64,000 nucleotides of DNA from an uncultured Bacteroidales bacterium (GTDB taxonomy: Bacteria > Bacteroidota > Bacteroidia > Bacteroidales > FEN-979), in NCBI GenBank assembly GCA_903926565.1, contig CAIYJU010000191.1:1-64000 (forward strand). Reading direction: 5' to 3'. The position numbers and the translations under genes were made by a program. The notes below the pieces were generated by a model. It had not been told where the DNA came from. It was given only the letters and a program-made list of their open reading frames with translations, and made no database searches. This document shows positions 1 to 64,000 of this stretch, piece by piece (positions within the stretch are counted from its first letter, which is position 1; the number at the start of each line of letters is the position of its first letter).

Positions 1-715
1 TGATCCATCCGGCACTGGTTCCTGCATATACATGCAATTCGCCGGCAAGGCCACAGGAGGTACACCAGATTTGCAACCCTACTGCAGGGCTGGCAATGGC
101 ATTTTGTTGTTCAGCCGTCATACGGGGAGGAAGAAAGCCCTGAGTGGTAGAGCTAACTTCAACTTTCGCGGAAGCGTTGGGGCTGGCAGTTCCTACGCCC
201 ACATTTCCGTTAAGCAATGTGTTGCCTGTTCCGCTGGGTGTAAGGGTAACATTTTGGTTGCTGCCGCCCGCAGCAAAGGTTAAAGCCGAAGTACCGGTTA
301 TGGAGCCGGTGGCGGTACCTGTACCGCCATTGGCAACTGCCAGAGTACCGGCAAGGGTAACGGTTCCGCTTGTTGTAACCGGGCCGCCGCTGCTGGTTAA
401 ACCGGTAGTTCCTCCCGAAACATCAATGCTGGTAACGGTTCCACCAATTTGCACCCAGGCCGAGCCTGTGTAATAATAGAATCCTGATGTGCCATCTGTT
501 TGGAACACCAACAACCCGGTGGCCGGGGTCGGAATGTTTCCTCGTTCAGCGGCTGTCATGCGCGGAACCAGTAAACCTTTGGATGTTGATTTTACATCGA
601 GTATGGCACTGCCATTAGGTGCCGTGTTGTCGGAATTGATACCCACGCTTTGGGCGAAGCTTGTGCCACTAAGAGTTAAAATTATAGCTACTAATAGCAG
701 AGTCCTTTTTTTCAT
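1..715 (-). CDS. Secreted surface protein with repeated PRMT-type motif, partial (C-terminus outside window)
   Basis: An open frame runs on the minus strand from an ATG at 715 to the window edge (238 codons, no stop). It starts with a typical signal peptide (MKKRTLLLVAIIL then a Ser/Thr/Gly stretch ending FAQ). Two copies of a motif follow: KGLLVPRMTAAERG...GLLVFQTDG near residues 45-75, and QGFLPPRMTAEQQ...GLQIWCTSCG near 195-225. Between them lies a Thr/Gly/Ser-rich, probably beta-structured segment (GTVTLAGTLAVANGGTGTATG). This arrangement is common in Bacteroidota surface or fibre-like proteins of unknown role; ligand and function cannot be told. A TAnnTTTG box sits about 100 bases upstream. 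The missing C-terminus would show whether a FISUMP-type or sorting domain is present. Confidence 0.75.
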   Translation of the reverse strand, partial: MKKRTLLLVAIILTLSGTSFAQSVGINSDNTAPNGSAILDVKSTSKGLLVPRMTAAERGNIPTPATGLLVFQTDGTSGFYYYTGSAWVQIGGTVTSIDVSGGTTGLTSSGGPVTTSGTVTLAGTLAVANGGTGTATGSITGTSALTFAAGGSNQNVTLTPSGTGNTLLNGNVGVGTASPNASAKVEVSSTTQGFLPPRMTAEQQNAIASPAVGLQIWCTSCGLAGELHVYAGTSAGWI

Positions 716-813
716 AAAAACTGGATTTGTTTTGATTTAAATTAGCGTTCGTAAGTTGGAGTTAAGTATTTATTTATCAGGGTACAAAAAGTGATTTCTG
801 AAAAAGATGCTGC

Positions 814-821
814 CAAAGATA
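814..821 (-). promoter_or_regulatory. Predicted -7 box (TATCTTTG) for the partial surface protein gene
   Basis: TATCTTTG on the minus strand matches the Bacteroidota -7 consensus TAnnTTTG exactly. It would give a leader of about 95 bases before the ATG at 715. The -33 element is not clear. Bases 716-972 otherwise hold no credible gene. Confidence 0.5.
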
Positions 822-972
822 AAATACAAATTGCCTGTTGCACCAATTTGTTTTATAAGTGCATAGGATTATTTTATAACTGCAAGAAAACTAATACCTG
901 GGGCCATCCCCAAAAGGTGCTTCGGTATCCTGAAAGGGCTGTTTTACTGAAGAATGGCTTTAGGGAATGGGA

Positions 973-1668
973 TCAACCTTTAAACCTCAAATGGTTGAAA
1001 ACCGTTTTTGCTTTTCGCTGCGAAACGGGAAGGTCGGTAATGCCATCGGCAAGCACCAATTTGGGGGATGTCCCGTTTTTTACCTTAACCACATGCTTTA
1101 GGTTCACGATAAAGGAGTGGTGGATACGGAAAAAAGTATCTGTCGGAAGACGTTTTTCAAAATACCTCAGGTTTTTCGAGGCCATCATTGTACTTTTGTT
1201 CAACAAAGTAAAAACCGAGTATGCCCCTTCGGATTGGATATACATGATATCGTCGAGTTTTATAATATGTTCGTTGCCAGCCCCAATGCTCAACTGCTTT
1301 TTATTTTCGTTGGATTTCCTGATGGCCTTTTCGACGGCTTCCGAAAAATCAGCATCACTAAATGGCTTGAGCAAGTAAAAAATAGCGCCTTTGTTCAATG
1401 CTTCCACAGCATATTGCGAATATGCAGTGGCAAAAATAACCTCAAAATTGAGATGCTCTATTTGTTGGATCACATCAAGCCCAAAGCCGCCTTTAATGCG
1501 GTTATCAAGAAAGACAACATCTACCACGTTATGGTTCAGGTAAGTAACCGCCTCCGACTTATTGTCGATAATACAATTAACCGCAATTTCGGGGAATAAA
1601 CGCTTTAACTTTTCTGCCAGCAAAGCCTGACCCGATAGTTCGTCTTCAACTATAACACATTTTATCAT
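973..1668 (-). CDS. LytR/AlgR-family response regulator (receiver + LytTR DNA-binding domain)
   Basis: 231 aa. Residues 1-120 form a receiver domain with the acidic pocket E8-D9-E10, probable phosphoacceptor D55 (VVFLDNRIKGG), and the conserved Lys in LLKPFS near 105. Residues about 130-228 form a LytTR DNA-binding domain (IKLDDIMYIQSEGAYSVF...RIHHSFIVNLKHV). It is the cognate partner of the sensor kinase just upstream, whose stop codon overlaps this ATG by 4 bases (1665-1668), so the two are translationally coupled. The regulon cannot be read from the sequence; LytTR regulators generally bind direct repeats upstream of targets. Family assignment is firm and the target genes are unknown. Confidence 0.92.
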   Translation of the reverse strand: MIKCVIVEDELSGQALLAEKLKRLFPEIAVNCIIDNKSEAVTYLNHNVVDVVFLDNRIKGGFGLDVIQQIEHLNFEVIFATAYSQYAVEALNKGAIFYLLKPFSDADFSEAVEKAIRKSNENKKQLSIGAGNEHIIKLDDIMYIQSEGAYSVFTLLNKSTMMASKNLRYFEKRLPTDTFFRIHHSFIVNLKHVVKVKNGTSPKLVLADGITDLPVSQRKAKTVFNHLRFKG

Positions 1669-4622
1669 AACGGCTTGATTATAAACAAAACCACAGTTCC
1701 AGTATGTTTATCAGGATTCAAATCGCGGATATGCATGTCCACCTGGATATTGTATTTTGCATGGAGCAGGTTTATTTTACGCTTTATCAATTCAATACCC
1801 AACGGGTTGTGGGCTATACTGCTGTTTATTTCTTTCGCCAGGGTTCGTCCAATTCCGTTGTCGCGGATTTCGATGTAAATATCAGTCTCCTTGCGGGAAA
1901 AATCAATGTTTAGCTCACAAGGATAGTCGGCATGTGTGATGCCGTGCAAAATGGCATTTTCGACCATGGGCTGTATAAGGATGGTAGGGATTTGAATCGG
2001 TAATAAATCATCCGGGCAATTTATCGTGTAACCGAACGAGCTTTCGAACCGGAGAAGGTGGATGTCGAGGTAATTACGGAGTGTTGTGATTTCATCCTTT
2101 ATGGAAATAAAATTTTTTTCGCTTTGTTCCAGGATATTACGTAAGAGTTTTGAAAAAGAGATGGCGAAATCTTCCGCTTTTTTTAACTTTTTGGAACTGA
2201 TGAGTTGGACAAGCACATTCATTGAATTGAAAATAAAATGAGGGTTCATTTGCACCTGAATGGATTTTAATTGCAATTCGCTTAAAGTAAGTCGTCTTTC
2301 AAGTTCCTGTTTTATCTTTTGTTTCTGTTTTATAAAGCGGTATCGGATGATTGCTGCCACAAGAAAAACGAACAGGAAAACCATGAATATCATGAAACCT
2401 GCCCGTTCGTATAAATAAGGTTCAATATAAAAATCGTAACTCACAAAGGCAGGGTTGGGGTCATTAAAGGCATCGATGGCCCGGATCAGCAGGTGGTATT
2501 TTCCTGGTTTAAGATTCGAGAATGTGATGCTTGTACCTTTTTGCGGCTTGCTCCATATGGCACTGTTGTCGCTAAATACCAGTTGAAATTGATAATACAC
2601 ATTGGCTGTTTCCGAAAACACAACCTTATTGAAACCGAACTGCAGGAACTGGATTTGCCGAGGCAAGGAATAGGGCTTGTCAACAACCAGGTTATCGACA
2701 AGCACCTCGGTAATTTTTAACTTATTATCATTTTGCCTGAACAGTTTCGACTTGTAGCGGGCAATCCCCTGAACCGAAGGAAAGTAGAAATCAAGGTGGT
2801 CGGAAGTCGCATAATTGTTCAGGAAACCTCCATTAAACTCGGGATTTAATAACCCTGATTGCATGCCAAACCGAAAAGGGATGAGATAGGTGATTTCGTC
2901 ATTTAAAAAACAGTTCAAAGCATCCTCATGCACCACCTGCAACCCATTGTTGGTGGTTATTAAAATATATCCGTATGCATCACGGGCCAACGTGAACATA
3001 TCGCTTCCCAGCATGTAACCAGGCTTTTGGAACAGTGAAATAAGCTTTTTACCGTTATAGCAATATAAACCTCCGCCATACGTCCCTATCCATATTTTTC
3101 CAGCGGCATCCTCATAAAAGGATCGGACATCAGTAGCATTTACCCCATTAGCTTTGTTAAAACGCAGGCAAATATTCCTGTTTTCATCGAGGACAATTAC
3201 ACCATCACTGCCACCCATCCAGATGTTTCCTTTTTTCGTTTCATAAATAGTGGTAATACGCATGTTGATTTTGTCGGGAAGATGCTCTTTTAATCGCGTA
3301 ATATCCGTCCCCTTTAATGCCCCCTCAGAAGTGCCTATCCAATAAACGCCTTTTGTGTCACGTAAAACGGCATGAATATTTCTGCCGATTACTGGAACAT
3401 GAACCAACATGCGGTTATCTACAGTTGAAAACAGGTACAGGCCATAGCCCCATGTGCCGGAAAAGAGGGTGTCGTTATAAACTGACAGGGTCGAAAATGA
3501 TGCTTTAAAATCAATTACACTCAGCGGCTTACCTGGCGATAGTTGCACTATCATTTTCGCTCCAGCGACAAAAATATTATTTCCTTTATATGGGACCAAT
3601 GAGGAGAAGGACCCAAAAAAGAGTGATTTTTTTTGGTAATAATTCTCAAACAACTTTTTTTGAAGTTTCAGCAAACCCTTGTTCCCTGTCCCAACAAACA
3701 AGCAATCGCTGCCACTGTCATAATAAATGGAGTTCAGCGAATTGGTAGGCAACAAATCGTTTTCCGAATACATTTCAACGCCCGCTTCCGAAACAACAAA
3801 CATCCCTGCATTGGAAATTATAATTGCTTTATGATCGACAACTTCCAAATCCTTTAAGAAAATATTTTTATTTGCAGTCAAATAGATTTCGGAAATGCCC
3901 TTTTGATCGTACAGGTATACCTTGTTGCTGCTCAACAAATAGGTTTTGTTCGTTTTGGTCTCGGTTTTTGCCGTCACCACCCTTTCGCGGACCAAAACCT
4001 TTTTTGCAAGGGTAGAGATCGAAAAAAGAAATGTTTGCGTTTGATCAGATATTAAAAAACTTCCATTACCCATATATCTAAGGAAAGTCGGATTGGCGAT
4101 GCCTGTTTCTATCACTTTTTTGGCATCTGTTTTCTGTTCTGCAAACTCCATGCTACCTGCCGAATCAATCACAGCCCATTGGTTTTCGCGAATGTCAACG
4201 GCGCTAAACCGGCCAATAATTTCAGGCTGAGAATCCAAAAGGAATAATTCACCCCTATCGTTATACCCAAGCGGTTGGGGATATTGATAATGGTAATACA
4301 GTTTTAAATAATTAAGTTCCCTATAAACCGGCTCGTTGCTATAAGGCACCATTTCGTACCCATTAAAGATCACCACGCCATTAGCCGTTGAAAAAAGCAG
4401 CTCCCCGGTAACCGGTTTTTTAACTATTGAGTTGATCTCGCTTTGAGGCAGTTGGTTGTCGGGGCCATAAGCGGTGATGGTAAATGGGAAATCGGTAAGG
4501 TTAGCTGCCGGATAAAACTGTCCGGCCAACTGTGCAAACGAAACCTGCCATAACAAGAGAAGAAGGATACCGACTATAAGGGCTCGAAAAGAAACTGACC
4601 AGCTATGATGATTCCGCTTCAT
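1665..4622 (-). CDS. Membrane sensor histidine kinase, LytS/YpdA type, with periplasmic propeller and Y_Y_Y domain
   Basis: 985 aa. An N-terminal membrane segment (about residues 12-30) acts as signal or anchor. Residues about 45-640 carry regulator-propeller-like repeats (for example VYWIGTSEGAL, NIWMGGSDGVI, KIWIGTYGGGLYCYNG), followed by a Y_Y_Y-like beta sandwich (about 650-735) and one transmembrane helix (about 742-760). The cytoplasmic part has the His_kinase motif NPHFIFNSMN with the probable phospho-acceptor H795, and a C-terminal HATPase domain with DNGIGRTLA. The layout is that of hybrid-like Bacteroidota sensors for extracellular ligands, but with no fused regulator: the response regulator is the separate gene downstream, overlapping by 4 bases. 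The ligand is unknown. Confidence 0.92.
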   Translation of the reverse strand: MKRNHHSWSVSFRALIVGILLLLLWQVSFAQLAGQFYPAANLTDFPFTITAYGPDNQLPQSEINSIVKKPVTGELLFSTANGVVIFNGYEMVPYSNEPVYRELNYLKLYYHYQYPQPLGYNDRGELFLLDSQPEIIGRFSAVDIRENQWAVIDSAGSMEFAEQKTDAKKVIETGIANPTFLRYMGNGSFLISDQTQTFLFSISTLAKKVLVRERVVTAKTETKTNKTYLLSSNKVYLYDQKGISEIYLTANKNIFLKDLEVVDHKAIIISNAGMFVVSEAGVEMYSENDLLPTNSLNSIYYDSGSDCLFVGTGNKGLLKLQKKLFENYYQKKSLFFGSFSSLVPYKGNNIFVAGAKMIVQLSPGKPLSVIDFKASFSTLSVYNDTLFSGTWGYGLYLFSTVDNRMLVHVPVIGRNIHAVLRDTKGVYWIGTSEGALKGTDITRLKEHLPDKINMRITTIYETKKGNIWMGGSDGVIVLDENRNICLRFNKANGVNATDVRSFYEDAAGKIWIGTYGGGLYCYNGKKLISLFQKPGYMLGSDMFTLARDAYGYILITTNNGLQVVHEDALNCFLNDEITYLIPFRFGMQSGLLNPEFNGGFLNNYATSDHLDFYFPSVQGIARYKSKLFRQNDNKLKITEVLVDNLVVDKPYSLPRQIQFLQFGFNKVVFSETANVYYQFQLVFSDNSAIWSKPQKGTSITFSNLKPGKYHLLIRAIDAFNDPNPAFVSYDFYIEPYLYERAGFMIFMVFLFVFLVAAIIRYRFIKQKQKIKQELERRLTLSELQLKSIQVQMNPHFIFNSMNVLVQLISSKKLKKAEDFAISFSKLLRNILEQSEKNFISIKDEITTLRNYLDIHLLRFESSFGYTINCPDDLLPIQIPTILIQPMVENAILHGITHADYPCELNIDFSRKETDIYIEIRDNGIGRTLAKEINSSIAHNPLGIELIKRKINLLHAKYNIQVDMHIRDLNPDKHTGTVVLFIIKPL

Positions 4623-4705
4623 CGGTTATTGTTTAAGCTGTATCAGGTTTAGTAAAAATGAATTAAATTGCAAATAATGTTTAAAAATGGATGCAATAAC
4701 AGTTT

Positions 4706-4713
4706 CAAATTTA
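4706..4713 (-). promoter_or_regulatory. Possible -7 box (TAAATTTG) for the sensor kinase operon
   Basis: TAAATTTG on the minus strand matches TAnnTTTG and lies between the yfhO-like stop and the kinase ATG. It would give a leader of about 80 bases. The sequence is AT-rich, so a chance match is possible. Confidence 0.35.
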
Positions 4714-4715
4714 CG

Positions 4716-7157
4716 CTATTCCCTTGACATTTTAACCATTTCTTTCAGCCCTATGCCTAGCAAAAGGAGTAACAGTAACAGCGAACTGACCATTGAAACT
4801 CTTTCTCCAATGGCATATACCCGGGGTTCGAAACGAAACTCCAGGTTGTGATTCCCGGCAGGCAACACCATCGACCGCAACACATAATTGGCCCGGAAAT
4901 GTGGCGTGAGCATTCCGTCAACGTAAGCGTTCCAGCCTTTAGGATACCAGATTTCTGAAAAGACAGCAAGCCCGGTACTACTGGAACGATAGCTATAGGT
5001 TAGCCTGTTGGGTGCATACGTCAGCAACCGGATCCGGTCGCTGGTGTCCCGGCCTCCGGTGAACCCTTTAAGCAATCCACTGAATTGCCTGTCGATAATA
5101 GCTACGGAATCAGGATTGAATCCGCCGAGAGCCGCAAGTTCTTCATCAGCATTCGCAACAACCTTGACGGCAGGAACAAACCACCCATTGCCCATTGCCC
5201 CCTGATTATATTGCGCCTCAGGTTGCCGGTCCTTGTCCGGCATAATAAAATATTTCACATTGAGCATATTCAGAACAGCCATATTGTTCTCCTTGATGTG
5301 CCGGTCCCAGAGTTCCTGGTACCTGCGCATTTTAACTCCGCTGTATCCCCCCAGTGACTTGTGAAAATAGGAGGTGGCGGGATCAATAAAGGGATTGGGA
5401 GAGGACAGGTTGAACACCCGGTAATCCGGATCAGGATCGCGCAATATCTGCAGGTCGGCTGAAGTGGGCTCATATGGCACCACCAGTGAGGAGGCTGAAG
5501 TAAAATTGTCATTGTTCAGGTATCTTTTACTTACCGTGAACATATCGGCAAGTATCAGCAGAGCCAGTGCAGGAGCCAGGTATGCCATCTTTATCTTACC
5601 TTTCATCACTCCCAGCAAAAGCAATGCAGAAAAAGTGATGAATATGAAACTGTTCCGTGCATCTGTCTGAAGCAGTTCCTTCCTGTCGGCCCTCACGGCA
5701 GCCATGAACCAGTCGGGATATTGGCGGCCAAGCTCCGCATCACCCGGTGAGACAAAATCAAAAAACAAGCCCGGAAAGGCGGCGAACAGCAGGCAGATCC
5801 CGCCTGTGATCCCAAACGCAATCTGAAGTGCCCGTTCATTCCTTTTCTTATCAGCCTGGTTCCCGAAAAACGCCTTCACTGCAAGCATTGCCATCAGGGG
5901 CATCGTGAACTCCGCAATGACCAGGATCATCGTAACCGCCCTGAATTTATTGTATCCCGGGAAATAGTCAAGAAACAAATCAGTGGCAATCATAAAATTA
6001 TGCCCCCAGGCAAGAATGATGGAGAGCAACGTGGCCGCAAGTAGCCACCATTTCAGATAACCCTTCACCACAAACAGTCCGAGGATGAAAAGAAAGCAGA
6101 TGATGGCACCGACATATACCGGCCCGGAAGTGCTGGGCTGATTTCCCCAATAATAGAGGTATGGCACTGGCTGACTGATAAACTGGCGGATCGTTCCCTC
6201 CTCAACACCATTATTCTGCATGGCTTTGACCAGCTCCGAGCTTTCTTTAACCTTCATTCCTGATGCGCCACCATACATATTCGGGATCAGCAGGGTCATG
6301 GTTTCCCCAATGCCGTAACTCCAGTGGGTGGCATAATCACGGTCAATCCCGGCTGTCCGGTTCTGCTTGTCGGTTGTCAGTTCCGATTTTCCCCGAACCG
6401 TAAACTTTGTATATTCAAGGGTAGCCCATAGTGTTGTTATGTTCGTAAGCACGGCAAAGACGACTGCCACTGCCAGAATTCCGCAAGCTTTAAAAAAAGG
6501 GAATGCCTCTTTTTCCCTGATGGACTGAAACAGCCTGAAAGCCAGGTACAACAGGATGATCATTGCCAGGTAATAGGTGATCTGGGGATGATTGGCCTTT
6601 ACTTCAAGCGAGAGAAAGATCGCAGTCAGGATGCCGCCGGCCAGATATTTTTTGCGAAGGGTAAGGATAACCCCTGCCATGACTGGCGCCATATAGGCAA
6701 TGGCATGAGCCTGCGAATTGTGCCCGACTTCAAGGATGATGAAGAAAAAAGAGGAGAACCCAAATGCAATAGCCCCGGCTATGGAGAGCCATGGGTCAAC
6801 TTTCATGGCCAGGAGCAAAATGAAGAATCCGATCATGTAAAGAAAAACGACGTTTGCCGGGTGAGGCAGCCCAAGGCTGAGGATCGTATCAATGTAACCT
6901 GTCAGGTTGCCCGGATAACGGGTAGAAACCTGGTAGGCCGGCATCCCTCCGTACATCGAGTTGGTCCAGAGCGGTTCCTGCCCGGTTTTATCCCTGAAAT
7001 CTGAAATCTCTTTGGACACGCCTTTGAAATTGACGATGTCGTACTGGTAAATCTTTTTCCCCTCGAGGAGCGGGTAAAAACAGACAAGGGTGATGCAAAG
7101 AAAAATAATTACTGCAGCACCATAAGGCAGCATTCTTTTTAACTCTGCGGCTTTCAT
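4716..7157 (-). CDS. YfhO-family polytopic membrane protein (copy 1)
   Basis: 813 aa from the ATG at 7157, four bases after the rlmF stop; an in-frame ATG further upstream would lie inside rlmF. There is a cytoplasmic N-terminus, then a dozen or so hydrophobic helices through about residue 540, a soluble domain (about 550-770) and a C-terminal helix (about 785-805). Family-typical blocks are TGQEPLWTNSMYGGMPAYQ (near 60) and VKANHPQITYYL (near 185). YfhO proteins belong to the GT-C-like membrane glycosyltransferase group; in Firmicutes they take part in lipoteichoic acid glycosylation, but the Bacteroidota substrate is unknown. A close paralogue lies at 30665-33145. Probably co-transcribed with rlmF, although the functions look unrelated. 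Confidence 0.85.
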   Translation of the reverse strand: MKAAELKRMLPYGAAVIIFLCITLVCFYPLLEGKKIYQYDIVNFKGVSKEISDFRDKTGQEPLWTNSMYGGMPAYQVSTRYPGNLTGYIDTILSLGLPHPANVVFLYMIGFFILLLAMKVDPWLSIAGAIAFGFSSFFFIILEVGHNSQAHAIAYMAPVMAGVILTLRKKYLAGGILTAIFLSLEVKANHPQITYYLAMIILLYLAFRLFQSIREKEAFPFFKACGILAVAVVFAVLTNITTLWATLEYTKFTVRGKSELTTDKQNRTAGIDRDYATHWSYGIGETMTLLIPNMYGGASGMKVKESSELVKAMQNNGVEEGTIRQFISQPVPYLYYWGNQPSTSGPVYVGAIICFLFILGLFVVKGYLKWWLLAATLLSIILAWGHNFMIATDLFLDYFPGYNKFRAVTMILVIAEFTMPLMAMLAVKAFFGNQADKKRNERALQIAFGITGGICLLFAAFPGLFFDFVSPGDAELGRQYPDWFMAAVRADRKELLQTDARNSFIFITFSALLLLGVMKGKIKMAYLAPALALLILADMFTVSKRYLNNDNFTSASSLVVPYEPTSADLQILRDPDPDYRVFNLSSPNPFIDPATSYFHKSLGGYSGVKMRRYQELWDRHIKENNMAVLNMLNVKYFIMPDKDRQPEAQYNQGAMGNGWFVPAVKVVANADEELAALGGFNPDSVAIIDRQFSGLLKGFTGGRDTSDRIRLLTYAPNRLTYSYRSSSTGLAVFSEIWYPKGWNAYVDGMLTPHFRANYVLRSMVLPAGNHNLEFRFEPRVYAIGERVSMVSSLLLLLLLLGIGLKEMVKMSRE

Positions 7158-7161
7158 ATGC

Positions 7162-8130
7162 TTAACTTTTCCATCTTGAATTTCGCCACACTCCCTGCTG
7201 TTCCTGGGTAAGAAAAGTCCAGGCAACCACCCTGCCCGATTTATTTCCCTGGCCCATCGGAATCGTCTTTACTTCAACGGCTTTCTCCTTTGCCAGTGCT
7301 TCGTAAACACCTTTCAGGTGCGATTGTTTTGAAATCAGTGTGGAGAACCAAAAACACGACTCAGCGAAGAATTTGCTCTGGCGCACCATATCCCGCACAA
7401 ATTTCTCCTCCCCTCCCTTGCACCATAATTCACTGTTCATGCCTCCGAAATTCAAAACGGGTTCAGTCACCTTTTGCGGGTTCAGGTTATTCAACTTTCT
7501 CAGTGTGCCAGCCTGCGCTTCAGCCAGGGAAGCATGAAACGGAGGGTTGCAAACAGACAAATCGAAGAGTTCATCAGGCTGGATAATCCCGAAAAAAAGA
7601 TCATTCGGCTGAGGCTGAAGGCGAACAACTGTTGATTCTTTTAAAGCAGGATTCTGTTCAATGATCTGATTCGCAGATTCGATGGCAACCGGATCAATAT
7701 CAGAACCGACAAAAGACCAGCCGTACTCCTTGTTCCCGATGATCGGATAGACGCAATTGGCCCCAATTCCAATATCAAGACACCTGGTTTTCAATCCTGT
7801 TGGAATTTTTCCAAAGTTTTTACTGCCCAATAAATCGGCGATATGATGGATATAATCAGCCCGGCCGGGAATGGGCGGACATAAATATCCCGGTGGAATA
7901 TCCCAGTTGCTGATACTATAAAAGTGCATAAGCAATGCCCGGTTCAGCATCTTCACCGCTTCCGGATCGGAAAAGGCAATTGATTCATCCTGGTACACAT
8001 TCAGGGTAACGAACGGAGACAATTCAGGGCACGTTGCAACAAGCGCTTTGAAATCATACCGCTCACGATGCCTGTTGCGCAGATGCAACCTGGTTTTTTC
8101 TTTGGGGTGGTCTTTCTTCTTCGGGAGCAT
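7162..8130 (-). CDS. rlmF: 23S rRNA (adenine(1618)-N(6))-methyltransferase
   Basis: 322 aa from the ATG at 8130. It aligns with E. coli RlmF along its length as recalled: HLRNRHRERYDF at the N-terminus, NWDIPPGYLCPPIPGRADYIHH, the SAM-binding CLDIGIGANCVYPIIG, catalytic CNPPFHASLAEAQ, and LNFGGMNSELWCKGGE. It methylates the N6 of A1618 in 23S rRNA using SAM. I prefer 8130 over the ATG at 8163 because a TAnnTTTG box (8144-8151) falls between them, so the longer form would start upstream of the predicted transcription start. The next gene begins 4 bases after its stop. Confidence 0.93.
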   Translation of the reverse strand: MLPKKKDHPKEKTRLHLRNRHRERYDFKALVATCPELSPFVTLNVYQDESIAFSDPEAVKMLNRALLMHFYSISNWDIPPGYLCPPIPGRADYIHHIADLLGSKNFGKIPTGLKTRCLDIGIGANCVYPIIGNKEYGWSFVGSDIDPVAIESANQIIEQNPALKESTVVRLQPQPNDLFFGIIQPDELFDLSVCNPPFHASLAEAQAGTLRKLNNLNPQKVTEPVLNFGGMNSELWCKGGEEKFVRDMVRQSKFFAESCFWFSTLISKQSHLKGVYEALAKEKAVEVKTIPMGQGNKSGRVVAWTFLTQEQQGVWRNSRWKS

Positions 8131-8143
8131 GATGATTTTTGAA

Positions 8144-8151
8144 CAAAGGTA
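8144..8151 (-). promoter_or_regulatory. Predicted -7 box (TACCTTTG) for rlmF-yfhO
   Basis: TACCTTTG on the minus strand, 13 bases before the ATG at 8130, implies a leader of under 10 bases and supports the shorter RlmF start. Confidence 0.55.
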
Positions 8152-8239
8152 GGATTTTTCCATTTTGTATCGCGATCATTGTTGGTATGAAATGGATCAT
8201 TTGATTCATCTCAGCATGGAATATTGTTGGATAAAAAAC

Positions 8240-8247
8240 TATCTTTG
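8240..8247 (+). promoter_or_regulatory. Predicted -7 box (TATCTTTG) of the microcompartment operon
   Basis: TATCTTTG is a perfect TAnnTTTG match about 105 bases upstream of the first shell gene. No good TTTG sits at the ideal -33 distance; TTG occurs at 8224-8226 and 8227-8229. The leader would begin near 8252 and include the structured repeat at 8278-8334. Confidence 0.55.
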
Positions 8248-8277
8248 CAACATAAAGTCCTTATTCACCGTGAAGAC

Positions 8278-8334
8278 GGCAAGATGCTAAAAAAACCGAT
8301 AGTTTTTCATTTAGTTGCTTCTTAGCACTTTTGC
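8278..8334. repeat. Imperfect inverted repeat in the leader of the microcompartment operon
   Basis: GGCAAGATGCTAA (8278-8290) faces TTAGCACTTTTGC (8322-8334), with a smaller AAAAAC/GTTTTT hairpin (8291-8307) in between. It resembles the inverted repeat at 13946-14050 and is probably a short intergenic palindromic element. If transcribed it folds in the operon's 5' leader. Confidence 0.5.
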
Positions 8335-8352
8335 GGTATAAAAGTAATAACC

Positions 8353-8976
8353 ATGATCGATTTAAGAACCTACATTTTCCTGGATTCACTGCAATTACAG
8401 ATGGCCTCTTATCTCTCAACAGTTTCAAGAGGATACCTTCCTGTGGCAGGGCAGGCGTGCTGTATCATAGAAATAGCGCCCGGAATTGAAATCAATACCC
8501 TCACCGACATCGCCCTGAAGGCGACCCGTGTAACACCGGGCATGCAGATCGTCGAAAGGGCTTATGGCATGCTGGAAGTCCATTCCGACAGCCAGGGCGA
8601 AACCAGGATGGCAGGCGAAGCGGTGTTGAAAGCCATTGACAAAATTGAATTTGACAGGATAAAACCTCGAATCCTGACAAGTCAGCTGATAAAAAATGTG
8701 GAAGATCACCATGCCCAGCTCATCAACCGGACAAGGATGGGGATGATGCTGCTGAGAGGCGACACGTTGTTTGTCCTCGAAGTTGAGCCCGCCGGATATG
8801 CCTATTATGCCGCCAATGAAGCTGAAAAAGCAGCCCATATCAACATCATCGACGTGATGGGATTTGGCAAGTTCGGCAGGGTCTATATCGGCGGTGAAGA
8901 AGCAGAAGTACTTGAATGTAAAACAATTGTAGAACAACGCCTGGCCGAAATATCCGGCAGGGAAGATTACAAATAA
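8353..8976 (+). CDS. BMC-T shell protein, CcmP/CsoS1D-like (tandem BMC domain)
   Basis: 207 aa. Two BMC domains in one chain: residues about 1-100 (YIFLDSLQLQMASYLSTVSRGYLPV...IEIAPGIEINTLTDIALKATRVTPGMQIVERAYGMLEVHSD) and about 105-205 (ILTSQLIKNVEDHHAQLINRTRMGMML...VEPAGYAYYAANEAEKA). The opening segment resembles CcmP/CsoS1D, the double-layered trimers whose large pore is gated. Family knowledge suggests a gated conduit for bulky metabolites or cofactors across the shell. First gene of a tight ten-gene operon; 34 bases separate it from the BMC-H gene. Class is firm by the two-domain length and motifs; the exact subtype comes from remembered family sequences. Confidence 0.88.
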   Translation: MIDLRTYIFLDSLQLQMASYLSTVSRGYLPVAGQACCIIEIAPGIEINTLTDIALKATRVTPGMQIVERAYGMLEVHSDSQGETRMAGEAVLKAIDKIEFDRIKPRILTSQLIKNVEDHHAQLINRTRMGMMLLRGDTLFVLEVEPAGYAYYAANEAEKAAHINIIDVMGFGKFGRVYIGGEEAEVLECKTIVEQRLAEISGREDYK

Positions 8977-9010
8977 AACATAAACCACTAATCAAATAGG
9001 AGAAATAATC

Positions 9011-9313
9011 ATGAATGATCAAACTTCAGAAGCATTGGGAATGATAGAAACCAGGGGCTTTTCCGCCATGGTGGAGGCATCGGATGCAATGGTAAAAGCA
9101 GCCAAAGTAGAATTGGTCGGTTACGAAAAGATCGGTGGCGGCTATGTCACTGCAATTGTCCGCGGTGATGTTGCCTCTGTCAGAGCTGCAGTGGATGCCG
9201 GTGTTCAGGCTGCCCAGAAAGTTGGGGAACTTGTTTCATCCCACGTCATCCCAAGACCTCACCAGAATGTCGACAGCGCTTTACCTTTGGGCAGAGGCAC
9301 CACGAAAAAATAA
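9011..9313 (+). CDS. BMC-H hexameric shell protein
   Basis: 100 aa, a single BMC domain (pfam00936). Residues 8-90 follow the canonical pattern: [29 protein letters not shown], the pore loop K40-IGGG-Y45, then [19 protein letters not shown] and the closing SSHVIPRPH. It forms the hexameric facet tiles; the Gly-rich pore loop suggests a small-metabolite pore. A clear RBS (AGGAGAAA) precedes the ATG. It is the only BMC-H in the operon, so facets would be built from this protein plus the two BMC-T proteins. The C-terminal tail ([11 protein letters not shown]) is short and basic. Confidence 0.96.
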
Positions 9314-9351
9314 AATTCTTCCAATCGTAAATCCTCCAATCGCAAAACGGT

Positions 9352-9648
9352 ATGGTTCTGGCAAGAGTAGTGGGAACAGTCGTTTCCAGTCATAAGTCAC
9401 AGAAAATAGAAGGGATAAAATTCCTCCTTCTCGATAAAATCGACCCTGTGAGCATGAAAGGCAAAGGTGACTTTGTCGTTTCCATGGACAGTGTGGGTGC
9501 GGGACCGGGAGACATCGTATTCTATGTATCCGGCAGCAGTGCCAGGAATACCGATGTGACCGAAGGAAAGCCTTCTGATTCTGCCGTCATTGCCATTGTG
9601 GATCACATTGAAAAGGATGGCGCGTTTACGTATCAGAAAAACAGGTAA
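9352..9648 (+). CDS. BMC-P pentameric vertex protein 1 (EutN/CcmL family)
   Basis: 98 aa, pfam03319. Hallmarks: MVLARVVGTVVSSHKSQKIEG at the N-terminus, LLLDKIDP, the loop SVGAGPGDIVFYVSGSSARN, and the C-terminal SAVIAIVDHIE. Such proteins form pentamers that cap the vertices of the icosahedral shell. It lies 38 bases after the BMC-H gene and 7 bases before a second BMC-P gene. Four BMC-P paralogues exist in the operon; this one keeps the fullest Gly-rich loop. Confidence 0.95.
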   Translation: MVLARVVGTVVSSHKSQKIEGIKFLLLDKIDPVSMKGKGDFVVSMDSVGAGPGDIVFYVSGSSARNTDVTEGKPSDSAVIAIVDHIEKDGAFTYQKNR

Positions 9649-9655
9649 TTGACCC

Positions 9656-9943
9656 ATGATCCTAGCCAAAGTAGTCGGAACCGTTGTTTGCAGTTCAAGA
9701 AATGACAGCATGAACGGAGCCCGATATCTCCTGGTTGAGAAGTCAAATCAGCATGGTGAAAGAAAAGGAGACTACCTTGTTGCACTCGATGTTCTAGGTG
9801 CAGGTCATGATGAACTGGTGATGGTCACGGAAGGCAGCCCTTCCAGGGAAACACCGCTTACGACCAACAAGCCAGTTGATGCACTGATCGTGGGGATTGT
9901 CGACAAGATAGATGAAAATGAGCAGGTAACGTACATGAAATAA
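9656..9943 (+). CDS. BMC-P pentameric vertex protein 2 (EutN/CcmL family)
   Basis: 95 aa. MILAKVVGTVVCSSRNDSMNG, YLLVEKSNQHG, the loop VLGAGHDELVMVTEGSPSRE and VDALIVGIVDKID match the EutN/CcmL fold. The loop reads GAGHDE in place of the usual GAGPGD, so the pentamer surface or interface may differ from copy 1. Directly follows copy 1 (7-base gap) and precedes the PduT-like trimer gene. Role: vertex cap of the shell. Confidence 0.94.
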   Translation: MILAKVVGTVVCSSRNDSMNGARYLLVEKSNQHGERKGDYLVALDVLGAGHDELVMVTEGSPSRETPLTTNKPVDALIVGIVDKIDENEQVTYMK

Positions 9944-9962
9944 TGAGGGATCGGCGGAATTG

Positions 9963-10520
9963 ATGGTTTTGGGGGTATTGGAGTATAGCAGCATTGCTAT
10001 CGGGATCAAGGCACTGGATGAAATGGTAAAGATTGCTCCGGTCAGAATCATTGAAGCCAGGACGCTTTGCCCCGGCAAATACCTGATCGTCTTCAGCGGG
10101 GATGTTGCATCTGTGGAATACTCGTTTAATAAAGGTTTCGAAATCGGTAAAAATTTCATCATCGACAGTCTGTTTCTTCCCATGGCCCATCCTGATCTTG
10201 TTCCTGCCATCGGAAACATTGTTGCCTGTGATCACTGGAATGCCATCGGAATCATTGAAACATTATCCGTGGTCTCCAGCATTGAAGCCGCTGACCTTGC
10301 AGCTAAAGAGAGCAACATTAAACTAATAGAAATCAGGCTGGCCATCGGTTTTGGCGGCAAATCCTATGTGAAAATGCTCGGGACACTCGATGCCATGGAA
10401 GCAGCACTGGAAGCCGGCACAGCCAAAGCCCGGGAGAAAAATCTGCTTTGCATGTCAACACTGATCCCGCAGCCACACCCTGAAATTAAACCATATTTCC
10501 TTCAGCAGGAGAGCAAGTAA
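9963..10520 (+). CDS. BMC-T trimer shell protein, PduT-like, with predicted Fe-S pore cysteine
   Basis: 185 aa from the ATG at 9963 (a TTG lies one codon upstream). Two tandem BMC domains: residues about 2-90 and 95-182 (NAIGIIETLSVVSSIEAADLAAKESN...FGGKSYVKMLGTLDAMEAAL...TLIPQPHPE). The first pore loop reads TLCPGKYL with C36, the counterpart of Cys38 of PduT (ICPGK), where three subunits ligate a [4Fe-4S] cluster at the trimer pore. It may therefore carry electrons across the shell or hold a cluster. The stop codon is directly followed by the ATG of the aldehyde dehydrogenase gene. Family is firm; cluster binding is inference. Confidence 0.9.
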   Translation: MVLGVLEYSSIAIGIKALDEMVKIAPVRIIEARTLCPGKYLIVFSGDVASVEYSFNKGFEIGKNFIIDSLFLPMAHPDLVPAIGNIVACDHWNAIGIIETLSVVSSIEAADLAAKESNIKLIEIRLAIGFGGKSYVKMLGTLDAMEAALEAGTAKAREKNLLCMSTLIPQPHPEIKPYFLQQESK

Positions 10521-11939
10521 ATGGATAATCTTGAAAAAAACATACGCCAGCTGGTGCAGGATGTCATCCAGGACATGAACATCTTTCCGCAAAAAACGGC
10601 GGCTTCTTCAAAAAATGCAGGGGTGTTTTCTAACATCAATGAGGCGATTTCAGCAGCAGGACTGGCGTTCAGGGAGTTCAACAAATTAACACTGGAAACC
10701 CGTAAAAATATCATCACGAACATCCGGAAAACCGCGCTTGCCAACAACGAAACCATCTCCCGGATGGCCCATGAAGAGACCGGCCTCGGGCGATGGGAAG
10801 ACAAGATCATCAAAAACAGCCTGGGAATTCATAAAACACCCGGAGTCGAAGATATTGTGTCAGAATCGTATTCGGATGATGACGGATTAACTCTTGTAGA
10901 ACGTGCGCCCTATGGCGTAATCGGTTCCATCACGCCAAGTACAAATCCGACGGTGACCATCATCAGCAACAGCATTGGCATGATCGCTGCCGGCAATTCG
11001 GTGGTGTTTAATCCGCATCCGTCCGCAAAGAAGGTTTCGGCATGGCTTATTACGCTTCTTAATCAAGCAATCATGGAAGCTGGCGGACCGGCAAATTTGC
11101 TTACCTGTATCGATGAACCAACCATTGATTCTGCAAAAAGCCTGATGTCACACCCGGATATTACCATCCTGGTTGTTACAGGAGGCCCTGCCGTGGTGCG
11201 TGTTGCGATGAACAGCGGGAAAAAGGTCATCGCCGCAGGCCCGGGAAATCCTCCCTGTGTGGTGGATGAAACCGCCGACCTGGCCAAAGCCGGCCGGGAT
11301 ATTGTCAATGGTGCCGGTTTCGATAACAATGTCATCTGCATTTGCGAAAAAGAGATCATCGTTGTTGAATCGGTCGCCGACAGGCTAAAAGCAGAGCTGG
11401 TAAAAAACGGGGCATTCGAGCTAAATCCTGAACAAATTAAAAAAATCACGGAACTGGTTATCGCTGATCCGGGTGGCCCGGGAAAAGAAGGTGCTGCCGA
11501 GAAAAAGTATATCGGAAAGAATGCGGATGCCATTGCCAGGGAAATCGGGCTAACCGTCCCGCCATCAACAAGGCTCCTGCTCTGTGAAGTAGGAAGGGAA
11601 CATCCGCTGGTATGGACAGAACAGCTGATGCCGGTCATGCCCATGGTGAGGGTCAAAGATGTAGATGCCGCCATCGACCTGGCTGTTGAATGTGAGCATG
11701 GGTTCCGGCACACCGCCATCATGCACTCCCTCAACATTGCCAAGCTCAGTAAAATGGCCAAAGCGATGAACTGCTCGATCTTTATCAAAAATGGCCCCAG
11801 CTATGCAGGTTTGGGTCATGGCGGTGCAGGGTTTGCATCGTTCACCATTGCAAGCCCAACCGGAGAAGGCGTAACAAGGGCAAGGACTTTCACCCGGGAA
11901 CGCAGGTGCACCCTGGTTGACTATTTCAGGATTATTTGA
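10521..11939 (+). CDS. CoA-acylating aldehyde dehydrogenase of the microcompartment (PduP/EutE family)
   Basis: 472 aa. Oxidises an aldehyde (probably acetaldehyde) with NAD+ and CoA to acyl-CoA. Catalytic C273 lies in FDNNVICICEKE, matching the FDNNLPCIAEK block of EutE/PduP. Other family blocks: ERAPYGVIGSITPSTNPT (about 128-145), AAGNSVVFNPHPSAKKVS, VVTGGPAVVRVAM and AGPGNPPCVVDETADL. Residues 1-20 form an amphipathic helix (MDNLEKNIRQLVQDVIQDM) separated from the catalytic core by a Ser/Ala linker, typical of an encapsulation peptide. It follows the PduT-like gene with no gap. This is the signature enzyme of an aldehyde-type metabolosome. Confidence 0.94.
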   Translation: MDNLEKNIRQLVQDVIQDMNIFPQKTAASSKNAGVFSNINEAISAAGLAFREFNKLTLETRKNIITNIRKTALANNETISRMAHEETGLGRWEDKIIKNSLGIHKTPGVEDIVSESYSDDDGLTLVERAPYGVIGSITPSTNPTVTIISNSIGMIAAGNSVVFNPHPSAKKVSAWLITLLNQAIMEAGGPANLLTCIDEPTIDSAKSLMSHPDITILVVTGGPAVVRVAMNSGKKVIAAGPGNPPCVVDETADLAKAGRDIVNGAGFDNNVICICEKEIIVVESVADRLKAELVKNGAFELNPEQIKKITELVIADPGGPGKEGAAEKKYIGKNADAIAREIGLTVPPSTRLLLCEVGREHPLVWTEQLMPVMPMVRVKDVDAAIDLAVECEHGFRHTAIMHSLNIAKLSKMAKAMNCSIFIKNGPSYAGLGHGGAGFASFTIASPTGEGVTRARTFTRERRCTLVDYFRII

Positions 11940-11997
11940 TTGCGAAAACGAACCGCTGAAAGCAAAAATGACCTGGTAAAAAACGAACCACCCCCGT

Positions 11998-12022
11998 CCC
12001 CTTCTCCTTCAGGGAGAAGGGG
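11998..12022. repeat. GC-rich palindromic repeat inside the BMC operon
   Basis: CCCCTTCTCC (11998-12007) and GGAGAAGGGG (12013-12022) flank a 5-base loop. It lies in the only long gap (120 bases) of an otherwise tight operon, between the dehydrogenase stop and the third BMC-P start. A similar element is at 28331-28381. It can fold in the mRNA and could tune expression of the distal genes. Confidence 0.65.
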
Positions 12023-12059
12023 TGCAGGGGATGAGGTTAATCAAAAAGAAACGATTGCT

Positions 12060-12335
12060 ATGAAACTTGGAAGAGTCACCGGCAGAGTTGTAAGTTCAAA
12101 GAAAGTCTTCGAGTTTGAAGGCATCAAACTGATGCTTGTGCAACCTGTTGATGAGCATCTCGTCGCGTATGGCGAACCGCTCGTTGCTTTCGATACAATT
12201 CAGTCGGGCATCGGCGAACTGATTTATTACGAAACAAGCAAAGAAGCCGGAAGGGTTCTTGAAACGCTGATGAATCCCTGTGATGCGGCAATCGTGGGAA
12301 TTGTGGACAACATTCATCTGGAGGACAAAAAATGA
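12060..12335 (+). CDS. BMC-P pentameric vertex protein 3 (EutN/CcmL family)
   Basis: 91 aa from the ATG at 12060. I chose this start because the frame upstream of it reads through a palindromic repeat and encodes low-complexity sequence, while MKLGRVTGRVVSSKKVFEFEG is the standard N-terminus. It has LMLVQPVDE, the loop TIQSGIGELIYYETSKEAGR and CDAAIVGIVDNIH. The loop keeps only SGIGE of the usual GAGPGD. Its stop overlaps the start of the fourth BMC-P gene (ATGA), so the two are translationally coupled and may form a functional pair. Confidence 0.93.
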   Translation: MKLGRVTGRVVSSKKVFEFEGIKLMLVQPVDEHLVAYGEPLVAFDTIQSGIGELIYYETSKEAGRVLETLMNPCDAAIVGIVDNIHLEDKK

Positions 12336-12613
12336 TACTGGCGAAGGTTACCGGGAATGTGGTCTCTACCATAAAAGCAATCGGGTATGAATCCAGGAAG
12401 ATTTTGGTTGTGCAACCCGTAAGACCCGACGGGAAAGCCATCGGCAAGTCCTTTCTTGCTGTTGATACCATGCAGGCAGGCCCCGGAGATACCGTGCTGA
12501 TCATGGAAGAAGGCGGTTCGGCACGTTTAATACTTGGTGAACCGGATACATTTACTGTGAAGGCAGTGGTTGCAGGAATTGTGGATAAAATCCAATATGA
12601 TTCCAAGGTCTGA
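12332..12613 (+). CDS. BMC-P pentameric vertex protein 4 (EutN/CcmL family)
   Basis: 93 aa. MILAKVTGNVVSTIKAIGYES, ILVVQPVRPDGK, the loop TMQAGPGDTVLIMEEGGSAR and VKAVVAGIVDKIQ match EutN/CcmL closely, with the canonical AGPGD loop intact. Coupled to copy 3 by a 4-base overlap and followed by the rpiB-like gene after 33 bases. It would cap shell vertices, either alone or as an alternative to the other three pentamers. Confidence 0.94.
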   Translation: MILAKVTGNVVSTIKAIGYESRKILVVQPVRPDGKAIGKSFLAVDTMQAGPGDTVLIMEEGGSARLILGEPDTFTVKAVVAGIVDKIQYDSKV

Positions 12614-12646
12614 AATATTTTGAAAAGAATAGAGAAATACAGGCGC

Positions 12647-13102
12647 ATGATTAAAAAAGTAGCCATCGGTGCTGATCACGGATCATATCTTGCAAAGGAG
12701 ATGCTGATCAGGTATCTCGAAAGTGCCGGGTATAAGATGGTCGATGTTGGCACCAATAATAGTACGGATAAAGTAGATTATCCTGATTTCGCACATGCTG
12801 TAGCGCAGAAAGTGGTGAGCGGGGATTGTGAGCGAGGCATAATGCTGGATGGTGCCGGGATCGGCTCTTCCATGGTGTGTAACAAGGTTCATGGCATCAG
12901 GGCAGCCTTATGCTGGAGCACGGCAACGATTGTCAACAGCCGTGAACATAACAATGCGAATGTACTTACCATGGGCACTGCCCAGCATCCGAAGGAAGAG
13001 CTGTGTGCAATGGCGAAATTGTGGCTTGAAACAAAATTTGAAGGCGGAAGGCACTGGCCGAGGATTAATAAAATGATGTCAATAGAAAGGGAAGGGAAAT
13101 AA
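12647..13102 (+). CDS. RpiB/LacAB-family sugar-phosphate isomerase of the BMC locus, Cys-to-Asp at the catalytic position
   Basis: 151 aa from the ATG at 12647 (a TTG 27 bases upstream is less likely). MIKKVAIGADHGSYLAKE, VDVGTNNSTDKVDYPDFAHAVA, NKVHGIRAALC, SREHNNANVLTMG and FEGGRHWPRI match the RpiB fold end to end. E. coli RpiB uses Cys66 in ICGTGVGIS as proton-transfer base; here the aligned block is LDGAGIGSS, with D68 in that place and no Glu at the position used by the mycobacterial type. The reaction would be aldose/ketose phosphate isomerisation (ribose-5-phosphate/ribulose-5-phosphate or another pentose phosphate). It has no obvious encapsulation peptide. One base separates it from the aldolase gene. 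Confidence 0.88.
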   Translation: MIKKVAIGADHGSYLAKEMLIRYLESAGYKMVDVGTNNSTDKVDYPDFAHAVAQKVVSGDCERGIMLDGAGIGSSMVCNKVHGIRAALCWSTATIVNSREHNNANVLTMGTAQHPKEELCAMAKLWLETKFEGGRHWPRINKMMSIEREGK

Positions 13103-13103
13103 C

Positions 13104-13901
13104 ATGGATCAAAATGAATTGATAGACAAAATCACGAAAGAGGTCATGCAGCGGCTGAACCAGGAGATCGCGACCCGCAGCAATAAAACCGGGGACCCTG
13201 TTACCAGGTCCTCTCCTGCTCCGCGGATATCAGCTGCAGAACTTGCCGGATACATCGATCATACCCTGCTAAAACCGGAAGCAGTGGTTTCCCAGTTTGA
13301 ACAGCTGTGCAACGAAGCGGTGAAATACAAGTTCATGTCGGTTTGTGTGAACTCATCATGGATCCCCTTTGTGGCTAAGAAACTCCGCGGAACGAGTGTT
13401 AAAATCTGTTCCGTCATCGGGTTTCCCCTCGGCGAGATGGATACGCGCAGCAAAGCCTTCGAAGCACGCAATGCTGTTGCCAATGGTGCAACAGAACTTG
13501 ACATGGTGATCAATGTAGGCGCCCTGAAATCAGGCAATCTGAAACTGGTTGAGGAGGATATCCGGGCCATCAAAAGAGCCTGCAGGAGCACTACCATTTT
13601 AAAAGTGATCCTGGAAACAGGACTGTTAACCGATGAAGAAAAAATCATCGCCTGTGAAATATCCAAAAAAGCAGGAGCTGATTTTGTGAAGACCAGCACA
13701 GGATTCTCAGGCACGGGTGCAACCATCCACGATGTCGCCCTGATGCGCAGGATTGTCGGCCCGGCCATGGGTGTCAAGGCCAGTGGCGGTATCCGGAATT
13801 TCGACCAGGCTGTTGCCCTGATCAACGCGGGAGCAAACCGCCTGGGCTGCGGCGCCAGTGTGGATGTCGTTACCGGAGCAGAATCAAAAGGGAATTACTA
13901 A
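13104..13901 (+). CDS. deoC: DeoC-family deoxyribose-phosphate aldolase with N-terminal encapsulation-type extension
   Basis: 265 aa. Class I aldolase that cleaves 2-deoxyribose-5-phosphate to acetaldehyde and glyceraldehyde-3-phosphate. Schiff-base lysine K196 (FVKTSTGF), the second active-site lysine K225 (VKASGGI) and proton-relay D133 (ELDMVINVG) are all present. Further blocks: YIDHTLLKPEA and ICSVIGFPLGEM. Residues 1-45 are extra compared with the E. coli enzyme: an amphipathic helix (MDQNELIDKITKEVMQRLNQE) and a polar linker, very like the N-terminus of the dehydrogenase in the same operon, so luminal targeting is likely. It would supply the aldehyde for that dehydrogenase. Last gene of the BMC operon. 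Confidence 0.93.
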   Translation: MDQNELIDKITKEVMQRLNQEIATRSNKTGDPVTRSSPAPRISAAELAGYIDHTLLKPEAVVSQFEQLCNEAVKYKFMSVCVNSSWIPFVAKKLRGTSVKICSVIGFPLGEMDTRSKAFEARNAVANGATELDMVINVGALKSGNLKLVEEDIRAIKRACRSTTILKVILETGLLTDEEKIIACEISKKAGADFVKTSTGFSGTGATIHDVALMRRIVGPAMGVKASGGIRNFDQAVALINAGANRLGCGASVDVVTGAESKGNY

Positions 13902-13945
13902 CTCTCTTCCCCTTTCTCCTTAAGGGTACATCGATAGTTTATTTT

Positions 13946-14050
13946 ACCACTGAGGCACTAAGGTCACGTAGAACCACTTAGATGTTTCAACTTTAACCTG
14001 CCAGTTTTTTTTCTTAGTGTTCCTCAGTGCACATTTAGTGCCTCAGTGGT
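13946..14050. repeat. Intergenic inverted repeat between deoC and the TetR gene
   Basis: ACCACTGAGGCACTA (13946-13960) is perfectly repeated in reverse complement at 14036-14050, with shorter inner pairing between. Such palindromes are common intergenic elements in Bacteroidota. It could also act as the terminator zone of the BMC operon. The intergenic region 13902-14136 holds no gene. Confidence 0.6.
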
Positions 14051-14100
14051 TCAAGACAAATTTGGTATTTTCAAAAAAATTCTTTTATTTTGCATAAATT

Positions 14101-14124
14101 AATTGTATTATTAAATATACAATT
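14101..14124. promoter_or_regulatory. Palindromic operator candidate upstream of the TetR-family gene
   Basis: AATTGTAT and ATACAATT are perfect inverted arms around the 8-base centre TATTAAAT, ending 12 bases before the ATG of the regulator. Size and symmetry suit a TetR-family operator. The core GTATTATTAAATA recurs just after the gene (14782-14794). Confidence 0.5.
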
Positions 14125-14136
14125 TAATTACGCATT

Positions 14137-14766
14137 ATGAAGAAGAATCCGACTCAAGACATCACCACCGAACAGTTAATCCTGGCAACCGCTGAGAAGT
14201 TATTCCTGGAAAAAGGTTATTCATTAACATCAACCACCGAAATTGCAAAGATCGCCGGCTGCAACCAGGCACTGGTTCACTACTATTTCCGGACGAAAGA
14301 CCGGCTGTTTGATGCTGTATTCAAAAAACACTCCACAATCTTTATCTCTTCCCTTCTTCAAAGAATGGAAGATCATCTTTCTTTTGAAGAAAAAGTGCGG
14401 AAAAAAGTTGAGATACACTTTGATGTCATGATGGAAAACCCCGGACTGCCTTTTCTTTTTTTCAATGAAATAAACACCAACCCCGGCCGGCTCAATCAAC
14501 TTAAAGTACAAATTGGAAATTCCGAAAATTCATTTATATCACAGATTGAAAGTGAATTAAGCCTCGAAATAGAAAAGGGCGCCATCCGCCCCATGACCGC
14601 AACCGGACTTTTGCTCACGATCCTCTCCATGAATTTGGGATTGTTTATCGCCGGCCCTTTCCTGAAGACAATAACAACCATGCAGGATTCTGAATACCAA
14701 AACCTCATGGATCATCGGAAACGGGAAAACACAACGGTGATATTAAAAAGCCTTCGGCCCGAATAA
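14137..14766 (+). CDS. TetR/AcrR-family transcriptional regulator
   Basis: 209 aa. Residues about 10-58 form the TetR helix-turn-helix (ILATAEKLFLEKGYSLTSTTEIAKIAGCNQALVHYYFRTKDRLFDAVF); the rest is an all-helical ligand and dimerisation domain of unassigned ligand. A palindrome directly upstream and a second copy of its core directly downstream suggest autoregulation, and possibly control of the next gene. It is the nearest regulator to the BMC operon, but that operon's promoter region shows no clear copy of the motif, so a direct link is unproven. Confidence 0.93.
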   Translation: MKKNPTQDITTEQLILATAEKLFLEKGYSLTSTTEIAKIAGCNQALVHYYFRTKDRLFDAVFKKHSTIFISSLLQRMEDHLSFEEKVRKKVEIHFDVMMENPGLPFLFFNEINTNPGRLNQLKVQIGNSENSFISQIESELSLEIEKGAIRPMTATGLLLTILSMNLGLFIAGPFLKTITTMQDSEYQNLMDHRKRENTTVILKSLRPE

Positions 14767-14780
14767 TTAACAAATTTAAT

Positions 14781-14797
14781 AGTATTATTAAATACAC
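14781..14797. promoter_or_regulatory. Second operator-like site downstream of the TetR-family gene
   Basis: AGTATTATTAAATACAC shares the 13-base core GTATTATTAAATA with the palindrome at 14101-14124 and itself contains GTAT/ATAC arms. It lies about 105 bases upstream of the ATG of the secreted BNR/PKD protein, so that gene is a candidate target. Confidence 0.4.
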
Positions 14798-14900
14798 AAA
14801 TCAATTAACTCGAATCTTCTTTACCAGATTCCACCTTACCGTTACTTCCGCCTGTCCACATTTTTTGTACCTTTACACCCTAATCCCAACTTCCTTAATT

Positions 14901-17900
14901 ATGAAACGAACCTTACTCCTGCTTACTGTCACTTTACTTTTTGTAATGTCGGGACAAACTCAGACACCCGCTGGTCCGGCTGTGAATGACACAGCCAGTT
15001 ATCCCTACTGGATCGAAATGATGCAGAACCCTGATGCCAATTTTTTTCAGACACAACGGGCATTTAACATTTACTGGAACGACCGGGTAATTACCAGGAG
15101 TCATGGCTGGAAGGTTTTCAAACGCTGGGAATATATGATGCAAAGCCGTGTAAATCCCGATGGCAGCCGTCGGGCTCCCGATGAAACCTACAAAACTTAT
15201 AGTGCTTACGCAAACAATACCCGCTCCACAAGCGGCTCCTGGGTCAACCTCGGTCCTTCGCAGATCCCGGCTCCCGGCCCTGCAGGATATGAAGGACTGG
15301 GACGACTCAATGTGGTGGCCTTCCACCCCACAGATCCGAATAAAATTTATGTTGGCGCTCCTGCCGGAGGTTTGTGGCAATCAGCCGACGGTGGCGACAC
15401 CTGGGCAACCCATACAGACACATTGCCCACGCTGGGCGTGTCGGCCATCGTGGTTGACTACACCAATCCCGATCACATTTTAATGGGTAGCGGCGACCGC
15501 GATGCCGGCGATGCTCCCGGCCTCGGAGTATTCAAAAGCATGAATGGCGGATTGACATGGGCCCAGTCAACAACCGGCATGGGCAATAAAACCGTCGGAC
15601 GCATGATCCAGGATCCTGCCAATGCCCAGATTTTCCTTGCCGCTACAAGCGGTGGTGTCTATCGTTCTACCGACGGCGGAACAACGTGGGCCTTAAGTAC
15701 CTCCGGGAATTTCAAAGACATCCATTTCAAACCGGATGACTCTTATGTGGTTTATGCCGTATCCGGGGCCGATTTTTACCGCTCATCAAACAATGGAATC
15801 ACTTTCGTGAAAATAACTGCCGGACTTACCGGCGGTCAACGGGGTGCAATCGCAGTCACACCAGCCAGTCCGGCGTATGTTTACCTCCTCCAATCCGATG
15901 GCAGCAGCGGGTTCAAGGGACTTTACCGCTCAAGCGATGCGGGACTCACCTTTACAACCCGATCGACTTCACCCAATATCATGGACTGGTCGTGCGATGG
16001 CAGCGGCTCCGGCGGCCAGGGTTGGTACGATCTTTCCATCGCCGCAGATCCCGTGAATGGCGAAATCATCTATACAGGCGGGGTGGACGTCTGGAAATCG
16101 ACAAACGGCGGGACAACATGGACGATTAACTCACACTGGTACGGCGGATGCAGTGTTCCGGCTGTGCATGCAGACTGCCATTTCCTGGGATTTTCCCCGG
16201 TTGACGGCAAATTGTATGCCGGCAACGACGGCGGCTGCTGGGTCACGGCCAACGGCGGAACCACATGGAGCGACCGGACGGTGGGAATGACCATCGGCCA
16301 GATCTATAAAATCGGCCAGTCAGCAACTGTTAAAAACAAGGTGATCAATGGTTTTCAGGATAACGGCTCTTATACCTTTACCCCGACAGGCTGGCTTGCC
16401 ACTGGCGGCGGCGACGGAATGGAGTGTGCCATCGATTTCGAAAATGCAGCCTATACATACCATACAATCTATTATGGCGACATCTACCGGAAGAACAACA
16501 ATGGCGGCGAAACGCAGATCGCGGGAAACGGAGTACATGGAATCACCGAAAGTGGTGCATGGGTCACCCCGTTTTGCCTGAATAAAGCCGATCACAAGGG
16601 AATGTTCGTTGGATATAAGAACATATGGAGGTGCGCCAACGTGATTAATTACCCGATCACCTGGACAAAAATCTCTGACAACCTGGCTGGTTCCAACGGT
16701 TCCGACATGGCTGTAGTTGAACATTCCTCGGCAAATACTAATTTGTTCTATGCTGCCCGCTCCGATAACAAATTATTTCGAAGTGATAACTGCCTGGCCA
16801 CCAACCCATCATGGTCCGACCTGTCAGGGTCACTCCCGGCTTCAGGAACCCCGAATGATATCGAAAGTCATCCGGCAGATGAAAACATTGTCTTTATCAC
16901 CATGGGAACAGGAGTTTACAAATCAGTCAATAAAGGTGTTTCCTGGACCAACATCACCGGAAACCTGCCAGCCATTACGAAAAACACAATCACAAGTTAC
17001 CGCAACGCCCATGAAGGATTGTATGTTGGCACAGATGCCGGCGTTTACTACCTGGATGAGACAACCGCCGGCTGGATTCCCTTCCGGACCGGGTTGCCTG
17101 CCAACGGCCGCATAACCGAACTGGAAATCTATTACGACAACGACTCGGTATCGCAGGATGCCATCCGGGCCAGTACGTACGGAAGGGGATTGTGGAGCTC
17201 TGACATGTACCACGCAAACCCGCAAGCAGACTTTACCACTACCCAAACGGTTATTCCTGTTGGTTGTGCCGTCGATTTCAGTGATCATTCCAATGGCGTA
17301 CCAACCTTCTTTCAATGGGAATTCCAGGGTGGCACTCCCTCAACATCTTCCATGAAAAACCCAGCCGGTGTTGTTTACAGTACACCAGGTATTTTCACAG
17401 TAAAACTTAAAGTGTGGAATGAATTCGGCACAGATTCCATCATAAAGACAAACTACATCACCGTTAGCAGCACCCTCCTGCCTGTGGCAAACTTCACGGC
17501 CAACCAATTTGTGCTTTGCGATGACAACGTAGTGCAATTCATCGACAAATCAACTAATTGCCCATCAGCATGGACCTGGGAATTTAACCCCAGCAACGTT
17601 ACCTACATGGATGGCACTTCAAATACCAGCCAGAATCCTGTTGTTCAGTTTGATTCATCAGGACAGTATGATGTTCGTTTGACTACTGTCAACTCAGCCG
17701 GCAATAATACCCTTACACGACTGGATTATATTGTTAAGGATGGTTATTCAATTCCGTTTGCCGAATCATTTGAAACCGGCATCGGCACAAAACACTGGCA
17801 GATACTGAATCCAGACAATGGAATTACCTGGGATACCATCACTGTTGGGGGTACCGTTGCTGGTTCGAAAGCTGTTTTCATGAATTACTTCAACTATTCC

Positions 17901-18566
17901 ACGCTCAACAAGCGGGATCAACTGATCAGCCCCTCCCTGAACCTCTCTGGTTATAGTTCGGTGCTGCTCACCTTCAGGCACGCATATGAACAACGTGTTC
18001 GAAAAGACTCCCTGATAGTCAGAATTTCAGATAATTGCGGAAGCACGTGGCAACGTGTCTGGGGGATGGGTCCCAACGGAACTCCGGATATTTTTGTTAC
18101 ACACCCAAGTACTGACAGCGCTTTTTATCCTGAATCCGCGGATGAATGGTGTGGAGGAAGTTACGGCGCAGCATGTTACTCCATAGACCTGTCACCCTGG
18201 GCTGGTAACAAGAATGTCAAACTGATGTTTGAGTCGTACAACCGTTATGGCAATAACCTTTTCCTGAACGATATACAGGTCAGCGGGCCTGTGGGTGAAA
18301 CTGAAAATATTCAAAAACAACCGATCGTAAACATCTATCCGAACCCATCACAGGGATTGTTTAATGTTTCAATTACCAATTGTCCCGGAAAAGTCGATTT
18401 GGCTGTGATGAATCTGCAGGGGCAGGTTGTATATACTGATGTTTTAAGTTCAATAGGAGTAACGATCTCAAAGCAGCTCAACATTTCAGGATTTGCAAAA
18501 GGAATCTATTTCATTCGGCTAACCAGTGAACATGAAACCTGGATGGAGAAAGTGGTGTTACGATAA
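14901..18566 (+). CDS. Secreted BNR/sortilin-repeat protein with PKD domains and T9SS sorting domain
   Basis: 1221 aa from the ATG at 14901, which opens a signal peptide (MKRTLLLLTVTLLFVMSG). Residues about 110-770 contain many BNR/VPS10-type Asp-box repeats (SADGGDTWAT, STDGGTTWAL, SSDAGLTFTT, STNGGTTWTI, TANGGTTWSD, SVNKGVSWTN), predicting a large beta-propeller. Two PKD domains follow (about 773-860 and 865-950), then a jelly-roll-like segment (about 955-1130) and a C-terminal T9SS type A sorting domain (IYPNPSQGLFNVS...GIYFIRL). The protein would cross the outer membrane by T9SS and stay surface-attached or be released. Substrate unknown; Asp-box propellers occur in sialidases, glycan-active enzymes and binding proteins. 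Four bases separate it from the carboxypeptidase gene. Confidence 0.88.
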   Translation: MKRTLLLLTVTLLFVMSGQTQTPAGPAVNDTASYPYWIEMMQNPDANFFQTQRAFNIYWNDRVITRSHGWKVFKRWEYMMQSRVNPDGSRRAPDETYKTYSAYANNTRSTSGSWVNLGPSQIPAPGPAGYEGLGRLNVVAFHPTDPNKIYVGAPAGGLWQSADGGDTWATHTDTLPTLGVSAIVVDYTNPDHILMGSGDRDAGDAPGLGVFKSMNGGLTWAQSTTGMGNKTVGRMIQDPANAQIFLAATSGGVYRSTDGGTTWALSTSGNFKDIHFKPDDSYVVYAVSGADFYRSSNNGITFVKITAGLTGGQRGAIAVTPASPAYVYLLQSDGSSGFKGLYRSSDAGLTFTTRSTSPNIMDWSCDGSGSGGQGWYDLSIAADPVNGEIIYTGGVDVWKSTNGGTTWTINSHWYGGCSVPAVHADCHFLGFSPVDGKLYAGNDGGCWVTANGGTTWSDRTVGMTIGQIYKIGQSATVKNKVINGFQDNGSYTFTPTGWLATGGGDGMECAIDFENAAYTYHTIYYGDIYRKNNNGGETQIAGNGVHGITESGAWVTPFCLNKADHKGMFVGYKNIWRCANVINYPITWTKISDNLAGSNGSDMAVVEHSSANTNLFYAARSDNKLFRSDNCLATNPSWSDLSGSLPASGTPNDIESHPADENIVFITMGTGVYKSVNKGVSWTNITGNLPAITKNTITSYRNAHEGLYVGTDAGVYYLDETTAGWIPFRTGLPANGRITELEIYYDNDSVSQDAIRASTYGRGLWSSDMYHANPQADFTTTQTVIPVGCAVDFSDHSNGVPTFFQWEFQGGTPSTSSMKNPAGVVYSTPGIFTVKLKVWNEFGTDSIIKTNYITVSSTLLPVANFTANQFVLCDDNVVQFIDKSTNCPSAWTWEFNPSNVTYMDGTSNTSQNPVVQFDSSGQYDVRLTTVNSAGNNTLTRLDYIVKDGYSIPFAESFETGIGTKHWQILNPDNGITWDTITVGGTVAGSKAVFMNYFNYSTLNKRDQLISPSLNLSGYSSVLLTFRHAYEQRVRKDSLIVRISDNCGSTWQRVWGMGPNGTPDIFVTHPSTDSAFYPESADEWCGGSYGAACYSIDLSPWAGNKNVKLMFESYNRYGNNLFLNDIQVSGPVGETENIQKQPIVNIYPNPSQGLFNVSITNCPGKVDLAVMNLQGQVVYTDVLSSIGVTISKQLNISGFAKGIYFIRLTSEHETWMEKVVLR

Positions 18567-18569
18567 ACG

Positions 18570-21089
18570 ATGCGCATATTTAATAAAATATTGGCAACCC
18601 TCATCATGATCCTGATCGGGCTCAACTCCTGGGCACAAGGGTGGCGAACCGGGGAGATGGAAGTCAAAGTGATGATTGACAACATTTCTGATGCTCAGAA
18701 GGTTCGCAATTCAGGGTTTGAGTTTGAACCTGCTGCAACCGATGGACGCAGTATAAGGATGTACCTGGTCCCTGAAGAGCTCAAGGTGTTGAAAAACAGC
18801 AATCTTCGGTTCCAGGTCACCATCCCCGATCTGAATAAACATTATGCCCATTATTGGGATGACAAACTTGTTCCACCGGGGTATTACACCTATGATCAGA
18901 TCATTGCAATTGTTGACAGTCTCGCAGTAAATTTCCCGTCAATCTGTAAAAAGGTGAGCTGGGGCACCTCCATCGGGGGTCGCCAGCTGGCAGCTTTGAA
19001 AATCAGCGACAACGTCAACACCGACGAACCGGAACCTGAAATCATGTTCGACGGCGGAATTCATGGAGATGAGGTTGGCGGATCACAGAACGTGATCATG
19101 TTTGCCAGGGATTTATGCCTTGGTTACGGGTCCGACCCAACCATTACCAACCTGGTTAATAACAGGGAGATCTGGCTCTATCCGATGGTCAACCCCGACG
19201 GACGTGCCTCCATGTCACGGTACAACATCAACGGGGTCGATTGCAACCGCGACAATGGATATATGTGGAATGCGGAAGGAAACAGCTGGAGTGCGTTTTC
19301 ACAAATTGAAACCAAGGCATTGCGCAATGGCATTCTGGACAACCAGTTTGTCGTTTATACAAACTATCACAGCGGAACGGAGATACTGTCATACCCCTGG
19401 AGCTATCGCGCTGATCCTACGAGGGATAATGAACATATCAACCAGCTTGCCTCTGTGTACGCCAACGCATCAGGTTATTCAAACCTCCAGTACGGCCAGG
19501 GTTACAACATCATGTATTCCATCAACGGAAGCACCAAGGATTTCCAGTATGGCAGTCTTGGCAATATCGGGTGGTCCGTAGAAATCTCCGTTGACAAACA
19601 ACCGCCTTCCTCCCAGATAGGATACTATTACAATGCAAACAGGCCGGCCATGCTTGAGATTATTAACCAGTGTGCATGGGGTGTTTCAGGAATGATCACC
19701 GATTCGATAACTGGTGAGCCCGTTCGTGCCTCAATTTGGGTGAACAACTATTTTCCGGTTTACACGGATCCGGTTGTAGGCGACTACCACAAATTCCTGG
19801 TTCCCGGCACCTATACGCTGAAGGTCTTTGCAAATGGATACCAGCCGAAGACCATCATGAATGTAGTCGTTGGAGCCCAGGGAACAGCGGTCAACGATGT
19901 CCAGCTTAAACCGGCAGCCACCCATTATGCCTGCAAGGTCATGAGCTGCCAGATCCCGGGAAATAATTTCGGCGATGAAGGTTATACCCCCGGCGCAATC
20001 GGGGCACCCGACGGAGTTCCCTATTCTCTGGGGAAAAACGGATGGATCGTACTCGATATGGGGGATACGATTTACAATGGTCCGGGGGCCGATTTTAAAG
20101 TCATCCAGGCGGGTAGCATAAACAAGGGATATACAGTCTCGGGCGGAAACAACATCGACGGACCATTCACCATGATCGGTACGGGTAACGGGACCACCAG
20201 TTTTGAACTGGGGGGAACTCCATTGAGCAAAGTGCGGTACCTGTATATCAAGGACGGCGGGAGTGGCGCTTCGTATGGTGTTGGCATGGGCTTTAACCTT
20301 GATGCCGTTGAGATGCTCACACCACCCCTGATCGTTAACTTCAGTGCCAGTAATACCGTCCCATGCCAGGGAACGACAGTTAATTTCACGGATATCACCT
20401 CAGGGAATCCTACCCAATGGAACTGGTCATTCCCCGGTGGAACACCCGCTTCATCAAATCTGCAAAACCCGGCGAACATCCGCTATGATTCACCAGGGAT
20501 TTACAATGTTACCCTTTCCGCATCAAACGGATATGCATCCGGCTCCAAAATAAAGACAGGATACATCAATGTTTCTTCAGTTCAACTGGTCAATCTTGGC
20601 AGCGACACCACCCTCTGCCCCTGGAATTCGATCATGCTCGATGCAGGAAACCCCGGGATGAGCTACCTCTGGTCAACAGGCGCTACTTCACAAACAATCC
20701 TTGTTGATTCAACTGGCATCGGCTATGGTACGCGCAATTTCATCGTGAATGTCACCAACTTATCCGGATGTCCGATGGCAGACAGCATTCAAATCACCTT
20801 CGAAACATGCACCGGTATGCAGGAAACCCAAACCCAGCCTCGCGTTGCCATTTTCCCGAATCCTGCAACCAGTCAGCTGTTTGTTGAAATCGATGGGTTT
20901 CAGCATGGCAGCTGGCAACTGATTTCCATGGAGGGGGTCATCCTGAAAAAATCAGAAATAACCCTGGAAAATTATCGTTCTTCGGTTTATGTGTGTGAAA
21001 TCCCCGGTGGAGTTTATTTTCTGAAGGCTGAAAAAGCAGGTAAAATTCTCGTTAAAAAAGTCATCATCACTAACATGGACGAAAAATAG
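18570..21089 (+). CDS. Secreted M14-family zinc carboxypeptidase with PKD and T9SS sorting domains
   Basis: 839 aa. Signal peptide (residues 1-22, ending SWAQ), a pro-region, then an M14 catalytic domain (about 105-375). Zinc ligands H165 and E168 (GGIHGDEVGG) and H267 (NYHSGTE), and catalytic E338 (WSVEISVDKQ), are present, so it should be active. A carboxypeptidase regulatory-like beta domain follows (about 376-450; VSGMITDSITGEPVRASIWV), an F5/8-like or unassigned beta region (about 455-585), one PKD domain (about 590-670), and a T9SS type A sorting domain (IFPNPATSQLFVEI). Probably an extracellular peptidase, co-transcribed with the BNR protein. Product family is firm. Confidence 0.9.
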   Translation: MRIFNKILATLIMILIGLNSWAQGWRTGEMEVKVMIDNISDAQKVRNSGFEFEPAATDGRSIRMYLVPEELKVLKNSNLRFQVTIPDLNKHYAHYWDDKLVPPGYYTYDQIIAIVDSLAVNFPSICKKVSWGTSIGGRQLAALKISDNVNTDEPEPEIMFDGGIHGDEVGGSQNVIMFARDLCLGYGSDPTITNLVNNREIWLYPMVNPDGRASMSRYNINGVDCNRDNGYMWNAEGNSWSAFSQIETKALRNGILDNQFVVYTNYHSGTEILSYPWSYRADPTRDNEHINQLASVYANASGYSNLQYGQGYNIMYSINGSTKDFQYGSLGNIGWSVEISVDKQPPSSQIGYYYNANRPAMLEIINQCAWGVSGMITDSITGEPVRASIWVNNYFPVYTDPVVGDYHKFLVPGTYTLKVFANGYQPKTIMNVVVGAQGTAVNDVQLKPAATHYACKVMSCQIPGNNFGDEGYTPGAIGAPDGVPYSLGKNGWIVLDMGDTIYNGPGADFKVIQAGSINKGYTVSGGNNIDGPFTMIGTGNGTTSFELGGTPLSKVRYLYIKDGGSGASYGVGMGFNLDAVEMLTPPLIVNFSASNTVPCQGTTVNFTDITSGNPTQWNWSFPGGTPASSNLQNPANIRYDSPGIYNVTLSASNGYASGSKIKTGYINVSSVQLVNLGSDTTLCPWNSIMLDAGNPGMSYLWSTGATSQTILVDSTGIGYGTRNFIVNVTNLSGCPMADSIQITFETCTGMQETQTQPRVAIFPNPATSQLFVEIDGFQHGSWQLISMEGVILKKSEITLENYRSSVYVCEIPGGVYFLKAEKAGKILVKKVIITNMDEK

Positions 21090-21107
21090 GCAAGTATTAC
21101 CAAGAAA

Positions 21108-21126
21108 CTCTGTGGCGCTCTGTGGC
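21108..21126. repeat. Short direct repeat downstream of the carboxypeptidase gene
   Basis: CTCTGTGGC occurs twice (21108-21116 and 21118-21126), followed by TCTCTG-type partial copies to about 21145. It resembles degenerated half-sites of the intergenic palindromes seen elsewhere in the window. Confidence 0.35.
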
Positions 21127-21187
21127 TTCTCTGCTTTTCTCTGTGTAATCCATTTAATATTTAAACTAAACTGAACAAAATCGGTCT

Positions 21188-21886
21188 ATGCAGTTGTTTT
21201 ACAATCCCCGGATAGAAGGTAATTCGTGTGTACTGAGCGAAGAGGAATCATGGCATTGCATGAAAGTCCTCCGCCTCGCCGAAGGAGATCCGATCGACCT
21301 GACGGATGGCCTTGGCAATTTCTTCCAGGGAAAACTGACGAAGATCCATCACAAGGGCTGCCTGGTTGAAATAGCAACAACCCGGTTTGTTCCGGCAAAT
21401 CCATGGCACCTGCATATTGCCATCGCCCCTACCAAGAACATCGACCGCTTTGAATGGTTCCTCGAAAAAGCCACAGAGATCGGAATTGATGAGATAACCC
21501 CCCTGTTTTGCGAACACTCCGAGCGGACGGTCATCAAACCGGAGCGTCTGGAGAAAGTGCTTGTTTCTGCCATGAAACAGTCGCTCAAGTCCAGACTCCC
21601 CAAATTGAATGAACCTGTAAAACTGAAGAGCTTCCTGAATGGCAATTTCCCCGGCCAGAAATTCATCTGCTATTGCGAAACCGGCAGTGAATCAGAACTC
21701 CGGAAAATTTACATGACTGGCTCCAATGCCCTGCTCATGGTAGGACCGGAAGGTGATTTTTCAAAAAATGAAGTGGAGATGGGGGTCAATTCAGGGTTTA
21801 TTCCTGTCAGCCTGGGTACAAGCCGTTTGCGGACTGAAACTGCCGGTATTGTTGCTTGTCATACCATTTACCTGCTAAACCGTTGA
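21188..21886 (+). CDS. rsmE: 16S rRNA (uracil(1498)-N(3))-methyltransferase
   Basis: 232 aa. N-terminal PUA-like domain (residues about 1-70; SEEESWHCMKVLRLAEGDPIDLTDGLG) and a SPOUT-class knotted methyltransferase domain (about 75-232) with IAPTKNIDRFEWFLEKATEIGIDEITPL, NALLMVGPEGDFSKNEVEM and the final SLGTSRLRTETAGIVACHTI. It methylates N3 of U1498 in 16S rRNA using SAM. Length and motifs are normal for the family. It ends against a bidirectional terminator shared with the convergent HU gene. Confidence 0.96.
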   Translation: MQLFYNPRIEGNSCVLSEEESWHCMKVLRLAEGDPIDLTDGLGNFFQGKLTKIHHKGCLVEIATTRFVPANPWHLHIAIAPTKNIDRFEWFLEKATEIGIDEITPLFCEHSERTVIKPERLEKVLVSAMKQSLKSRLPKLNEPVKLKSFLNGNFPGQKFICYCETGSESELRKIYMTGSNALLMVGPEGDFSKNEVEMGVNSGFIPVSLGTSRLRTETAGIVACHTIYLLNR

Positions 21887-21906
21887 ATCGTTTAAATAAC
21901 TTATCT

Positions 21907-21944
21907 CAAAAAAAAAGCCGGCCCAACGGGTCGGCTTTTTTTTT
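21907..21944. terminator. Bidirectional terminator between rsmE and the HU gene
   Basis: Stem GCCGGCCC / GGGTCGGC (21917-21924 with 21928-21935, one G-U pair), loop AAC, with an A-run on the left and a T-run on the right, so it can serve both converging genes. Confidence 0.9.
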
Positions 21945-21957
21945 AAGCAGTAGAGTC

Positions 21958-22230
21958 TTACTTGACTTTTTTGCTGAGTGCAGCACCTGCCTTGAATTTT
22001 ACAACTTTTTTAGCTGCAATCTTGATCTCTTTTCCGTTCTGTGGGTTGCGACCCTTGCGGGCAGCTCTCTTTGAAACGGAGAATGATCCGAAATCAACTA
22101 AAGCAACTCTTTCACCTTTGCTGAGTGACTTTTTTGTATTTTCAATAAAAGCTTCCAGAGCACGCTTTGCGTCAACTTTAGACAGTTTTGCATCAATAGC
22201 AATTGCTTCGATTAATTGAGCCTTGTTCAT
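21958..22230 (-). CDS. HU-family DNA-binding protein
   Basis: 90 aa, the full size of [38 protein letters not shown] is the helical dimerisation part; [45 protein letters not shown] holds the beta arm with the conserved RNP of the intercalating tip. A small nucleoid protein that bends and compacts DNA. It has a strong promoter upstream and a terminator downstream, fitting an abundant monocistronic product. Confidence 0.96.
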
Positions 22231-22270
22231 TTTTCGTAAGTTTTAATTAATAAGTGATTAATAATCGGGG

Positions 22271-22300
22271 CAAAGATAAGGCATCTGAAAAAAAAGTCAA
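22271..22300 (-). promoter_or_regulatory. Promoter of the HU gene
   Basis: On the minus strand, TTG (22298-22300) and the -7 box TATCTTTG (22271-22278) are about 19 bases apart, the standard Bacteroidota layout. The leader would be roughly 35 bases. Confidence 0.7.
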
Positions 22301-22373
22301 GTGTTTTCACCCTCAAAGTGGCGTAATTGTTGATAAAATGGAAGTTTTGTTAATATCTCCGTCGTCAAAAGGG

Positions 22374-23345
22374 TTAAATAGCACGGGTTTCAGGAAATAT
22401 CCGTCCGAATCCCCGCAGGAAATCCCCGCTGGTCATGGCTTTTCGCCCCGACAATTGAACATCCTCCAGGAAAATAAATCCGTTTTTGGCGGATACTTTG
22501 AGATAAGATTTTCCATCCGTTACAAAATGACCGGGGACCTCATGCGTTAAAATTTGCTCCGGTACAACCCGGAATACTTTTAACTGCTGCACGCTGCCAT
22601 CCTTCAACTTCAATTCTGTATAGGCTCCGGGATATGGACTGAGCCCCCGGACAAAATCATGAATTGTCTGAACATCATGGTTCCAGTCGATGCGGCAATC
22701 GTCTTTGAATATTTTTGGGGCAGGTTTTAAGTTTGCGGGATCGCCGGTCAGGGCCTCCTGGCTGATTTCATCAACTTTCCCTGACACAATCCGTTCAACT
22801 GTTGCCAGGACCAGGTTCGCACCTGTATTCATTAACCGGTCATGCAATTCTCCGGCAGTTTCATCATTCCCAATCGCCAACTTTTCAGACAGGATAATTT
22901 TTCCTGTGTCGATCTGCTCATTCAGGAAAAAGGTGGTCACTCCGGTCTCTTTCTCCCCATTGATCACCGCCCGGTTGATGGGCGCAGCTCCCCGGTATTG
23001 CGGCAGAAGGGATGCATGGAGGTTGAAGGTCCCCAGGGGTGGTAAGGACCAGACCTGCTTTGGCATCATCCGGAAAGCGATCACGATTTGCAGATCTGGT
23101 TTGTAAGAACTGAGAAGTTCGGTAAAACCAGGGTCTTTCATGTTTAATGGCTGCAAAACAGGAATTCCGTGAAGCACAGCGAAATCTTTGACTGCGGAGG
23201 TTTTCTCTTTTAATCCCCTGCCTGCCTGTTTGTCAGGAGAGGTAACCACCGCTACAACGGAATACCCGGAATCAATAAGTTTTGCAAGTGATGCCACAGC
23301 AAAATCAGGGGTGCCGAAAAAAATGATGCGGGGAAATTCAGGCAT
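22374..23345 (-). CDS. fmt: Methionyl-tRNA formyltransferase
   Basis: 323 aa. Transfers a formyl group from 10-formyl-THF to Met-tRNA(fMet). Formyl-transferase domain about 1-205 with FFGTPDFAVASLAKL, SPDKQAGRGLK, and the catalytic region FNLHASLLPQYRGAAPINRAVINGEKETGVTTF (N, H and the D in EQIDTGKI); C-terminal OB-like domain about 210-320. Length is normal. It follows the TPR gene on the same strand, after a large hairpin that may terminate or attenuate. Confidence 0.96.
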   Translation of the reverse strand: MPEFPRIIFFGTPDFAVASLAKLIDSGYSVVAVVTSPDKQAGRGLKEKTSAVKDFAVLHGIPVLQPLNMKDPGFTELLSSYKPDLQIVIAFRMMPKQVWSLPPLGTFNLHASLLPQYRGAAPINRAVINGEKETGVTTFFLNEQIDTGKIILSEKLAIGNDETAGELHDRLMNTGANLVLATVERIVSGKVDEISQEALTGDPANLKPAPKIFKDDCRIDWNHDVQTIHDFVRGLSPYPGAYTELKLKDGSVQQLKVFRVVPEQILTHEVPGHFVTDGKSYLKVSAKNGFIFLEDVQLSGRKAMTSGDFLRGFGRIFPETRAI

Positions 23346-23370
23346 AAAAAGAATGAATATCGAATATTAA

Positions 23371-23459
23371 ATATCGAATATTGAATACCGAACAAAAAAA
23401 AAGAATTACGATTTTGCAGAGATACTGCAGTTCGTAATTCTTTATTCAATATTCGAAAT
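23371..23459. repeat. Large imperfect inverted repeat / terminator region between the TPR gene and fmt
   Basis: ATATCGAATATTGAATA (23371-23387) pairs with TATTCAATATTCGAAAT (23443-23459) with one mismatch, and AAGAATTACGA (23401-23411) pairs perfectly with TCGTAATTCTT (23432-23442). An AT-rich hairpin of about 90 bases results, with a T-rich flank on the minus strand. Likely a terminator for the TPR gene or an intergenic mobile hairpin. Confidence 0.6.
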
Positions 23460-23465
23460 TCGAAA

Positions 23466-24167
23466 TTATTTTTTCACCAGTCCTTCGGCGTAGGCAATGT
23501 ACTTGTCAATTTCCCGGCCTTCATAGGAACGCGGGAACTCATCCTTGATCCGTTTATAGATGCCAAGCGCTTTTTCAAAATTTCCAAGTTCTTCATAAGC
23601 CATCGCTGCTTTCATCAGGAAGAGCGGGGTGGTGAACTCATTTTTCTTCATCTCAGCTGCATCCATATAAAGACCAGCCGCTTTCTCAACCTGCTTCAGT
23701 TCCATGTTTGCATCGCCCATGGCGCCTTTCGCCATCGGACCAACCATCTGGTCCTTTGCACTGAATTTATCCAACTGCTCTAATGCCAAATCAAACTGGC
23801 CGAGTTTCAGGTAGCAGATTCCGGCATAATAGTGCGCCAGGTTCGCCGACTTGGTCATTCCAAACTCATCAACAATGGCAAGAAATCCAAGGTACTGACC
23901 ATCACCGTTCAACGCTTTCTTCAGGGAATCCTGTTCAAAATATTTTTCTGCCATGAACATCTGGCTCTGGGCATCCTTCTCTTTCGGGGCGAGGTAGAAC
24001 CGCTTGAACCCGAAAAATCCGAGTACAACCACAATACATACACCAATCACGATCAGGATGATCTGCTGATATTTCTCAATGAACTGTTCTGTTTTGCTGA
24101 ATGCTTCTTCAACTGCAACGATACGTTCTTCTGTCTTGTCAATCTTTTTATCCTGCTTACTAGCCAT
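23466..24167 (-). CDS. Membrane-anchored tetratricopeptide-repeat protein
   Basis: 233 aa from the ATG at 24167 (MASKQDKKIDKTEERI); a longer frame upstream carries no family-like sequence. A charged, coiled N-terminus (about 1-35), one transmembrane helix (about 37-55; IILIVIGVCIVVVLGFFGF), then TPR-type helices to the end (AHYYAGICYLKLGQFDLALEQLDKF, MKAAMAYEELGNFEKALGIYKRI). Similar in design to YfgM-like ancillary proteins, with an inner-membrane anchor and a TPR domain for protein contacts outside the membrane. The precise partner is unknown. Confidence 0.82.
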   Translation of the reverse strand: MASKQDKKIDKTEERIVAVEEAFSKTEQFIEKYQQIILIVIGVCIVVVLGFFGFKRFYLAPKEKDAQSQMFMAEKYFEQDSLKKALNGDGQYLGFLAIVDEFGMTKSANLAHYYAGICYLKLGQFDLALEQLDKFSAKDQMVGPMAKGAMGDANMELKQVEKAAGLYMDAAEMKKNEFTTPLFLMKAAMAYEELGNFEKALGIYKRIKDEFPRSYEGREIDKYIAYAEGLVKK

Positions 24168-24237
24168 GTTTACATAAATTTGGAGGTGCAAAATTACATT
24201 TTTTCCTGAACTACAGGCATGTTCACCCATTTTTTTT

Positions 24238-24245
24238 TACTTTTG
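24238..24245 (+). promoter_or_regulatory. Predicted -7 box (TACTTTTG) for the trmH-like gene
   Basis: TACTTTTG ends 10 bases before the first possible ATG (24256) and 22 bases before the second (24268), implying a very short leader. Confidence 0.55.
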
Positions 24246-24255
24246 CGCTGTTCTA

Positions 24256-24963
24256 ATGTTCCGGAGCATGAACCCCGCTGATGATCTCGACCCCATTGTT
24301 GCCAAAGAGCTGATTGACTATCTTCAGCAATTCGCCACCGAAGAACGGGTTAAAAAATTCCGCGAAACCATTCAATTTCGCACCCGCCACATCACAATTG
24401 CCCTCGAAGACATCTACCAGTCCCACAATGCCAGTGCGGTTTTACGTACCTGTGACTGCTTCGGGATTCAAAATGTTCACATCATTGAGAACCGCAATAA
24501 ATATGAAGTGAACCCGGATGTGGCTCTCGGCGCATCCAAATGGCTTGACCTTGTCAGGTATAATCAACCCGGCGACAATACCGTTGCCTGTCTCACGAGG
24601 TTAAAAAATGACGGCTACCGGATTGTTGCCACTACGCCGCATGTGAATGGCCATACTCCTGAAACATTGCCGCTGGAGACAAAAACAGCACTTATCTTTG
24701 GCACAGAGATGGCCGGATTGACCCCGGTTGCCCTCGACATGGCCGATGATTTCATCAGGATACCCATGGTGGGATTTACGGAAAGCCTTAACATCAGTGT
24801 TTCGGCAGCTATTTTCATCCAGAATCTCACCAACAGGATCCGGCTTACCAACATTGCCTGGCAGCTCTCTGATATTGAAAAAGATAAAATTCTGCTTAAC
24901 TGGCTAAAACAATCAATCAACAAGTCGGATATGATCACAAAGTCATTTCTTCGGCATTCGTAA
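24256..24963 (+). CDS. TrmH-family (SpoU) RNA 2'-O-methyltransferase, probably tRNA Gm18
   Basis: 235 aa if started at 24256; an ATG at 24268 is equally plausible given the promoter position. SPOUT-class motifs are clear: motif 1 HNASAVLRTCDCFGIQNVHIIE (Asn and Arg of the active site), motif 2 TALIFGTEMAGL, motif 3 IPMVGFTESLNISVSAAIF. Residues 1-45 and the C-terminal helix (about 200-230) resemble TrmH, which methylates the 2'-O of G18 in tRNA, rather than the rRNA enzyme RlmB, because no L30e-like N-terminal domain is present. Its stop lies within a tandem cgtaaat repeat. Confidence 0.87.
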   Translation: MFRSMNPADDLDPIVAKELIDYLQQFATEERVKKFRETIQFRTRHITIALEDIYQSHNASAVLRTCDCFGIQNVHIIENRNKYEVNPDVALGASKWLDLVRYNQPGDNTVACLTRLKNDGYRIVATTPHVNGHTPETLPLETKTALIFGTEMAGLTPVALDMADDFIRIPMVGFTESLNISVSAAIFIQNLTNRIRLTNIAWQLSDIEKDKILLNWLKQSINKSDMITKSFLRHS

Positions 24964-24986
24964 ATCGTAAATCGTAAATCGTAAAT
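24959..24986. repeat. Tandem heptamer repeat, four copies of CGTAAAT
   Basis: Four exact head-to-tail copies of CGTAAAT cover the stop codon of the trmH-like gene and run up to the bTHX promoter. Similar AATCGTAAATC fragments occur elsewhere (9325-9336). No array structure of CRISPR type. Confidence 0.8.
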
Positions 24987-24995
24987 CTTTTTTCT

Positions 24996-25003
24996 TACCT
25001 TTG
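24996..25003 (+). promoter_or_regulatory. Predicted -7 box (TACCTTTG) for the bTHX gene
   Basis: TACCTTTG matches TAnnTTTG; transcription would start near 25008, leaving a leader of about 28 bases to the ATG at 25036. Confidence 0.6.
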
Positions 25004-25035
25004 CCGATTGTGAGAAATTATTAATTCATTATATT

Positions 25036-25329
25036 ATGGGAAAAGGAGATAAAAAAACAAAACGTGGCAAAATCATCATCGGATCGTCCGGTGTCAGCCG
25101 CTCACGTAAAAAAAAGAAAAACGTTGCACCTGTTGCTGCCAAAGCCGAACCAAAAGAAAAAAAGGTTGTTGAAGAAGTAGTACCGGCTGCCCAGGCTGCA
25201 AAGAAATCAGCAAAAAAAGCTGAGGAACATGCCGAAAGCGCTGAAGAAAAGACCAAAACCGCTAAAGCCAGGAAAAAAGCTGAAGATGGTGAAGCAGAAA
25301 CGACCCCTGAAGAACCTGCTCAGGAATAA
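25036..25329 (+). CDS. 30S ribosomal protein bTHX with long Ala/Lys/Glu-rich tail
   Basis: 97 aa. The first ~28 residues, MGKGDKKTKRGKIIIGSSG then VSRSRKKKK, match the small basic bTHX (S31e-like) peptide that sits in the head of the 30S subunit in Thermus and Bacteroidota. The canonical protein ends there; here a further ~70 residues rich in Ala, Lys and Glu follow (VAAKAEPKEKKVVEEVV...EEKTKTAKARKKAED), probably disordered or helical. The tail's role is unknown. It has its own promoter and is followed by rsmG, a 16S rRNA methyltransferase. Confidence 0.85.
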   Translation: MGKGDKKTKRGKIIIGSSGVSRSRKKKKNVAPVAAKAEPKEKKVVEEVVPAAQAAKKSAKKAEEHAESAEEKTKTAKARKKAEDGEAETTPEEPAQE

Positions 25330-25400
25330 TATTTTTTATCAAGTCAATTGATTGAACACGTCCGGACAAGCCCTGCTTTTCCGGACGATTTTATTTTACC

Positions 25401-26057
25401 ATGAACCTCCCGTTAACCTGTTTTCCACATCTGACCCCATTGCAGAGCGATCAGTTTGCCTTGATGGAAAGCCTTTACCGTGAATGGAATTCCATGATCA
25501 ATGTGGTTTCGCGAAAGGACATTGATCAGTTGACCGTTCATCATATTCTTCATTCGCTTGCCATTGCAAAGGTCATTGACTTCAAACCCGGCACCCGCAT
25601 CCTCGATGCAGGCACAGGAGGTGGCTTTCCCGGGATCCCGCTGGCAACCATGTTTCCAGGAACACACTTCACCCTGGTCGATTCCATCGGCAAAAAAATT
25701 AAGGTGGTCGATGCCATCGCCAAGGAGCTCCAGCTGGATAATGTCACCACCCTGAATGCCCGGTTCGAGGATATCAGGGGCTCCTTTGACTTCATCACAG
25801 GGCGGGCAGTATCCAAACTCTCAGCCTTCTGCTCCACCCTCCAACCCCGCGTTTCAACGCGGGGTGTTTCAACGCGGGGGGCATCAGCCGGAGTGTCCAA
25901 CACCCTCCCCAACGGCATCCTATACCTCACCGGGGGTGAAGTAGAACAGGACATATCCCTGATCAAAGCGCAGTCAACAATTTGGAACCTTGCTGACTTC
26001 TTTAATGAGGATTATTTTTCAACCAAGAAGCTGGTCCATCTTCATAACTTTTTATAA
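25401..26057 (+). CDS. rsmG: 16S rRNA (guanine(527)-N(7))-methyltransferase with in-frame palindrome insertion
   Basis: 218 aa. Class I SAM-dependent methyltransferase: MINVVSRKDIDQLTVHHILHSLAI (about 32-55), SAM-binding ILDAGTGGGFPGIPLA (about 69-84), FTLVDSIGKKIKVVDAIA, FDFITGRAVSKL, and NGILYLTGGEVEQD. Between the last two blocks the family normally has a short linker; here the linker is about ten residues longer (PRVSTRGVSTRGASAG, about 148-163) and is encoded by a GC-rich palindrome plus a partial repeat of it. The frame is kept, so the enzyme may still work. It modifies G527 of 16S rRNA. Confidence 0.93.
   Translation: MNLPLTCFPHLTPLQSDQFALMESLYREWNSMINVVSRKDIDQLTVHHILHSLAIAKVIDFKPGTRILDAGTGGGFPGIPLATMFPGTHFTLVDSIGKKIKVVDAIAKELQLDNVTTLNARFEDIRGSFDFITGRAVSKLSAFCSTLQPRVSTRGVSTRGASAGVSNTLPNGILYLTGGEVEQDISLIKAQSTIWNLADFFNEDYFSTKKLVHLHNFL
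25843..25880. repeat. GC-rich palindromic repeat inserted in the rsmG coding sequence
   Basis: CCCCGCGTT (25845-25853) and AACGCGGGG (25856-25864) are perfect inverted arms with a 2-base loop. GTTTCAACGCGGGG then occurs again directly (25866-25879). The element encodes the RVSTRGVSTRG segment of RsmG. Confidence 0.85.
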
Positions 26058-26192
26058 GCTTTTCATCTCACAATCAATCAGTTCTGTTTTCGGGTTCCAT
26101 AATAGGCAAATAGTCCTTGTGCATGTCACCATATTTTCTTTATTTAGCCTGCTTATTCTCAAATTTAATCTAACCCTTTAAAATCAGTATTT

Positions 26193-28268
26193 ATGGCTGA
26201 ACAGAAGAAGTTCATTCCTTTCGTCTCTGCTGAGACAAACATGAAGGAATTCACCGTTCGGGCGTTGATCATTGGATTGTTTTTCGCCGTCATTCTCGGC
26301 GCTGCCAATGCTTACCTCGGACTCAAAGCAGGCATGACCATTGCCGCAACATATCCGGCAGCCGTTCTTGGAATGGCTATTCTGCGGATGATGAAAGGTA
26401 CCATCCTCGAAGAAAATTTCACCCGTACTGTTGGCTCCATCGGAGAATCAGTAGCGGCAGGGGCCATTTTCACCCTTCCGGCATTTTTCGTTTCGGGTAT
26501 CTGGTCTGAATTTTTCACCATGGGCCATTATATCACCTCTTCCCTTATCCTTATTGCAGGGGGTATCCTCGGGATCATGTTTGTAGCCCTGCTGCGCCGG
26601 GTGATGGTTGAAGATGCAGAATTGCCTTTCCCGGAATCAACAGCGGCTGCTGAAATTCACAAAGCAGGCCAGGGTGGTTCAGGCGGATCCAAATTCCTCT
26701 TCTGGTCGATGGGCCTCGGAGGGCTGATCAAAATCCTTGGAGAATTACAACTTTTTCAATACCTCTGGGAAAAATTTGTCGTTTTTGGCAAACAAACCAT
26801 CACCGGCACGGTCTTTACCGGCCAGGGCGGGATGCTGCTCAGCTCCCCTGGTGTCAGCCCTGCATACATGGGTGTTGGATACATCATTGGCCCAAAGTTG
26901 GGCGCACTGAACTTCAGCGGCGGTATCCTTGCATGGGGTCTCATGGCTCCAATGATCATGTACTTCCTGCTTCCCGGTATCAACTTCCAGGACTGGGCGG
27001 CATTTCTGATGGCCAAAGACCCGACCATGACGCTCGACGCTGCCATGGCAAAAGTCAACGACCCTTCCTATGAAATCACCCAGATATGGAAATTCATCAT
27101 CCGCCCAATCGCCATCGGCGGGATGCTCATAAGCGCGGCTTTTACACTTTTTAAAATGAGAAAAAGCCTTACCACCGGGATTGCCCGTTCGGTTAAGGAT
27201 GTTAAAAAAGCTGCCACAGGCATCGAACATAACGTGCCAAGAAATGAAAAAGACATCAGCTTCGGCGGGATCATGATCGGTATCGCAGCGGTTGCTGTTC
27301 TCACCTTCTGCATCACCTTTTTCATTTTCCAGACAAACATTCTCATCGCAGCCGTTGCATCTACGGTGATGATCATCCTGGCATTCTTCTTCGCCTCTGT
27401 TTCCGGCTACCTGGTCGGCATCATGGGATCTTCCAACAACCCCATCAGCGGATTGACCCTTACAGCCCTCGTGGTTACTGCCTTGATCCTCGTTGCGCTC
27501 GGCGTTCAGGGAGATGCAGGAGTTGCTACGGTGCTTGGTGTCGCTGCCATTGTGTGCGTTTCAGCTGCTGTCGCGGGTGAAATGCTTCAGGATTTAAAGG
27601 CCGGCCATATTCTTGGCGGTACACCCTGGAGAATGCAGATTGGCGACATTCTTGGTGTAATCCTCGCAGGTGCTGTGATGTTCGTCGTACTTGCCTTCCT
27701 CAATGATGGTGATATCGCTGCAGGTAAAAACCTTGGATACCAGGGTGGATTTGGCAGCAAGAACCTCTCTGCTCCCCAGGCCAGCCTGATGGCCATCCTG
27801 TCGCGCGGTATCGTGCAGGGTCAGATGGCATGGCCGCTGATCATCGCCGGTATGCTCATGGGTGTTGCTTTTATCCTCATGCAGGTGAAAAGCCCGATGC
27901 TTGTCAGCGTGGGCATGTACCTGCCGATCGAAACCACCTTTGCCATCTTTGTTGGCGGACTCATCAAAGGGGCCGTTGAAATGTACTCTGAAAAACGCAA
28001 ACACAATGATGCGCAGAAGATCCGGGTTGAAAATACCGGGGTACTGCTGGCATCCGGCATGATTGCCGGGGAGGCGCTCATGGGACTGCTCATCGCAATC
28101 TTCGCGGTGTTCGACATCTTCCTCTATAACTATTTCAGCTTCTTTAAAACACCTACATTCTATATCAGCTTCATCGTTCTGGCCATCATCGCTTATGTTC
28201 TGATCCAGATTCCGTTGAAAAACGCAGGGAAACCGGATGAACCGGCTCCGCCTGCTTCGGGGATGTAA
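26193..28268 (+). CDS. OPT-superfamily oligopeptide transporter
   Basis: 691 aa, about 15-16 predicted transmembrane helices. Opening FTVRALIIGLFFAVILGAANAYLGLKAGMTIAATYPAAVLGMAIL and the later GSSNNPISGLTLTALVVTALIL are signatures of the bacterial OPT branch; PFPESTAAAEI and GEMLQDLKAGHILGGTPW also match. These proton-coupled carriers take up peptides or metal chelates; the substrate cannot be told. Monocistronic, with a strong hairpin terminator 20 bases downstream. The upstream gap (26058-26192) holds no recognisable gene. Confidence 0.92.
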   Translation: MAEQKKFIPFVSAETNMKEFTVRALIIGLFFAVILGAANAYLGLKAGMTIAATYPAAVLGMAILRMMKGTILEENFTRTVGSIGESVAAGAIFTLPAFFVSGIWSEFFTMGHYITSSLILIAGGILGIMFVALLRRVMVEDAELPFPESTAAAEIHKAGQGGSGGSKFLFWSMGLGGLIKILGELQLFQYLWEKFVVFGKQTITGTVFTGQGGMLLSSPGVSPAYMGVGYIIGPKLGALNFSGGILAWGLMAPMIMYFLLPGINFQDWAAFLMAKDPTMTLDAAMAKVNDPSYEITQIWKFIIRPIAIGGMLISAAFTLFKMRKSLTTGIARSVKDVKKAATGIEHNVPRNEKDISFGGIMIGIAAVAVLTFCITFFIFQTNILIAAVASTVMIILAFFFASVSGYLVGIMGSSNNPISGLTLTALVVTALILVALGVQGDAGVATVLGVAAIVCVSAAVAGEMLQDLKAGHILGGTPWRMQIGDILGVILAGAVMFVVLAFLNDGDIAAGKNLGYQGGFGSKNLSAPQASLMAILSRGIVQGQMAWPLIIAGMLMGVAFILMQVKSPMLVSVGMYLPIETTFAIFVGGLIKGAVEMYSEKRKHNDAQKIRVENTGVLLASGMIAGEALMGLLIAIFAVFDIFLYNYFSFFKTPTFYISFIVLAIIAYVLIQIPLKNAGKPDEPAPPASGM

Positions 28269-28286
28269 CAATTATTTTAGAAAACT

Positions 28287-28328
28287 AAGAGAGCTGTTTC
28301 ATTTTTTTGAAACAGCTCTCCTTTTATT
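28287..28328 (+). terminator. Rho-independent terminator after the OPT transporter gene
   Basis: AGAGCTGTTTCA (28290-28301) and TGAAACAGCTCT (28308-28319) form a 12-bp stem around a T-rich loop, followed by CCTTTTATT. Confidence 0.85.
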
Positions 28329-28330
28329 AA

Positions 28331-28381
28331 CCCCATCCTCCCTGACCTCCTTCCCCAAGAAGGGAGGGATTTAGGGTGGGG
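28331..28381. repeat. GC-rich intergenic palindromic repeat
   Basis: CCCCATCCTCCCT at the left pairs broadly with AGGGTGGGG at the right, with internal CCTTCCC/GGGAGG pairing. Same general design as the element at 11998-12022; typical short intergenic repeat of Bacteroidota. Confidence 0.6.
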
Positions 28382-28399
28382 TATTAATCCTAAACCACA

Positions 28400-28798
28400 A
28401 TGAACTTTTTCCAACGCCGCCGCATTTTCAAAAAGATCAACTTCCTCGACCTCACCCCTGTGCAATCCATCGGGCATGAGGTGCGCGACGACGGCGGGAT
28501 CAACCTGCTGATGCCCCGGTTTAAAAATAAGATCAACGCTGCGCTGTTCCAGCCAAATTCAAAGGAGAAGTTCATCTTCATCAAACTCGACCGGTTTGGG
28601 GGCCATACCTGGCTGCTGATTGACGGACGATCAAATGTCTCCGAAATCTGTGCAAAACTTAACGAACAATTTTCCGAAGAACTCCAACCTGCAGAAGAGA
28701 CCGGGACCAGGGTCACCAATTTCCTCTCCATGCTTTACGATCAGCGGTATATCTCTTTCCTTGAAATTCAGGATAAAAAGGAGCAACGTGCCCAATAA
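28400..28798 (+). CDS. PqqD-family peptide-binding protein (orphan)
   Basis: 132 aa. Residues about 60-120 match the PqqD / RiPP-recognition-element fold: FIFIKLDRFGGHTWLLIDGRSNVSEICAKLNEQF...TRVTNFLSMLYDQRYISFLE. PqqD domains bind leader peptides for radical-SAM or other RiPP-modifying enzymes, but no radical SAM, precursor peptide or PQQ gene is nearby. The N-terminal ~55 residues are basic and of unknown role. Stand-alone PqqD-like proteins of this length occur in Bacteroidota without a known function, so a RiPP role is not implied. Flanked by an intergenic repeat upstream and the pepD promoter downstream. Confidence 0.75.
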   Translation: MNFFQRRRIFKKINFLDLTPVQSIGHEVRDDGGINLLMPRFKNKINAALFQPNSKEKFIFIKLDRFGGHTWLLIDGRSNVSEICAKLNEQFSEELQPAEETGTRVTNFLSMLYDQRYISFLEIQDKKEQRAQ

Positions 28799-28803
28799 AT
28801 TGC

Positions 28804-28811
28804 TAATTTTG
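28804..28811 (+). promoter_or_regulatory. Predicted -7 box (TAATTTTG) for pepD
   Basis: TAATTTTG fits TAnnTTTG and lies 53 bases upstream of the ATG at 28865. Confidence 0.45.
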
Positions 28812-28864
28812 ACGTTGTAAATGACACGAAAATAACAAACCTACATATTTAAAGAAATCACACC

Positions 28865-30325
28865 ATGAGCAAAGACATCCTCCAACTCGACCCAAAAGCA
28901 CTGTGGAAAAACTTTTACAGCCTGACCCAGATTCCACGCCCTTCCAAACAGGAAGACCAGATCAGGGAATTTATCTACAATTTCGGTAAAAACCTTGGGC
29001 TGGAAACGATCCAGGACGAGGTTGGCAACGTGATCATCAGAAAACCGGCTACCCCGGGAATGGAAAACCGCAAAGGTGTTGTGCTGCAAGGCCATCTCGA
29101 CATGGTTCCCCAGAAAAACAGCGACAAAGTGCATGATTTTGGCAAAGATCCCATCGAAACCATTGTTGACGGTGAATGGGTGCGTGCCAACGGAACCACA
29201 TTGGGCGCCGACAACGGCATGGGCGTGGCCGCTGCCATGGCAGTGCTCGAGTCAAAGGATATGCTGCACGGACCTATAGAAGCCTTGTTCACCTCTGACG
29301 AGGAGACTGGCATGACCGGGGCAACCGGTTTGAAACCAGGGGTGCTGAAAGGCGACATCCTGGTCAATATGGACTCGGAAGATGAAGGCGAACTCTATAT
29401 CGGCTGCGCCGGCGGTACAAATGGTAATATTACTTTTGTTTATGAAGAAAAACCGTTAACCGGAAATTTCGCCGGGTATAAAATCAATGTCACCGGGTTA
29501 AAAGGTGGCCACAGTGGCGTCGATATCCATCTCGGCCGTGGCAATGCCAACATCATCACGAACCGGATCCTCTATCACGGGTTCAAAAAACATGGCCTGC
29601 AGGTTGCTGCCATCGACGGAGGCAGTCTGCGCAATGCCATCCCCCGCGAATCTTTTTCGCATGTTGCCATCCCGGTTGACCAGGTGAAAGGTTTCCTTGA
29701 ATGTCTGGCCGACCTCACCGGGAAAATAAAAAATGAACTGTCAGCCGTTGAACCTACCCTGAAAATCGAAGCGGTAACAGCAGATGTTCCCGCCTCAGTT
29801 ATCAACCCTGCCGTTCTTCTGAATTGCATGAATGCCATCTATGCCTGCCCGAACGGTGTGATGAGGATGAGCAATGAGATGATCGGGCTGGTGGAAACAT
29901 CGAACAACCTGGCCATCGTAAAGGCTGAAAAAGGCACCATTAAAATTTCCAACCTGCTCCGCAGTTCTGTTGACTCTGCAAAAGAGGAGCTTCAGCAGAT
30001 GATCCAGAGCATCTTTGACCTGGCCGGTGGAACTTCAGTCTTCGACGGAAGCTACCCTGGCTGGAAACCAAACCCTGCTTCCCCTATCCTGAAAACCATG
30101 CAGGAAGTTTACAACAATAAATATGGCAACATCCCAGAAATAAAAGCCATTCACGCAGGCCTTGAATGTGGGATCCTGGGTGGCGCTTATCCCAACTGGG
30201 ATATGATCTCGTTTGGCCCGACCATCCGCTTCCCTCACTCCCCGGATGAAAAGGTAAACATTGCAACCGTGGTTAAATTCTGGGATTTCCTGGTGGAGAC
30301 ACTTAAAAATATTCCTGTAAAATAA
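28865..30325 (+). CDS. pepD: Aminoacyl-histidine dipeptidase (peptidase M20C)
   Basis: 486 aa, the usual length. A di-zinc aminopeptidase acting on Xaa-His dipeptides and related small peptides in the cytoplasm. Metal-site motifs: QGHLDMVPQK (His and Asp near 80), GADNGMGVAAAMAVLE (bridging Asp near 117), FTSDEETGMTG (Glu pair near 146-147), and a late His in IKAIHAGLECG (about 433). GGHSGVDIHLGRGNAN marks the lid/dimerisation domain. Monocistronic with its own promoter. Confidence 0.95.
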   Translation: MSKDILQLDPKALWKNFYSLTQIPRPSKQEDQIREFIYNFGKNLGLETIQDEVGNVIIRKPATPGMENRKGVVLQGHLDMVPQKNSDKVHDFGKDPIETIVDGEWVRANGTTLGADNGMGVAAAMAVLESKDMLHGPIEALFTSDEETGMTGATGLKPGVLKGDILVNMDSEDEGELYIGCAGGTNGNITFVYEEKPLTGNFAGYKINVTGLKGGHSGVDIHLGRGNANIITNRILYHGFKKHGLQVAAIDGGSLRNAIPRESFSHVAIPVDQVKGFLECLADLTGKIKNELSAVEPTLKIEAVTADVPASVINPAVLLNCMNAIYACPNGVMRMSNEMIGLVETSNNLAIVKAEKGTIKISNLLRSSVDSAKEELQQMIQSIFDLAGGTSVFDGSYPGWKPNPASPILKTMQEVYNNKYGNIPEIKAIHAGLECGILGGAYPNWDMISFGPTIRFPHSPDEKVNIATVVKFWDFLVETLKNIPVK

Positions 30326-30326
30326 T

Positions 30327-30357
30327 TTTGGTTATAAACTTTTAATTCTTACTTTTG
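30327..30357 (+). promoter_or_regulatory. Promoter of rpmH (TTTG -33, TACTTTTG -7)
   Basis: TTTG at 30327-30330 and TACTTTTG at 30350-30357 are separated by 19 bases, the textbook Bacteroidota spacing. It is the best complete promoter in the window and sits only two bases after the pepD stop. Confidence 0.8.
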
Positions 30358-30379
30358 CAGTCCCAAAAATTAATGCGAG

Positions 30380-30541
30380 ATGACAAAGAGAACATATCAG
30401 CCCTCAAACAGGAAGAGAAAAAATAAACACGGTTTTCGTGAACGCATGGCTACTGCCAATGGACGTAAAGTACTGGCAGCCAGAAGGGCTAAAGGAAGAA
30501 AAAAACTGACTGTTTCCGACGAAAAATTGGATAAAGAATAA
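30380..30541 (+). CDS. rpmH: 50S ribosomal protein L34
   Basis: 53 aa: [19 protein letters not shown] at the N-terminus, then [27 protein letters not shown]. This is the conserved L34 sequence, with the TYQPS, HGFRxRM and GRKVLxxRRxKGRxxL blocks all intact, followed by a short acidic tail. Ribosomal large-subunit protein. In many bacteria rpmH sits with rnpA and dnaA; here it stands alone behind a strong promoter and ends before a hairpin terminator, about 5.5 kb from the RNase P RNA gene. Confidence 0.97.
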
Positions 30542-30591
30542 TAATTCTTTCCTTGATTGACAGGATCAATCCGAATTTTACGCAATTTTGT

Positions 30592-30628
30592 AAAAAAAGA
30601 AGATAACTTATGTTTATCTTCTTTTTTT
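30592..30628 (+). terminator. Rho-independent terminator after rpmH
   Basis: AAAGAAGATAA and TTATCTTCTTT form an 11-bp stem around a short loop, with A-rich left and T-rich right flanks. Confidence 0.85.
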
Positions 30629-30664
30629 ATTTTCATAAGTCCCCTGATACCTTAAACAACAGAC

Positions 30665-33145
30665 ATGAAAAATTTTGATCTTAAGAAGTTGTGGCCTTAC
30701 CTGGCGGCGATTGTAATCTTCCTGGTTGTTACATTTGCCTACTTTACCCCGCTGCTTGAAGGCAAAAAGATCCTTCAGAGCGACATTGTCAATTTCAGGG
30801 GGATGTCGAAGGAGATCGTTGATTTCAGGGCAAAAACCGGCCAGGAACCGCTCTGGACCAATTCGATGTTTGGCGGTATGCCTGCCTACCAGATTTCCGC
30901 AAATTACACTTCAAACCTTATCGGTCATCTCGATAAAGTCCTGACACTTGGTTTACCTCATCCAGCCAGCCTGGTATTCCTCTATTTCCTGGGTTTCTTT
31001 ATCCTGCTGCTTGTCATGGGCGTTGATCCATGGCTCTCCATAGCCGGTGCCACCGCATTTGCCTTTTCCTCATACTTTTTCATCATCATTGATGCAGGGC
31101 ATAACTCAAAAGCCCATGCCATTGCTTACATGGCCCCGGTGATGGCGGGTATCATCCTGACAGTGAAACGAAAGTACCTCTGGGGCGGACTTATGACCGC
31201 GATTTTCCTCTCCCTGGAAGTTAAAGCGAACCATCCCCAGATCACTTATTACCTTGCCATGATTGCCATACTTTATGGCCTGGCTCAATTGATTCAAGTT
31301 ATCCGCATAAAAGAATTTACGCCATTTTTAAAAGCGGTAGGTGTACTGCTGATCGCACTTGTTTTCGCCGTTCTCACCAACATCACCAGCCTTTGGGCTA
31401 CATGGGAATATGGGAAATATACCATCCGCGGGAAATCTGAACTGACTTCTGAAAAGGCGAACAGAACCACCGGGCTTGATAAAAATTACATTACCCAATG
31501 GAGCTATGGTGTTGGCGAAACCATGACCCTGCTCATCCCTGATTTTTACGGTGGCTCATCCAATGTTAAAATCAGTGCAAACTCGAAGATCGCTGAGGCC
31601 ATGAGAGCCAATGGGGTTCCCGAAGAAAGCGTCAGCCAGTATACCAGCCAGCCATCACCTTTCCTCTATTGGGGAGCACAGCCCTTTACGTCAGGACCGG
31701 TTTATGTGGGTGCAATCATGATCTTCCTATTCCTCCTCGGGCTAATCATTGTGAAGGGACCTTTAAAGTGGTGGCTTCTCGCGGCGACAATCCTCTCGAT
31801 CCTGCTGTCGTGGGGACATAACCTGATGCCGTTTACCAACTTTTTCCTCAATTATCTTCCCGGATATAATAAATTCAGGGCTGTTTCAATGATTCTGGTG
31901 ATTGCTGAATTCACCATCCCCCTGCTCGGGATACTTGCATTGAAGGAAATTTGTGACAAACAGTCAGACCGGAAACGACTTTTCAAAGGCATTCAGATCG
32001 CCCTTGCCATCAGTGCAGGCCTGACCCTGTTGTTCGCACTTCTCCCGGGCATATTCCTCGACTTTGCCGGTTCAGGCGACAAATACATGCAGCAACAATA
32101 CCAGCTGCCCGATTGGCTGATGCAGGGAATAAGGGATGAACGCCAAAGACTGGTGCGGTTCGATGCATTCAGGTCATTTGTTTTTATCCTGCTTGGGGGT
32201 GGGCTTACCTGGGCAGTGCTTTTCAACAAGATCAAAAAGGAATACGCATTTATTGCCCTGACAGTTCTTATTCTTGGTGACATGTTCACAGTGAATAAAC
32301 GGTACCTGAATAACGACAGTTTTACCTCTGCATCGCGGGTTGAAAATCCGTTTGAACCTACTGCCGCAGACAGCCAGATCCTGCAGGATACCACTCCTGA
32401 TTACAGGGTACTGAATCTTACTTCGAACACCTTTAACGATGCCGGCACATCCTACTATCATAAATCAATCGGCGGATACCATGGAGCAAAACTCCGCCGC
32501 TACCAGGAACTCATTGATCAGGGCATTGACAACGACATTAAAACTTTTGTAAGGAATATGAGCACAGACAGCACACCAGTATTAAACATGCTCAATACCA
32601 AATACTTTATCCTTCCTAATAATGACAAGCAACCTGTTGCTTATCCGAATCCAGGGGCTCTGGGCAATGCCTGGTTTGTGGATGAGATTCAACAGGTTGA
32701 CAATGCTGATGCGGAAATCGCTGCCGTTAAAAATTTCAGGCCAGCCTCTCTTGCCATTGTGGACAAGGTATTTGGGGAGAACATTGCCTCCTTTAAACCA
32801 GCCAGAGATTCTGCCGATTATATAAAGCTCGACACTTATGCGGCGAATGAACTGACATACCATTACAAATCTCAGAACAGCGGACTTGCCGTTTTCTCCG
32901 AAATATACTATCCCAAAGGATGGAATGCCTATGTTGACGATAAGCTGACCCCTCATTTCCGTGCCGATTATGTGTTGCGTGCCATGGTGCTCCCGGCCGG
33001 TGAACACAAAGTCAGGTTTAAATTTGAGCCGGTTGTTTTCTTTGTCGGAGAAAAAATCTCCCTGATAAGTTCTATACTTTTAATTGCCATTGTTTTAATT
33101 ATGGGCGCACTTGAACTTTGGAAGTTGAAGAAGTCCCAATCATGA
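30665..33145 (+). CDS. YfhO-family polytopic membrane protein (copy 2)
   Basis: 826 aa. Same organisation as the copy at 4716-7157: N-terminal multi-helix domain to about residue 550, soluble domain (about 560-790), C-terminal helix. Long blocks are nearly identical, for example TGQEPLWTNSM, GGMPAYQ, AHAIAYMAPVMAG and VKANHPQITYYL. Predicted GT-C-like membrane glycosyltransferase of unknown donor and acceptor. Its stop overlaps the start of a family-4 glycosyltransferase gene (ATGA at 33142-33145), which suggests a joint role in building an envelope glycan. Confidence 0.87.
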   Translation: MKNFDLKKLWPYLAAIVIFLVVTFAYFTPLLEGKKILQSDIVNFRGMSKEIVDFRAKTGQEPLWTNSMFGGMPAYQISANYTSNLIGHLDKVLTLGLPHPASLVFLYFLGFFILLLVMGVDPWLSIAGATAFAFSSYFFIIIDAGHNSKAHAIAYMAPVMAGIILTVKRKYLWGGLMTAIFLSLEVKANHPQITYYLAMIAILYGLAQLIQVIRIKEFTPFLKAVGVLLIALVFAVLTNITSLWATWEYGKYTIRGKSELTSEKANRTTGLDKNYITQWSYGVGETMTLLIPDFYGGSSNVKISANSKIAEAMRANGVPEESVSQYTSQPSPFLYWGAQPFTSGPVYVGAIMIFLFLLGLIIVKGPLKWWLLAATILSILLSWGHNLMPFTNFFLNYLPGYNKFRAVSMILVIAEFTIPLLGILALKEICDKQSDRKRLFKGIQIALAISAGLTLLFALLPGIFLDFAGSGDKYMQQQYQLPDWLMQGIRDERQRLVRFDAFRSFVFILLGGGLTWAVLFNKIKKEYAFIALTVLILGDMFTVNKRYLNNDSFTSASRVENPFEPTAADSQILQDTTPDYRVLNLTSNTFNDAGTSYYHKSIGGYHGAKLRRYQELIDQGIDNDIKTFVRNMSTDSTPVLNMLNTKYFILPNNDKQPVAYPNPGALGNAWFVDEIQQVDNADAEIAAVKNFRPASLAIVDKVFGENIASFKPARDSADYIKLDTYAANELTYHYKSQNSGLAVFSEIYYPKGWNAYVDDKLTPHFRADYVLRAMVLPAGEHKVRFKFEPVVFFVGEKISLISSILLIAIVLIMGALELWKLKKSQS

Positions 33146-34449
33146 AAAAGGTGCTGATCATCAGTTATTACTGGCCTCCAAGTGGTGGAGCCGGTGTGCA
33201 GCGATGGTTGAAGTTCGTTAAATACCTGCGTGATTTCGGATGGGAACCGATTGTATTTTGCCCGGAAAATCCTGAATATCCCGAAACTGACCTTTCTCTA
33301 TTCAAGGATGTTCCGGATAAACTCGAGGTTCTCAAAATACCGATATGGGAACCTTACCAGGTATATAAAAAGCTCCTGGGGCAGAAAAAAGAGGATAAAA
33401 TCAACGCTGCCTTCCTTTCAGAAACAAAAAAGAATAAAACCCTCGAAAATTTCTCAGTCTGGGTACGTGGAAACTTCTTTATCCCTGATGCCCGTAAATT
33501 CTGGATCAGGCCATCTGTCAAATTCCTGGCGAAATATCTGAAGGAGAACCCGGTGGATGCCATCGCATCAACCGGTCCGCCACACAGCACCCATTTGATT
33601 GCGAGGCGTATTGCTTCTGCAGCAAAACTTCCCTGGCTGGCCGATTTTCGTGATCCATGGACAAATATCGACTTCTACAAAGACCTTAAACTGACCGGTT
33701 GGGCAGATAAAAAGCACCACCAACTTGAACTTGAGATCTTACGGTATGCTGATGCTGTAACTGTAATCAGCAATTCAATGGCCGAGGATTTCAACAAAAT
33801 TTATCAAAGGAAATACGACGTAATAACAAACGGCTTTGACACCTCAGATGTTGAGGCCCCCGACCCTGAAAAAGACAGAAAATTCTCCGTTGCACATATC
33901 GGAACACTTGTCAACACCAGAAATCCGATTCCATTGTGGGAGGCACTTAAAAGTTTACTAACCACCCGTCACGATCTTGCAGAAGATCTTGAAATAAAGC
34001 TGGTAGGCAAGGTTGATTTCACTGTTACCGTCTCACTCGAAACATTTGGTTTAAGTCGTTTTGTCCGAAAAATAGACTACATGCCACACGATGAAGTGGT
34101 AAGATGCCAGCGGCAATCACAGGTATTGTTGCTTATCATCAACGACACCCCAAATTCAAAAATGATTCTCACAGGAAAATTCTTTGAATATCTTGCTGCA
34201 AAACGTCCCATTTTATGCCTGGGCCCGGAAGACGGGGATGCAGCAAAGATCCTTGAAGAGACAAACTCAGGACTGATTGCCGGATTTGGGGATGTTGAAA
34301 AAATGAAATCGAATATTCTTTTCTTTTATGACGGCTTTAAAAAAGGGACACTCTCCATTCAAAGTCACGAAACAGAGAAATATTCTAGGAGAGAATTAAC
34401 ACGGCAACTGGCCCGGACCCTGGACAGCATTAGTATCAGGCGGGCCTAA
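33142..34449 (+). CDS. Family-4 type glycosyltransferase
   Basis: 435 aa from the ATG at 33142, which overlaps the YfhO stop by 4 bases. GT-B fold: N-terminal acceptor domain (about 1-215) with ISYYWPPSGGAGVQRWLKFVKYL and ASTGPPHSTHLIA; C-terminal donor domain (about 220-420) with VAHIGTLVNTRNPIPLWEAL, ILTGKFFEYLAAKRPILCLGPEDGDAA. The KxFEYLAxKxPIL block is typical of GT4-like enzymes using nucleotide sugars. Cytoplasmic, probably modifying an envelope glycan with the co-transcribed YfhO. It converges on the MATE gene with a 4-base overlap of stop codons. Confidence 0.88.
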   Translation: MKKVLIISYYWPPSGGAGVQRWLKFVKYLRDFGWEPIVFCPENPEYPETDLSLFKDVPDKLEVLKIPIWEPYQVYKKLLGQKKEDKINAAFLSETKKNKTLENFSVWVRGNFFIPDARKFWIRPSVKFLAKYLKENPVDAIASTGPPHSTHLIARRIASAAKLPWLADFRDPWTNIDFYKDLKLTGWADKKHHQLELEILRYADAVTVISNSMAEDFNKIYQRKYDVITNGFDTSDVEAPDPEKDRKFSVAHIGTLVNTRNPIPLWEALKSLLTTRHDLAEDLEIKLVGKVDFTVTVSLETFGLSRFVRKIDYMPHDEVVRCQRQSQVLLLIINDTPNSKMILTGKFFEYLAAKRPILCLGPEDGDAAKILEETNSGLIAGFGDVEKMKSNILFFYDGFKKGTLSIQSHETEKYSRRELTRQLARTLDSISIRRA

Positions 34450-35810
34450 GAAACCGTCTCATCAGCCGGTTTATACTTTACCACTGCTTTCTTTTTCCAG
34501 TAACCCATTCTGTAATAGACATAGTACAAAATTACCCCTGAAAACCATCCTACCGGAATTGACCACCATATCCCATGAACTCCTATCGCAGGATCCTTCG
34601 CAAGAAACCAGGCCACCGGAATGCGTATGATCCACAGGGAAAAGAGGCTGATGAACATGGGAACAAGCGTATCGCCTGCACCTCTTAAAACGCCGTTAAT
34701 CACAAACATAACCGAAAAGAGAATATAAAATGACCCAATGATTCGAAGATAGTCCCCCCCCATTTCAATCACTACCTGGTCATCCGTGAACATCCGCATC
34801 AAAAGTTTGCCAAAAAATACCGTGACAAGTGAAATTGCCACAGAAAACACACTGGTCATTATGAGCGTAGCCCTCAGGCCTGCCTTTACCCGGTCGGGCC
34901 GGTTGGCCCCCATATTCTGACCTACGAAAGTGGACAGAGCCACTGCAAAACTCATGGCCGGCATGGCTGCAAAACTGTCGATTCTTCCGGCAGCACTGTA
35001 GGCAGCATTTGCATCAACCCCGAATTTATTTACAATCCAATATAAAGCAACCATGCCTGCAGCAACAAAGGTTTGCTGAAAACCGGTGGGCAATCCGATT
35101 TTGATGCTTTTTTTAAATATCTCATAATCAAAGTTCAGATTCCTGAATGAGAACTTTACCACTTTGTGGTAACGGTTCAGGTAAATAATTTGTGAGATAA
35201 AGGCAACAGCTTCTGAAATAACTGTTGCATAGGCTACACCTGCAACACCCCAGTGAAGAACCGGTACAAAGATAAGATCCAGAATGATGTTCAGCCCAAC
35301 CGACCCGATCAGGAAATAAAGAGGGGTTTTCGAATCTCCAAGTCCGCGCAATATCGCACTGGTGCCATTATAGCCAAACAAAAAGATCAATCCTGTTAAA
35401 AAAATATTTAAAAACAACATCGCATCCGGCACGATTGCAGGATCGAGGTTGATTAACCTGAAAATATAACCGCTCAGCATAATTCCCCCGGCACTCACCA
35501 CAATGGAAGTGAAAAACATGAAGATATATAATGTATTGATCGCCTTCTTTACATTGTCGATTTGTTTTGCTCCGAAAAACTGCGAAACAACCACTGTAAA
35601 ACCCATCGTCACACCGATGATGAAGGAAACAAGAAGAAATATGATGGGACCCGAGGTTCCAACGGCTGCCAATGCAGCCTTACCGATGTATTTGCCAACA
35701 ACCACGCTGTCGACAATGTTGTACATCTGTTGAAAAACATTGCCGAGTAACATGGGAATGGCAAATTTCAGGATCAGCTTCCCTTCATTGCCATAGCTGA
35801 GGTCTTTCAT
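34446..35810 (-). CDS. MATE-family efflux transporter
   Basis: 454 aa, 12 predicted transmembrane helices in two six-helix halves. Family blocks: FAIPMLLGNVFQQMYNIVDSVVVGKYIG (helix 1), GTSGPIIFLLVSFIIGVTMG, VVSQFFGA, and LSTFVGQNMGANRPDRVKAGLRA in the second half. A cation-antiport multidrug or metabolite exporter; substrate unknown. The TAnnTTTG box (35816-35823) is only five bases from the ATG, predicting an almost leaderless mRNA. Divergent from the RNase P RNA gene, with promoters about 20 bases apart. Confidence 0.94.
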   Translation of the reverse strand: MKDLSYGNEGKLILKFAIPMLLGNVFQQMYNIVDSVVVGKYIGKAALAAVGTSGPIIFLLVSFIIGVTMGFTVVVSQFFGAKQIDNVKKAINTLYIFMFFTSIVVSAGGIMLSGYIFRLINLDPAIVPDAMLFLNIFLTGLIFLFGYNGTSAILRGLGDSKTPLYFLIGSVGLNIILDLIFVPVLHWGVAGVAYATVISEAVAFISQIIYLNRYHKVVKFSFRNLNFDYEIFKKSIKIGLPTGFQQTFVAAGMVALYWIVNKFGVDANAAYSAAGRIDSFAAMPAMSFAVALSTFVGQNMGANRPDRVKAGLRATLIMTSVFSVAISLVTVFFGKLLMRMFTDDQVVIEMGGDYLRIIGSFYILFSVMFVINGVLRGAGDTLVPMFISLFSLWIIRIPVAWFLAKDPAIGVHGIWWSIPVGWFSGVILYYVYYRMGYWKKKAVVKYKPADETVS

Positions 35811-35815
35811 GGGTG

Positions 35816-35823
35816 CAAAGGTA
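35816..35823 (-). promoter_or_regulatory. Predicted -7 box (TACCTTTG) for the MATE gene, near-leaderless
   Basis: TACCTTTG on the minus strand ends five bases before the ATG at 35810. With the start-site spacing seen at rnpB, the leader would be 0-2 bases. Confidence 0.6.
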
Positions 35824-35845
35824 GCCCTAATTCACGGATAATTCC

Positions 35846-35853
35846 TATCTTTG
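35846..35853 (+). promoter_or_regulatory. Promoter -7 box (TATCTTTG) of the RNase P RNA gene
   Basis: TATCTTTG lies four bases before the 5' end of helix P1 of the RNase P RNA (35858), so it fixes the distance from -7 box to transcription start in this genome. Confidence 0.75.
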
Positions 35854-35880
35854 CATTGACAACAGTTCGTTCTGTCGCTG

Positions 35881-35908
35881 GTAGAGACGCTGCACGCGGC
35901 GTCTCTAC
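35881..35908. repeat. Palindromic repeat forming helix P3 of the RNase P RNA
   Basis: GTAGAGACGC (35881-35890) and GCGTCTCTAC (35899-35908) are perfect 10-base inverted arms around an 8-base centre. GTAGAGACG-type palindromes are widespread intergenic repeats in Bacteroidota; here one serves as an RNA helix. Confidence 0.75.
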
Positions 35909-36028
35909 CAGAGGAAAGTCGGGACAACCCAGAGCACCATGCTTCCTAACGGGAAGGCTCCCCGGATATAAAGGCCGGGGAGACAGACAGTGCCACAGAA
36001 AATTACTACCTGGCAGTATTTCGTGTTA

Positions 36029-36050
36029 GAGACGGGGCATGCCCCGTCTC
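36029..36050. repeat. Perfect palindrome forming helix P12 of the RNase P RNA
   Basis: GAGACGGGGCA and TGCCCCGTCTC form a perfect 22-base palindrome. It lies where the variable P12 helix belongs, between the CR-II and CR-III regions. Confidence 0.75.
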
Positions 36051-36273
36051 CACGAGATAAAACCGGGAAAAGGTGAAAACGCGGTGTAAGAGACCACGGT
36101 TCCGGCGGGTGACCATCGGGAGGGGTAAACCTCATGGGTTGAAAGACCAAGTATACCGGCTGTTAAGGGTTGCTCGCCCGATGCCGGAGGGTAGGTCGCT
36201 AAAGCCTGTCGGCGACGGCAGGCTCAGATAAATGACAGATTAAAACAAAATCCTGCTTACGGAACTGTTGTCT

Positions 36274-36283
36274 TTTTTTTTGT
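36274..36283 (+). terminator. T-run terminating the RNase P RNA
   Basis: A nine-to-ten base T-run directly follows helix P1's 3' strand; P1 itself can serve as the terminator stem. Confidence 0.6.
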
Positions 36284-36294
36284 AAAATCACATC

Positions 36295-37350
36295 ATGAAG
36301 ATCGTAACAATCGTCGGTGCCCGTCCGCAATTTATCAAAGCAGCGACTGTTTCAAGGATCATCCGGGCACATCCTGAAATCCATGAAATCCTTGTCCACA
36401 CAGGCCAGCACTATGACGAAAACATGTCAGATGTGTTCTTCAGAGAACTGAGCATCCCCGTCCCGGATTACAATCTTGAAGTCGGGTCGGGAAGCCACGG
36501 GGAACAAACGGGAAGGATGCTGAAAGGTATTGAAGAGGTACTCGTAAGCGAAAAACCCGACTGCACCATGGTTTACGGAGATACGAATTCAACACTTGCC
36601 GGGGCCCTGGCCTCGGTAAAACTACACATCCCCGTTGCACATGTGGAGGCCGGACTGAGAAGTTTTAACCGTGCAATGCCGGAAGAGATCAACCGGATCG
36701 TTACCGACCGTATTTCTGACATGCTGTTTGCTCCCACGCAGACAGCGATCGACAACCTCACGACAGAAGGACTTGCAGGCATTACTTGTTTTACAGGTGA
36801 TGTTATGTATGACTCTGTCCTGTTTTACAGCGAATGGATACAGCGGGATCCGGCGAAATACAGAACGGCAGGTTTGCCGGCCAACTACCTGCTGGCAACC
36901 ATCCACCGGGCTGAAAACACCGACAACCCCGAAAATCTCAGGAACATCTTCACGGCATTGGCAAAATTGAACAAGGATGTTGTGCTGCCGATCCATCCGC
37001 GTACCAGGAAAATCATTCAGACATCCTTCTCGATCCCCGGAAATGTGCATATCATTGACCCGGTAGGTTACCTTGAAATGCTCAAATTAACCATGGATGC
37101 CACAAAAGTCCTTACCGATTCCGGCGGCCTTCAGAAAGAAGCCTATTTCCTTCAGAAACAATGCATCACCCTCCGCACTGAAACAGAATGGGTTGAAACC
37201 CTTCACGATAATTGGAACATCATCACAGGCAGCGATCCACAAAAAATAGAAGCCGCCGTATTGAGCGATATTCCTTCTGCAACGCAGCAACTTTGTTTTG
37301 GAGATGGAAAATCTGCCGGGATCATCCTTGAAAAACTGCTCAGTTTATAA
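36295..37350 (+). CDS. wecB: UDP-N-acetylglucosamine 2-epimerase (non-hydrolysing)
   Basis: 351 aa. Converts UDP-GlcNAc to UDP-ManNAc for surface polysaccharide. VTIVGARPQFIKAATVSR (N-terminus), LVHTGQHYDENMSDVFF, VYGDTNSTLAGALAS, IPVAHVEAGLRSFNRAMPEEINR, HRAENTDNPEN and LTDSGGLQKEAYFL are the standard motifs of the GT-B-like epimerase fold, with the catalytic acidic residues in place. Slightly shorter than E. coli WecB (about 376). It starts 21 bases after the RNase P RNA and has no obvious box of its own, so it may depend on readthrough or on an unseen promoter. Confidence 0.93.
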   Translation: MKIVTIVGARPQFIKAATVSRIIRAHPEIHEILVHTGQHYDENMSDVFFRELSIPVPDYNLEVGSGSHGEQTGRMLKGIEEVLVSEKPDCTMVYGDTNSTLAGALASVKLHIPVAHVEAGLRSFNRAMPEEINRIVTDRISDMLFAPTQTAIDNLTTEGLAGITCFTGDVMYDSVLFYSEWIQRDPAKYRTAGLPANYLLATIHRAENTDNPENLRNIFTALAKLNKDVVLPIHPRTRKIIQTSFSIPGNVHIIDPVGYLEMLKLTMDATKVLTDSGGLQKEAYFLQKQCITLRTETEWVETLHDNWNIITGSDPQKIEAAVLSDIPSATQQLCFGDGKSAGIILEKLLSL

Positions 37351-39417
<2,067 letters not shown>

Positions 39418-39443
39418 TAACCGGTGACTTAACCAAATCGCGC

Positions 39444-40718
39444 ATGACCCGAAAAAAGTACATCTATCTGATTGCCGGAATCCTGGCACTGACGATTATC
39501 GCCTATTTCTTCTTCGGAAAAAATAACAAAAAGCAACAGATAACTTCTCCGGTTAAAAAAGGTAGTTTCCCGATAGAAGTAACCACCACCGGGGAGTTGG
39601 TCGCGAAGAGCTCAGAAAAAATCACCGGCCCGCAGAATCTCCGGCAAATCCAAATATATCAGGTTAAAATACAAGATATTATACCTGACGGTACCGTCGT
39701 AGATTCCGGACAATACGTTGCCTCACTCGACCGCACGGAGATTTCCAACAAAATCAAGGATGAAGAAACCAACCTTGAAAAGCTGGAGACCCAGATGACT
39801 AAAACTCGCCTGGACACTTCCCTTGAACTTCGGAGTGCGAGGGATGAGCTGATAAACCTTAATTATGCCCTTGAAGAGAAAAAAATCACCCGCGAGCAGT
39901 CAATATATGAACCACCCGCCACCATCAGGCAGGTTGAAATAGATCTTGAAAAAGGTAAACGTGCTTTTGAACAGGCGGAAAAAAACTACAACCTCCGCTA
40001 TCAGAAGGCAGTCGCCAACATGCAGGAAGTGGCTGCTTCCTACAACCAGGCTCAGCGCAAACTTGAGCAGATGAAGGAGGTTCTCACACAGTTCAACGTC
40101 ACTGCTCCAAAGGCAGGAATGGTTATCTACAAGCGTAACTGGGACGGTAACAAGATGGGGATCGGGGCAACCGTAAGCATGTGGGATCCGGTTGTTGCAG
40201 AACTGCCTGATCTGACGAAAATGATCTCTAAAACCTATATCAACGAAATTGACATCAGTAAAGTTAAGGTAGGCCAACTCGTTCAGCTTGGCATTGATGC
40301 GTTCCCCGATAAAAAATTCACAGGCAAAGTCATGGAAGTTGCAAACATCGGAGAACAAAACCCCAGTAACAATGCCAAAGTGTATGAAGTAAAAATAATC
40401 GTGAACGAATTCGATTCAACCCTGCGGCCGGCGATGACAACCAAAAACAAGATCCTGACTACAACCATCGACAATGTGCTGTTTGTTCCTATCGAAGCAA
40501 TATTCAGCAATGACTCTATTGCCTACGTCTATAAAAAAGACGGGGGAAAAGCTGTCAAACAGCAGATAATCGCCGGTCAGTCCAATGACAATGAGATCAT
40601 TATTCAGGCAGGGCTTGATGCCAAAGATGAAGTTCTCCTTGTGGCTCCTGAAAAAGCAGAAAACCTTTCACTGGTTCCCCTTTCAAAGGAGACGATCTTG
40701 AAATTCAAAAAGAAATAA
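39444..40718 (+). CDS. Periplasmic adaptor (HlyD/MacA-type membrane fusion protein)
   Basis: 424 aa. N-terminal transmembrane anchor (about 4-22), lipoyl/barrel-sandwich halves (about 35-95 and 215-235), a long coiled-coil hairpin (about 95-210; IKDEETNLEKLETQMTKT, KNYNLRYQKAVANMQEVAASYNQAQRKLEQMK), a beta-barrel domain (about 260-340) and a membrane-proximal domain. It bridges an inner-membrane transporter and a TolC-like channel. First gene of an export operon followed by the FtsX-type permease and a TolC-family protein. Confidence 0.9.
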   Translation: MTRKKYIYLIAGILALTIIAYFFFGKNNKKQQITSPVKKGSFPIEVTTTGELVAKSSEKITGPQNLRQIQIYQVKIQDIIPDGTVVDSGQYVASLDRTEISNKIKDEETNLEKLETQMTKTRLDTSLELRSARDELINLNYALEEKKITREQSIYEPPATIRQVEIDLEKGKRAFEQAEKNYNLRYQKAVANMQEVAASYNQAQRKLEQMKEVLTQFNVTAPKAGMVIYKRNWDGNKMGIGATVSMWDPVVAELPDLTKMISKTYINEIDISKVKVGQLVQLGIDAFPDKKFTGKVMEVANIGEQNPSNNAKVYEVKIIVNEFDSTLRPAMTTKNKILTTTIDNVLFVPIEAIFSNDSIAYVYKKDGGKAVKQQIIAGQSNDNEIIIQAGLDAKDEVLLVAPEKAENLSLVPLSKETILKFKKK

Positions 40719-40764
40719 GACCACCTGTCCTGATGTTTAGTTTTATCTGCTAATTGCAAAATGC

Positions 40765-42141
40765 ATGCTGGAACGTTATAAATACATTTTCAACATCGCC
40801 CTTGAAGCCGTATTTCTGAATAAATTCAGGTCTGTTCTGACTGCATTGGGTATCATTTTCGGCGTAGCTGCCGTAATTACCATGATGGCCATTGGTAACG
40901 GTGCTGAAAAGGAAATTCTTGACCAGATGAAACTCGTTGGAGTCAACAACATTCTGATCGCACCAAAATCTGAAAACAACAAAAACAGCTCAGCAAAAAC
41001 CGGACAGGAGGACTCCCAGGCTGCTCAAAATAATTCAGAGATAATTGACAATAAAATATCATCTGGGCTCACCCTTCTTGATGCTGAGGGAATAAAGGCC
41101 ATCATTCCGACAGTTTCAAAAGTCAGCCCGGAGGTGAATTACAAGACCGACATTTTAAAGGATGGCGTCAAAGCATCAGCCAATTTTTCCGGAGTCACGC
41201 CTGATTTTTTCCAGGTGTTTGCACTGGACCTGCAGGAAGGGCTTATGTTCAACGAGGAACAGCTTAAATTTGGCAAAGCCGTCTGCATCATCGGGCCATC
41301 CATAAAATCTAAATTTTTTCCTGCCGAAAGTGCCGTCGGAAAAGACATCAAGTGTGGTCCGATATGGTTACAGGTAATTGGGGTCCTGAAAAAAAGAGAT
41401 GTGACTCAGTCAAGCATCGATAACCTGGGTATTTCAGATTATAACAACTCTATCTATGCACCCATCCAGACCCTGCTTCGCAGGTACAAGGACCGGTCAG
41501 TTATAACGACGGCTTCACTCCGCGGCAATTCAACCCAGATCGACGACAATTCATACATGGTTACGTCCGGCAACGAAGGCGACAATTCAAAGGGACAGAT
41601 CGACAAAATCGTAGTTCAGGTTAAGGAGAGCAGCCAGATAGGCCCCACGGTTGAAATTCTGAAAAAAATGATGGTCCGGCGGCACAGTGGAGTTGAAGAT
41701 GTTGATATCATTGTCCCTGAGCTTTTGCTGAAAGCCGAGCAGCGAACCAGGGATATTTTCAACATTGTGCTTGGTGCCATTGCCAGTATCTCGCTGCTGA
41801 TCGGTGGAATTGGCATCATGAACATCATGCTGGCATCTGTAATGGAACGAATCAAGGAAATTGGTATCCGTCAGGCTATTGGCGCAACAAAGCGTGACAT
41901 CGTACTCCAGTTCCTCATGGAAGCCACATTACTGAGTCTCAGCGGCGGAATAATTGGTATTATTCTCGGACTCGCACTTTCGAGGATCGTCATGGAACTC
42001 ACCGATATCGTCACAATCGTCTCACCTGTTTCTGTTATCATTTCCTTTGGGGTTTCTGCCTCTGTAGGAATTATTTTCGGGTACATGCCGTCCCAGCGTG
42101 CCGCCGCGCAGGATCCTGTCGAATCCTTAAGACATGAATAA
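40765..42141 (+). CDS. MacB/FtsX-family ABC transporter permease
   Basis: 458 aa. Transmembrane helix 1 (about 18-42; FRSVLTALGIIFGVAAVITMMAIGNGAEKEI), a large periplasmic MacB_PCD domain (about 45-325), and three C-terminal helices forming the FtsX domain (about 330-450; GAIASISLLIGGIGIMNIMLASVMERIKEIGIRQAIGAT). Unlike E. coli MacB it has no fused ATPase domain, and no ATPase gene is next to it. Works with the adaptor upstream and the TolC-family protein downstream to export a substrate across both membranes, provided an ATPase from elsewhere in the genome joins it. Confidence 0.9.
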   Translation: MLERYKYIFNIALEAVFLNKFRSVLTALGIIFGVAAVITMMAIGNGAEKEILDQMKLVGVNNILIAPKSENNKNSSAKTGQEDSQAAQNNSEIIDNKISSGLTLLDAEGIKAIIPTVSKVSPEVNYKTDILKDGVKASANFSGVTPDFFQVFALDLQEGLMFNEEQLKFGKAVCIIGPSIKSKFFPAESAVGKDIKCGPIWLQVIGVLKKRDVTQSSIDNLGISDYNNSIYAPIQTLLRRYKDRSVITTASLRGNSTQIDDNSYMVTSGNEGDNSKGQIDKIVVQVKESSQIGPTVEILKKMMVRRHSGVEDVDIIVPELLLKAEQRTRDIFNIVLGAIASISLLIGGIGIMNIMLASVMERIKEIGIRQAIGATKRDIVLQFLMEATLLSLSGGIIGIILGLALSRIVMELTDIVTIVSPVSVIISFGVSASVGIIFGYMPSQRAAAQDPVESLRHE

Positions 42142-43642
42142 CATGGAAAGAAAATTTATCACTCAAGTTGCCTTGCTGTTTCTGATAATGACAGTTTTTG
42201 GCAGCCATGTTGTCTCTTACGGACAAATAAAACCCCGGCAGCTGACGTTGGCTGAAGCAATCGAAATTTCCAGAACCCAATCACCAGAGGCTTTGAATGC
42301 AAAACAGGCATTTAGCAAGAGTTACTGGGAATTCAGGTCTTTCAGGGCATCCTATTTGCCAGCACTTGCCCTCAATTCAACTTTGCCTGATGTAAATCAG
42401 GTCATCTCACCTTACTTAAACGCCGACGGATCACAAACATATTCCAATTCGCAAAAAATCAGTGCGTGGGCAAACCTTGCCCTCACCCAAAAAATAGGCA
42501 TTACCGGAGGAACTGTTTCCGTAAACTCCTACCTGAGTGGCGTTCATAACGTCAATTCCGACAACCTGACTCCATACCTCAGTTACCCTGTAAGTGTTGA
42601 ATTTAGCCAGCCCATCTTCACATTTAACCCATACCGGTGGGATAAAAAGATTAAACCACTCAGTTATTCAATTGCAAAGCGCAAGTACATTGAGGCAATT
42701 GAACAAATCGCCATCAACACCACAAACTACTTCTTTACCCTGCTGCAGGCACAGGTTGACAAAAAAATTGCCACCATGAACCTGACAAATTCAGATGCGC
42801 TCTACACCATTGCCAAAAACAGGTATCTGCTGGGCAAAATTGCTGAAAATGAAATGCTGCAGATGGAATTATCATTCCTGAAAGCACAGGCAGCACTGGA
42901 GAATGCCGATCTTAATCTTGACAATGCCCAATTCAAGTTCAAATCTTTCCTACGGATAAAGGAAGATGTGTCAATCGTGCTGCTTCCCCCCGGGAATATC
43001 GATTTTTTCAAAATTGACCCTACTAAAGCGGTGGCAATCGCCAATGAAAACTCATCGGTACCGCTTGATAAAAAAAGGCAATTACTTGAAGCGGCAAGTG
43101 CCGTTAACCTGGCAAAACTGGAAGGCAGGTTCGATGCAGAAATCCATGCGCTCATCGGGCTGCAGCAAACAGGAGCAACCTTACCCGATGCGTATATCAA
43201 TCCGCTTGATCAACGCCAGGTTTCCGTTAAATTGACAATTCCGATCGTCGACTGGGGTGTTGCACACGGGCAGATTAAAATGGCTCAATCACAGGAGGAG
43301 ATCATGAAAAATACCACAGAGCAAGAACTTATTGATTTTCAACGTGATGTTTACCTTAAAGTGATTGAATTCAACATGCAGCAAAACCAGCTTGCAATCG
43401 CTGCCAAATCCGATACCGTTGCCAGAAAAAGCTATGAGGTGATCAAAGGCAGATTTCTAATCGGTAAAATGAACAATACACTTGAGCTTAACAATGCGCA
43501 GCTCGACAGGGATGATTCGGAAAAAAACTATTACGGTGCACTGCAAACCTTCTGGAGAACCTATTTCGAAATCCGGAAATTGACCCTGTTTGATTTCATA
43601 ACCAATACTCCACTCCCATTTGACCTTCGGGATTTTAAATAA
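42134..43642 (+). CDS. TolC-family outer membrane efflux protein
   Basis: 502 aa (499 if started at the ATG at 42143). Signal peptide (about 5-30), then two OEP repeats with long periplasmic helices (LTLAEAIEISRTQSPEALNAKQAF, AEQ-type helices near 160-260, and IKMAQSQEEIMKNTTEQELIDFQRDVYLKVIEFNMQQNQLAI near 380-430). Trimeric outer-membrane channel. The first ATG overlaps the permease's stop codon by 8 bases, so the three genes form one operon. Substrate unknown. Confidence 0.92.
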   Translation: MNNMERKFITQVALLFLIMTVFGSHVVSYGQIKPRQLTLAEAIEISRTQSPEALNAKQAFSKSYWEFRSFRASYLPALALNSTLPDVNQVISPYLNADGSQTYSNSQKISAWANLALTQKIGITGGTVSVNSYLSGVHNVNSDNLTPYLSYPVSVEFSQPIFTFNPYRWDKKIKPLSYSIAKRKYIEAIEQIAINTTNYFFTLLQAQVDKKIATMNLTNSDALYTIAKNRYLLGKIAENEMLQMELSFLKAQAALENADLNLDNAQFKFKSFLRIKEDVSIVLLPPGNIDFFKIDPTKAVAIANENSSVPLDKKRQLLEAASAVNLAKLEGRFDAEIHALIGLQQTGATLPDAYINPLDQRQVSVKLTIPIVDWGVAHGQIKMAQSQEEIMKNTTEQELIDFQRDVYLKVIEFNMQQNQLAIAAKSDTVARKSYEVIKGRFLIGKMNNTLELNNAQLDRDDSEKNYYGALQTFWRTYFEIRKLTLFDFITNTPLPFDLRDFK

Positions 43643-43685
43643 AAAATATTTCCCAATCCTATTAAAACTGTTTCTAAATAATGCC

Positions 43686-43693
43686 TATCTTTG
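43686..43693 (+). promoter_or_regulatory. Predicted -7 box (TATCTTTG) for the peroxiredoxin gene
   Basis: Exact TAnnTTTG match 36 bases before the ATG at 43730, implying a leader of about 32 bases. Confidence 0.65.
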
Positions 43694-43729
43694 CACTGAC
43701 GAAACATCATAATCTAAAACCTATTATCT

Positions 43730-44362
43730 ATGGCAGTATTAGTTGGAAAAAAAGCTCCTTTATTTGAAGCGGAAGCCGTTATCAATGGCGGTGAATTTGT
43801 TGACAAGTTTTCACTTGCACAGTACATTGGCAAGAAACATGTGGTTTTCTTCTTTTACCCGCTCGACTTTACCTTTGTTTGTCCTACAGAAATCGTAGCA
43901 TTCCAGGATAAACTTGCAGAATTCGAAGCAAGAAATGTTGCAGTTGTCGGATGTTCCGTTGACTCCAAATTTTCCCATTGGGCATGGCTGAACACCGAAC
44001 TCAGGAACGGCGGGATCAAGGGCGTTAAATTCCCGATCGTATCAGATCTTTCTAAAACAATTTCAGCAAACTTCGATGTGCTGGCAGGCGATTACGATTA
44101 CAATGAAGAAGGCAACCTGGAATTCGTGGGCGGCCCTGTTGCATACCGTGGACTTTTCCTCATCGACAAGACCGGCGTTGTCCGCCACCAGGTGGTGAAC
44201 GACCTCCCGCTTGGCAGAAGCGTTGACGAAGCACTCCGAATGGTTGATGCGCTTCAGTTCTTTGAAGAAAATGGCGAAGTTTGCCCGGCCAACTGGCACA
44301 GGGGTGATGCAGGAATGAAAGCCACTGCAGAAGGTGTTGCAGCATACCTAGGCAAACACTGA
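43730..44362 (+). CDS. Typical 2-Cys peroxiredoxin (AhpC/Prx1 group)
   Basis: 210 aa. Reduces hydrogen peroxide, organic peroxides and peroxynitrite. Peroxidatic C51 in FYPLDFTFVCPTE, with conserved Thr and Arg nearby; resolving C185 in GEVCPANWHRG, with the C-terminal YL-type tail (AYLGKH) seen in Prx1/AhpC. The electron donor is unknown, since no AhpF or thioredoxin reductase gene is adjacent. Monocistronic, with its own promoter and a strong terminator. Confidence 0.95.
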   Translation: MAVLVGKKAPLFEAEAVINGGEFVDKFSLAQYIGKKHVVFFFYPLDFTFVCPTEIVAFQDKLAEFEARNVAVVGCSVDSKFSHWAWLNTELRNGGIKGVKFPIVSDLSKTISANFDVLAGDYDYNEEGNLEFVGGPVAYRGLFLIDKTGVVRHQVVNDLPLGRSVDEALRMVDALQFFEENGEVCPANWHRGDAGMKATAEGVAAYLGKH

Positions 44363-44382
44363 TTTCCCAATCCAACAAATCA

Positions 44383-44418
44383 AGGCCGTTTCGTATCTGC
44401 GAAACGGCTTTTTTTTTG
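44383..44418 (+). terminator. Rho-independent terminator after the peroxiredoxin gene
   Basis: GCCGTTTCG (44385-44393) and CGAAACGGC (44400-44408) form a perfect 9-bp stem with a 6-base loop, followed by a run of ten T. Confidence 0.93.
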
Positions 44419-44433
44419 GACCGAAAATTAATC

Positions 44434-44441
44434 TAAATTTG
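44434..44441 (+). promoter_or_regulatory. Possible -7 box (TAAATTTG) for the MBOAT-SGNH operon
   Basis: TAAATTTG fits TAnnTTTG and lies 23 bases upstream of the ATG at 44465. TTTG at 44415-44418 is 15 bases upstream, shorter than ideal. Confidence 0.45.
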
Positions 44442-44464
44442 AGCGCTGTTTATTACTTTTTACA

Positions 44465-45976
44465 ATGCTCTTTACTTCACTGAATTTTCTTGTTTTTTTT
44501 GCGCTTACGACCGTTGTTTATTATTGGGTGCCTTCCCCTAAACGCTGGATCTTACTTCTTGCTGCTTCGTTGATTTTCTATCTTTTCTCAATTCCAGTGT
44601 ACGCACTGGTACTCGTTTTCAGCATTGTTTCAAATTACCTTCTGGGAAATTGGATCAGCCGCTGCGCAGACAAATCCGCCAGGAAACTGGCAATGATCAC
44701 TGGTATTCTCTTCAACCTTTTCCTGCTAGCCGTTTTCAGATATGCAGGTTCTTTCATCGATATCCTGTCAGGTATGCCTCTGATTGTCAGGACCGGTGAG
44801 CCTGTTCTTCATCATATCATCATCCCGCTGGGGATATCCTTCTACACCTTCTCCAACATAAGCTACCTGGTTGAAATTAAAAGAAAAAATATCCAGGCAG
44901 AAAATCACCTGGGTTATTTCACCTGCTATATCTCCTTCTTTCCAAAGCTGATCCAGGGACCGATAGACCGGCCTCAGCATTTTATTCCCCAACTTCGAAA
45001 AAACCACCCGTTTGATTATCAGGAAGTAACTAACGGAATACGCCTGATGCTCTGGGGCTTTTTTAAAAAGCTGGTCATCGCTGATCATCTCTCCCTGATG
45101 GTAAATGGAGTATATGACAACAAGGAGCACTGGCATGGCCCCCTGCTCGTGTTTTCAACAATCCTTTTTGCATTCCAGATCTACATGGATTTTTCCGGCT
45201 ACATCGACATTGCCAGGGGGGCTGCACGAATCCTGGGCTTCAGGTTGTCCAGGAATTTCAACAGCCCCTACCTCTCAACCTCCATTAAAGAATTCTGGAA
45301 CCGCTGGCATATTACTTTATCCCAGTGGTTAAGGGATTACCTGTTTCTTCCGGTGGCCTATTATGTGTCGGCCAAAATGAAAAAAGAAGCCTATGCAGGA
45401 ATCAGGGTTGACAAGTATATCTATGCCATTGCAATCTCCGTAACATTTCTCCTGTGCGGCCTCTGGCATGGCAGCGGTTGGAATTTTATTGCCTGGGGCG
45501 GGATATTTGCAATATACCTTATCACAGGCTCACTCCTCGAAAAACCTAAAAAACGTTTCTACAAAAAAACCGGGTTCTCCAATCACAAAAAAACATTCAA
45601 TGCCCTCCAGGTTTCAATCACATTCATGCTCGTCTGTTTCGCCTGGATCTTCTTTCGCGCACCCGATCTCGGAAACGCCATGGAGATCATATATAAACTT
45701 CCGTCCGGATGGAACAGTGACACGATGTGGGGAGTCCTTTCAACAATACAGGGATTGTTAAATCAGCAGAACCTGAGCTTGCCCGAAGGGGGAATCCTTC
45801 TGCTGCTCATACCCTCCGTCATTGGTATTGAATCCTTTTTTCAGGAGCATGCAAACCATCGGAAATTTTCAGTCCTGCCCATGACCGTGAGGTGGCTAAC
45901 ATATTATCTGCTGGTTTTATTGATCTGCTATTTTGGAATAGCTGAAACCAATTCATTTGTCTATTTTCAGTTTTAA
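44465..45976 (+). CDS. MBOAT-family membrane O-acyltransferase (AlgI/DltB type)
   Basis: 503 aa, about 11-12 transmembrane helices. Family blocks: IIPLGISFYTFSNISYLVEIKR (about 118-140), FFPKLIQGPIDRP (about 158-170), YMDFSGYIDIARGAARILGF, NRWHITLSQWLRDYLFLP with H282, and LCGLWHGSGWNFIAWGG with the invariant H335. It moves acyl groups, typically acetyl, across the inner membrane for O-acylation of an envelope polysaccharide. The SGNH-like gene that follows 22 bases after its stop is the expected periplasmic or membrane partner, as in AlgI/AlgX or PatA/PatB pairs. Confidence 0.93.
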   Translation: MLFTSLNFLVFFALTTVVYYWVPSPKRWILLLAASLIFYLFSIPVYALVLVFSIVSNYLLGNWISRCADKSARKLAMITGILFNLFLLAVFRYAGSFIDILSGMPLIVRTGEPVLHHIIIPLGISFYTFSNISYLVEIKRKNIQAENHLGYFTCYISFFPKLIQGPIDRPQHFIPQLRKNHPFDYQEVTNGIRLMLWGFFKKLVIADHLSLMVNGVYDNKEHWHGPLLVFSTILFAFQIYMDFSGYIDIARGAARILGFRLSRNFNSPYLSTSIKEFWNRWHITLSQWLRDYLFLPVAYYVSAKMKKEAYAGIRVDKYIYAIAISVTFLLCGLWHGSGWNFIAWGGIFAIYLITGSLLEKPKKRFYKKTGFSNHKKTFNALQVSITFMLVCFAWIFFRAPDLGNAMEIIYKLPSGWNSDTMWGVLSTIQGLLNQQNLSLPEGGILLLLIPSVIGIESFFQEHANHRKFSVLPMTVRWLTYYLLVLLICYFGIAETNSFVYFQF

Positions 45977-45998
45977 TCTACATCACACCAGGGAAGAA

Positions 45999-46946
45999 AT
46001 GAAACGACTCATGATCAATATCCTTCTGTTTACCCTCATCCTGGTTTTACTTATATACATCATCCCAATTGACAGAAGACAACGGTTCATTCAGTTAAAG
46101 GAAGATTGCTCATACCATGGAATCTGGTTCTTCGACCGGATTCACCACAATGCACACAGGGTTGATGTGGCATTCTTCGGGTCATCGCACACCATCAACG
46201 GTGTCATGGATGAATACATTCAGAATCAATTAAATACATTATCCGTACATGTCGTAAATCTTGGTTATTGCCGGTATGGTGTGAACATCTATCCTGTGCT
46301 GCTCAAGGAGATCCTTCGTGCCAAAAAGCCCAAAATCCTCGTTCTTGAAGTTCGTGAAGATGAAAGCCGGTACAGTCATCCTGTGTTCCCGTATATTGCA
46401 GATGCCAGCGACATATTCCTCGCAACACCATTTTATAACCGCGACCTCGGAAGAGACTATTTCGACTCTTTTCTTTTTCGTCTGAAATTAATAAAGGCGG
46501 AATACTTCAAAAACGATTCTCTGGTACCGGTCAGAACCAATGATTTCGGTTTCATGGGGTCAGCCGATACCGCCTCAAAAACATATCTTGAAAAGATCGA
46601 CCTGGGACAAAAGAGGCCAAAATATCGCCAGAATAGCATGGAACGCTCTTTCTACATGACCTATCCACGCATCTACCTCAAAGAATTATCGGAGTTGTGC
46701 ATGAAAAATCATATCCTGTTGAATTTTCTCTATATCCCGCAGTATGGTTCGCCTGAGAAAGAGCCATTGGAGATGGACACGTATAAGAAGTATGGCAAAG
46801 TGTTGATTCCTCCCTCAGAAATTTTCAAAGATCAGGATAACTGGTTCGATGAGAACCATTTGAATCATGCCGGAGCCAGAAAACTCTCGGGCTGGGTAAC
46901 AGATCAGATCAGAATGGATCTTGCTGAGTTAAAGAGGATCCCCTAA
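45999..46946 (+). CDS. Membrane-anchored SGNH/GDSL-like protein, partner of the MBOAT
   Basis: 315 aa from the ATG at 45999 (GGGAAG upstream; an earlier start would overlap the MBOAT stop). N-terminal transmembrane anchor (about 5-23), then an SGNH-type domain: block I FFGSSHTING with probable nucleophile S63, and block V DENHLNHAGA with D284 and H287. Probably the acyl-transfer or esterase partner that O-acylates (or de-acylates) a periplasmic glycan. Substrate not determined. Converges on mazG with a 4-base overlap of stop codons. Confidence 0.8.
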   Translation: MKRLMINILLFTLILVLLIYIIPIDRRQRFIQLKEDCSYHGIWFFDRIHHNAHRVDVAFFGSSHTINGVMDEYIQNQLNTLSVHVVNLGYCRYGVNIYPVLLKEILRAKKPKILVLEVREDESRYSHPVFPYIADASDIFLATPFYNRDLGRDYFDSFLFRLKLIKAEYFKNDSLVPVRTNDFGFMGSADTASKTYLEKIDLGQKRPKYRQNSMERSFYMTYPRIYLKELSELCMKNHILLNFLYIPQYGSPEKEPLEMDTYKKYGKVLIPPSEIFKDQDNWFDENHLNHAGARKLSGWVTDQIRMDLAELKRIP

Positions 46947-47716
46947 CCTATTTTTTTTGCTTCATTCCAGAATACATCCATCTCTGCAAGCGTCATCTCA
47001 TGTAATGGCTTGTTAATTGCCCTTGCAGACTCTTCCAGATGTTTGAATCTTTTAATGAACTTCCTGTTCGTACTCTCAAGTGCATCTTCCGGATTAACAT
47101 CGATAAACCTGGCATAGTTGACAACTGCAAACAGAAGGTCGCCAAGTTCGTCCTCTTTTCTTTTTTGCTCTGCCCCTGCTTCAACCATTTCTTTAAGCTC
47201 GCCCAATTCTTCCATCACCTTATCCCACACCTGCTCAGGCTTTTCCCAGTCAAAACCGACCCCGCTTGCCTTCTCCTGGATGCGGTAAGCTTTTACCATG
47301 GCCGGCAGTCCGGTTGGAACACCGGAGAGAACCGACTTATTCCCTTTTTCCTGGAGTTTGATGCGTTCCCAGTTATCGTGGACTTCCTTCGCATCCTTCA
47401 CAACAACATCGCCAAAAATATGCGGATGCCGGTGAATTAACTTTTCAGTAATGCTCTCCAACACATCTTTGATATCAAACGAATTACTTTCAGAAGCGAT
47501 TTTCGAATAAAAAACAAGATGGAGCATCAGGTCTCCAAGTTCCTTTTTCAATGATTCCAGATCATTCTGCAGAATTGATTCTGAGAGTTCGTAGGTCTCT
47601 TCAATGGTCAGATATCTCAGGGATGCAATGGTTTGCTTTTTATCCCAGGGACATTTGGCCCGCAGTTCATCCATGATTTCCAACAATCTTGTAAACGCAG
47701 CTGCTTTCTCCTCCAT
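46943..47716 (-). CDS. mazG: Nucleoside triphosphate pyrophosphohydrolase MazG
   Basis: 257 aa. Hydrolyses (d)NTPs to NMPs and PPi. Two MazG repeats: CPWDKKQTIASLRYLTIEETYELSE then LESLKKELGDLMLHLVFYSKIA (EExxE and ExxD metal motifs, about 20-65), and a second copy EQVWDKVMEELGELKEMVEAG then KEDELGDLLFAVVNYARF (about 160-205). Length is like E. coli MazG (263). A housekeeping or stress-cleansing role. A TATTTTTG box 15 bases before the ATG provides a promoter. Confidence 0.95.
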   Translation of the reverse strand: MEEKAAAFTRLLEIMDELRAKCPWDKKQTIASLRYLTIEETYELSESILQNDLESLKKELGDLMLHLVFYSKIASESNSFDIKDVLESITEKLIHRHPHIFGDVVVKDAKEVHDNWERIKLQEKGNKSVLSGVPTGLPAMVKAYRIQEKASGVGFDWEKPEQVWDKVMEELGELKEMVEAGAEQKRKEDELGDLLFAVVNYARFIDVNPEDALESTNRKFIKRFKHLEESARAINKPLHEMTLAEMDVFWNEAKKIG

Positions 47717-47731
47717 GAAAAATATTTTTCA

Positions 47732-47739
47732 CAAAAATA
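47732..47739 (-). promoter_or_regulatory. Predicted -7 box (TATTTTTG) for mazG
   Basis: TATTTTTG on the minus strand, 15 bases before the mazG ATG at 47716, implying a leader of about 11 bases. Confidence 0.5.
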
Positions 47740-47836
47740 AGCATTTCATATCTGCCTCGTTATTAATTAATGGAATTGAAGTAAGAAACCGAACAATTCA
47801 CCATAAATTTGCCTTTTATTTCACATCAAACTATTC

Positions 47837-49015
47837 TTGGACCATTCTATCATAAAAATTTCTGCACTTCTCAGGTCTGTTGGTATAATACTGATCATCA
47901 CGATCAAAGCGAACCTTGCTTCCGCGCAATTCGAGCATAAACTATTTTCTTCGAATCTGATCGTTGAAGGTAAAGTACATTACGGATTTCTCTATGCCCA
48001 ACACCTTGAGCTGGAATATTTCAATGCTCATTTCCCGGTATTTGAGCTTGATATTCAGCAACTGACATATGGAAAGCGCCAGTGGGAACGCGATTACAAC
48101 TATCCTATAATCGGGATTGCCATGCTTTATTCAGGACTTGGCAACAATCCTTCCCTGGGAAGCGCACTGGCCATGATGCCCTATATAAATTTCCCATTGT
48201 ATAAAACCAAAAACCTTACTGCCGGTTTCAGGTTCGCACTTGGCCCTGGCTATATCACCCATCCATTCGACCGGATTACCAACTACAAAAATCTCGCAAT
48301 CGGCTCACATCTCAATGCAGCCGTTAACCTGATGGCAGAGGTTCGATATCGGATCAACTATTTTCTCTCTGCCACAGTAGGATTGAGCCTTCAGCACTTT
48401 TCAAATGGTTCGCTGAAGCAACCGAATTACGGGATTAACGCAATGCTCATAAACGTTGGATTAGCCTACCGGCCCTTCAAGGAAAATCAAAATATCGACG
48501 ACCGGTTTTTTGCCCCTACCCAGCCCTTCTCTGCAATTATCAGGAAAACCATCGAAGTCAATATTGGCGGATATGCCGGGTATAAGAACATGCAGGCCGT
48601 TTATGGAAAAAGCTTTTGGGTGTCACATTTTTACGGGACCTCATTTCTTCAGGTCAGTCCGAAGAGTAAATTCGGAATCGGGATTGACTGCTCTTACGAT
48701 CCTTCTCAAATCCAATGGCTTGAATTGCATGGGATTCCCGTGAATAATAAAATGAGTATCCTCCGGCCTGGCATTAACGCAGCTTACCAATTGGGCATGT
48801 CGCGCCTGGCGTTTATATTCAACCTGGGGTATTATCTCGGCGGAAAGGAAAAAAGCAACGGACCATTATATGAAAAAATATCCGTTCAGTATGGCTTCAC
48901 GAAAAAACTATATGCCTCAGTGATGATCAAAGTTCATTGGGGAAGGGCCGATTATATCGGGTGGGGCCTTGGATACCGGTTCGATGTGTTGTATGGTAAA
49001 AAAACTGTCAAATGA
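47837..49015 (+). CDS. PagL-like outer membrane beta-barrel protein (acyloxyacyl hydrolase family) with Glu-to-Asn change
   Basis: 392 aa from a TTG start; no in-frame ATG precedes the signal peptide (about 8-30, ending LASAQ), so a non-ATG start is likely. Residues about 130-205 match the PagL/acyloxyacyl hydrolase core: LQHFSNGSLKQPNYGIN carries the His (H187) and Ser (S189) of the PagL dyad HxSN, but the catalytic Glu position has N201. PagL removes the 3-O acyl chain from lipid A. The protein is twice the usual length (about 170-190 aa); the C-terminal 180 residues look like further beta strands. Overlaps the next gene by 4 bases (ATGA). Confidence 0.72.
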   Translation: MDHSIIKISALLRSVGIILIITIKANLASAQFEHKLFSSNLIVEGKVHYGFLYAQHLELEYFNAHFPVFELDIQQLTYGKRQWERDYNYPIIGIAMLYSGLGNNPSLGSALAMMPYINFPLYKTKNLTAGFRFALGPGYITHPFDRITNYKNLAIGSHLNAAVNLMAEVRYRINYFLSATVGLSLQHFSNGSLKQPNYGINAMLINVGLAYRPFKENQNIDDRFFAPTQPFSAIIRKTIEVNIGGYAGYKNMQAVYGKSFWVSHFYGTSFLQVSPKSKFGIGIDCSYDPSQIQWLELHGIPVNNKMSILRPGINAAYQLGMSRLAFIFNLGYYLGGKEKSNGPLYEKISVQYGFTKKLYASVMIKVHWGRADYIGWGLGYRFDVLYGKKTVK

Positions 49016-49755
49016 AACATTATCGTTATTCCGTCATAATTACGGCTTGCTTCCTTGGAATATTTCTTTGTTCATGCGGTAAAAACGGAGGCAAGTGTAT
49101 TTCAACCACAGGACCCGTCACCCGACAAGTCCGTCTTATCTCCGATTTTGACAGCATCAGGGTGTACGACAACCTTAATGTTATTTTAACCCAGGATTCA
49201 GTAAACAAGGTTACGGCAGAAGCCGGTGAAAACATCATCGGTGGCATTGTCGCTACCGTTTCAGAAAGAGAACTCGTGCTGCATAACACCAACAGCTGCA
49301 ATTGGCTGAGAAGTTATTCAAACCCCCTGAATGTTTACGTTTCTGTAAAAAACTTAATGAAAATTCATTATGAATCTTCCGGGGATATAACCTGCACAGA
49401 CACAATCAGGTCAGGATACCTGAAAATTGACATTTGGGGAGGATGTGGAACCATCGACCTGAAAGTCAGGGTTTTCGATGGATATTTCATTCAACGCATG
49501 GGAACAGCAACCATGATCCTGAAAGGTGTTTGTAACGTCAGCAGTGTATTCTCAGGCGATTTTGGCTTACTGAATCTCAAGGAGCTGAAAACCGGCTATA
49601 CCTTTGTAACCAACAGTGGTTCAAATAACTGCTATGTGAATACGAGCCATGAGTTAGGGGCAACGATAACCTCCATCGGCAACATATATTATTCCGGAAA
49701 CCCAAAAGTGATAAAAACAACCATTACCGGCACAGGCAAAGTAATTGCTGAATGA
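49012..49755 (+). CDS. Lipoprotein with head-GIN-type beta-helix domain (DUF2807-like)
   Basis: 247 aa. Signal peptide with lipobox LCSC (Cys near 22), so it is probably anchored to a membrane. Residues about 40-240 show the repeated short-strand pattern of head GIN / DUF2807 proteins (FDSIRVYDNLNVILTQDSVNKVTAEAGENI...VSERELVLHNTN...YLKIDIWGGCGTIDLKV). The known function of this family is poor; adhesin-like naming is by similarity only. Translationally coupled to the PagL-like gene, which places it in an envelope context. Confidence 0.8.
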   Translation: MKHYRYSVIITACFLGIFLCSCGKNGGKCISTTGPVTRQVRLISDFDSIRVYDNLNVILTQDSVNKVTAEAGENIIGGIVATVSERELVLHNTNSCNWLRSYSNPLNVYVSVKNLMKIHYESSGDITCTDTIRSGYLKIDIWGGCGTIDLKVRVFDGYFIQRMGTATMILKGVCNVSSVFSGDFGLLNLKELKTGYTFVTNSGSNNCYVNTSHELGATITSIGNIYYSGNPKVIKTTITGTGKVIAE

Positions 49756-49765
49756 CTTCTGGCGG

Positions 49766-51241
49766 TTAGTAAGCCCTGGCAAAAAGGACTCTCTGATTTG
49801 AAGGTTTGCCTGAGTAAACGCATTTTCCAGCTTCCATGGGATTGTCAAGTGGTATCACACGGATGGTGGCTTTCGTCTCCTCTTTAATTTTCTCCTCAGT
49901 CTCAGCAGTACCATCCCAGTGAGCAGAGATAAAGCCCCCTTTCTCATCAAGCACTTTCCTGAACTCATCCCAGCTGTCGACCCTGAATGTATTGTTTTCA
50001 CGAAATGCGAATGCACGGTCATATAAATTCTGCTGAATCTGGTCGAGCAGATGAACGATCTTGTTCTCTATATCAGTTATCTGCAATGTCTCTTTTTCAA
50101 GCGTATCCCGGCGGGCAACTTCGACTGTTCCCTGTTCGATATCCCTGGGACCGATGGTCAGGCGTACAGGCACCCCTTTAAATTCATATTCCGAAAATTT
50201 CCAACCCGGTTTATGTGTATCCCGGTTGTCATATTTTACGGTAACTCCTTTGGCTTCGAGTGCAGCCTTCATTGGAAGCACTGTTTCAGAGATTTGCGCG
50301 AGTTGCTCTGCCGTTTTAAACACCGGGACAATGGCTACCTGGATCGGGGCCAGTTTTGGCGGAAGAACCAGGCCATGGTCATCGGAATGCGTCATGATCA
50401 GGGCGCCCATCAACCTTGTTGATACCCCCCATGATGTTGCCCACACAAAGTCGAGCTGGTTTTCACGATTCAGGTATTTTACATCAAAGGCTTTCGCAAA
50501 ATTCTGTCCTAAAAAATGAGATGTTCCGGCCTGGAGTGCTTTTCCATCCTGCATTAACGCCTCAATGGCATAAGTTTCAATTGCACCGGCGAAACGCTCA
50601 GCCGGCGATTTTGTTCCCCTGATTACCGGGATTGCCATCCAGTTTTCGGCGAAGTCGGCATAGACATTCAACATCGTTTCAGCCTCACAAATGGCCTCCT
50701 CCCTGGTGGCGTGGGCAGTATGCCCTTCCTGCCACAGGAACTCAGTGGTTCTAAGAAACAATCGGGTACGCATCTCCCAGCGGACCACATTGGCCCACTG
50801 GTTTATCAGGATAGGAAGGTCACGATACGATTTGATCCATGTTCTATAAGTGTCCCAGATAATGGTCTCAGAAGTCGGCCGTACAATCAGCTCCTCTTCA
50901 AGCTTCGCATCTTCGTCAACAATAATTCCTTTTCCATCCGGGGAATTCTTCAGCCTGTAATGTGTAACAACAGCACATTCTTTGGCAAACCCTTCAACAT
51001 GGCTTGCCTCCTTGCTGAAAAACGACTTTGGTATAAATATCGGGAAATAGGCATTTGAATGTCCCGTATCTTTAAATTTCTTGTCAAGTACCGCCTGAAC
51101 CCGCTCCCATATCGCATATCCATAAGGTTTGATCACCATACATCCGCGTACAGCCGAATTTTCAGCTAAATCCGCCTTAATAACCAGGTCGTTGTACCAC
51201 TGGGAATAATTTTCTGCCCTTGTTGGAAAATCTTTAGCCAT
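49766..51241 (-). CDS. proS: Prolyl-tRNA synthetase, archaeal/eukaryotic-like type without editing insertion
   Basis: 491 aa. Class II catalytic core (about 1-280): [22 protein letters not shown] (motif 1 region), [18 protein letters not shown] and [38 protein letters not shown] (motif 2), and [17 protein letters not shown] (motif 3); anticodon-binding domain (about 285-400); C-terminal zinc-like domain ending RVLFARAY. No Ybak-type editing domain between motifs 2 and 3, as in the type 3 (ProS-C-terminal) group usual for Bacteroidota. Charges tRNA(Pro). Confidence 0.96.
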
Positions 51242-51293
51242 CTTATAAGTTTGGTATGAATGTTGTTAAATTATTGCTCGCATTATACAAGGG

Positions 51294-51301
51294 CAAAAAT
51301 A
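51294..51301 (-). promoter_or_regulatory. Predicted -7 box (TATTTTTG) for proS
   Basis: TATTTTTG on the minus strand about 52 bases before the ATG at 51241. Confidence 0.5.
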
Positions 51302-51362
51302 CGAAAATTATCCCGATCCCTTAGGTGCAAACAATACCAAGATAGTTAAAAAAGACCGCCTT

Positions 51363-52751
51363 ATGAAAAAATCAGCCTGGATTATCGCGATGATTGCTCT
51401 GACAATCAGCGCATGTACATCTCAAAAGCAAGCCACCTCTTATGTAAACGACGATGTTTACAACTCCTCCAGAGATGAGCAGGTCAAAGTCGCACCCGCA
51501 GCTACAGCAAGCCAGGGCGCCCAGGTAATTACCTCACCAGACAAAGCCGCTGTAAAAAAGCCCGCCTCTTCAACATTTGAGAGTGATTACAATGATTATT
51601 CCTATTCAGACCGGATCAACCGCTTCAGCAACAAAGACACGACGGTAGGATATTTTGCTGAATCCAATTCGGGCGGTTATTCAACCGGCAGCCAGGGCAG
51701 TGACCCCAATGTAAATATATATCTTGGCTCCGGTGGCGGATATGGTGGTTATTACAGCCCCTCCTTTTCTTATGGAATGGGATGGGGATATCCTTATTCC
51801 AGCTGGGGATGGGATTATGGCTGGGGCTACCCGTATTACGGCGGATATTACGGCTGGGGTTATCCCTATTATTATGGAGGATATAGCCCATGGTACTATC
51901 CATATTACAATAACTGCTGCTATTGCTACGGGTATAATGAATATTACCAGTCGTATTCTACTCCCGGTAATTATTATGGAAGCAGACAATCGTTGTACAG
52001 AACAGACCTGGGTACAGGAACACCCAATTCAAGGAATACGGTTATGCCTGAAAACAATGTATCCAGCCGTAATACAGGAGGCAGCATAACGCCTTCCCCG
52101 CGTGTGGCTCCTGATCCAACAGTGCGCAGCAGACCTGCAAACCAGGAAAAATACACGTATAGCCGGCCTTCAAACGACAGGCAAGCCGGTTATCAGCGAA
52201 ACACACAACAAAGAAGTGGCCAGGCCCAAAACCAAAATTCACGCCAGCAACCTGCTCCGAGATACACGAGGCCTGAAAATGCAACTCCGGCTCAGCGTTC
52301 GGGAGATGCCCAAAGTTACTCACCACCCGTTTACAGGCAACCCAAATCAAGCCAGGAGTACCTGGCTCCCAGGGCGCAAAACCCGGGATCCACAAGAACT
52401 ACAGGTCAGAATACAGGCTCGAGGGAAAGTTCTGGTTCATACAATACCGGCACCCGCCAGAATGCAACACCCACCAACAATAACAGGACAAACAGCACCC
52501 CTGTCAGGTCAGGTTCATCCGGTTATTCCACCCCGGTACGAACAAACACAAACTATACTGCACCCACACGGTCCGGGAACACACAATCTACTTCAGAACC
52601 ATCCAGATCGGGAAACAGCAGATCGTATTCTCCTCCTTCAAATTCGAACAGTGGAGGAAGCTATTCTACACCTTCACGGTCAGGCGGAGGAGGGAACAGC
52701 GGCTCTTCTTCTGGCGGCAGCAGCAGCGGTAGCGGAGGAAGACACAGATAA
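51363..52751 (+). CDS. Low-complexity Gly/Tyr/Trp-rich lipoprotein
   Basis: 462 aa. Signal peptide with lipobox ISAC (Cys near 18). Residues about 115-195 are extremely rich in Gly, Tyr and Trp in short repeats (GGGYGGYYSPSFSYG, WGWDYGWGYPYYGGYYG, and a CCYCYG cluster), then about 250 residues of Ser/Arg/Asn/Thr/Gln-rich repeats (PVRSGSSGYSTPVRTNT, NSGSSSGGSSSGSGGRHR). Not a known enzyme; the composition suggests an extended, possibly adhesive or phase-separating surface protein. Homologous low-complexity lipoproteins are common in Bacteroidota and usually named by composition. Precedes an OmpP1/FadL-like gene after 29 bases. Confidence 0.8.
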   Translation: MKKSAWIIAMIALTISACTSQKQATSYVNDDVYNSSRDEQVKVAPAATASQGAQVITSPDKAAVKKPASSTFESDYNDYSYSDRINRFSNKDTTVGYFAESNSGGYSTGSQGSDPNVNIYLGSGGGYGGYYSPSFSYGMGWGYPYSSWGWDYGWGYPYYGGYYGWGYPYYYGGYSPWYYPYYNNCCYCYGYNEYYQSYSTPGNYYGSRQSLYRTDLGTGTPNSRNTVMPENNVSSRNTGGSITPSPRVAPDPTVRSRPANQEKYTYSRPSNDRQAGYQRNTQQRSGQAQNQNSRQQPAPRYTRPENATPAQRSGDAQSYSPPVYRQPKSSQEYLAPRAQNPGSTRTTGQNTGSRESSGSYNTGTRQNATPTNNNRTNSTPVRSGSSGYSTPVRTNTNYTAPTRSGNTQSTSEPSRSGNSRSYSPPSNSNSGGSYSTPSRSGGGGNSGSSSGGSSSGSGGRHR

Positions 52752-52780
52752 TCGTTTCCCAATTTTTAATTTTAACAGCC

Positions 52781-54244
52781 ATGCGAAAAGCATCCATAAT
52801 CATCGGTTTATTTACCTTGTTTGTCTCAAATACCTATTCCCAGTCGGCTGAGGATGCCCTGCGATATTCCCGCATATTCTACAGTGGCACAGCCAGGTTT
52901 AACGGGCTCAGTGGTGCCTTCGGCGCTGTTGGAGCTGATTTCTCAACCCTTGCCACGAACCCAGCAGGAATAGGTTTATACAAAAAATCGGAAATGACCT
53001 TCACCATTGCGCCGACTGATGCATATGCGTCCACTACCTATAATGGAATCACCTCCACCGACTACAGGCTAAATTTTGGCATAGGTAATCTCGGTGTGGT
53101 TTTCAGCATCAAGCCATATCCAAAAAACAACAAGAGTGCACTTAAAAATTTCAACATAGGATTTGGCTTTAACAGGCAAAACGATTTCAACAACAGTGTT
53201 TTAATAAATGGAGTCAATACGAAGAACTCACTGATGCAAAGCTATGTTAACACGTTGAATGCTGCACTAACACCAGAAAACAGCATACTGTATGACTATC
53301 CTTTTGATATCGGGCTTGCATATGGGACAAACCTGATTTATTACGACACCCTGAGACGTAAATATGCATGTGATGCTGAATTTGGAGGAGTCATTCAGAA
53401 TAAACAAATCACCACTTACGGCTCAATGAATGAACTGGATTTCTCTTTCGGAGCAAATTTTTCCGACAAGTTGTTTGTCGGGATGACCTTTGGCGTATCT
53501 TCCATCAACTATTACGAAAACAGCATTTATACTGAAACCCGGACCAGAGATACAATTCCCAACTTCGTTTCACTAGCGTACCACTATGATCTGCATACCC
53601 GGGGAACCGGCATGAATTTCAAAATGGGCCTTATATACAAGCCGGTTTCATGGGTAAGATTCGGAGCAAGCATTCATACCCCCACCTGGTATCCAATGAT
53701 GCGTGACCAATGGTTGGCGACAATGCAATCAACCTTTACAAATCCTGATTGGAATGAGACCCAGGCCTCCCCCCTGGGAAATTATGATTACCGGTTAACC
53801 ACTCCATTCCGTGCCATGGGCAGCCTTGCATTTATTATCGGGCAATCCGGACTGATCAGTGCTGATTATGAATATGTAAATTATTCCCAGGCCCGCTTTA
53901 ACTCTGCTTATGACAGCTATGACAATGTGAACAATCAGATCAAATCAGATTACCAGTCATGGGGAAATATTCGTGTGGGAACAGAATGGAGGATTTATAA
54001 TTTCCTTATCCGTGGAGGCTTTGGATATTTCAGCAATCCTTATACCGGCACCACGAACAACAGTGAGCGATTCCAGGCTTCGGGCGGCTTTGGTTACAGG
54101 GTAAAACACTTTTTTGCTGACGTAACCTATGTATGGTCAAAAATGAACCAGGACTACTACCTCTATAATGCAAGGATGGTAAATCCGGCAGCCATCAGCA
54201 ATTACACCAATACTGTATCAACAACGATCGGGTTCAGGTTTTAG
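52781..54244 (+). CDS. OmpP1/FadL/TodX-like outer membrane protein
   Basis: 487 aa. Signal peptide (about 1-20, ending TYSQ), then the hallmark N-terminal block ALRYSRIFYSGTARFNGLSGAFGAVGADFSTLATNPAGIGLYKKSEMTF, common to the FadL-like hydrocarbon/long-chain fatty acid channel family, followed by a beta-barrel with alternating aromatic strands and a C-terminal Phe (TTIGFRF), typical of BAM substrates. Substrate unknown. Converges on the TPR gene with 11 bases of overlap. Confidence 0.85.
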   Translation: MRKASIIIGLFTLFVSNTYSQSAEDALRYSRIFYSGTARFNGLSGAFGAVGADFSTLATNPAGIGLYKKSEMTFTIAPTDAYASTTYNGITSTDYRLNFGIGNLGVVFSIKPYPKNNKSALKNFNIGFGFNRQNDFNNSVLINGVNTKNSLMQSYVNTLNAALTPENSILYDYPFDIGLAYGTNLIYYDTLRRKYACDAEFGGVIQNKQITTYGSMNELDFSFGANFSDKLFVGMTFGVSSINYYENSIYTETRTRDTIPNFVSLAYHYDLHTRGTGMNFKMGLIYKPVSWVRFGASIHTPTWYPMMRDQWLATMQSTFTNPDWNETQASPLGNYDYRLTTPFRAMGSLAFIIGQSGLISADYEYVNYSQARFNSAYDSYDNVNNQIKSDYQSWGNIRVGTEWRIYNFLIRGGFGYFSNPYTGTTNNSERFQASGGFGYRVKHFFADVTYVWSKMNQDYYLYNARMVNPAAISNYTNTVSTTIGFRF

Positions 54245-55787
54245 GGATTGCCTTTTTAAGCCTGTTCAGACCAGCCTTTGCCTTTTGGTGAAGGCTGGTT
54301 TGATATTCAGGAGATTTTATCGTGAGGCAAAGATGATATGCGCTGTCGGCTTTAGCGTATGCCTCTTTATTCTCATAGAGCAATCCCATCTGGTAAGCAG
54401 CGCTGGCGGCGAAATAGTAAGGTTCGGTTTTACCACGAATTATAGTTTGCCGGTAATTCTCAAGGGCTTTTGAAAGGTTTCCGCTTTCATGGTAAATTCT
54501 TCCAAGACGGTAAGTGTATTCCAGAAGGTCACGCTTTGATTTGACAGCAATTTTAACAGAATTATTCAGCAATTCATTGATTGCCATATCATAATACCCT
54601 CCATCAAATAACAAACGGGCACGAAGCAATACGATATTCGGAGGAACTCCCTGCCTGGCTTCATGTTCCGCCTGCTTATCTTCATCCACCACTGATGCGC
54701 CTTTGGTTAATGCAAGATTTATATGTTTGCGATATGCAACAGAATCTCCATGCAATAATGAGATCCATGCAAGTTTCTGACAGGCGGAGCGGATGTAGTT
54801 CCGTCCGCGGAAGCCTGAAATAAACTTGTCAAAAAAACCGGAAGCATTGTTGTCAAGTTTGTTCAGCCTTGCAACGCCTTCAAGGTAATCAAGGTAGCAA
54901 AAACTGAATGTTTGGGCATCCGATGGTCTTTCTTGCAAAACACTCAGCGCCTCCTCATTAAACCCGTTTTTCATAAGAACCGTCGCCCTGGCAAAAATCA
55001 TCAGCGGACTCTGTGACTGAGGAAAATCCCCTGGCTGGTCTTTTATCAAACCGAGCACCTGCATCGCCTGCGATTTATTTCGCTGCACATTCAGCGCCAG
55101 AAAGGCAAGAAAGAAAGCCGCTTCCTGCCTGTACATCCTGGTAATATGGTCGGTGCCCGTATACCCCGCAACCTGGCGGATCTCTTTCAGGCCAAGTTCC
55201 ATTGACCCGCTCAGACCAACCAGCGAACTGACCCACCTGTATTTGTCGGGAACAAGGCTCACCATTACATGAAGCACTCCCATGCCGGTCTTGTTGATTA
55301 AAAATTCAGGATATTTTTTTTCATTCGCCTCAAAGAGGTCATAGGCCTTGTGAATTTCAAATGCAGCTGTGGTATAATCTCCGAATTTAAGTCTGGCAAA
55401 AGCCCACTGCAAATACACTTCGCCCAGACAGTAATTGTAATACGGCGAGTCTTTCCGGCCCTTTTCAAGAAGGGCGATCCTGTCATTCTTTCTGCTTTTC
55501 AACTGATTGTACACAGCCTCTTCTTCCCCGATTATCAGGGTCAGAAAATCAACGTAGTTCTCGAGATAAACAGGAATCAGATTATCAGGCGATTCTCTTT
55601 TCCCGGCTGAGATTAGTTTTTGCGCCTCTGAAAATTTCAATGAAAGAACCGCCTGATATGCCTGCTGGCAGTTTTGGTTAAAGTCATATTGCGACCGGGA
55701 AGAAGGGATAAAAAGCAGAAAGGCACTCATGGCCAGGAGAATCCTGATCCACGGTGCCTTCCGCGCTGGTATTATTATGGTCATCAA
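54234..55787 (-). CDS. Exported tetratricopeptide-repeat protein
   Basis: 517 aa. Signal peptide or N-terminal anchor (about 10-32; APWIRILLAMSAFLLFIPSS), then helical repeats throughout, most clearly at about 400-500 (LLEYTYRLGRIYHESGNLSKALENYRQTIIRGK, AASAAYQMGLLYENKEAYAKADSAYHLCLTI). Function unknown; likely a periplasmic or envelope scaffold. It overlaps the zinc-ribbon gene upstream by 4 bases (ATGA), so the two are translationally coupled. Confidence 0.8.
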   Translation of the reverse strand: MMTIIIPARKAPWIRILLAMSAFLLFIPSSRSQYDFNQNCQQAYQAVLSLKFSEAQKLISAGKRESPDNLIPVYLENYVDFLTLIIGEEEAVYNQLKSRKNDRIALLEKGRKDSPYYNYCLGEVYLQWAFARLKFGDYTTAAFEIHKAYDLFEANEKKYPEFLINKTGMGVLHVMVSLVPDKYRWVSSLVGLSGSMELGLKEIRQVAGYTGTDHITRMYRQEAAFFLAFLALNVQRNKSQAMQVLGLIKDQPGDFPQSQSPLMIFARATVLMKNGFNEEALSVLQERPSDAQTFSFCYLDYLEGVARLNKLDNNASGFFDKFISGFRGRNYIRSACQKLAWISLLHGDSVAYRKHINLALTKGASVVDEDKQAEHEARQGVPPNIVLLRARLLFDGGYYDMAINELLNNSVKIAVKSKRDLLEYTYRLGRIYHESGNLSKALENYRQTIIRGKTEPYYFAASAAYQMGLLYENKEAYAKADSAYHLCLTIKSPEYQTSLHQKAKAGLNRLKKAIPKT

Positions 55788-56701
55788 TGCATTGCGTTCA
55801 CGATGCCGTCGTCAACCAAAATCCGGCCGCAATATTCGCAAACAATAATTTTCTTGTGCATCCTGATGTCGAGCTGATGCTGAGGCGGGATTTTATTAAA
55901 GCAACCGCCACAGGCATCGCGTTCAATCTGAACGACTGCCAGTCCGTTGCGGGCATTCTTCCTGATACGGGTATAGGCGGTAAGTAACCTGTCTTCAATA
56001 AATTGCTTGTTATTTTCGGAAGTGACCATCAGGTCGTTTTCTTCCTTTTCAGTTTCTGCAATGATGTCATCGAGTTCATTACGCTTGATCTCGAGGTCAT
56101 TTTTCCGATCCTGAAGCAATTTCTGAGAATTCTCAATCTCCTCTTTCTTCAAATCAAGGCTGGCCTGAAACTCCCTGGCCCTTTTTTCCGATAATTGAAT
56201 TTCGAGGTTCTGGTATTCGATTTCCTTCGTTAATGAATCGTACTCCCTGTTGTTTCGCACGTTCATCTGCTGATCTTCATACTTTTTTATCAGGGCAAGA
56301 GCATCTTTAACTGCAGTTTTCTTTTCCGTTACCGCTTTCTCCATCACAAGTGTTTCCTGAATGTGATTATCGACACGCGTTTCCAGCCCGGCTATTTCAT
56401 CTTCGAGATCCTGTACTTCCAATGGCAGTTCACCCCGGATGATACGAATCTTATCTACCTGTGAATCTACCTGTTGCAGGCTGTAAAGTGCAATTAATTT
56501 TTTCTCTATCGTGATTTCGCCTTTATCCTCAACAACCTCTGCCTTGGCTTTAGGAGCAACCTTTTCAACAATAACTTCTTCGATCACCTCTTCAATTGCT
56601 GCATCATCCGAAATAACCGGTACGCTCTCCTTAGCAACAGGTTTCTTTGCTAATTTTGATGGCTTGGAGGTAGCGATTGGATTGCTTGTTGTTTTTGCCA
56701 T
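55784..56701 (-). CDS. Coiled-coil protein with C4 zinc ribbon (DUF164/CdsZ-like)
   Basis: 305 aa. An Ala/Lys/Glu/Val-rich, probably disordered N-terminus (about 1-60), a long coiled coil (about 70-240; VQDLEDEIAGLETRVDNHI, ESTLT-type heptads, ENSQKLLQDRKNDLEIKRNELDDIIAE) and a C-terminal zinc ribbon with Cys pairs CGGC and CEYC (about 265-295). This family, widespread in Bacteroidetes and Chlamydiae, is called a C4-type zinc ribbon protein; the role is unclear and no catalytic residues are seen. Located between the Nif3-like gene (11 bases) and the TPR gene. Confidence 0.88.
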   Translation of the reverse strand: MAKTTSNPIATSKPSKLAKKPVAKESVPVISDDAAIEEVIEEVIVEKVAPKAKAEVVEDKGEITIEKKLIALYSLQQVDSQVDKIRIIRGELPLEVQDLEDEIAGLETRVDNHIQETLVMEKAVTEKKTAVKDALALIKKYEDQQMNVRNNREYDSLTKEIEYQNLEIQLSEKRAREFQASLDLKKEEIENSQKLLQDRKNDLEIKRNELDDIIAETEKEENDLMVTSENNKQFIEDRLLTAYTRIRKNARNGLAVVQIERDACGGCFNKIPPQHQLDIRMHKKIIVCEYCGRILVDDGIVNAMH

Positions 56702-56711
56702 ATAAACTTTT

Positions 56712-57806
56712 TTAAAAATAATGAACGGGATTGGTATTTACTTCTGAAATAAGGAATGCAAAATTAGGAAATTTTTCAATAAGAGCAGCATAAAGCCATT
56801 CTTTTACCCCAATCTCGCTTTCATAGTGGCCAATATCAGCCAGTAGCAGCCTGTTCTCAAGGCCAAAAAAATCGTGGTATTTCAAATCCGCTGTCAGATA
56901 TGCATCTGCATTTGCCTTAATCGCCTCCCGGATTAAAAAACTACCTGAACCTGTGCACAATGCAACTGATTTAATCTGTTTCCCCAGAAAGGGTGAATGC
57001 CTGACCACAGGGATGCCGAAATTGTTCCTTACCAGCCCGAGAAAATCTTTTTCGTCACAAGGTTCGTCGAATTCACCTATCAGGCCGGCGCCAACTTGTG
57101 ACATCCGGTTGTGAAGCGGATAAAGATCGTATGCCACTTCCTCATAAGGGTGGGCTGTGATCAAAGCCGTTATGATCTGTTTTTCAAGGTATCTCGGGAA
57201 AATCACCTCGATACGCACCTCCTGCTCCATGTGAAGGATGTTTTTTTCACCAACAAAAGGATCAGCCTGATCAGAAGCCCGGAAGGTTCCCTGTCCATCT
57301 ACATTGTAACTACAGCAATCGTAGTTACCAATATGGCCTGCACCGGCATTAAAAAGAGCCATCCGGACGGGTTCTGCATGGGCAACGGGACAAAAAACCG
57401 CCAACTTTGCCAGTAAGTCTGATTTTGGTGTCAATATCCGGTACCTTGAGATTCCAATTTTTGAGAGGGCGAACGCATTCAATCCATGCAGCGTATTATC
57501 CAGGTTGGTATGTATGGCATACAGGGCTATATCAGAGCGGATTGCAGCGGTAATTACCGAGGTTTCAGGCTGGCCTTTGGTTATCTTTTTCAGTCCTTTA
57601 AAAATAAAGGGATGGTGTGAGATTACCACATTGCAATCTTTGTTTACGGCTTCGGCTATCACAGCATCAGTTATGTCGAGGCATAACAGCGCTTTTCTGA
57701 ATTCCAGTTCACTGTCGCCAAGCAGTAATCCGCAATTATCATAATCTTCCTGCAACGAAAGCGGAACACGTGATTCAAGATACTGCAAAATTTCAACAAT
57801 TTTCAT
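56712..57806 (-). CDS. Nif3/YbgI-family dinuclear metal-binding protein
   Basis: 364 aa from the ATG at 57806 (MKIVEILQYLESRVPLSLQEDYDNCGLLLG); the promoter box at 57828-57835 supports this start over an upstream in-frame ATG. Metal-site His/Glu motifs: VISHHPFIFKGLKK (HH, near 65), IHTNLDNTLHGLNAFAL (near 100), and ADIGHYESEIGVKEWL near the C-terminus. The ~100-residue central insertion (about 130-235; AHAEPVRMALFNAGAGHIGNYDCCSYNVDGQGTFRA) is the PII-like domain seen in the longer Nif3 forms. Hexameric toroid; often GTP cyclohydrolase-like by annotation but function unknown. Confidence 0.92.
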   Translation of the reverse strand: MKIVEILQYLESRVPLSLQEDYDNCGLLLGDSELEFRKALLCLDITDAVIAEAVNKDCNVVISHHPFIFKGLKKITKGQPETSVITAAIRSDIALYAIHTNLDNTLHGLNAFALSKIGISRYRILTPKSDLLAKLAVFCPVAHAEPVRMALFNAGAGHIGNYDCCSYNVDGQGTFRASDQADPFVGEKNILHMEQEVRIEVIFPRYLEKQIITALITAHPYEEVAYDLYPLHNRMSQVGAGLIGEFDEPCDEKDFLGLVRNNFGIPVVRHSPFLGKQIKSVALCTGSGSFLIREAIKANADAYLTADLKYHDFFGLENRLLLADIGHYESEIGVKEWLYAALIEKFPNFAFLISEVNTNPVHYF

Positions 57807-57827
57807 CGTCAGGGATTTTTCAAAAAT

Positions 57828-57835
57828 CAAAGGTA
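57828..57835 (-). promoter_or_regulatory. Predicted -7 box (TACCTTTG) for the Nif3/zinc-ribbon/TPR operon
   Basis: TACCTTTG on the minus strand ends 21 bases before the ATG at 57806 and so supports that start. Confidence 0.6.
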
Positions 57836-58001
57836 GGCAATTTCCGGCATAAAGTGTCACAACGATATTGACTGGCATACAATTACCATTTGCTTTTACC
57901 TGAATCCTGTTCATAACATTGTTAAAAGTTTACCCGGATGAGGCATTTTAATGAGAATATAATTGCAATTTTTGTGCAATAATTCGATGCTGCTGTCACG
58001 T

Positions 58002-58406
58002 ATGAAAAATTCCTTGATATTTGTTGTGGATAAGAACCCGATTCACCGGAATATGGTCAGGTTTTATCTTGAAAGCAAAAAATGGTCAAATGTAGAATCC
58101 TTTCCTTCGGGGGAAGAGTGTTTATACCGGTTAAAAAGAGCCCCTCATCCTGATTTCATCATCACCAGTTTTTTCACGGGGAATCATTCAGGATTTGATT
58201 TATTAAAAAACATTCACCACCTGGCTGCATCTGCCAGGGTTGTTTTCTTCGACACCTTTGAGGATCACAATCTGCCAGAAAAACTGCTGGAGGCCGGGGC
58301 TTGCGATTGCATTTTAAAAACCCAAACTCCGGAGGCAGGTATTTCAGAACTTTTAAAAAATATTGATTTTCTCGCCAGAGAAAAAGCCTTATTCAACGTG
58401 CAATAA
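58002..58406 (+). CDS. Stand-alone degenerate receiver-domain protein
   Basis: 134 aa from the ATG at 58002 (ATG at 57987 is possible). A CheY-like fold is recognisable: IFVVDKNPIHRNMVRFYLESKKW (beta1 with D10), PDFIITSFFTGNHSGFDLLKNI (beta3), VVFFDTFEDHNLPEKLLEAGACDCILK (beta4 to beta5 with K106). The phosphoacceptor Asp is replaced by S56 and the switch Thr/Ser by D84, so it probably is not phosphorylated in the normal way. No kinase gene is adjacent. It may be a phosphorylation-independent or ligand-sensing adaptor. Confidence 0.8.
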   Translation: MKNSLIFVVDKNPIHRNMVRFYLESKKWSNVESFPSGEECLYRLKRAPHPDFIITSFFTGNHSGFDLLKNIHHLAASARVVFFDTFEDHNLPEKLLEAGACDCILKTQTPEAGISELLKNIDFLAREKALFNVQ

Positions 58407-58432
58407 TTTTCCCTAACTTAGGAGCTTCAATT

Positions 58433-59509
58433 ATGACACGGATACTCCAGGTTATTTTGCTTCCTGTTTCTTTGTGCTATGGTTTGGCCATGATGGTCAG
58501 GAATTTCCTGTTCGATCTGCGGGTCCTGCCTTCCAAAACATTTAACAGATCCGTTATTTCAGTCGGGAACCTCACCTTTGGCGGTACAGGAAAAACACCC
58601 CATATCGAATACCTGATCAGACTATTATCACCCAAAAGTATGGTCGCCACCCTGAGCCGGGGATATGGCAGGAAAAGCAGCGGTTTTATCCTTGCATCCA
58701 AACGATCGGGTGTTAAATATATCGGGGATGAACCCTTACAGGTTCTGAAAAAATTTGAAGAGGTGAAGGTGGCCGTGGATGAAAAACGGAGCCGCGGCAT
58801 CCGGCTTCTGCTTGAGAAACACCCGGAACTTAACGTGATACTGCTGGATGATGCTTTTCAGCACAGGTATGTAAAACCGGGTTTATCAATCCTTTTAACA
58901 GATTATCACCGGCTTTATTCGGAAGACTGGGTACTTCCTTCCGGTACTTTGCGTGAATTCAGTTCCGGGGCCGGGCGTGCCGACATCATCGTAGTGACCA
59001 AAACACCCAGGATCTTCTCCCCGATCACCCGCAGGAGGATCATTGAAGAGTTAAAACCACACAATTCTCAACATATTTACTTCTCCTTTATAAAATATTT
59101 AGATCCGGTTCCGGTTTTTGACACCATAAACCCCGAATTTCCGGTAAAAGTAACCAACATCCTGCTTTTTACCGGGATTGCAAATGATTATCCGCTCAGG
59201 GAGCATCTTGAACGGATGTGCAGTGAACTGGTTGTGATGAAATTTGCTGATCATCATCCATATACAGTCAAAGACCTTGAATCAATCACACGCACCTACC
59301 ATGACCTGCCAACACAGAAAAAACTTATCGTAACGACCGAAAAGGATGTAATGCGGCTGAAAACTCCGGAACTTGGTACTTATTTGAAAAATTTACCGTT
59401 ATTTTGCGTGTCCATGGAGATCGATTTTCATGGCAACGATAAAGAAAAATTTGATAACGAGATTTTACGCTATGTTAAACAAAATCAAAGAAACAGTCGG
59501 GTATCTTGA
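58433..59509 (+). CDS. lpxK: Tetraacyldisaccharide 4'-kinase
   Basis: 358 aa. Phosphorylates the 4' position of the lipid A precursor at the inner membrane. An N-terminal membrane helix (about 8-25), P-loop GNLTFGGTGKTPHIEYL (about 45-60), LSRGYGRKSSGF (about 75-87), and LDDAFQHRYVKPGLSILLTDYHR (catalytic Asp and QHR, about 140-162) are the standard LpxK motifs. TTEKDVMRLKTP lies near the C-terminus. An AGGAG-like RBS precedes the start. The last ~38 bases overlap the next gene. Confidence 0.95.
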   Translation: MTRILQVILLPVSLCYGLAMMVRNFLFDLRVLPSKTFNRSVISVGNLTFGGTGKTPHIEYLIRLLSPKSMVATLSRGYGRKSSGFILASKRSGVKYIGDEPLQVLKKFEEVKVAVDEKRSRGIRLLLEKHPELNVILLDDAFQHRYVKPGLSILLTDYHRLYSEDWVLPSGTLREFSSGAGRADIIVVTKTPRIFSPITRRRIIEELKPHNSQHIYFSFIKYLDPVPVFDTINPEFPVKVTNILLFTGIANDYPLREHLERMCSELVVMKFADHHPYTVKDLESITRTYHDLPTQKKLIVTTEKDVMRLKTPELGTYLKNLPLFCVSMEIDFHGNDKEKFDNEILRYVKQNQRNSRVS

Positions 59510-60281
59510 AGGCAGGATTTCCCAAAAGCCCGAAGTGGGGATCATACTTGGCACGGGTTTGGGGGGATTGGTCAACGAAATCGACATTCAGCATACCATC
59601 CCTTATGAATTAATCCCAAACTTCCCGGTTTCAACAGTTGCCGGTCACCATGGCCAGCTTATTTTCGGAACAATGGGCGGTAAAAACATCATGGCCATGC
59701 GGGGCCGGTTTCATTATTACGAAGGCTACACCATGCAGGAGATATCTTTTCCGGTGGTTGTCATGAAATTCCTGGGCATCCAACTCCTGGTACTCAGCAA
59801 TGCCAGCGGCGGGGTGAATCCCGACTTTGAAGTGGGTGACATCATGGTGATCAATGATCACATCAACCTCATGAAAGATAATCCGTTAATCGGAAAAAAC
59901 GAAGATGAGGTCGGCACCCGTTTTCCAGACATGGGAAGTGCTTACGATCCCGCACTGATCGAAAAAGCCTTTGGAATTGCAGGTAAACATGGAATTAAAC
60001 TTCAGAAAGGAGTTTATGCCGCAGTTTCCGGCCCAACTTATGAAACACCTGCAGAATACAGGTACATCCGGGCCATCGGGGCAGATGCCGTGGGCATGTC
60101 AACCGTTCCGGAAGTGATTTCAGCGCGACACATGGGATTGAAATGCTTTGCAGTTTCCATCATTTCTGATCTCGGCGTGCCGGGGAAGATCGTGGAAATC
60201 ACCCACAAGCATGTGATTGATGCGGCAAGTAAGGTTGAACCCATCATGACCCGCATCATCAAAGAGATGATCGAAGGTTAA
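59472..60281 (+). CDS. Purine nucleoside phosphorylase (PNP, trimeric class)
   Basis: 269 aa from the ATG at 59472, which overlaps the end of lpxK by 38 bases; an earlier start at 59430 would overlap more. Phosphorolyses purine (deoxy)nucleosides to base and (deoxy)ribose-1-phosphate. IILGTGLGGLVNEI (phosphate loop, near 20-33), MRGRFHYYEGYTMQEISFPV (near 75-95), VLSNASGGVNPDFEVGDIMVINDHINL, and YAAVSGPTYETPAEYRYIRAIGADAVGMSTVPEV (base binding, near 180-215). The VPEV-to-end and the Asn after IISDLGVPG are as in the PunA/XapA group. Converges on a small membrane protein gene with 4-base overlap. Confidence 0.93.
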   Translation: MLNKIKETVGYLEGRISQKPEVGIILGTGLGGLVNEIDIQHTIPYELIPNFPVSTVAGHHGQLIFGTMGGKNIMAMRGRFHYYEGYTMQEISFPVVVMKFLGIQLLVLSNASGGVNPDFEVGDIMVINDHINLMKDNPLIGKNEDEVGTRFPDMGSAYDPALIEKAFGIAGKHGIKLQKGVYAAVSGPTYETPAEYRYIRAIGADAVGMSTVPEVISARHMGLKCFAVSIISDLGVPGKIVEITHKHVIDAASKVEPIMTRIIKEMIEG

Positions 60282-60766
60282 TTTACGTTGATATCGAGGA
60301 CCTTTATTTTCCATCCCTTACCGGTTTTACATCGTTTTTCGCTGAGAGAGATTGAAATCAGCCCGGCTCCTATCAGGGAACCCGAGATGATAAACATGTC
60401 ACTAGTGAACACCTGTTCATTGTTTATCAAATGGTTAAACGCAATGATGGTAAAAAGAGCACCCCCGCCAATGCACATAAACTTTCCGAATTTTTTCGGA
60501 AAGGCAAAGCGCTTATAGACAGAATTGATATCTTTAAACTGAACTTCGAAGGGCCTGAGTTCCGAAACAGAAATCGTACTGTCGTGGATTGACCATAATT
60601 TTCCTTTTAACAGTGTGTCCTGTTTGGAAACGCGCAATTTCATATAGTCACCGGTGTGATAAAAGTACTTCCGGGAAGTGCCGATTTTCTCAATCAGCAA
60701 TGTATTCTGGGCAAAACCAAGGTTTGCAGCAAAACAAAAGGCCAAAAACACAATGATATTCTTCAT
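60278..60766 (-). CDS. Hypothetical exported membrane protein
   Basis: 162 aa. Signal peptide (about 1-19; FCFAANLGFAQ), a beta-rich domain (about 20-90; YFYHTGDYMKLRVSKQDTLLKGKLWSIHDSTISVSELRPFEVQFKDI), and two hydrophobic segments (about 97-115 and 125-143). Conserved small protein type seen in Bacteroidota, function unknown. Divergent from the LpxR-like gene, with about 60 bases between starts. Confidence 0.75.
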   Translation of the reverse strand: MKNIIVFLAFCFAANLGFAQNTLLIEKIGTSRKYFYHTGDYMKLRVSKQDTLLKGKLWSIHDSTISVSELRPFEVQFKDINSVYKRFAFPKKFGKFMCIGGGALFTIIAFNHLINNEQVFTSDMFIISGSLIGAGLISISLSEKRCKTGKGWKIKVLDINVN

Positions 60767-60810
60767 GGCATAAAACAGAACTGTAAAGTTAAGAAAAAAG
60801 AGTTATTGAT

Positions 60811-60818
60811 TACCTTTG
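60811..60818 (+). promoter_or_regulatory. Predicted -7 box (TACCTTTG) for the LpxR-like gene
   Basis: TACCTTTG ends 8 bases before the chosen ATG (60827), so the leader would be about 4 bases. Confidence 0.55.
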
Positions 60819-60826
60819 TGGTCTTT

Positions 60827-62128
60827 ATGAGAAAGAGGCTGATCCTTTTTACGTTGCTTTTGTTTTTCTGTAATTGTATTCGTGTTGACAATACAACGCT
60901 GAATATCGTTACTGATGCAGGACAGGCTAAAAGCAATTCATCAGATTCTCCAGGAGAAAGCCACCGGGAAACGCTAAGAAGTAAACCTTCCCTGACTAAA
61001 GCGCCGGAAAGAGAAAAGAAAAAGCACCATAAAAAAAGGAAATTCAGGGCTGTTCGTCCTGAAACCAGTCTGGGAGGAATCACCACCAGAACGGTTGATA
61101 CCTTATTCATCACCCATCTGAAATATCTGCAGTCGAAAGGCATCGATCCCGACCTGAATGAGCCGGCGACCAAAGATTATCTTTTTTCTCCTGTCGACAA
61201 CCGGAAATTTCAGTCGATGATCACATTAAGCAGGGAGTCCAGTTTAAAGGTAAATTTTGACAATGACATTCTTGACTACACTGACCGGTTCTACACCAAC
61301 GGCATCAAGATCGAGATCATCTCCCCGGGGTTGCAGATGAACCCGGTAAGCAAGCTTATGCTGCCATACTGGCGTTCGGGAACAAACTATTATGGGTTGT
61401 CGCTGGTTCAGAACATGTTTACCCCTTCAACCACAAAACTGGGAGGCATATTATTCGGCGACCGCCCCTATTCAGCCTACCTTTACGTTGGAAGTTTCAA
61501 GATCACGAATGATCCTGTAAACAGTTTCAGACAAACCAGTGAGCTTGATGTCGGAATCATTGGACCAAACTCTTACGGAGAGTGGGTTCAACGCTCGTTT
61601 CACAATGCGGTTCCAAGCAACAATGAGCCGCTTGGGTGGCAATACCAGATACAGAACGACCTTGTTCTCAATTATATGGTATCCTTTGAAAAAGGCATTG
61701 CCTGTAAAAAAAATATTGATATTATCCTCACTGCAGCAGGAAATTTAGGAACACTGTACACAAATATGTCGGGGGGCGCCCAGGTCCGGGCCGGTTTGTT
61801 GAACCCTTACTTTTCCAACCTCGGCATTGAAAAAAAAGATGCACTTTCCAATTCAGGATTAAGAAAATTTCAATTTTTTCTATTTGCTAAAGGATCATGC
61901 AAGATGGTGGGCTATGATGCAACGTTACAGGGAGGTCTGTTTAACCAGGCAAGCATATACACGCTGTCTTCCGGTTACATTTCACGTGCGGTTTTCCAGT
62001 CAGGCGGAGGGATCACATTGTCATACAACGGGATCAGGATCGATGTGGAGCAAGTCATCTTAAGTCCTGAATTTCATAATGGCTGGTGGCATAAATGGAT
62101 GCATTTTGCCCTTACCTTCAGCCTGTGA
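60827..62128 (+). CDS. LpxR-family lipid A 3'-O-deacylase (outer membrane)
   Basis: 433 aa from the ATG at 60827; the promoter box immediately upstream and the signal peptide with lipobox-like FCNC (Cys near 15-17) support this start. A disordered basic linker (about 35-75) precedes the LpxR/DUF2219 beta-barrel (about 130-433). Key motif NFDNDILDYTDRFYTNGIKIEI (about 143-164, the conserved ND and TD/TNG residues) and GIIGPNSYGEWVQRSFHNAV (about 240-260, with the catalytic-type His) plus GWQYQI match LpxR, which removes the 3'-acyloxyacyl group of lipid A. Together with lpxK and the PagL-like gene it makes a lipid A theme in this part of the window. Confidence 0.86.
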   Translation: MRKRLILFTLLLFFCNCIRVDNTTLNIVTDAGQAKSNSSDSPGESHRETLRSKPSLTKAPEREKKKHHKKRKFRAVRPETSLGGITTRTVDTLFITHLKYLQSKGIDPDLNEPATKDYLFSPVDNRKFQSMITLSRESSLKVNFDNDILDYTDRFYTNGIKIEIISPGLQMNPVSKLMLPYWRSGTNYYGLSLVQNMFTPSTTKLGGILFGDRPYSAYLYVGSFKITNDPVNSFRQTSELDVGIIGPNSYGEWVQRSFHNAVPSNNEPLGWQYQIQNDLVLNYMVSFEKGIACKKNIDIILTAAGNLGTLYTNMSGGAQVRAGLLNPYFSNLGIEKKDALSNSGLRKFQFFLFAKGSCKMVGYDATLQGGLFNQASIYTLSSGYISRAVFQSGGGITLSYNGIRIDVEQVILSPEFHNGWWHKWMHFALTFSL

Positions 62129-62179
62129 TTGTTGAAAACTATTATGGGCTGAGTCCGAAAAACCAAGCCGGAATAGCCC

Positions 62180-62187
62180 TATTTTTG
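62180..62187 (+). promoter_or_regulatory. Predicted -7 box (TATTTTTG) for dnaB, leaderless
   Basis: TATTTTTG ends only four bases before the ATG at 62192. With the spacing calibrated on rnpB the transcript would begin exactly at the A of the ATG. Confidence 0.6.
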
Positions 62188-62191
62188 CCTT

Positions 62192-63703
62192 ATGGAAGAT
62201 AAGAATTTCAAGCGGAGGACAACCCGCAAGCCAGGGTTAAATGAAACGGTGTTTGAACATGGTAAGATCCCGCCCCAGGCGCTTGACCTCGAGGAGGCAG
62301 TACTTGGTGCAATGATGCTTGAAAGCAACCGGCTGGCTGAAGTCATCGAGGTGCTTAAACCTGAAGCTTTCTATAAGGAAAGTCATCAGACCATCTTTTC
62401 CGCCATCATGCGCCTCTTTGCACAGAATGAACCTGTGGATATCCTTACCGTGACAGAAGAGCTTCGAAAAACAGGCGAACTTGAAGTGGCCGGCGGTCCT
62501 TATTTCATCACGATGCTTACCAACCGTATTGCATCAACAGCCAACATCGAATTTCATGCCCGTATCATCCTTCAGAAATTCATCCAGCGTGAACTGATCA
62601 GGGTCTCTTCAGAAATCATCAAAGATGCTTACGAGGACACGACAGATGTTTTCGATCTGCTGGATAAAGCTGAAAACGGACTCTTTTCCATCAGCGAAGG
62701 CAGTATTGGAAAATCCTACATGGACATGCAATCCATCATCACGGAGGCCATCAAGGAGATCAATGCCGGACGGCACCAGGAGGGAAAGCTGAGGGGTGTC
62801 GGCTCTGGTTTTACAGAACTGGACCGGGTCACCTCCGGATGGCAAAAATCCGACCTGATTATCATCGCCTCACGCCCGGGTATGGGCAAGACCGCATTTG
62901 CACTCACCATGGCACGCAATGCCGCCGTTGATTTCAAGAAGCCGATCGCTGTTTTCTCTCTTGAAATGTCATCCATCCAGCTGGTTACGAGACTTATGTC
63001 GAGTGAAACAGAAATCCCGCAGGAGAAACTGCGCAAGGGAACCATGGAAGACCATGAATGGGCGCAATTGAATGCCAGGATCACCCCACTCATCGAAGCT
63101 CCCCTTTATATTGATGATACTGCTGCTTTATCTATCTTTGACCTCCGCGCCAAGTGCCGCAGGTTAAAAGCCCACCATGACATCCAGATGATCATTGTCG
63201 ACTACCTTCAGCTGATGCAGGGCAGTCAGGATACGCGGGGCAACCGTGAGCAGGAGATCAGCAGTATTTCACGGGCACTGAAAACCCTGGCCAAGGAGCT
63301 TGATGTGCCGGTTATTGCCCTGTCTCAGTTGAGCCGTGCCTCTGAAAAACGATCCGCAGCGGCAAAACCAATTCTTTCCGATTTACGTGAATCCGGTTCC
63401 ATCGAGCAGGATGCCGACATGGTTATGTTCATCTATCGTCCTGAATATTACAAGATTGATGTGGATGAAAGCGGTGATTCCACGGCCGGAGTTGCAGACA
63501 TCATTATTGCCAAGAACAGGAACGGCCCTCTGATGGATATCCGCATCAGGTTTGTATCCAAATACGCAAAATTTGTTGATGCTGAAATGGACTATCATCC
63601 TGTCAATACTATTAACCCCAATACAGCGTTTGAAAGTACCATGCGGACACGAACCGTGATGTCAAAAATGAATGATGATGAGCACCATGATGCGCCCTTT
63701 TAA
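62192..63703 (+). CDS. dnaB: Replicative DNA helicase DnaB
   Basis: 503 aa. N-terminal helical domain (about 20-130; PPQALDLEEAVLGAMMLESNRLAEV), linker, and RecA-like C-terminal ATPase (about 195-460) with Walker A SRPGMGKTAFALTMARNAA, Walker B-like MIIVDYLQLMQG, and SDLRESGSIEQDADMVMFIYRPEYY. Unwinds the replication fork as a hexamer. No intein. The C-terminal ~40 residues (NTAFESTMRTRTVMSKMNDDEHHDAPF) are Bacteroidota-specific and variable. The next gene begins inside its 3' end. Confidence 0.96.
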   Translation: MEDKNFKRRTTRKPGLNETVFEHGKIPPQALDLEEAVLGAMMLESNRLAEVIEVLKPEAFYKESHQTIFSAIMRLFAQNEPVDILTVTEELRKTGELEVAGGPYFITMLTNRIASTANIEFHARIILQKFIQRELIRVSSEIIKDAYEDTTDVFDLLDKAENGLFSISEGSIGKSYMDMQSIITEAIKEINAGRHQEGKLRGVGSGFTELDRVTSGWQKSDLIIIASRPGMGKTAFALTMARNAAVDFKKPIAVFSLEMSSIQLVTRLMSSETEIPQEKLRKGTMEDHEWAQLNARITPLIEAPLYIDDTAALSIFDLRAKCRRLKAHHDIQMIIVDYLQLMQGSQDTRGNREQEISSISRALKTLAKELDVPVIALSQLSRASEKRSAAAKPILSDLRESGSIEQDADMVMFIYRPEYYKIDVDESGDSTAGVADIIIAKNRNGPLMDIRIRFVSKYAKFVDAEMDYHPVNTINPNTAFESTMRTRTVMSKMNDDEHHDAPF

Positions 63704-64000
63704 TTTATCCGCTATACTTATTGTTTTCTTTCTGCTTTGTATATTCCGTCCTGCCATGGGAGCTTACATTCTTTTGCCCATGGACGAATCACAGAAAAAC
63801 CATCTCAAAGCTTATGGAATTGCCTACTGGGTGCTTAAGAAAGATGTTGAGGTAAGCTGGCTGTTAAACTACCGGGGAGGCAGTTTCATGTTTCAATATG
63901 CCAAACCCATTGAAGAGGAGTGCACCATCCGCGGAGTCTCCTGCCAGATCATTGCGGATGCGCAAGCTGCAGCCATACTCGAGGAGATATCCGATCCACA
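63687..64000 (+). CDS. Secreted protein related to proteins annotated asparagine synthetase B, partial
   Basis: Open to the window edge (about 104 codons). Several in-frame ATGs exist (63672 to 63690); all overlap the end of dnaB. Signal peptide MMRPFNLSAILIVFFLLCI, then AYILLPMDESQKNHLKAYGIAYWVLKKDVEVSWLLNYRGGSFM, a block conserved in Bacteroidota proteins encoded just after dnaB. These are often mislabelled asparagine synthetase B; no synthetase motif is visible here and a signal peptide argues against that role. The function is unknown. Confidence 0.8.
   Translation, partial: MMRPFNLSAILIVFFLLCIFRPAMGAYILLPMDESQKNHLKAYGIAYWVLKKDVEVSWLLNYRGGSFMFQYAKPIEEECTIRGVSCQIIADAQAAAILEEISDP

Follow-up and report, generated by a model that had tools for sequence, protein, structure and literature searches.

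The RpiB-like enzyme encoded in a microcompartment (BMC) locus of the window, the whole 64,000-nucleotide stretch of an uncultured Bacteroidales genome analysed here, carries an aspartate at the position of the catalytic cysteine of RpiB. It belongs to a single RpiB clade with a D68/S74 signature (hereafter the Asp type), and the link of this clade to BMC-bearing genomes is well supported. As read from the sequences, the change exceeds the one residue named in the initial annotation, with positions 70, 74 and 97 also different. The Asp-type active site is a new variant within an enzyme family and a kind of locus, called SPU, that are already known; no mention of an aspartate at the catalytic-Cys position of RpiB was found in the titles and opening abstract lines of the open-access papers listed. 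An enzyme annotated as an ordinary sugar-phosphate isomerase is a member of a widespread Asp-for-Cys branch. Since the catalytic residue is replaced in every SPU copy read, along with linked active-site changes, its assignment as ribose-5-phosphate (R5P) isomerase may be wrong.

The gene lies in a run (8353-13901) encoding a tandem BMC protein, a BMC-H, two BMC-P, a BMC-T, an aldehyde dehydrogenase, two further BMC-P, the RpiB and DeoC:

8353..8976, + strand, CcmP-like tandem BMC shell protein (NF053796 281.8 bits, below the cut-off of 340; PF00936 19.5, below the cut-off of 24.5)
9011..9313, + strand, BMC-H shell protein (PF00936 112.7 bits)
9352..9648, + strand, BMC-P shell protein 1 (PF03319 80.6 bits)
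9656..9943, + strand, BMC-P shell protein 2 (PF03319 91.8 bits)
9960..10520, + strand, BMC-T shell protein with two BMC domains (PF00936, two stretches)
10521..11939, + strand, aldehyde dehydrogenase (NF011927 683.9 bits, cut-off 403), which we take to be of the EutE-like kind
12057..12335, + strand, BMC-P shell protein 3 (PF03319 81.0 bits)
12332..12613, + strand, BMC-P shell protein 4 (PF03319 78.7 bits)
12647..13102, + strand, Asp-type RpiB of 151 aa, presumed microcompartment cargo (PF02502 165.8 bits; D68 aligned to the catalytic Cys; model pLDDT 96)
12848..12850, + strand, codon GAT of Asp68, read in the frame of 12647-13102
13104..13901, + strand, DeoC deoxyribose-phosphate aldolase (TIGR00126 286 bits, cut-off 117.3, match from residue 46)

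This is the gene content named SPU (sugar phosphate utilising) by Axen 2014 and Sutter 2021. SPU loci are defined by a PF01791 aldolase and a PF02502 protein together with shell genes (PMC8217296), and both occur with BMC shell genes in the window, along with the aldehyde dehydrogenase (NF011927, 683.9 bits); the phosphotransacylase PduL is missing from some SPU loci (PMC4207490). The SPU RpiB-like protein of these two studies stands in the same kind of locus with DeoC and aldehyde dehydrogenase; it is called an R5P isomerase in the available text of PMC4207490 and PMC8217296, where the altered active site goes unmentioned. A TetR-like regulator gene 3' of DeoC (14137-14766; NCBIfam matches below cut-off) may control the locus. 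The DeoC of the window has an N-terminal extension of about 45 aa ahead of the aldolase domain, which looks similar to an encapsulation peptide.

The translation of 12647-13102 (151 aa) includes GIMLDGAGIGSSMVCNK, NSREHNNANV and FEGGRHWPR. ATG 12647 matches, by eye, the M of KYRRMI in same-genus copies, and an alternative longer frame starts with TTG at 12620. The protein is a member of the RpiB/LacAB family (Pfam PF02502, 165.8 bits against a cut-off of 24.7; NCBIfam NF004051, 165.1 bits against 135). It scored below the cut-off of the RpiB equivalog TIGR01120 (131.7 against 138.65) and far below those of the LacA/LacB models (69-95 bits, cut-offs 164-325), and the match to the D-erythrulose-4-phosphate isomerase (DerI) model NF051858 was weak and far below cut-off.

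In HMMER alignments, D68 fell on the Cys of the motif ICGTGVGIS of E. coli RpiB (1nn4) and on that of ICGTG in C. thermocellum RpiB (3he8), which bears out the replacement of the catalytic Cys reported in the initial annotation. Among 22 sequences of solved RpiB-like structures, position 68 was read by alignment in six (3he8, 3ph3, 6fxs, 6fxl, 1nn4 and 6fxw), all of them with Cys. Cys-type enzymes have Cys as the proton-transfer base and Ser or Thr two residues past it, where the window RpiB has D68 and A70; the ring-opening His, the Asn and the phosphate-binding Arg and His are kept (H101, N102, R135, H136, R139). Compared with the E. coli and C. thermocellum enzymes, the fold and the phosphate and ring-opening residues are shared, and the differences are Asp for Cys, Ala70 for Ser/Thr, Ser74 and Asn97. 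The initial annotation was also correct in that the mycobacterial Glu is absent and the rest of the fold conserved. Ser74 occupies the position of Glu75, the Glu of the mycobacterial-type motif GGSGNGE. The predicted model (mean pLDDT 96), in which D68 ends strand 63-68, superposed on 148 residues of 3he8 at 0.9 A (Z 27.4, 42% identity). M. tuberculosis RpiB (Glu75 type) resembles the window enzyme in having a carboxylate instead of Cys as presumed base, but differs in that the carboxylate of the window RpiB stands at the Cys position, with Ser74 at the Glu75 position and Ala70 for Ser. The galactose-6-phosphate isomerase LacA/LacB has the family, the fold and the ring-opening His in common with the window RpiB, but LacB keeps Cys65 and Thr67 (PMC3755991), and the LacA and LacB models score far below cut-off. 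RpiBs with the mycobacterial-like GGSGNGE motif, with Glu where the window enzyme has S74, were seen in L025 (genome G164) and L266 (G498, also the genome of the Bacteroidetes record L148).

An alignment of 269 RpiB-domain rows, with one row removed for gaps and identical rows merged, gave 214 distinct domains, comprising 134 Asp types, 78 Cys types and two of the mycobacterial Glu75 type. Ser74 was found in 134/134 Asp types and 0/78 Cys types. Because S74 is common to all 134 distinct Asp-type domains, Asp68 is more than a chance replacement. Position 70 was Ser (56), Thr (21) or Asn (1) in Cys types, so Ser/Thr in 77/78, while in Asp types it was non-hydroxyl in 110/134 (Ala 96, Val 11, Ile 2, Leu 1) and kept as Thr (23) or Ser (1) in 24. 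Position 97, which corresponds to the LacA pocket residue Met92 when counted from the ring-opening His (PMC3755991), was Asn (102) or Ser (32) in all Asp types and in none of the Cys types (Leu 49, Gln 15, Met 6, Arg 5, and Ile, Val and Phe once each). At position 112, Arg accounted for 70 of the 78 Cys types, and Asp types displayed Gly (46), Arg (35), Lys (29), Pro (10), Ala (9) and others (5). By alignment, this position presumably corresponds to Arg113, a phosphate contact of other RpiBs. Ten positions (D10, H11, D68, S74, R99, H101, N102, R135, H136 and R139) were invariant in 134/134 Asp types. In a tree of 95 rows (the window RpiB, a random 54 Asp and 38 Cys types, and both Glu types) built with columns 68, 70 and 74 omitted, the Asp type formed one side of a branch with SH-aLRT 96, from few columns and in a tree with 42 weak forks.

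The Asp type was found across many phyla and often near shell genes and DeoC. A one-genome-per-species contig scan was made with an alignment of 15 Asp types, over two conserved peptides that exclude position 68. Among the best 80 of at least 556 relative-encoding stretches, a set biased to the query, 79 had Asp and one Cys. These 80 came from Bacteroidota, Spirochaetes, Atribacteria, Chloroflexi, Acidobacteria, Planctomycetota, Gemmatimonadota, Eisenbacteria, Calditrichota, KSB1, Ignavibacteria and others. The 79 Asp-type loci from these best 80 had a shell gene in 58 and DeoC within 1 kb in 67; in 81 Cys-type loci, many of them short, a shell gene was seen in none and DeoC in three. RpiB and DeoC were fused in four Asp-type loci (L127, L137, L150 and L159).

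A less query-biased survey started from BMC-P genes in the class of Levilinea, where 31 of 80 genomes had them. The sample, covering part of the BMC-P sites, comprised 40 regions from 28 genomes; G525 was omitted, and G486 and G493 had already been read, as L124 and L139, both with Asp. RpiB was encoded in 18 of the 40 regions, from 18 different genomes, and had Asp in 18/18; the other 22 regions held shell genes without RpiB, two of them with DeoC.

In 62 genomes, no shell gene had been observed around the Asp-type gene; whole-genome search found BMC-P genes in 62/62 and deoC in 62/62. The views near the gene covered mostly 4-10 kb per side in 51 loci and about 1.5-2 kb in seven, and position 68 was read in these 58; the other four of the 62 genomes are G116, G074, G345 and G353. 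Some of these genomes may carry shell genes fairly near, as in G493, where they lie about 29 kb off on the same contig. Genomes of the L152 type (G152, G011, G337 and G001), also of the Asp type, were outside this search. A stand-alone cytosolic Asp-type RpiB, considered for loci such as L105, L116, L144, L146 and L162-L201, was dropped given the BMC-P and deoC genes in all 62 genomes.

As a comparison, 80 same-phylum genomes were searched, 15 of them without a query match and 65 with a single match in a frame shorter than 190 aa (position 68 mostly unread). BMC-P genes were present in two of the 80, G066 (three) and G132 (one); this comparison is confounded by family, as many Asp-type genomes come from few families. 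Two of 14 named control genomes also had BMC-P genes. Both G066 and G132 belong to the 15 without an RpiB match, so BMC-P genes also occur without an Asp-type RpiB. The initial annotation had proposed that the change is specific to BMC-linked members, and of this the link itself stands, given the 18/18 Asp types in the shell-first sample, the 0/81 Cys-type loci, many short, with a shell gene, and the 62/62 genomes. Even in genomes where the RpiB gene was distant from shell genes, the D68/S74 signature indicated the presence of BMC genes, and it can flag microcompartment parts that locus-based surveys could miss. In G124 (L165) of family f18, distances of more than 100 kb separate the genes for the Asp-type RpiB, DeoC and BMC-P on a single contig; SPU parts are dispersed in other genomes of this family too, where locus-based surveys could miss the system.

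Cells with an Asp type usually have another R5P isomerase. Two sets of 47 genomes (43 read at position 68) and 50 genomes (all read), which may overlap, made up 97 genomes. RpiA was found in 47 of the 97, and a second RpiB-family match in 37 of the 50 without RpiA, so that 84/97 had one or the other besides the Asp type (residue 68 read in 93). The second copies read in 27 of these 37 RpiA-less genomes were of the Cys type in 26 and of the mycobacterial Glu type in one. The remaining 13 genomes (G082, G062, G047, G361, G310, G459, G467, G469, G474, G476, G481, G496 and G499) had neither match; with a relative's RpiA as query, G047 gave an RpiA fragment at the end of a contig, and the other twelve gave no match. 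Same-genus genomes of G082, G062 and G361 carry RpiA, and the other nine may be incomplete assemblies or true Asp-type-only cases. Neither RpiA nor another RpiB was found in the window's own genome (93.84% complete). Of 18 other genomes of its genus, seven encode an Asp type, always together with a Cys copy, so an assembly gap probably accounts for the lack of a Cys copy in the window genome. The usual presence of another isomerase is compatible both with R5P isomerisation inside the compartment and with a different function for the Asp type. The retention of another Rpi was not taken as proof that the Asp type cannot isomerise R5P, because an enzyme confined to the compartment would be of no use to the cytosol.

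In RpiB, the Cys takes the C2 proton and the Thr/Ser two residues on shuttles a proton between O1 and O2 (PMC4783025, PMC3755991). Ring opening is the task of His99, His102 or His96 in the RpiB/LacAB family (PMC4783025, PMC3755991). In LacAB, H96 opens the ring, T67A causes an approximately 20-fold loss, and Cys65 of LacB is 3.3 A away from the O1 atom of the sugar ligand (PMC3755991). The initial annotation had raised a changed substrate or reaction, and this part of its proposal is possible and the reading we favour: positions 70, 74 and 97 are altered, and the parts acting on C2 and O2 appear to be replaced. The ring-opening and most phosphate-binding parts are kept, and deoxyribose-5-phosphate (dR5P), the presumed substrate, is without O2. 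This pattern suggests a ring-opening enzyme for DeoC, as a sugar without O2 would not undergo aldose-ketose isomerisation at C2, which favours the ring-opening half-reaction. We give a probability of roughly 0.35 to the reading that the Asp type mainly opens the dR5P ring, the first half of the RpiB reaction, for DeoC. Its most specific form, a dR5P openase and non-isomerase that arose from RpiB when an O1 base took the place of the C2 base and that is in physical association with DeoC, is slightly less likely.

Under the ring-opening reading, the Asp type would be an active enzyme and microcompartment cargo, located beside, and sometimes fused to, DeoC, and would bind a pentose 5-phosphate as RpiB does. 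His101 would still protonate the ring oxygen, and Asp68, at the place of LacB Cys65 (3.3 A from O1), would accept the proton of the anomeric hydroxyl. The opened dR5P would then be supplied to DeoC as a reactive aldehyde. A precedent for this role is YhcH, an anomerase that feeds open sugar to the Schiff-base aldolase NanA (PMC8141875); YhcH is a Zn protein of the DUF386 family (PMC8141875), so the likeness is in role alone. dR5P is 99.8% furanose, but phosphorylated furanoses open fast without help, R5P reportedly at 40-100 per s, and dR5P opening was not expected by the authors to limit DERA (PMC5975929); in a microcompartment, where enzymes are concentrated, it could still become limiting. 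Three further points also count against ring opening: Thr/Ser is kept at position 70 in 24/134 Asp types, so that the O1/O2 shuttle is not lost throughout the clade; Asp could just as well act as an isomerase base; and Arg112 is kept in just 35/134, so that the ligand could differ. Should the openase form hold, the pathway now assigned to one of the commonest microcompartment types would have to be rewritten.

About equally likely is an R5P/ribulose-5-phosphate isomerase with a carboxylate base, working in the microcompartment, in which Asp68 would take the role of Cys66 (E. coli) or Glu75 (M. tuberculosis), and a Ser74 relay would replace Ser/Thr70. A Glu base is accepted for mycobacterial RpiB (PMC4783025, PMC3755991), the other active-site residues are kept, and R5P isomerase is the name used in the SPU papers (PMC8217296, PMC4207490). 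Against this, we see no clear metabolic purpose that isomerising R5P would have in a locus with DeoC and an acylating aldehyde dehydrogenase, and the 84/97 genomes with RpiA or a second RpiB match weigh weakly in the same direction, as sequestration alone could explain them.

An isomerase acting on some other 2-hydroxy aldose or ketose phosphate, entering or leaving the SPU pathway, appears unlikely. The family has other substrates (LacAB), the DerI model NF051858 gave its weak match, and pocket positions 70, 74, 97 and 112 are altered, but the LacA, LacB and DerI models scored far below their cut-offs. In addition, the commonest neighbour families of the 79 Asp-type loci included no sugar kinase or mutase among their identified members, most small clusters lacking identification.

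The initial annotation's alternative of a dead enzyme, here an inactive RpiB retained for a structural or targeting role, did not hold up well and is very unlikely. Loss of the catalytic Cys does inactivate trypanosomatid enzymes (C69S LdRpiB, C69A TcRpiB; PMC4783025), but the phosphate-binding and ring-opening residues are among the ten active-site positions invariant in all 134 sequences, and an invariant Asp and Ser gained together are unlike random losses. Still less probable is a TIM-like role, although TIM also employs a carboxylate. DeoC yields glyceraldehyde-3-phosphate (PMC8217296), but six of the 79 Asp-type loci also encode a TIM-family protein (one member Pfam-confirmed), and the phosphate site of the family seems suited to a sugar of greater length. 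Sequencing error or misassembly, for which the incompleteness of the window assembly (93.84% complete) might speak, was refuted by the same Asp in seven same-genus genomes and in 79/80 loci elsewhere (best 80 of at least 556).

Additional modules were observed in other Asp-type loci. Ahead of the RpiB domain, many Asp types (e.g., L124:9722-10441 and L015:1288-1947) have about 65-75 additional residues with the motif LITE..V......G......iiTP.A, an N-terminal extension that the window RpiB lacks; the pattern matched 71/186 Asp-type frames. We take this extension to resemble the N-termini of EutQ and EutT; Pfam on the L124 RpiB matched the RpiB domain alone and nothing in the extension. A small separate gene in 12/79 loci (e.g., L152:16092-16493) appeared by eye to be the same module alone, the L152 gene giving no Pfam match and none better than E 0.87 in a PDB search. 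The DeoC proteins of L095, L124 and L139 have a cysteine-rich stretch ahead of the DeoC domain, missing in the window DeoC. A conserved Chloroflexi neighbour considered as PduL was a signal peptidase by Pfam. A protein of the actin/FtsA-like ATPase kind was encoded in 12/79 loci (e.g., L114:4738-5622; weak Pfam matches, one member), and a phosphoribosyltransferase-like gene in five acidobacterial loci (L105, L118, L121, L123 and L141; Pfam for L105) fits nucleoside metabolism.
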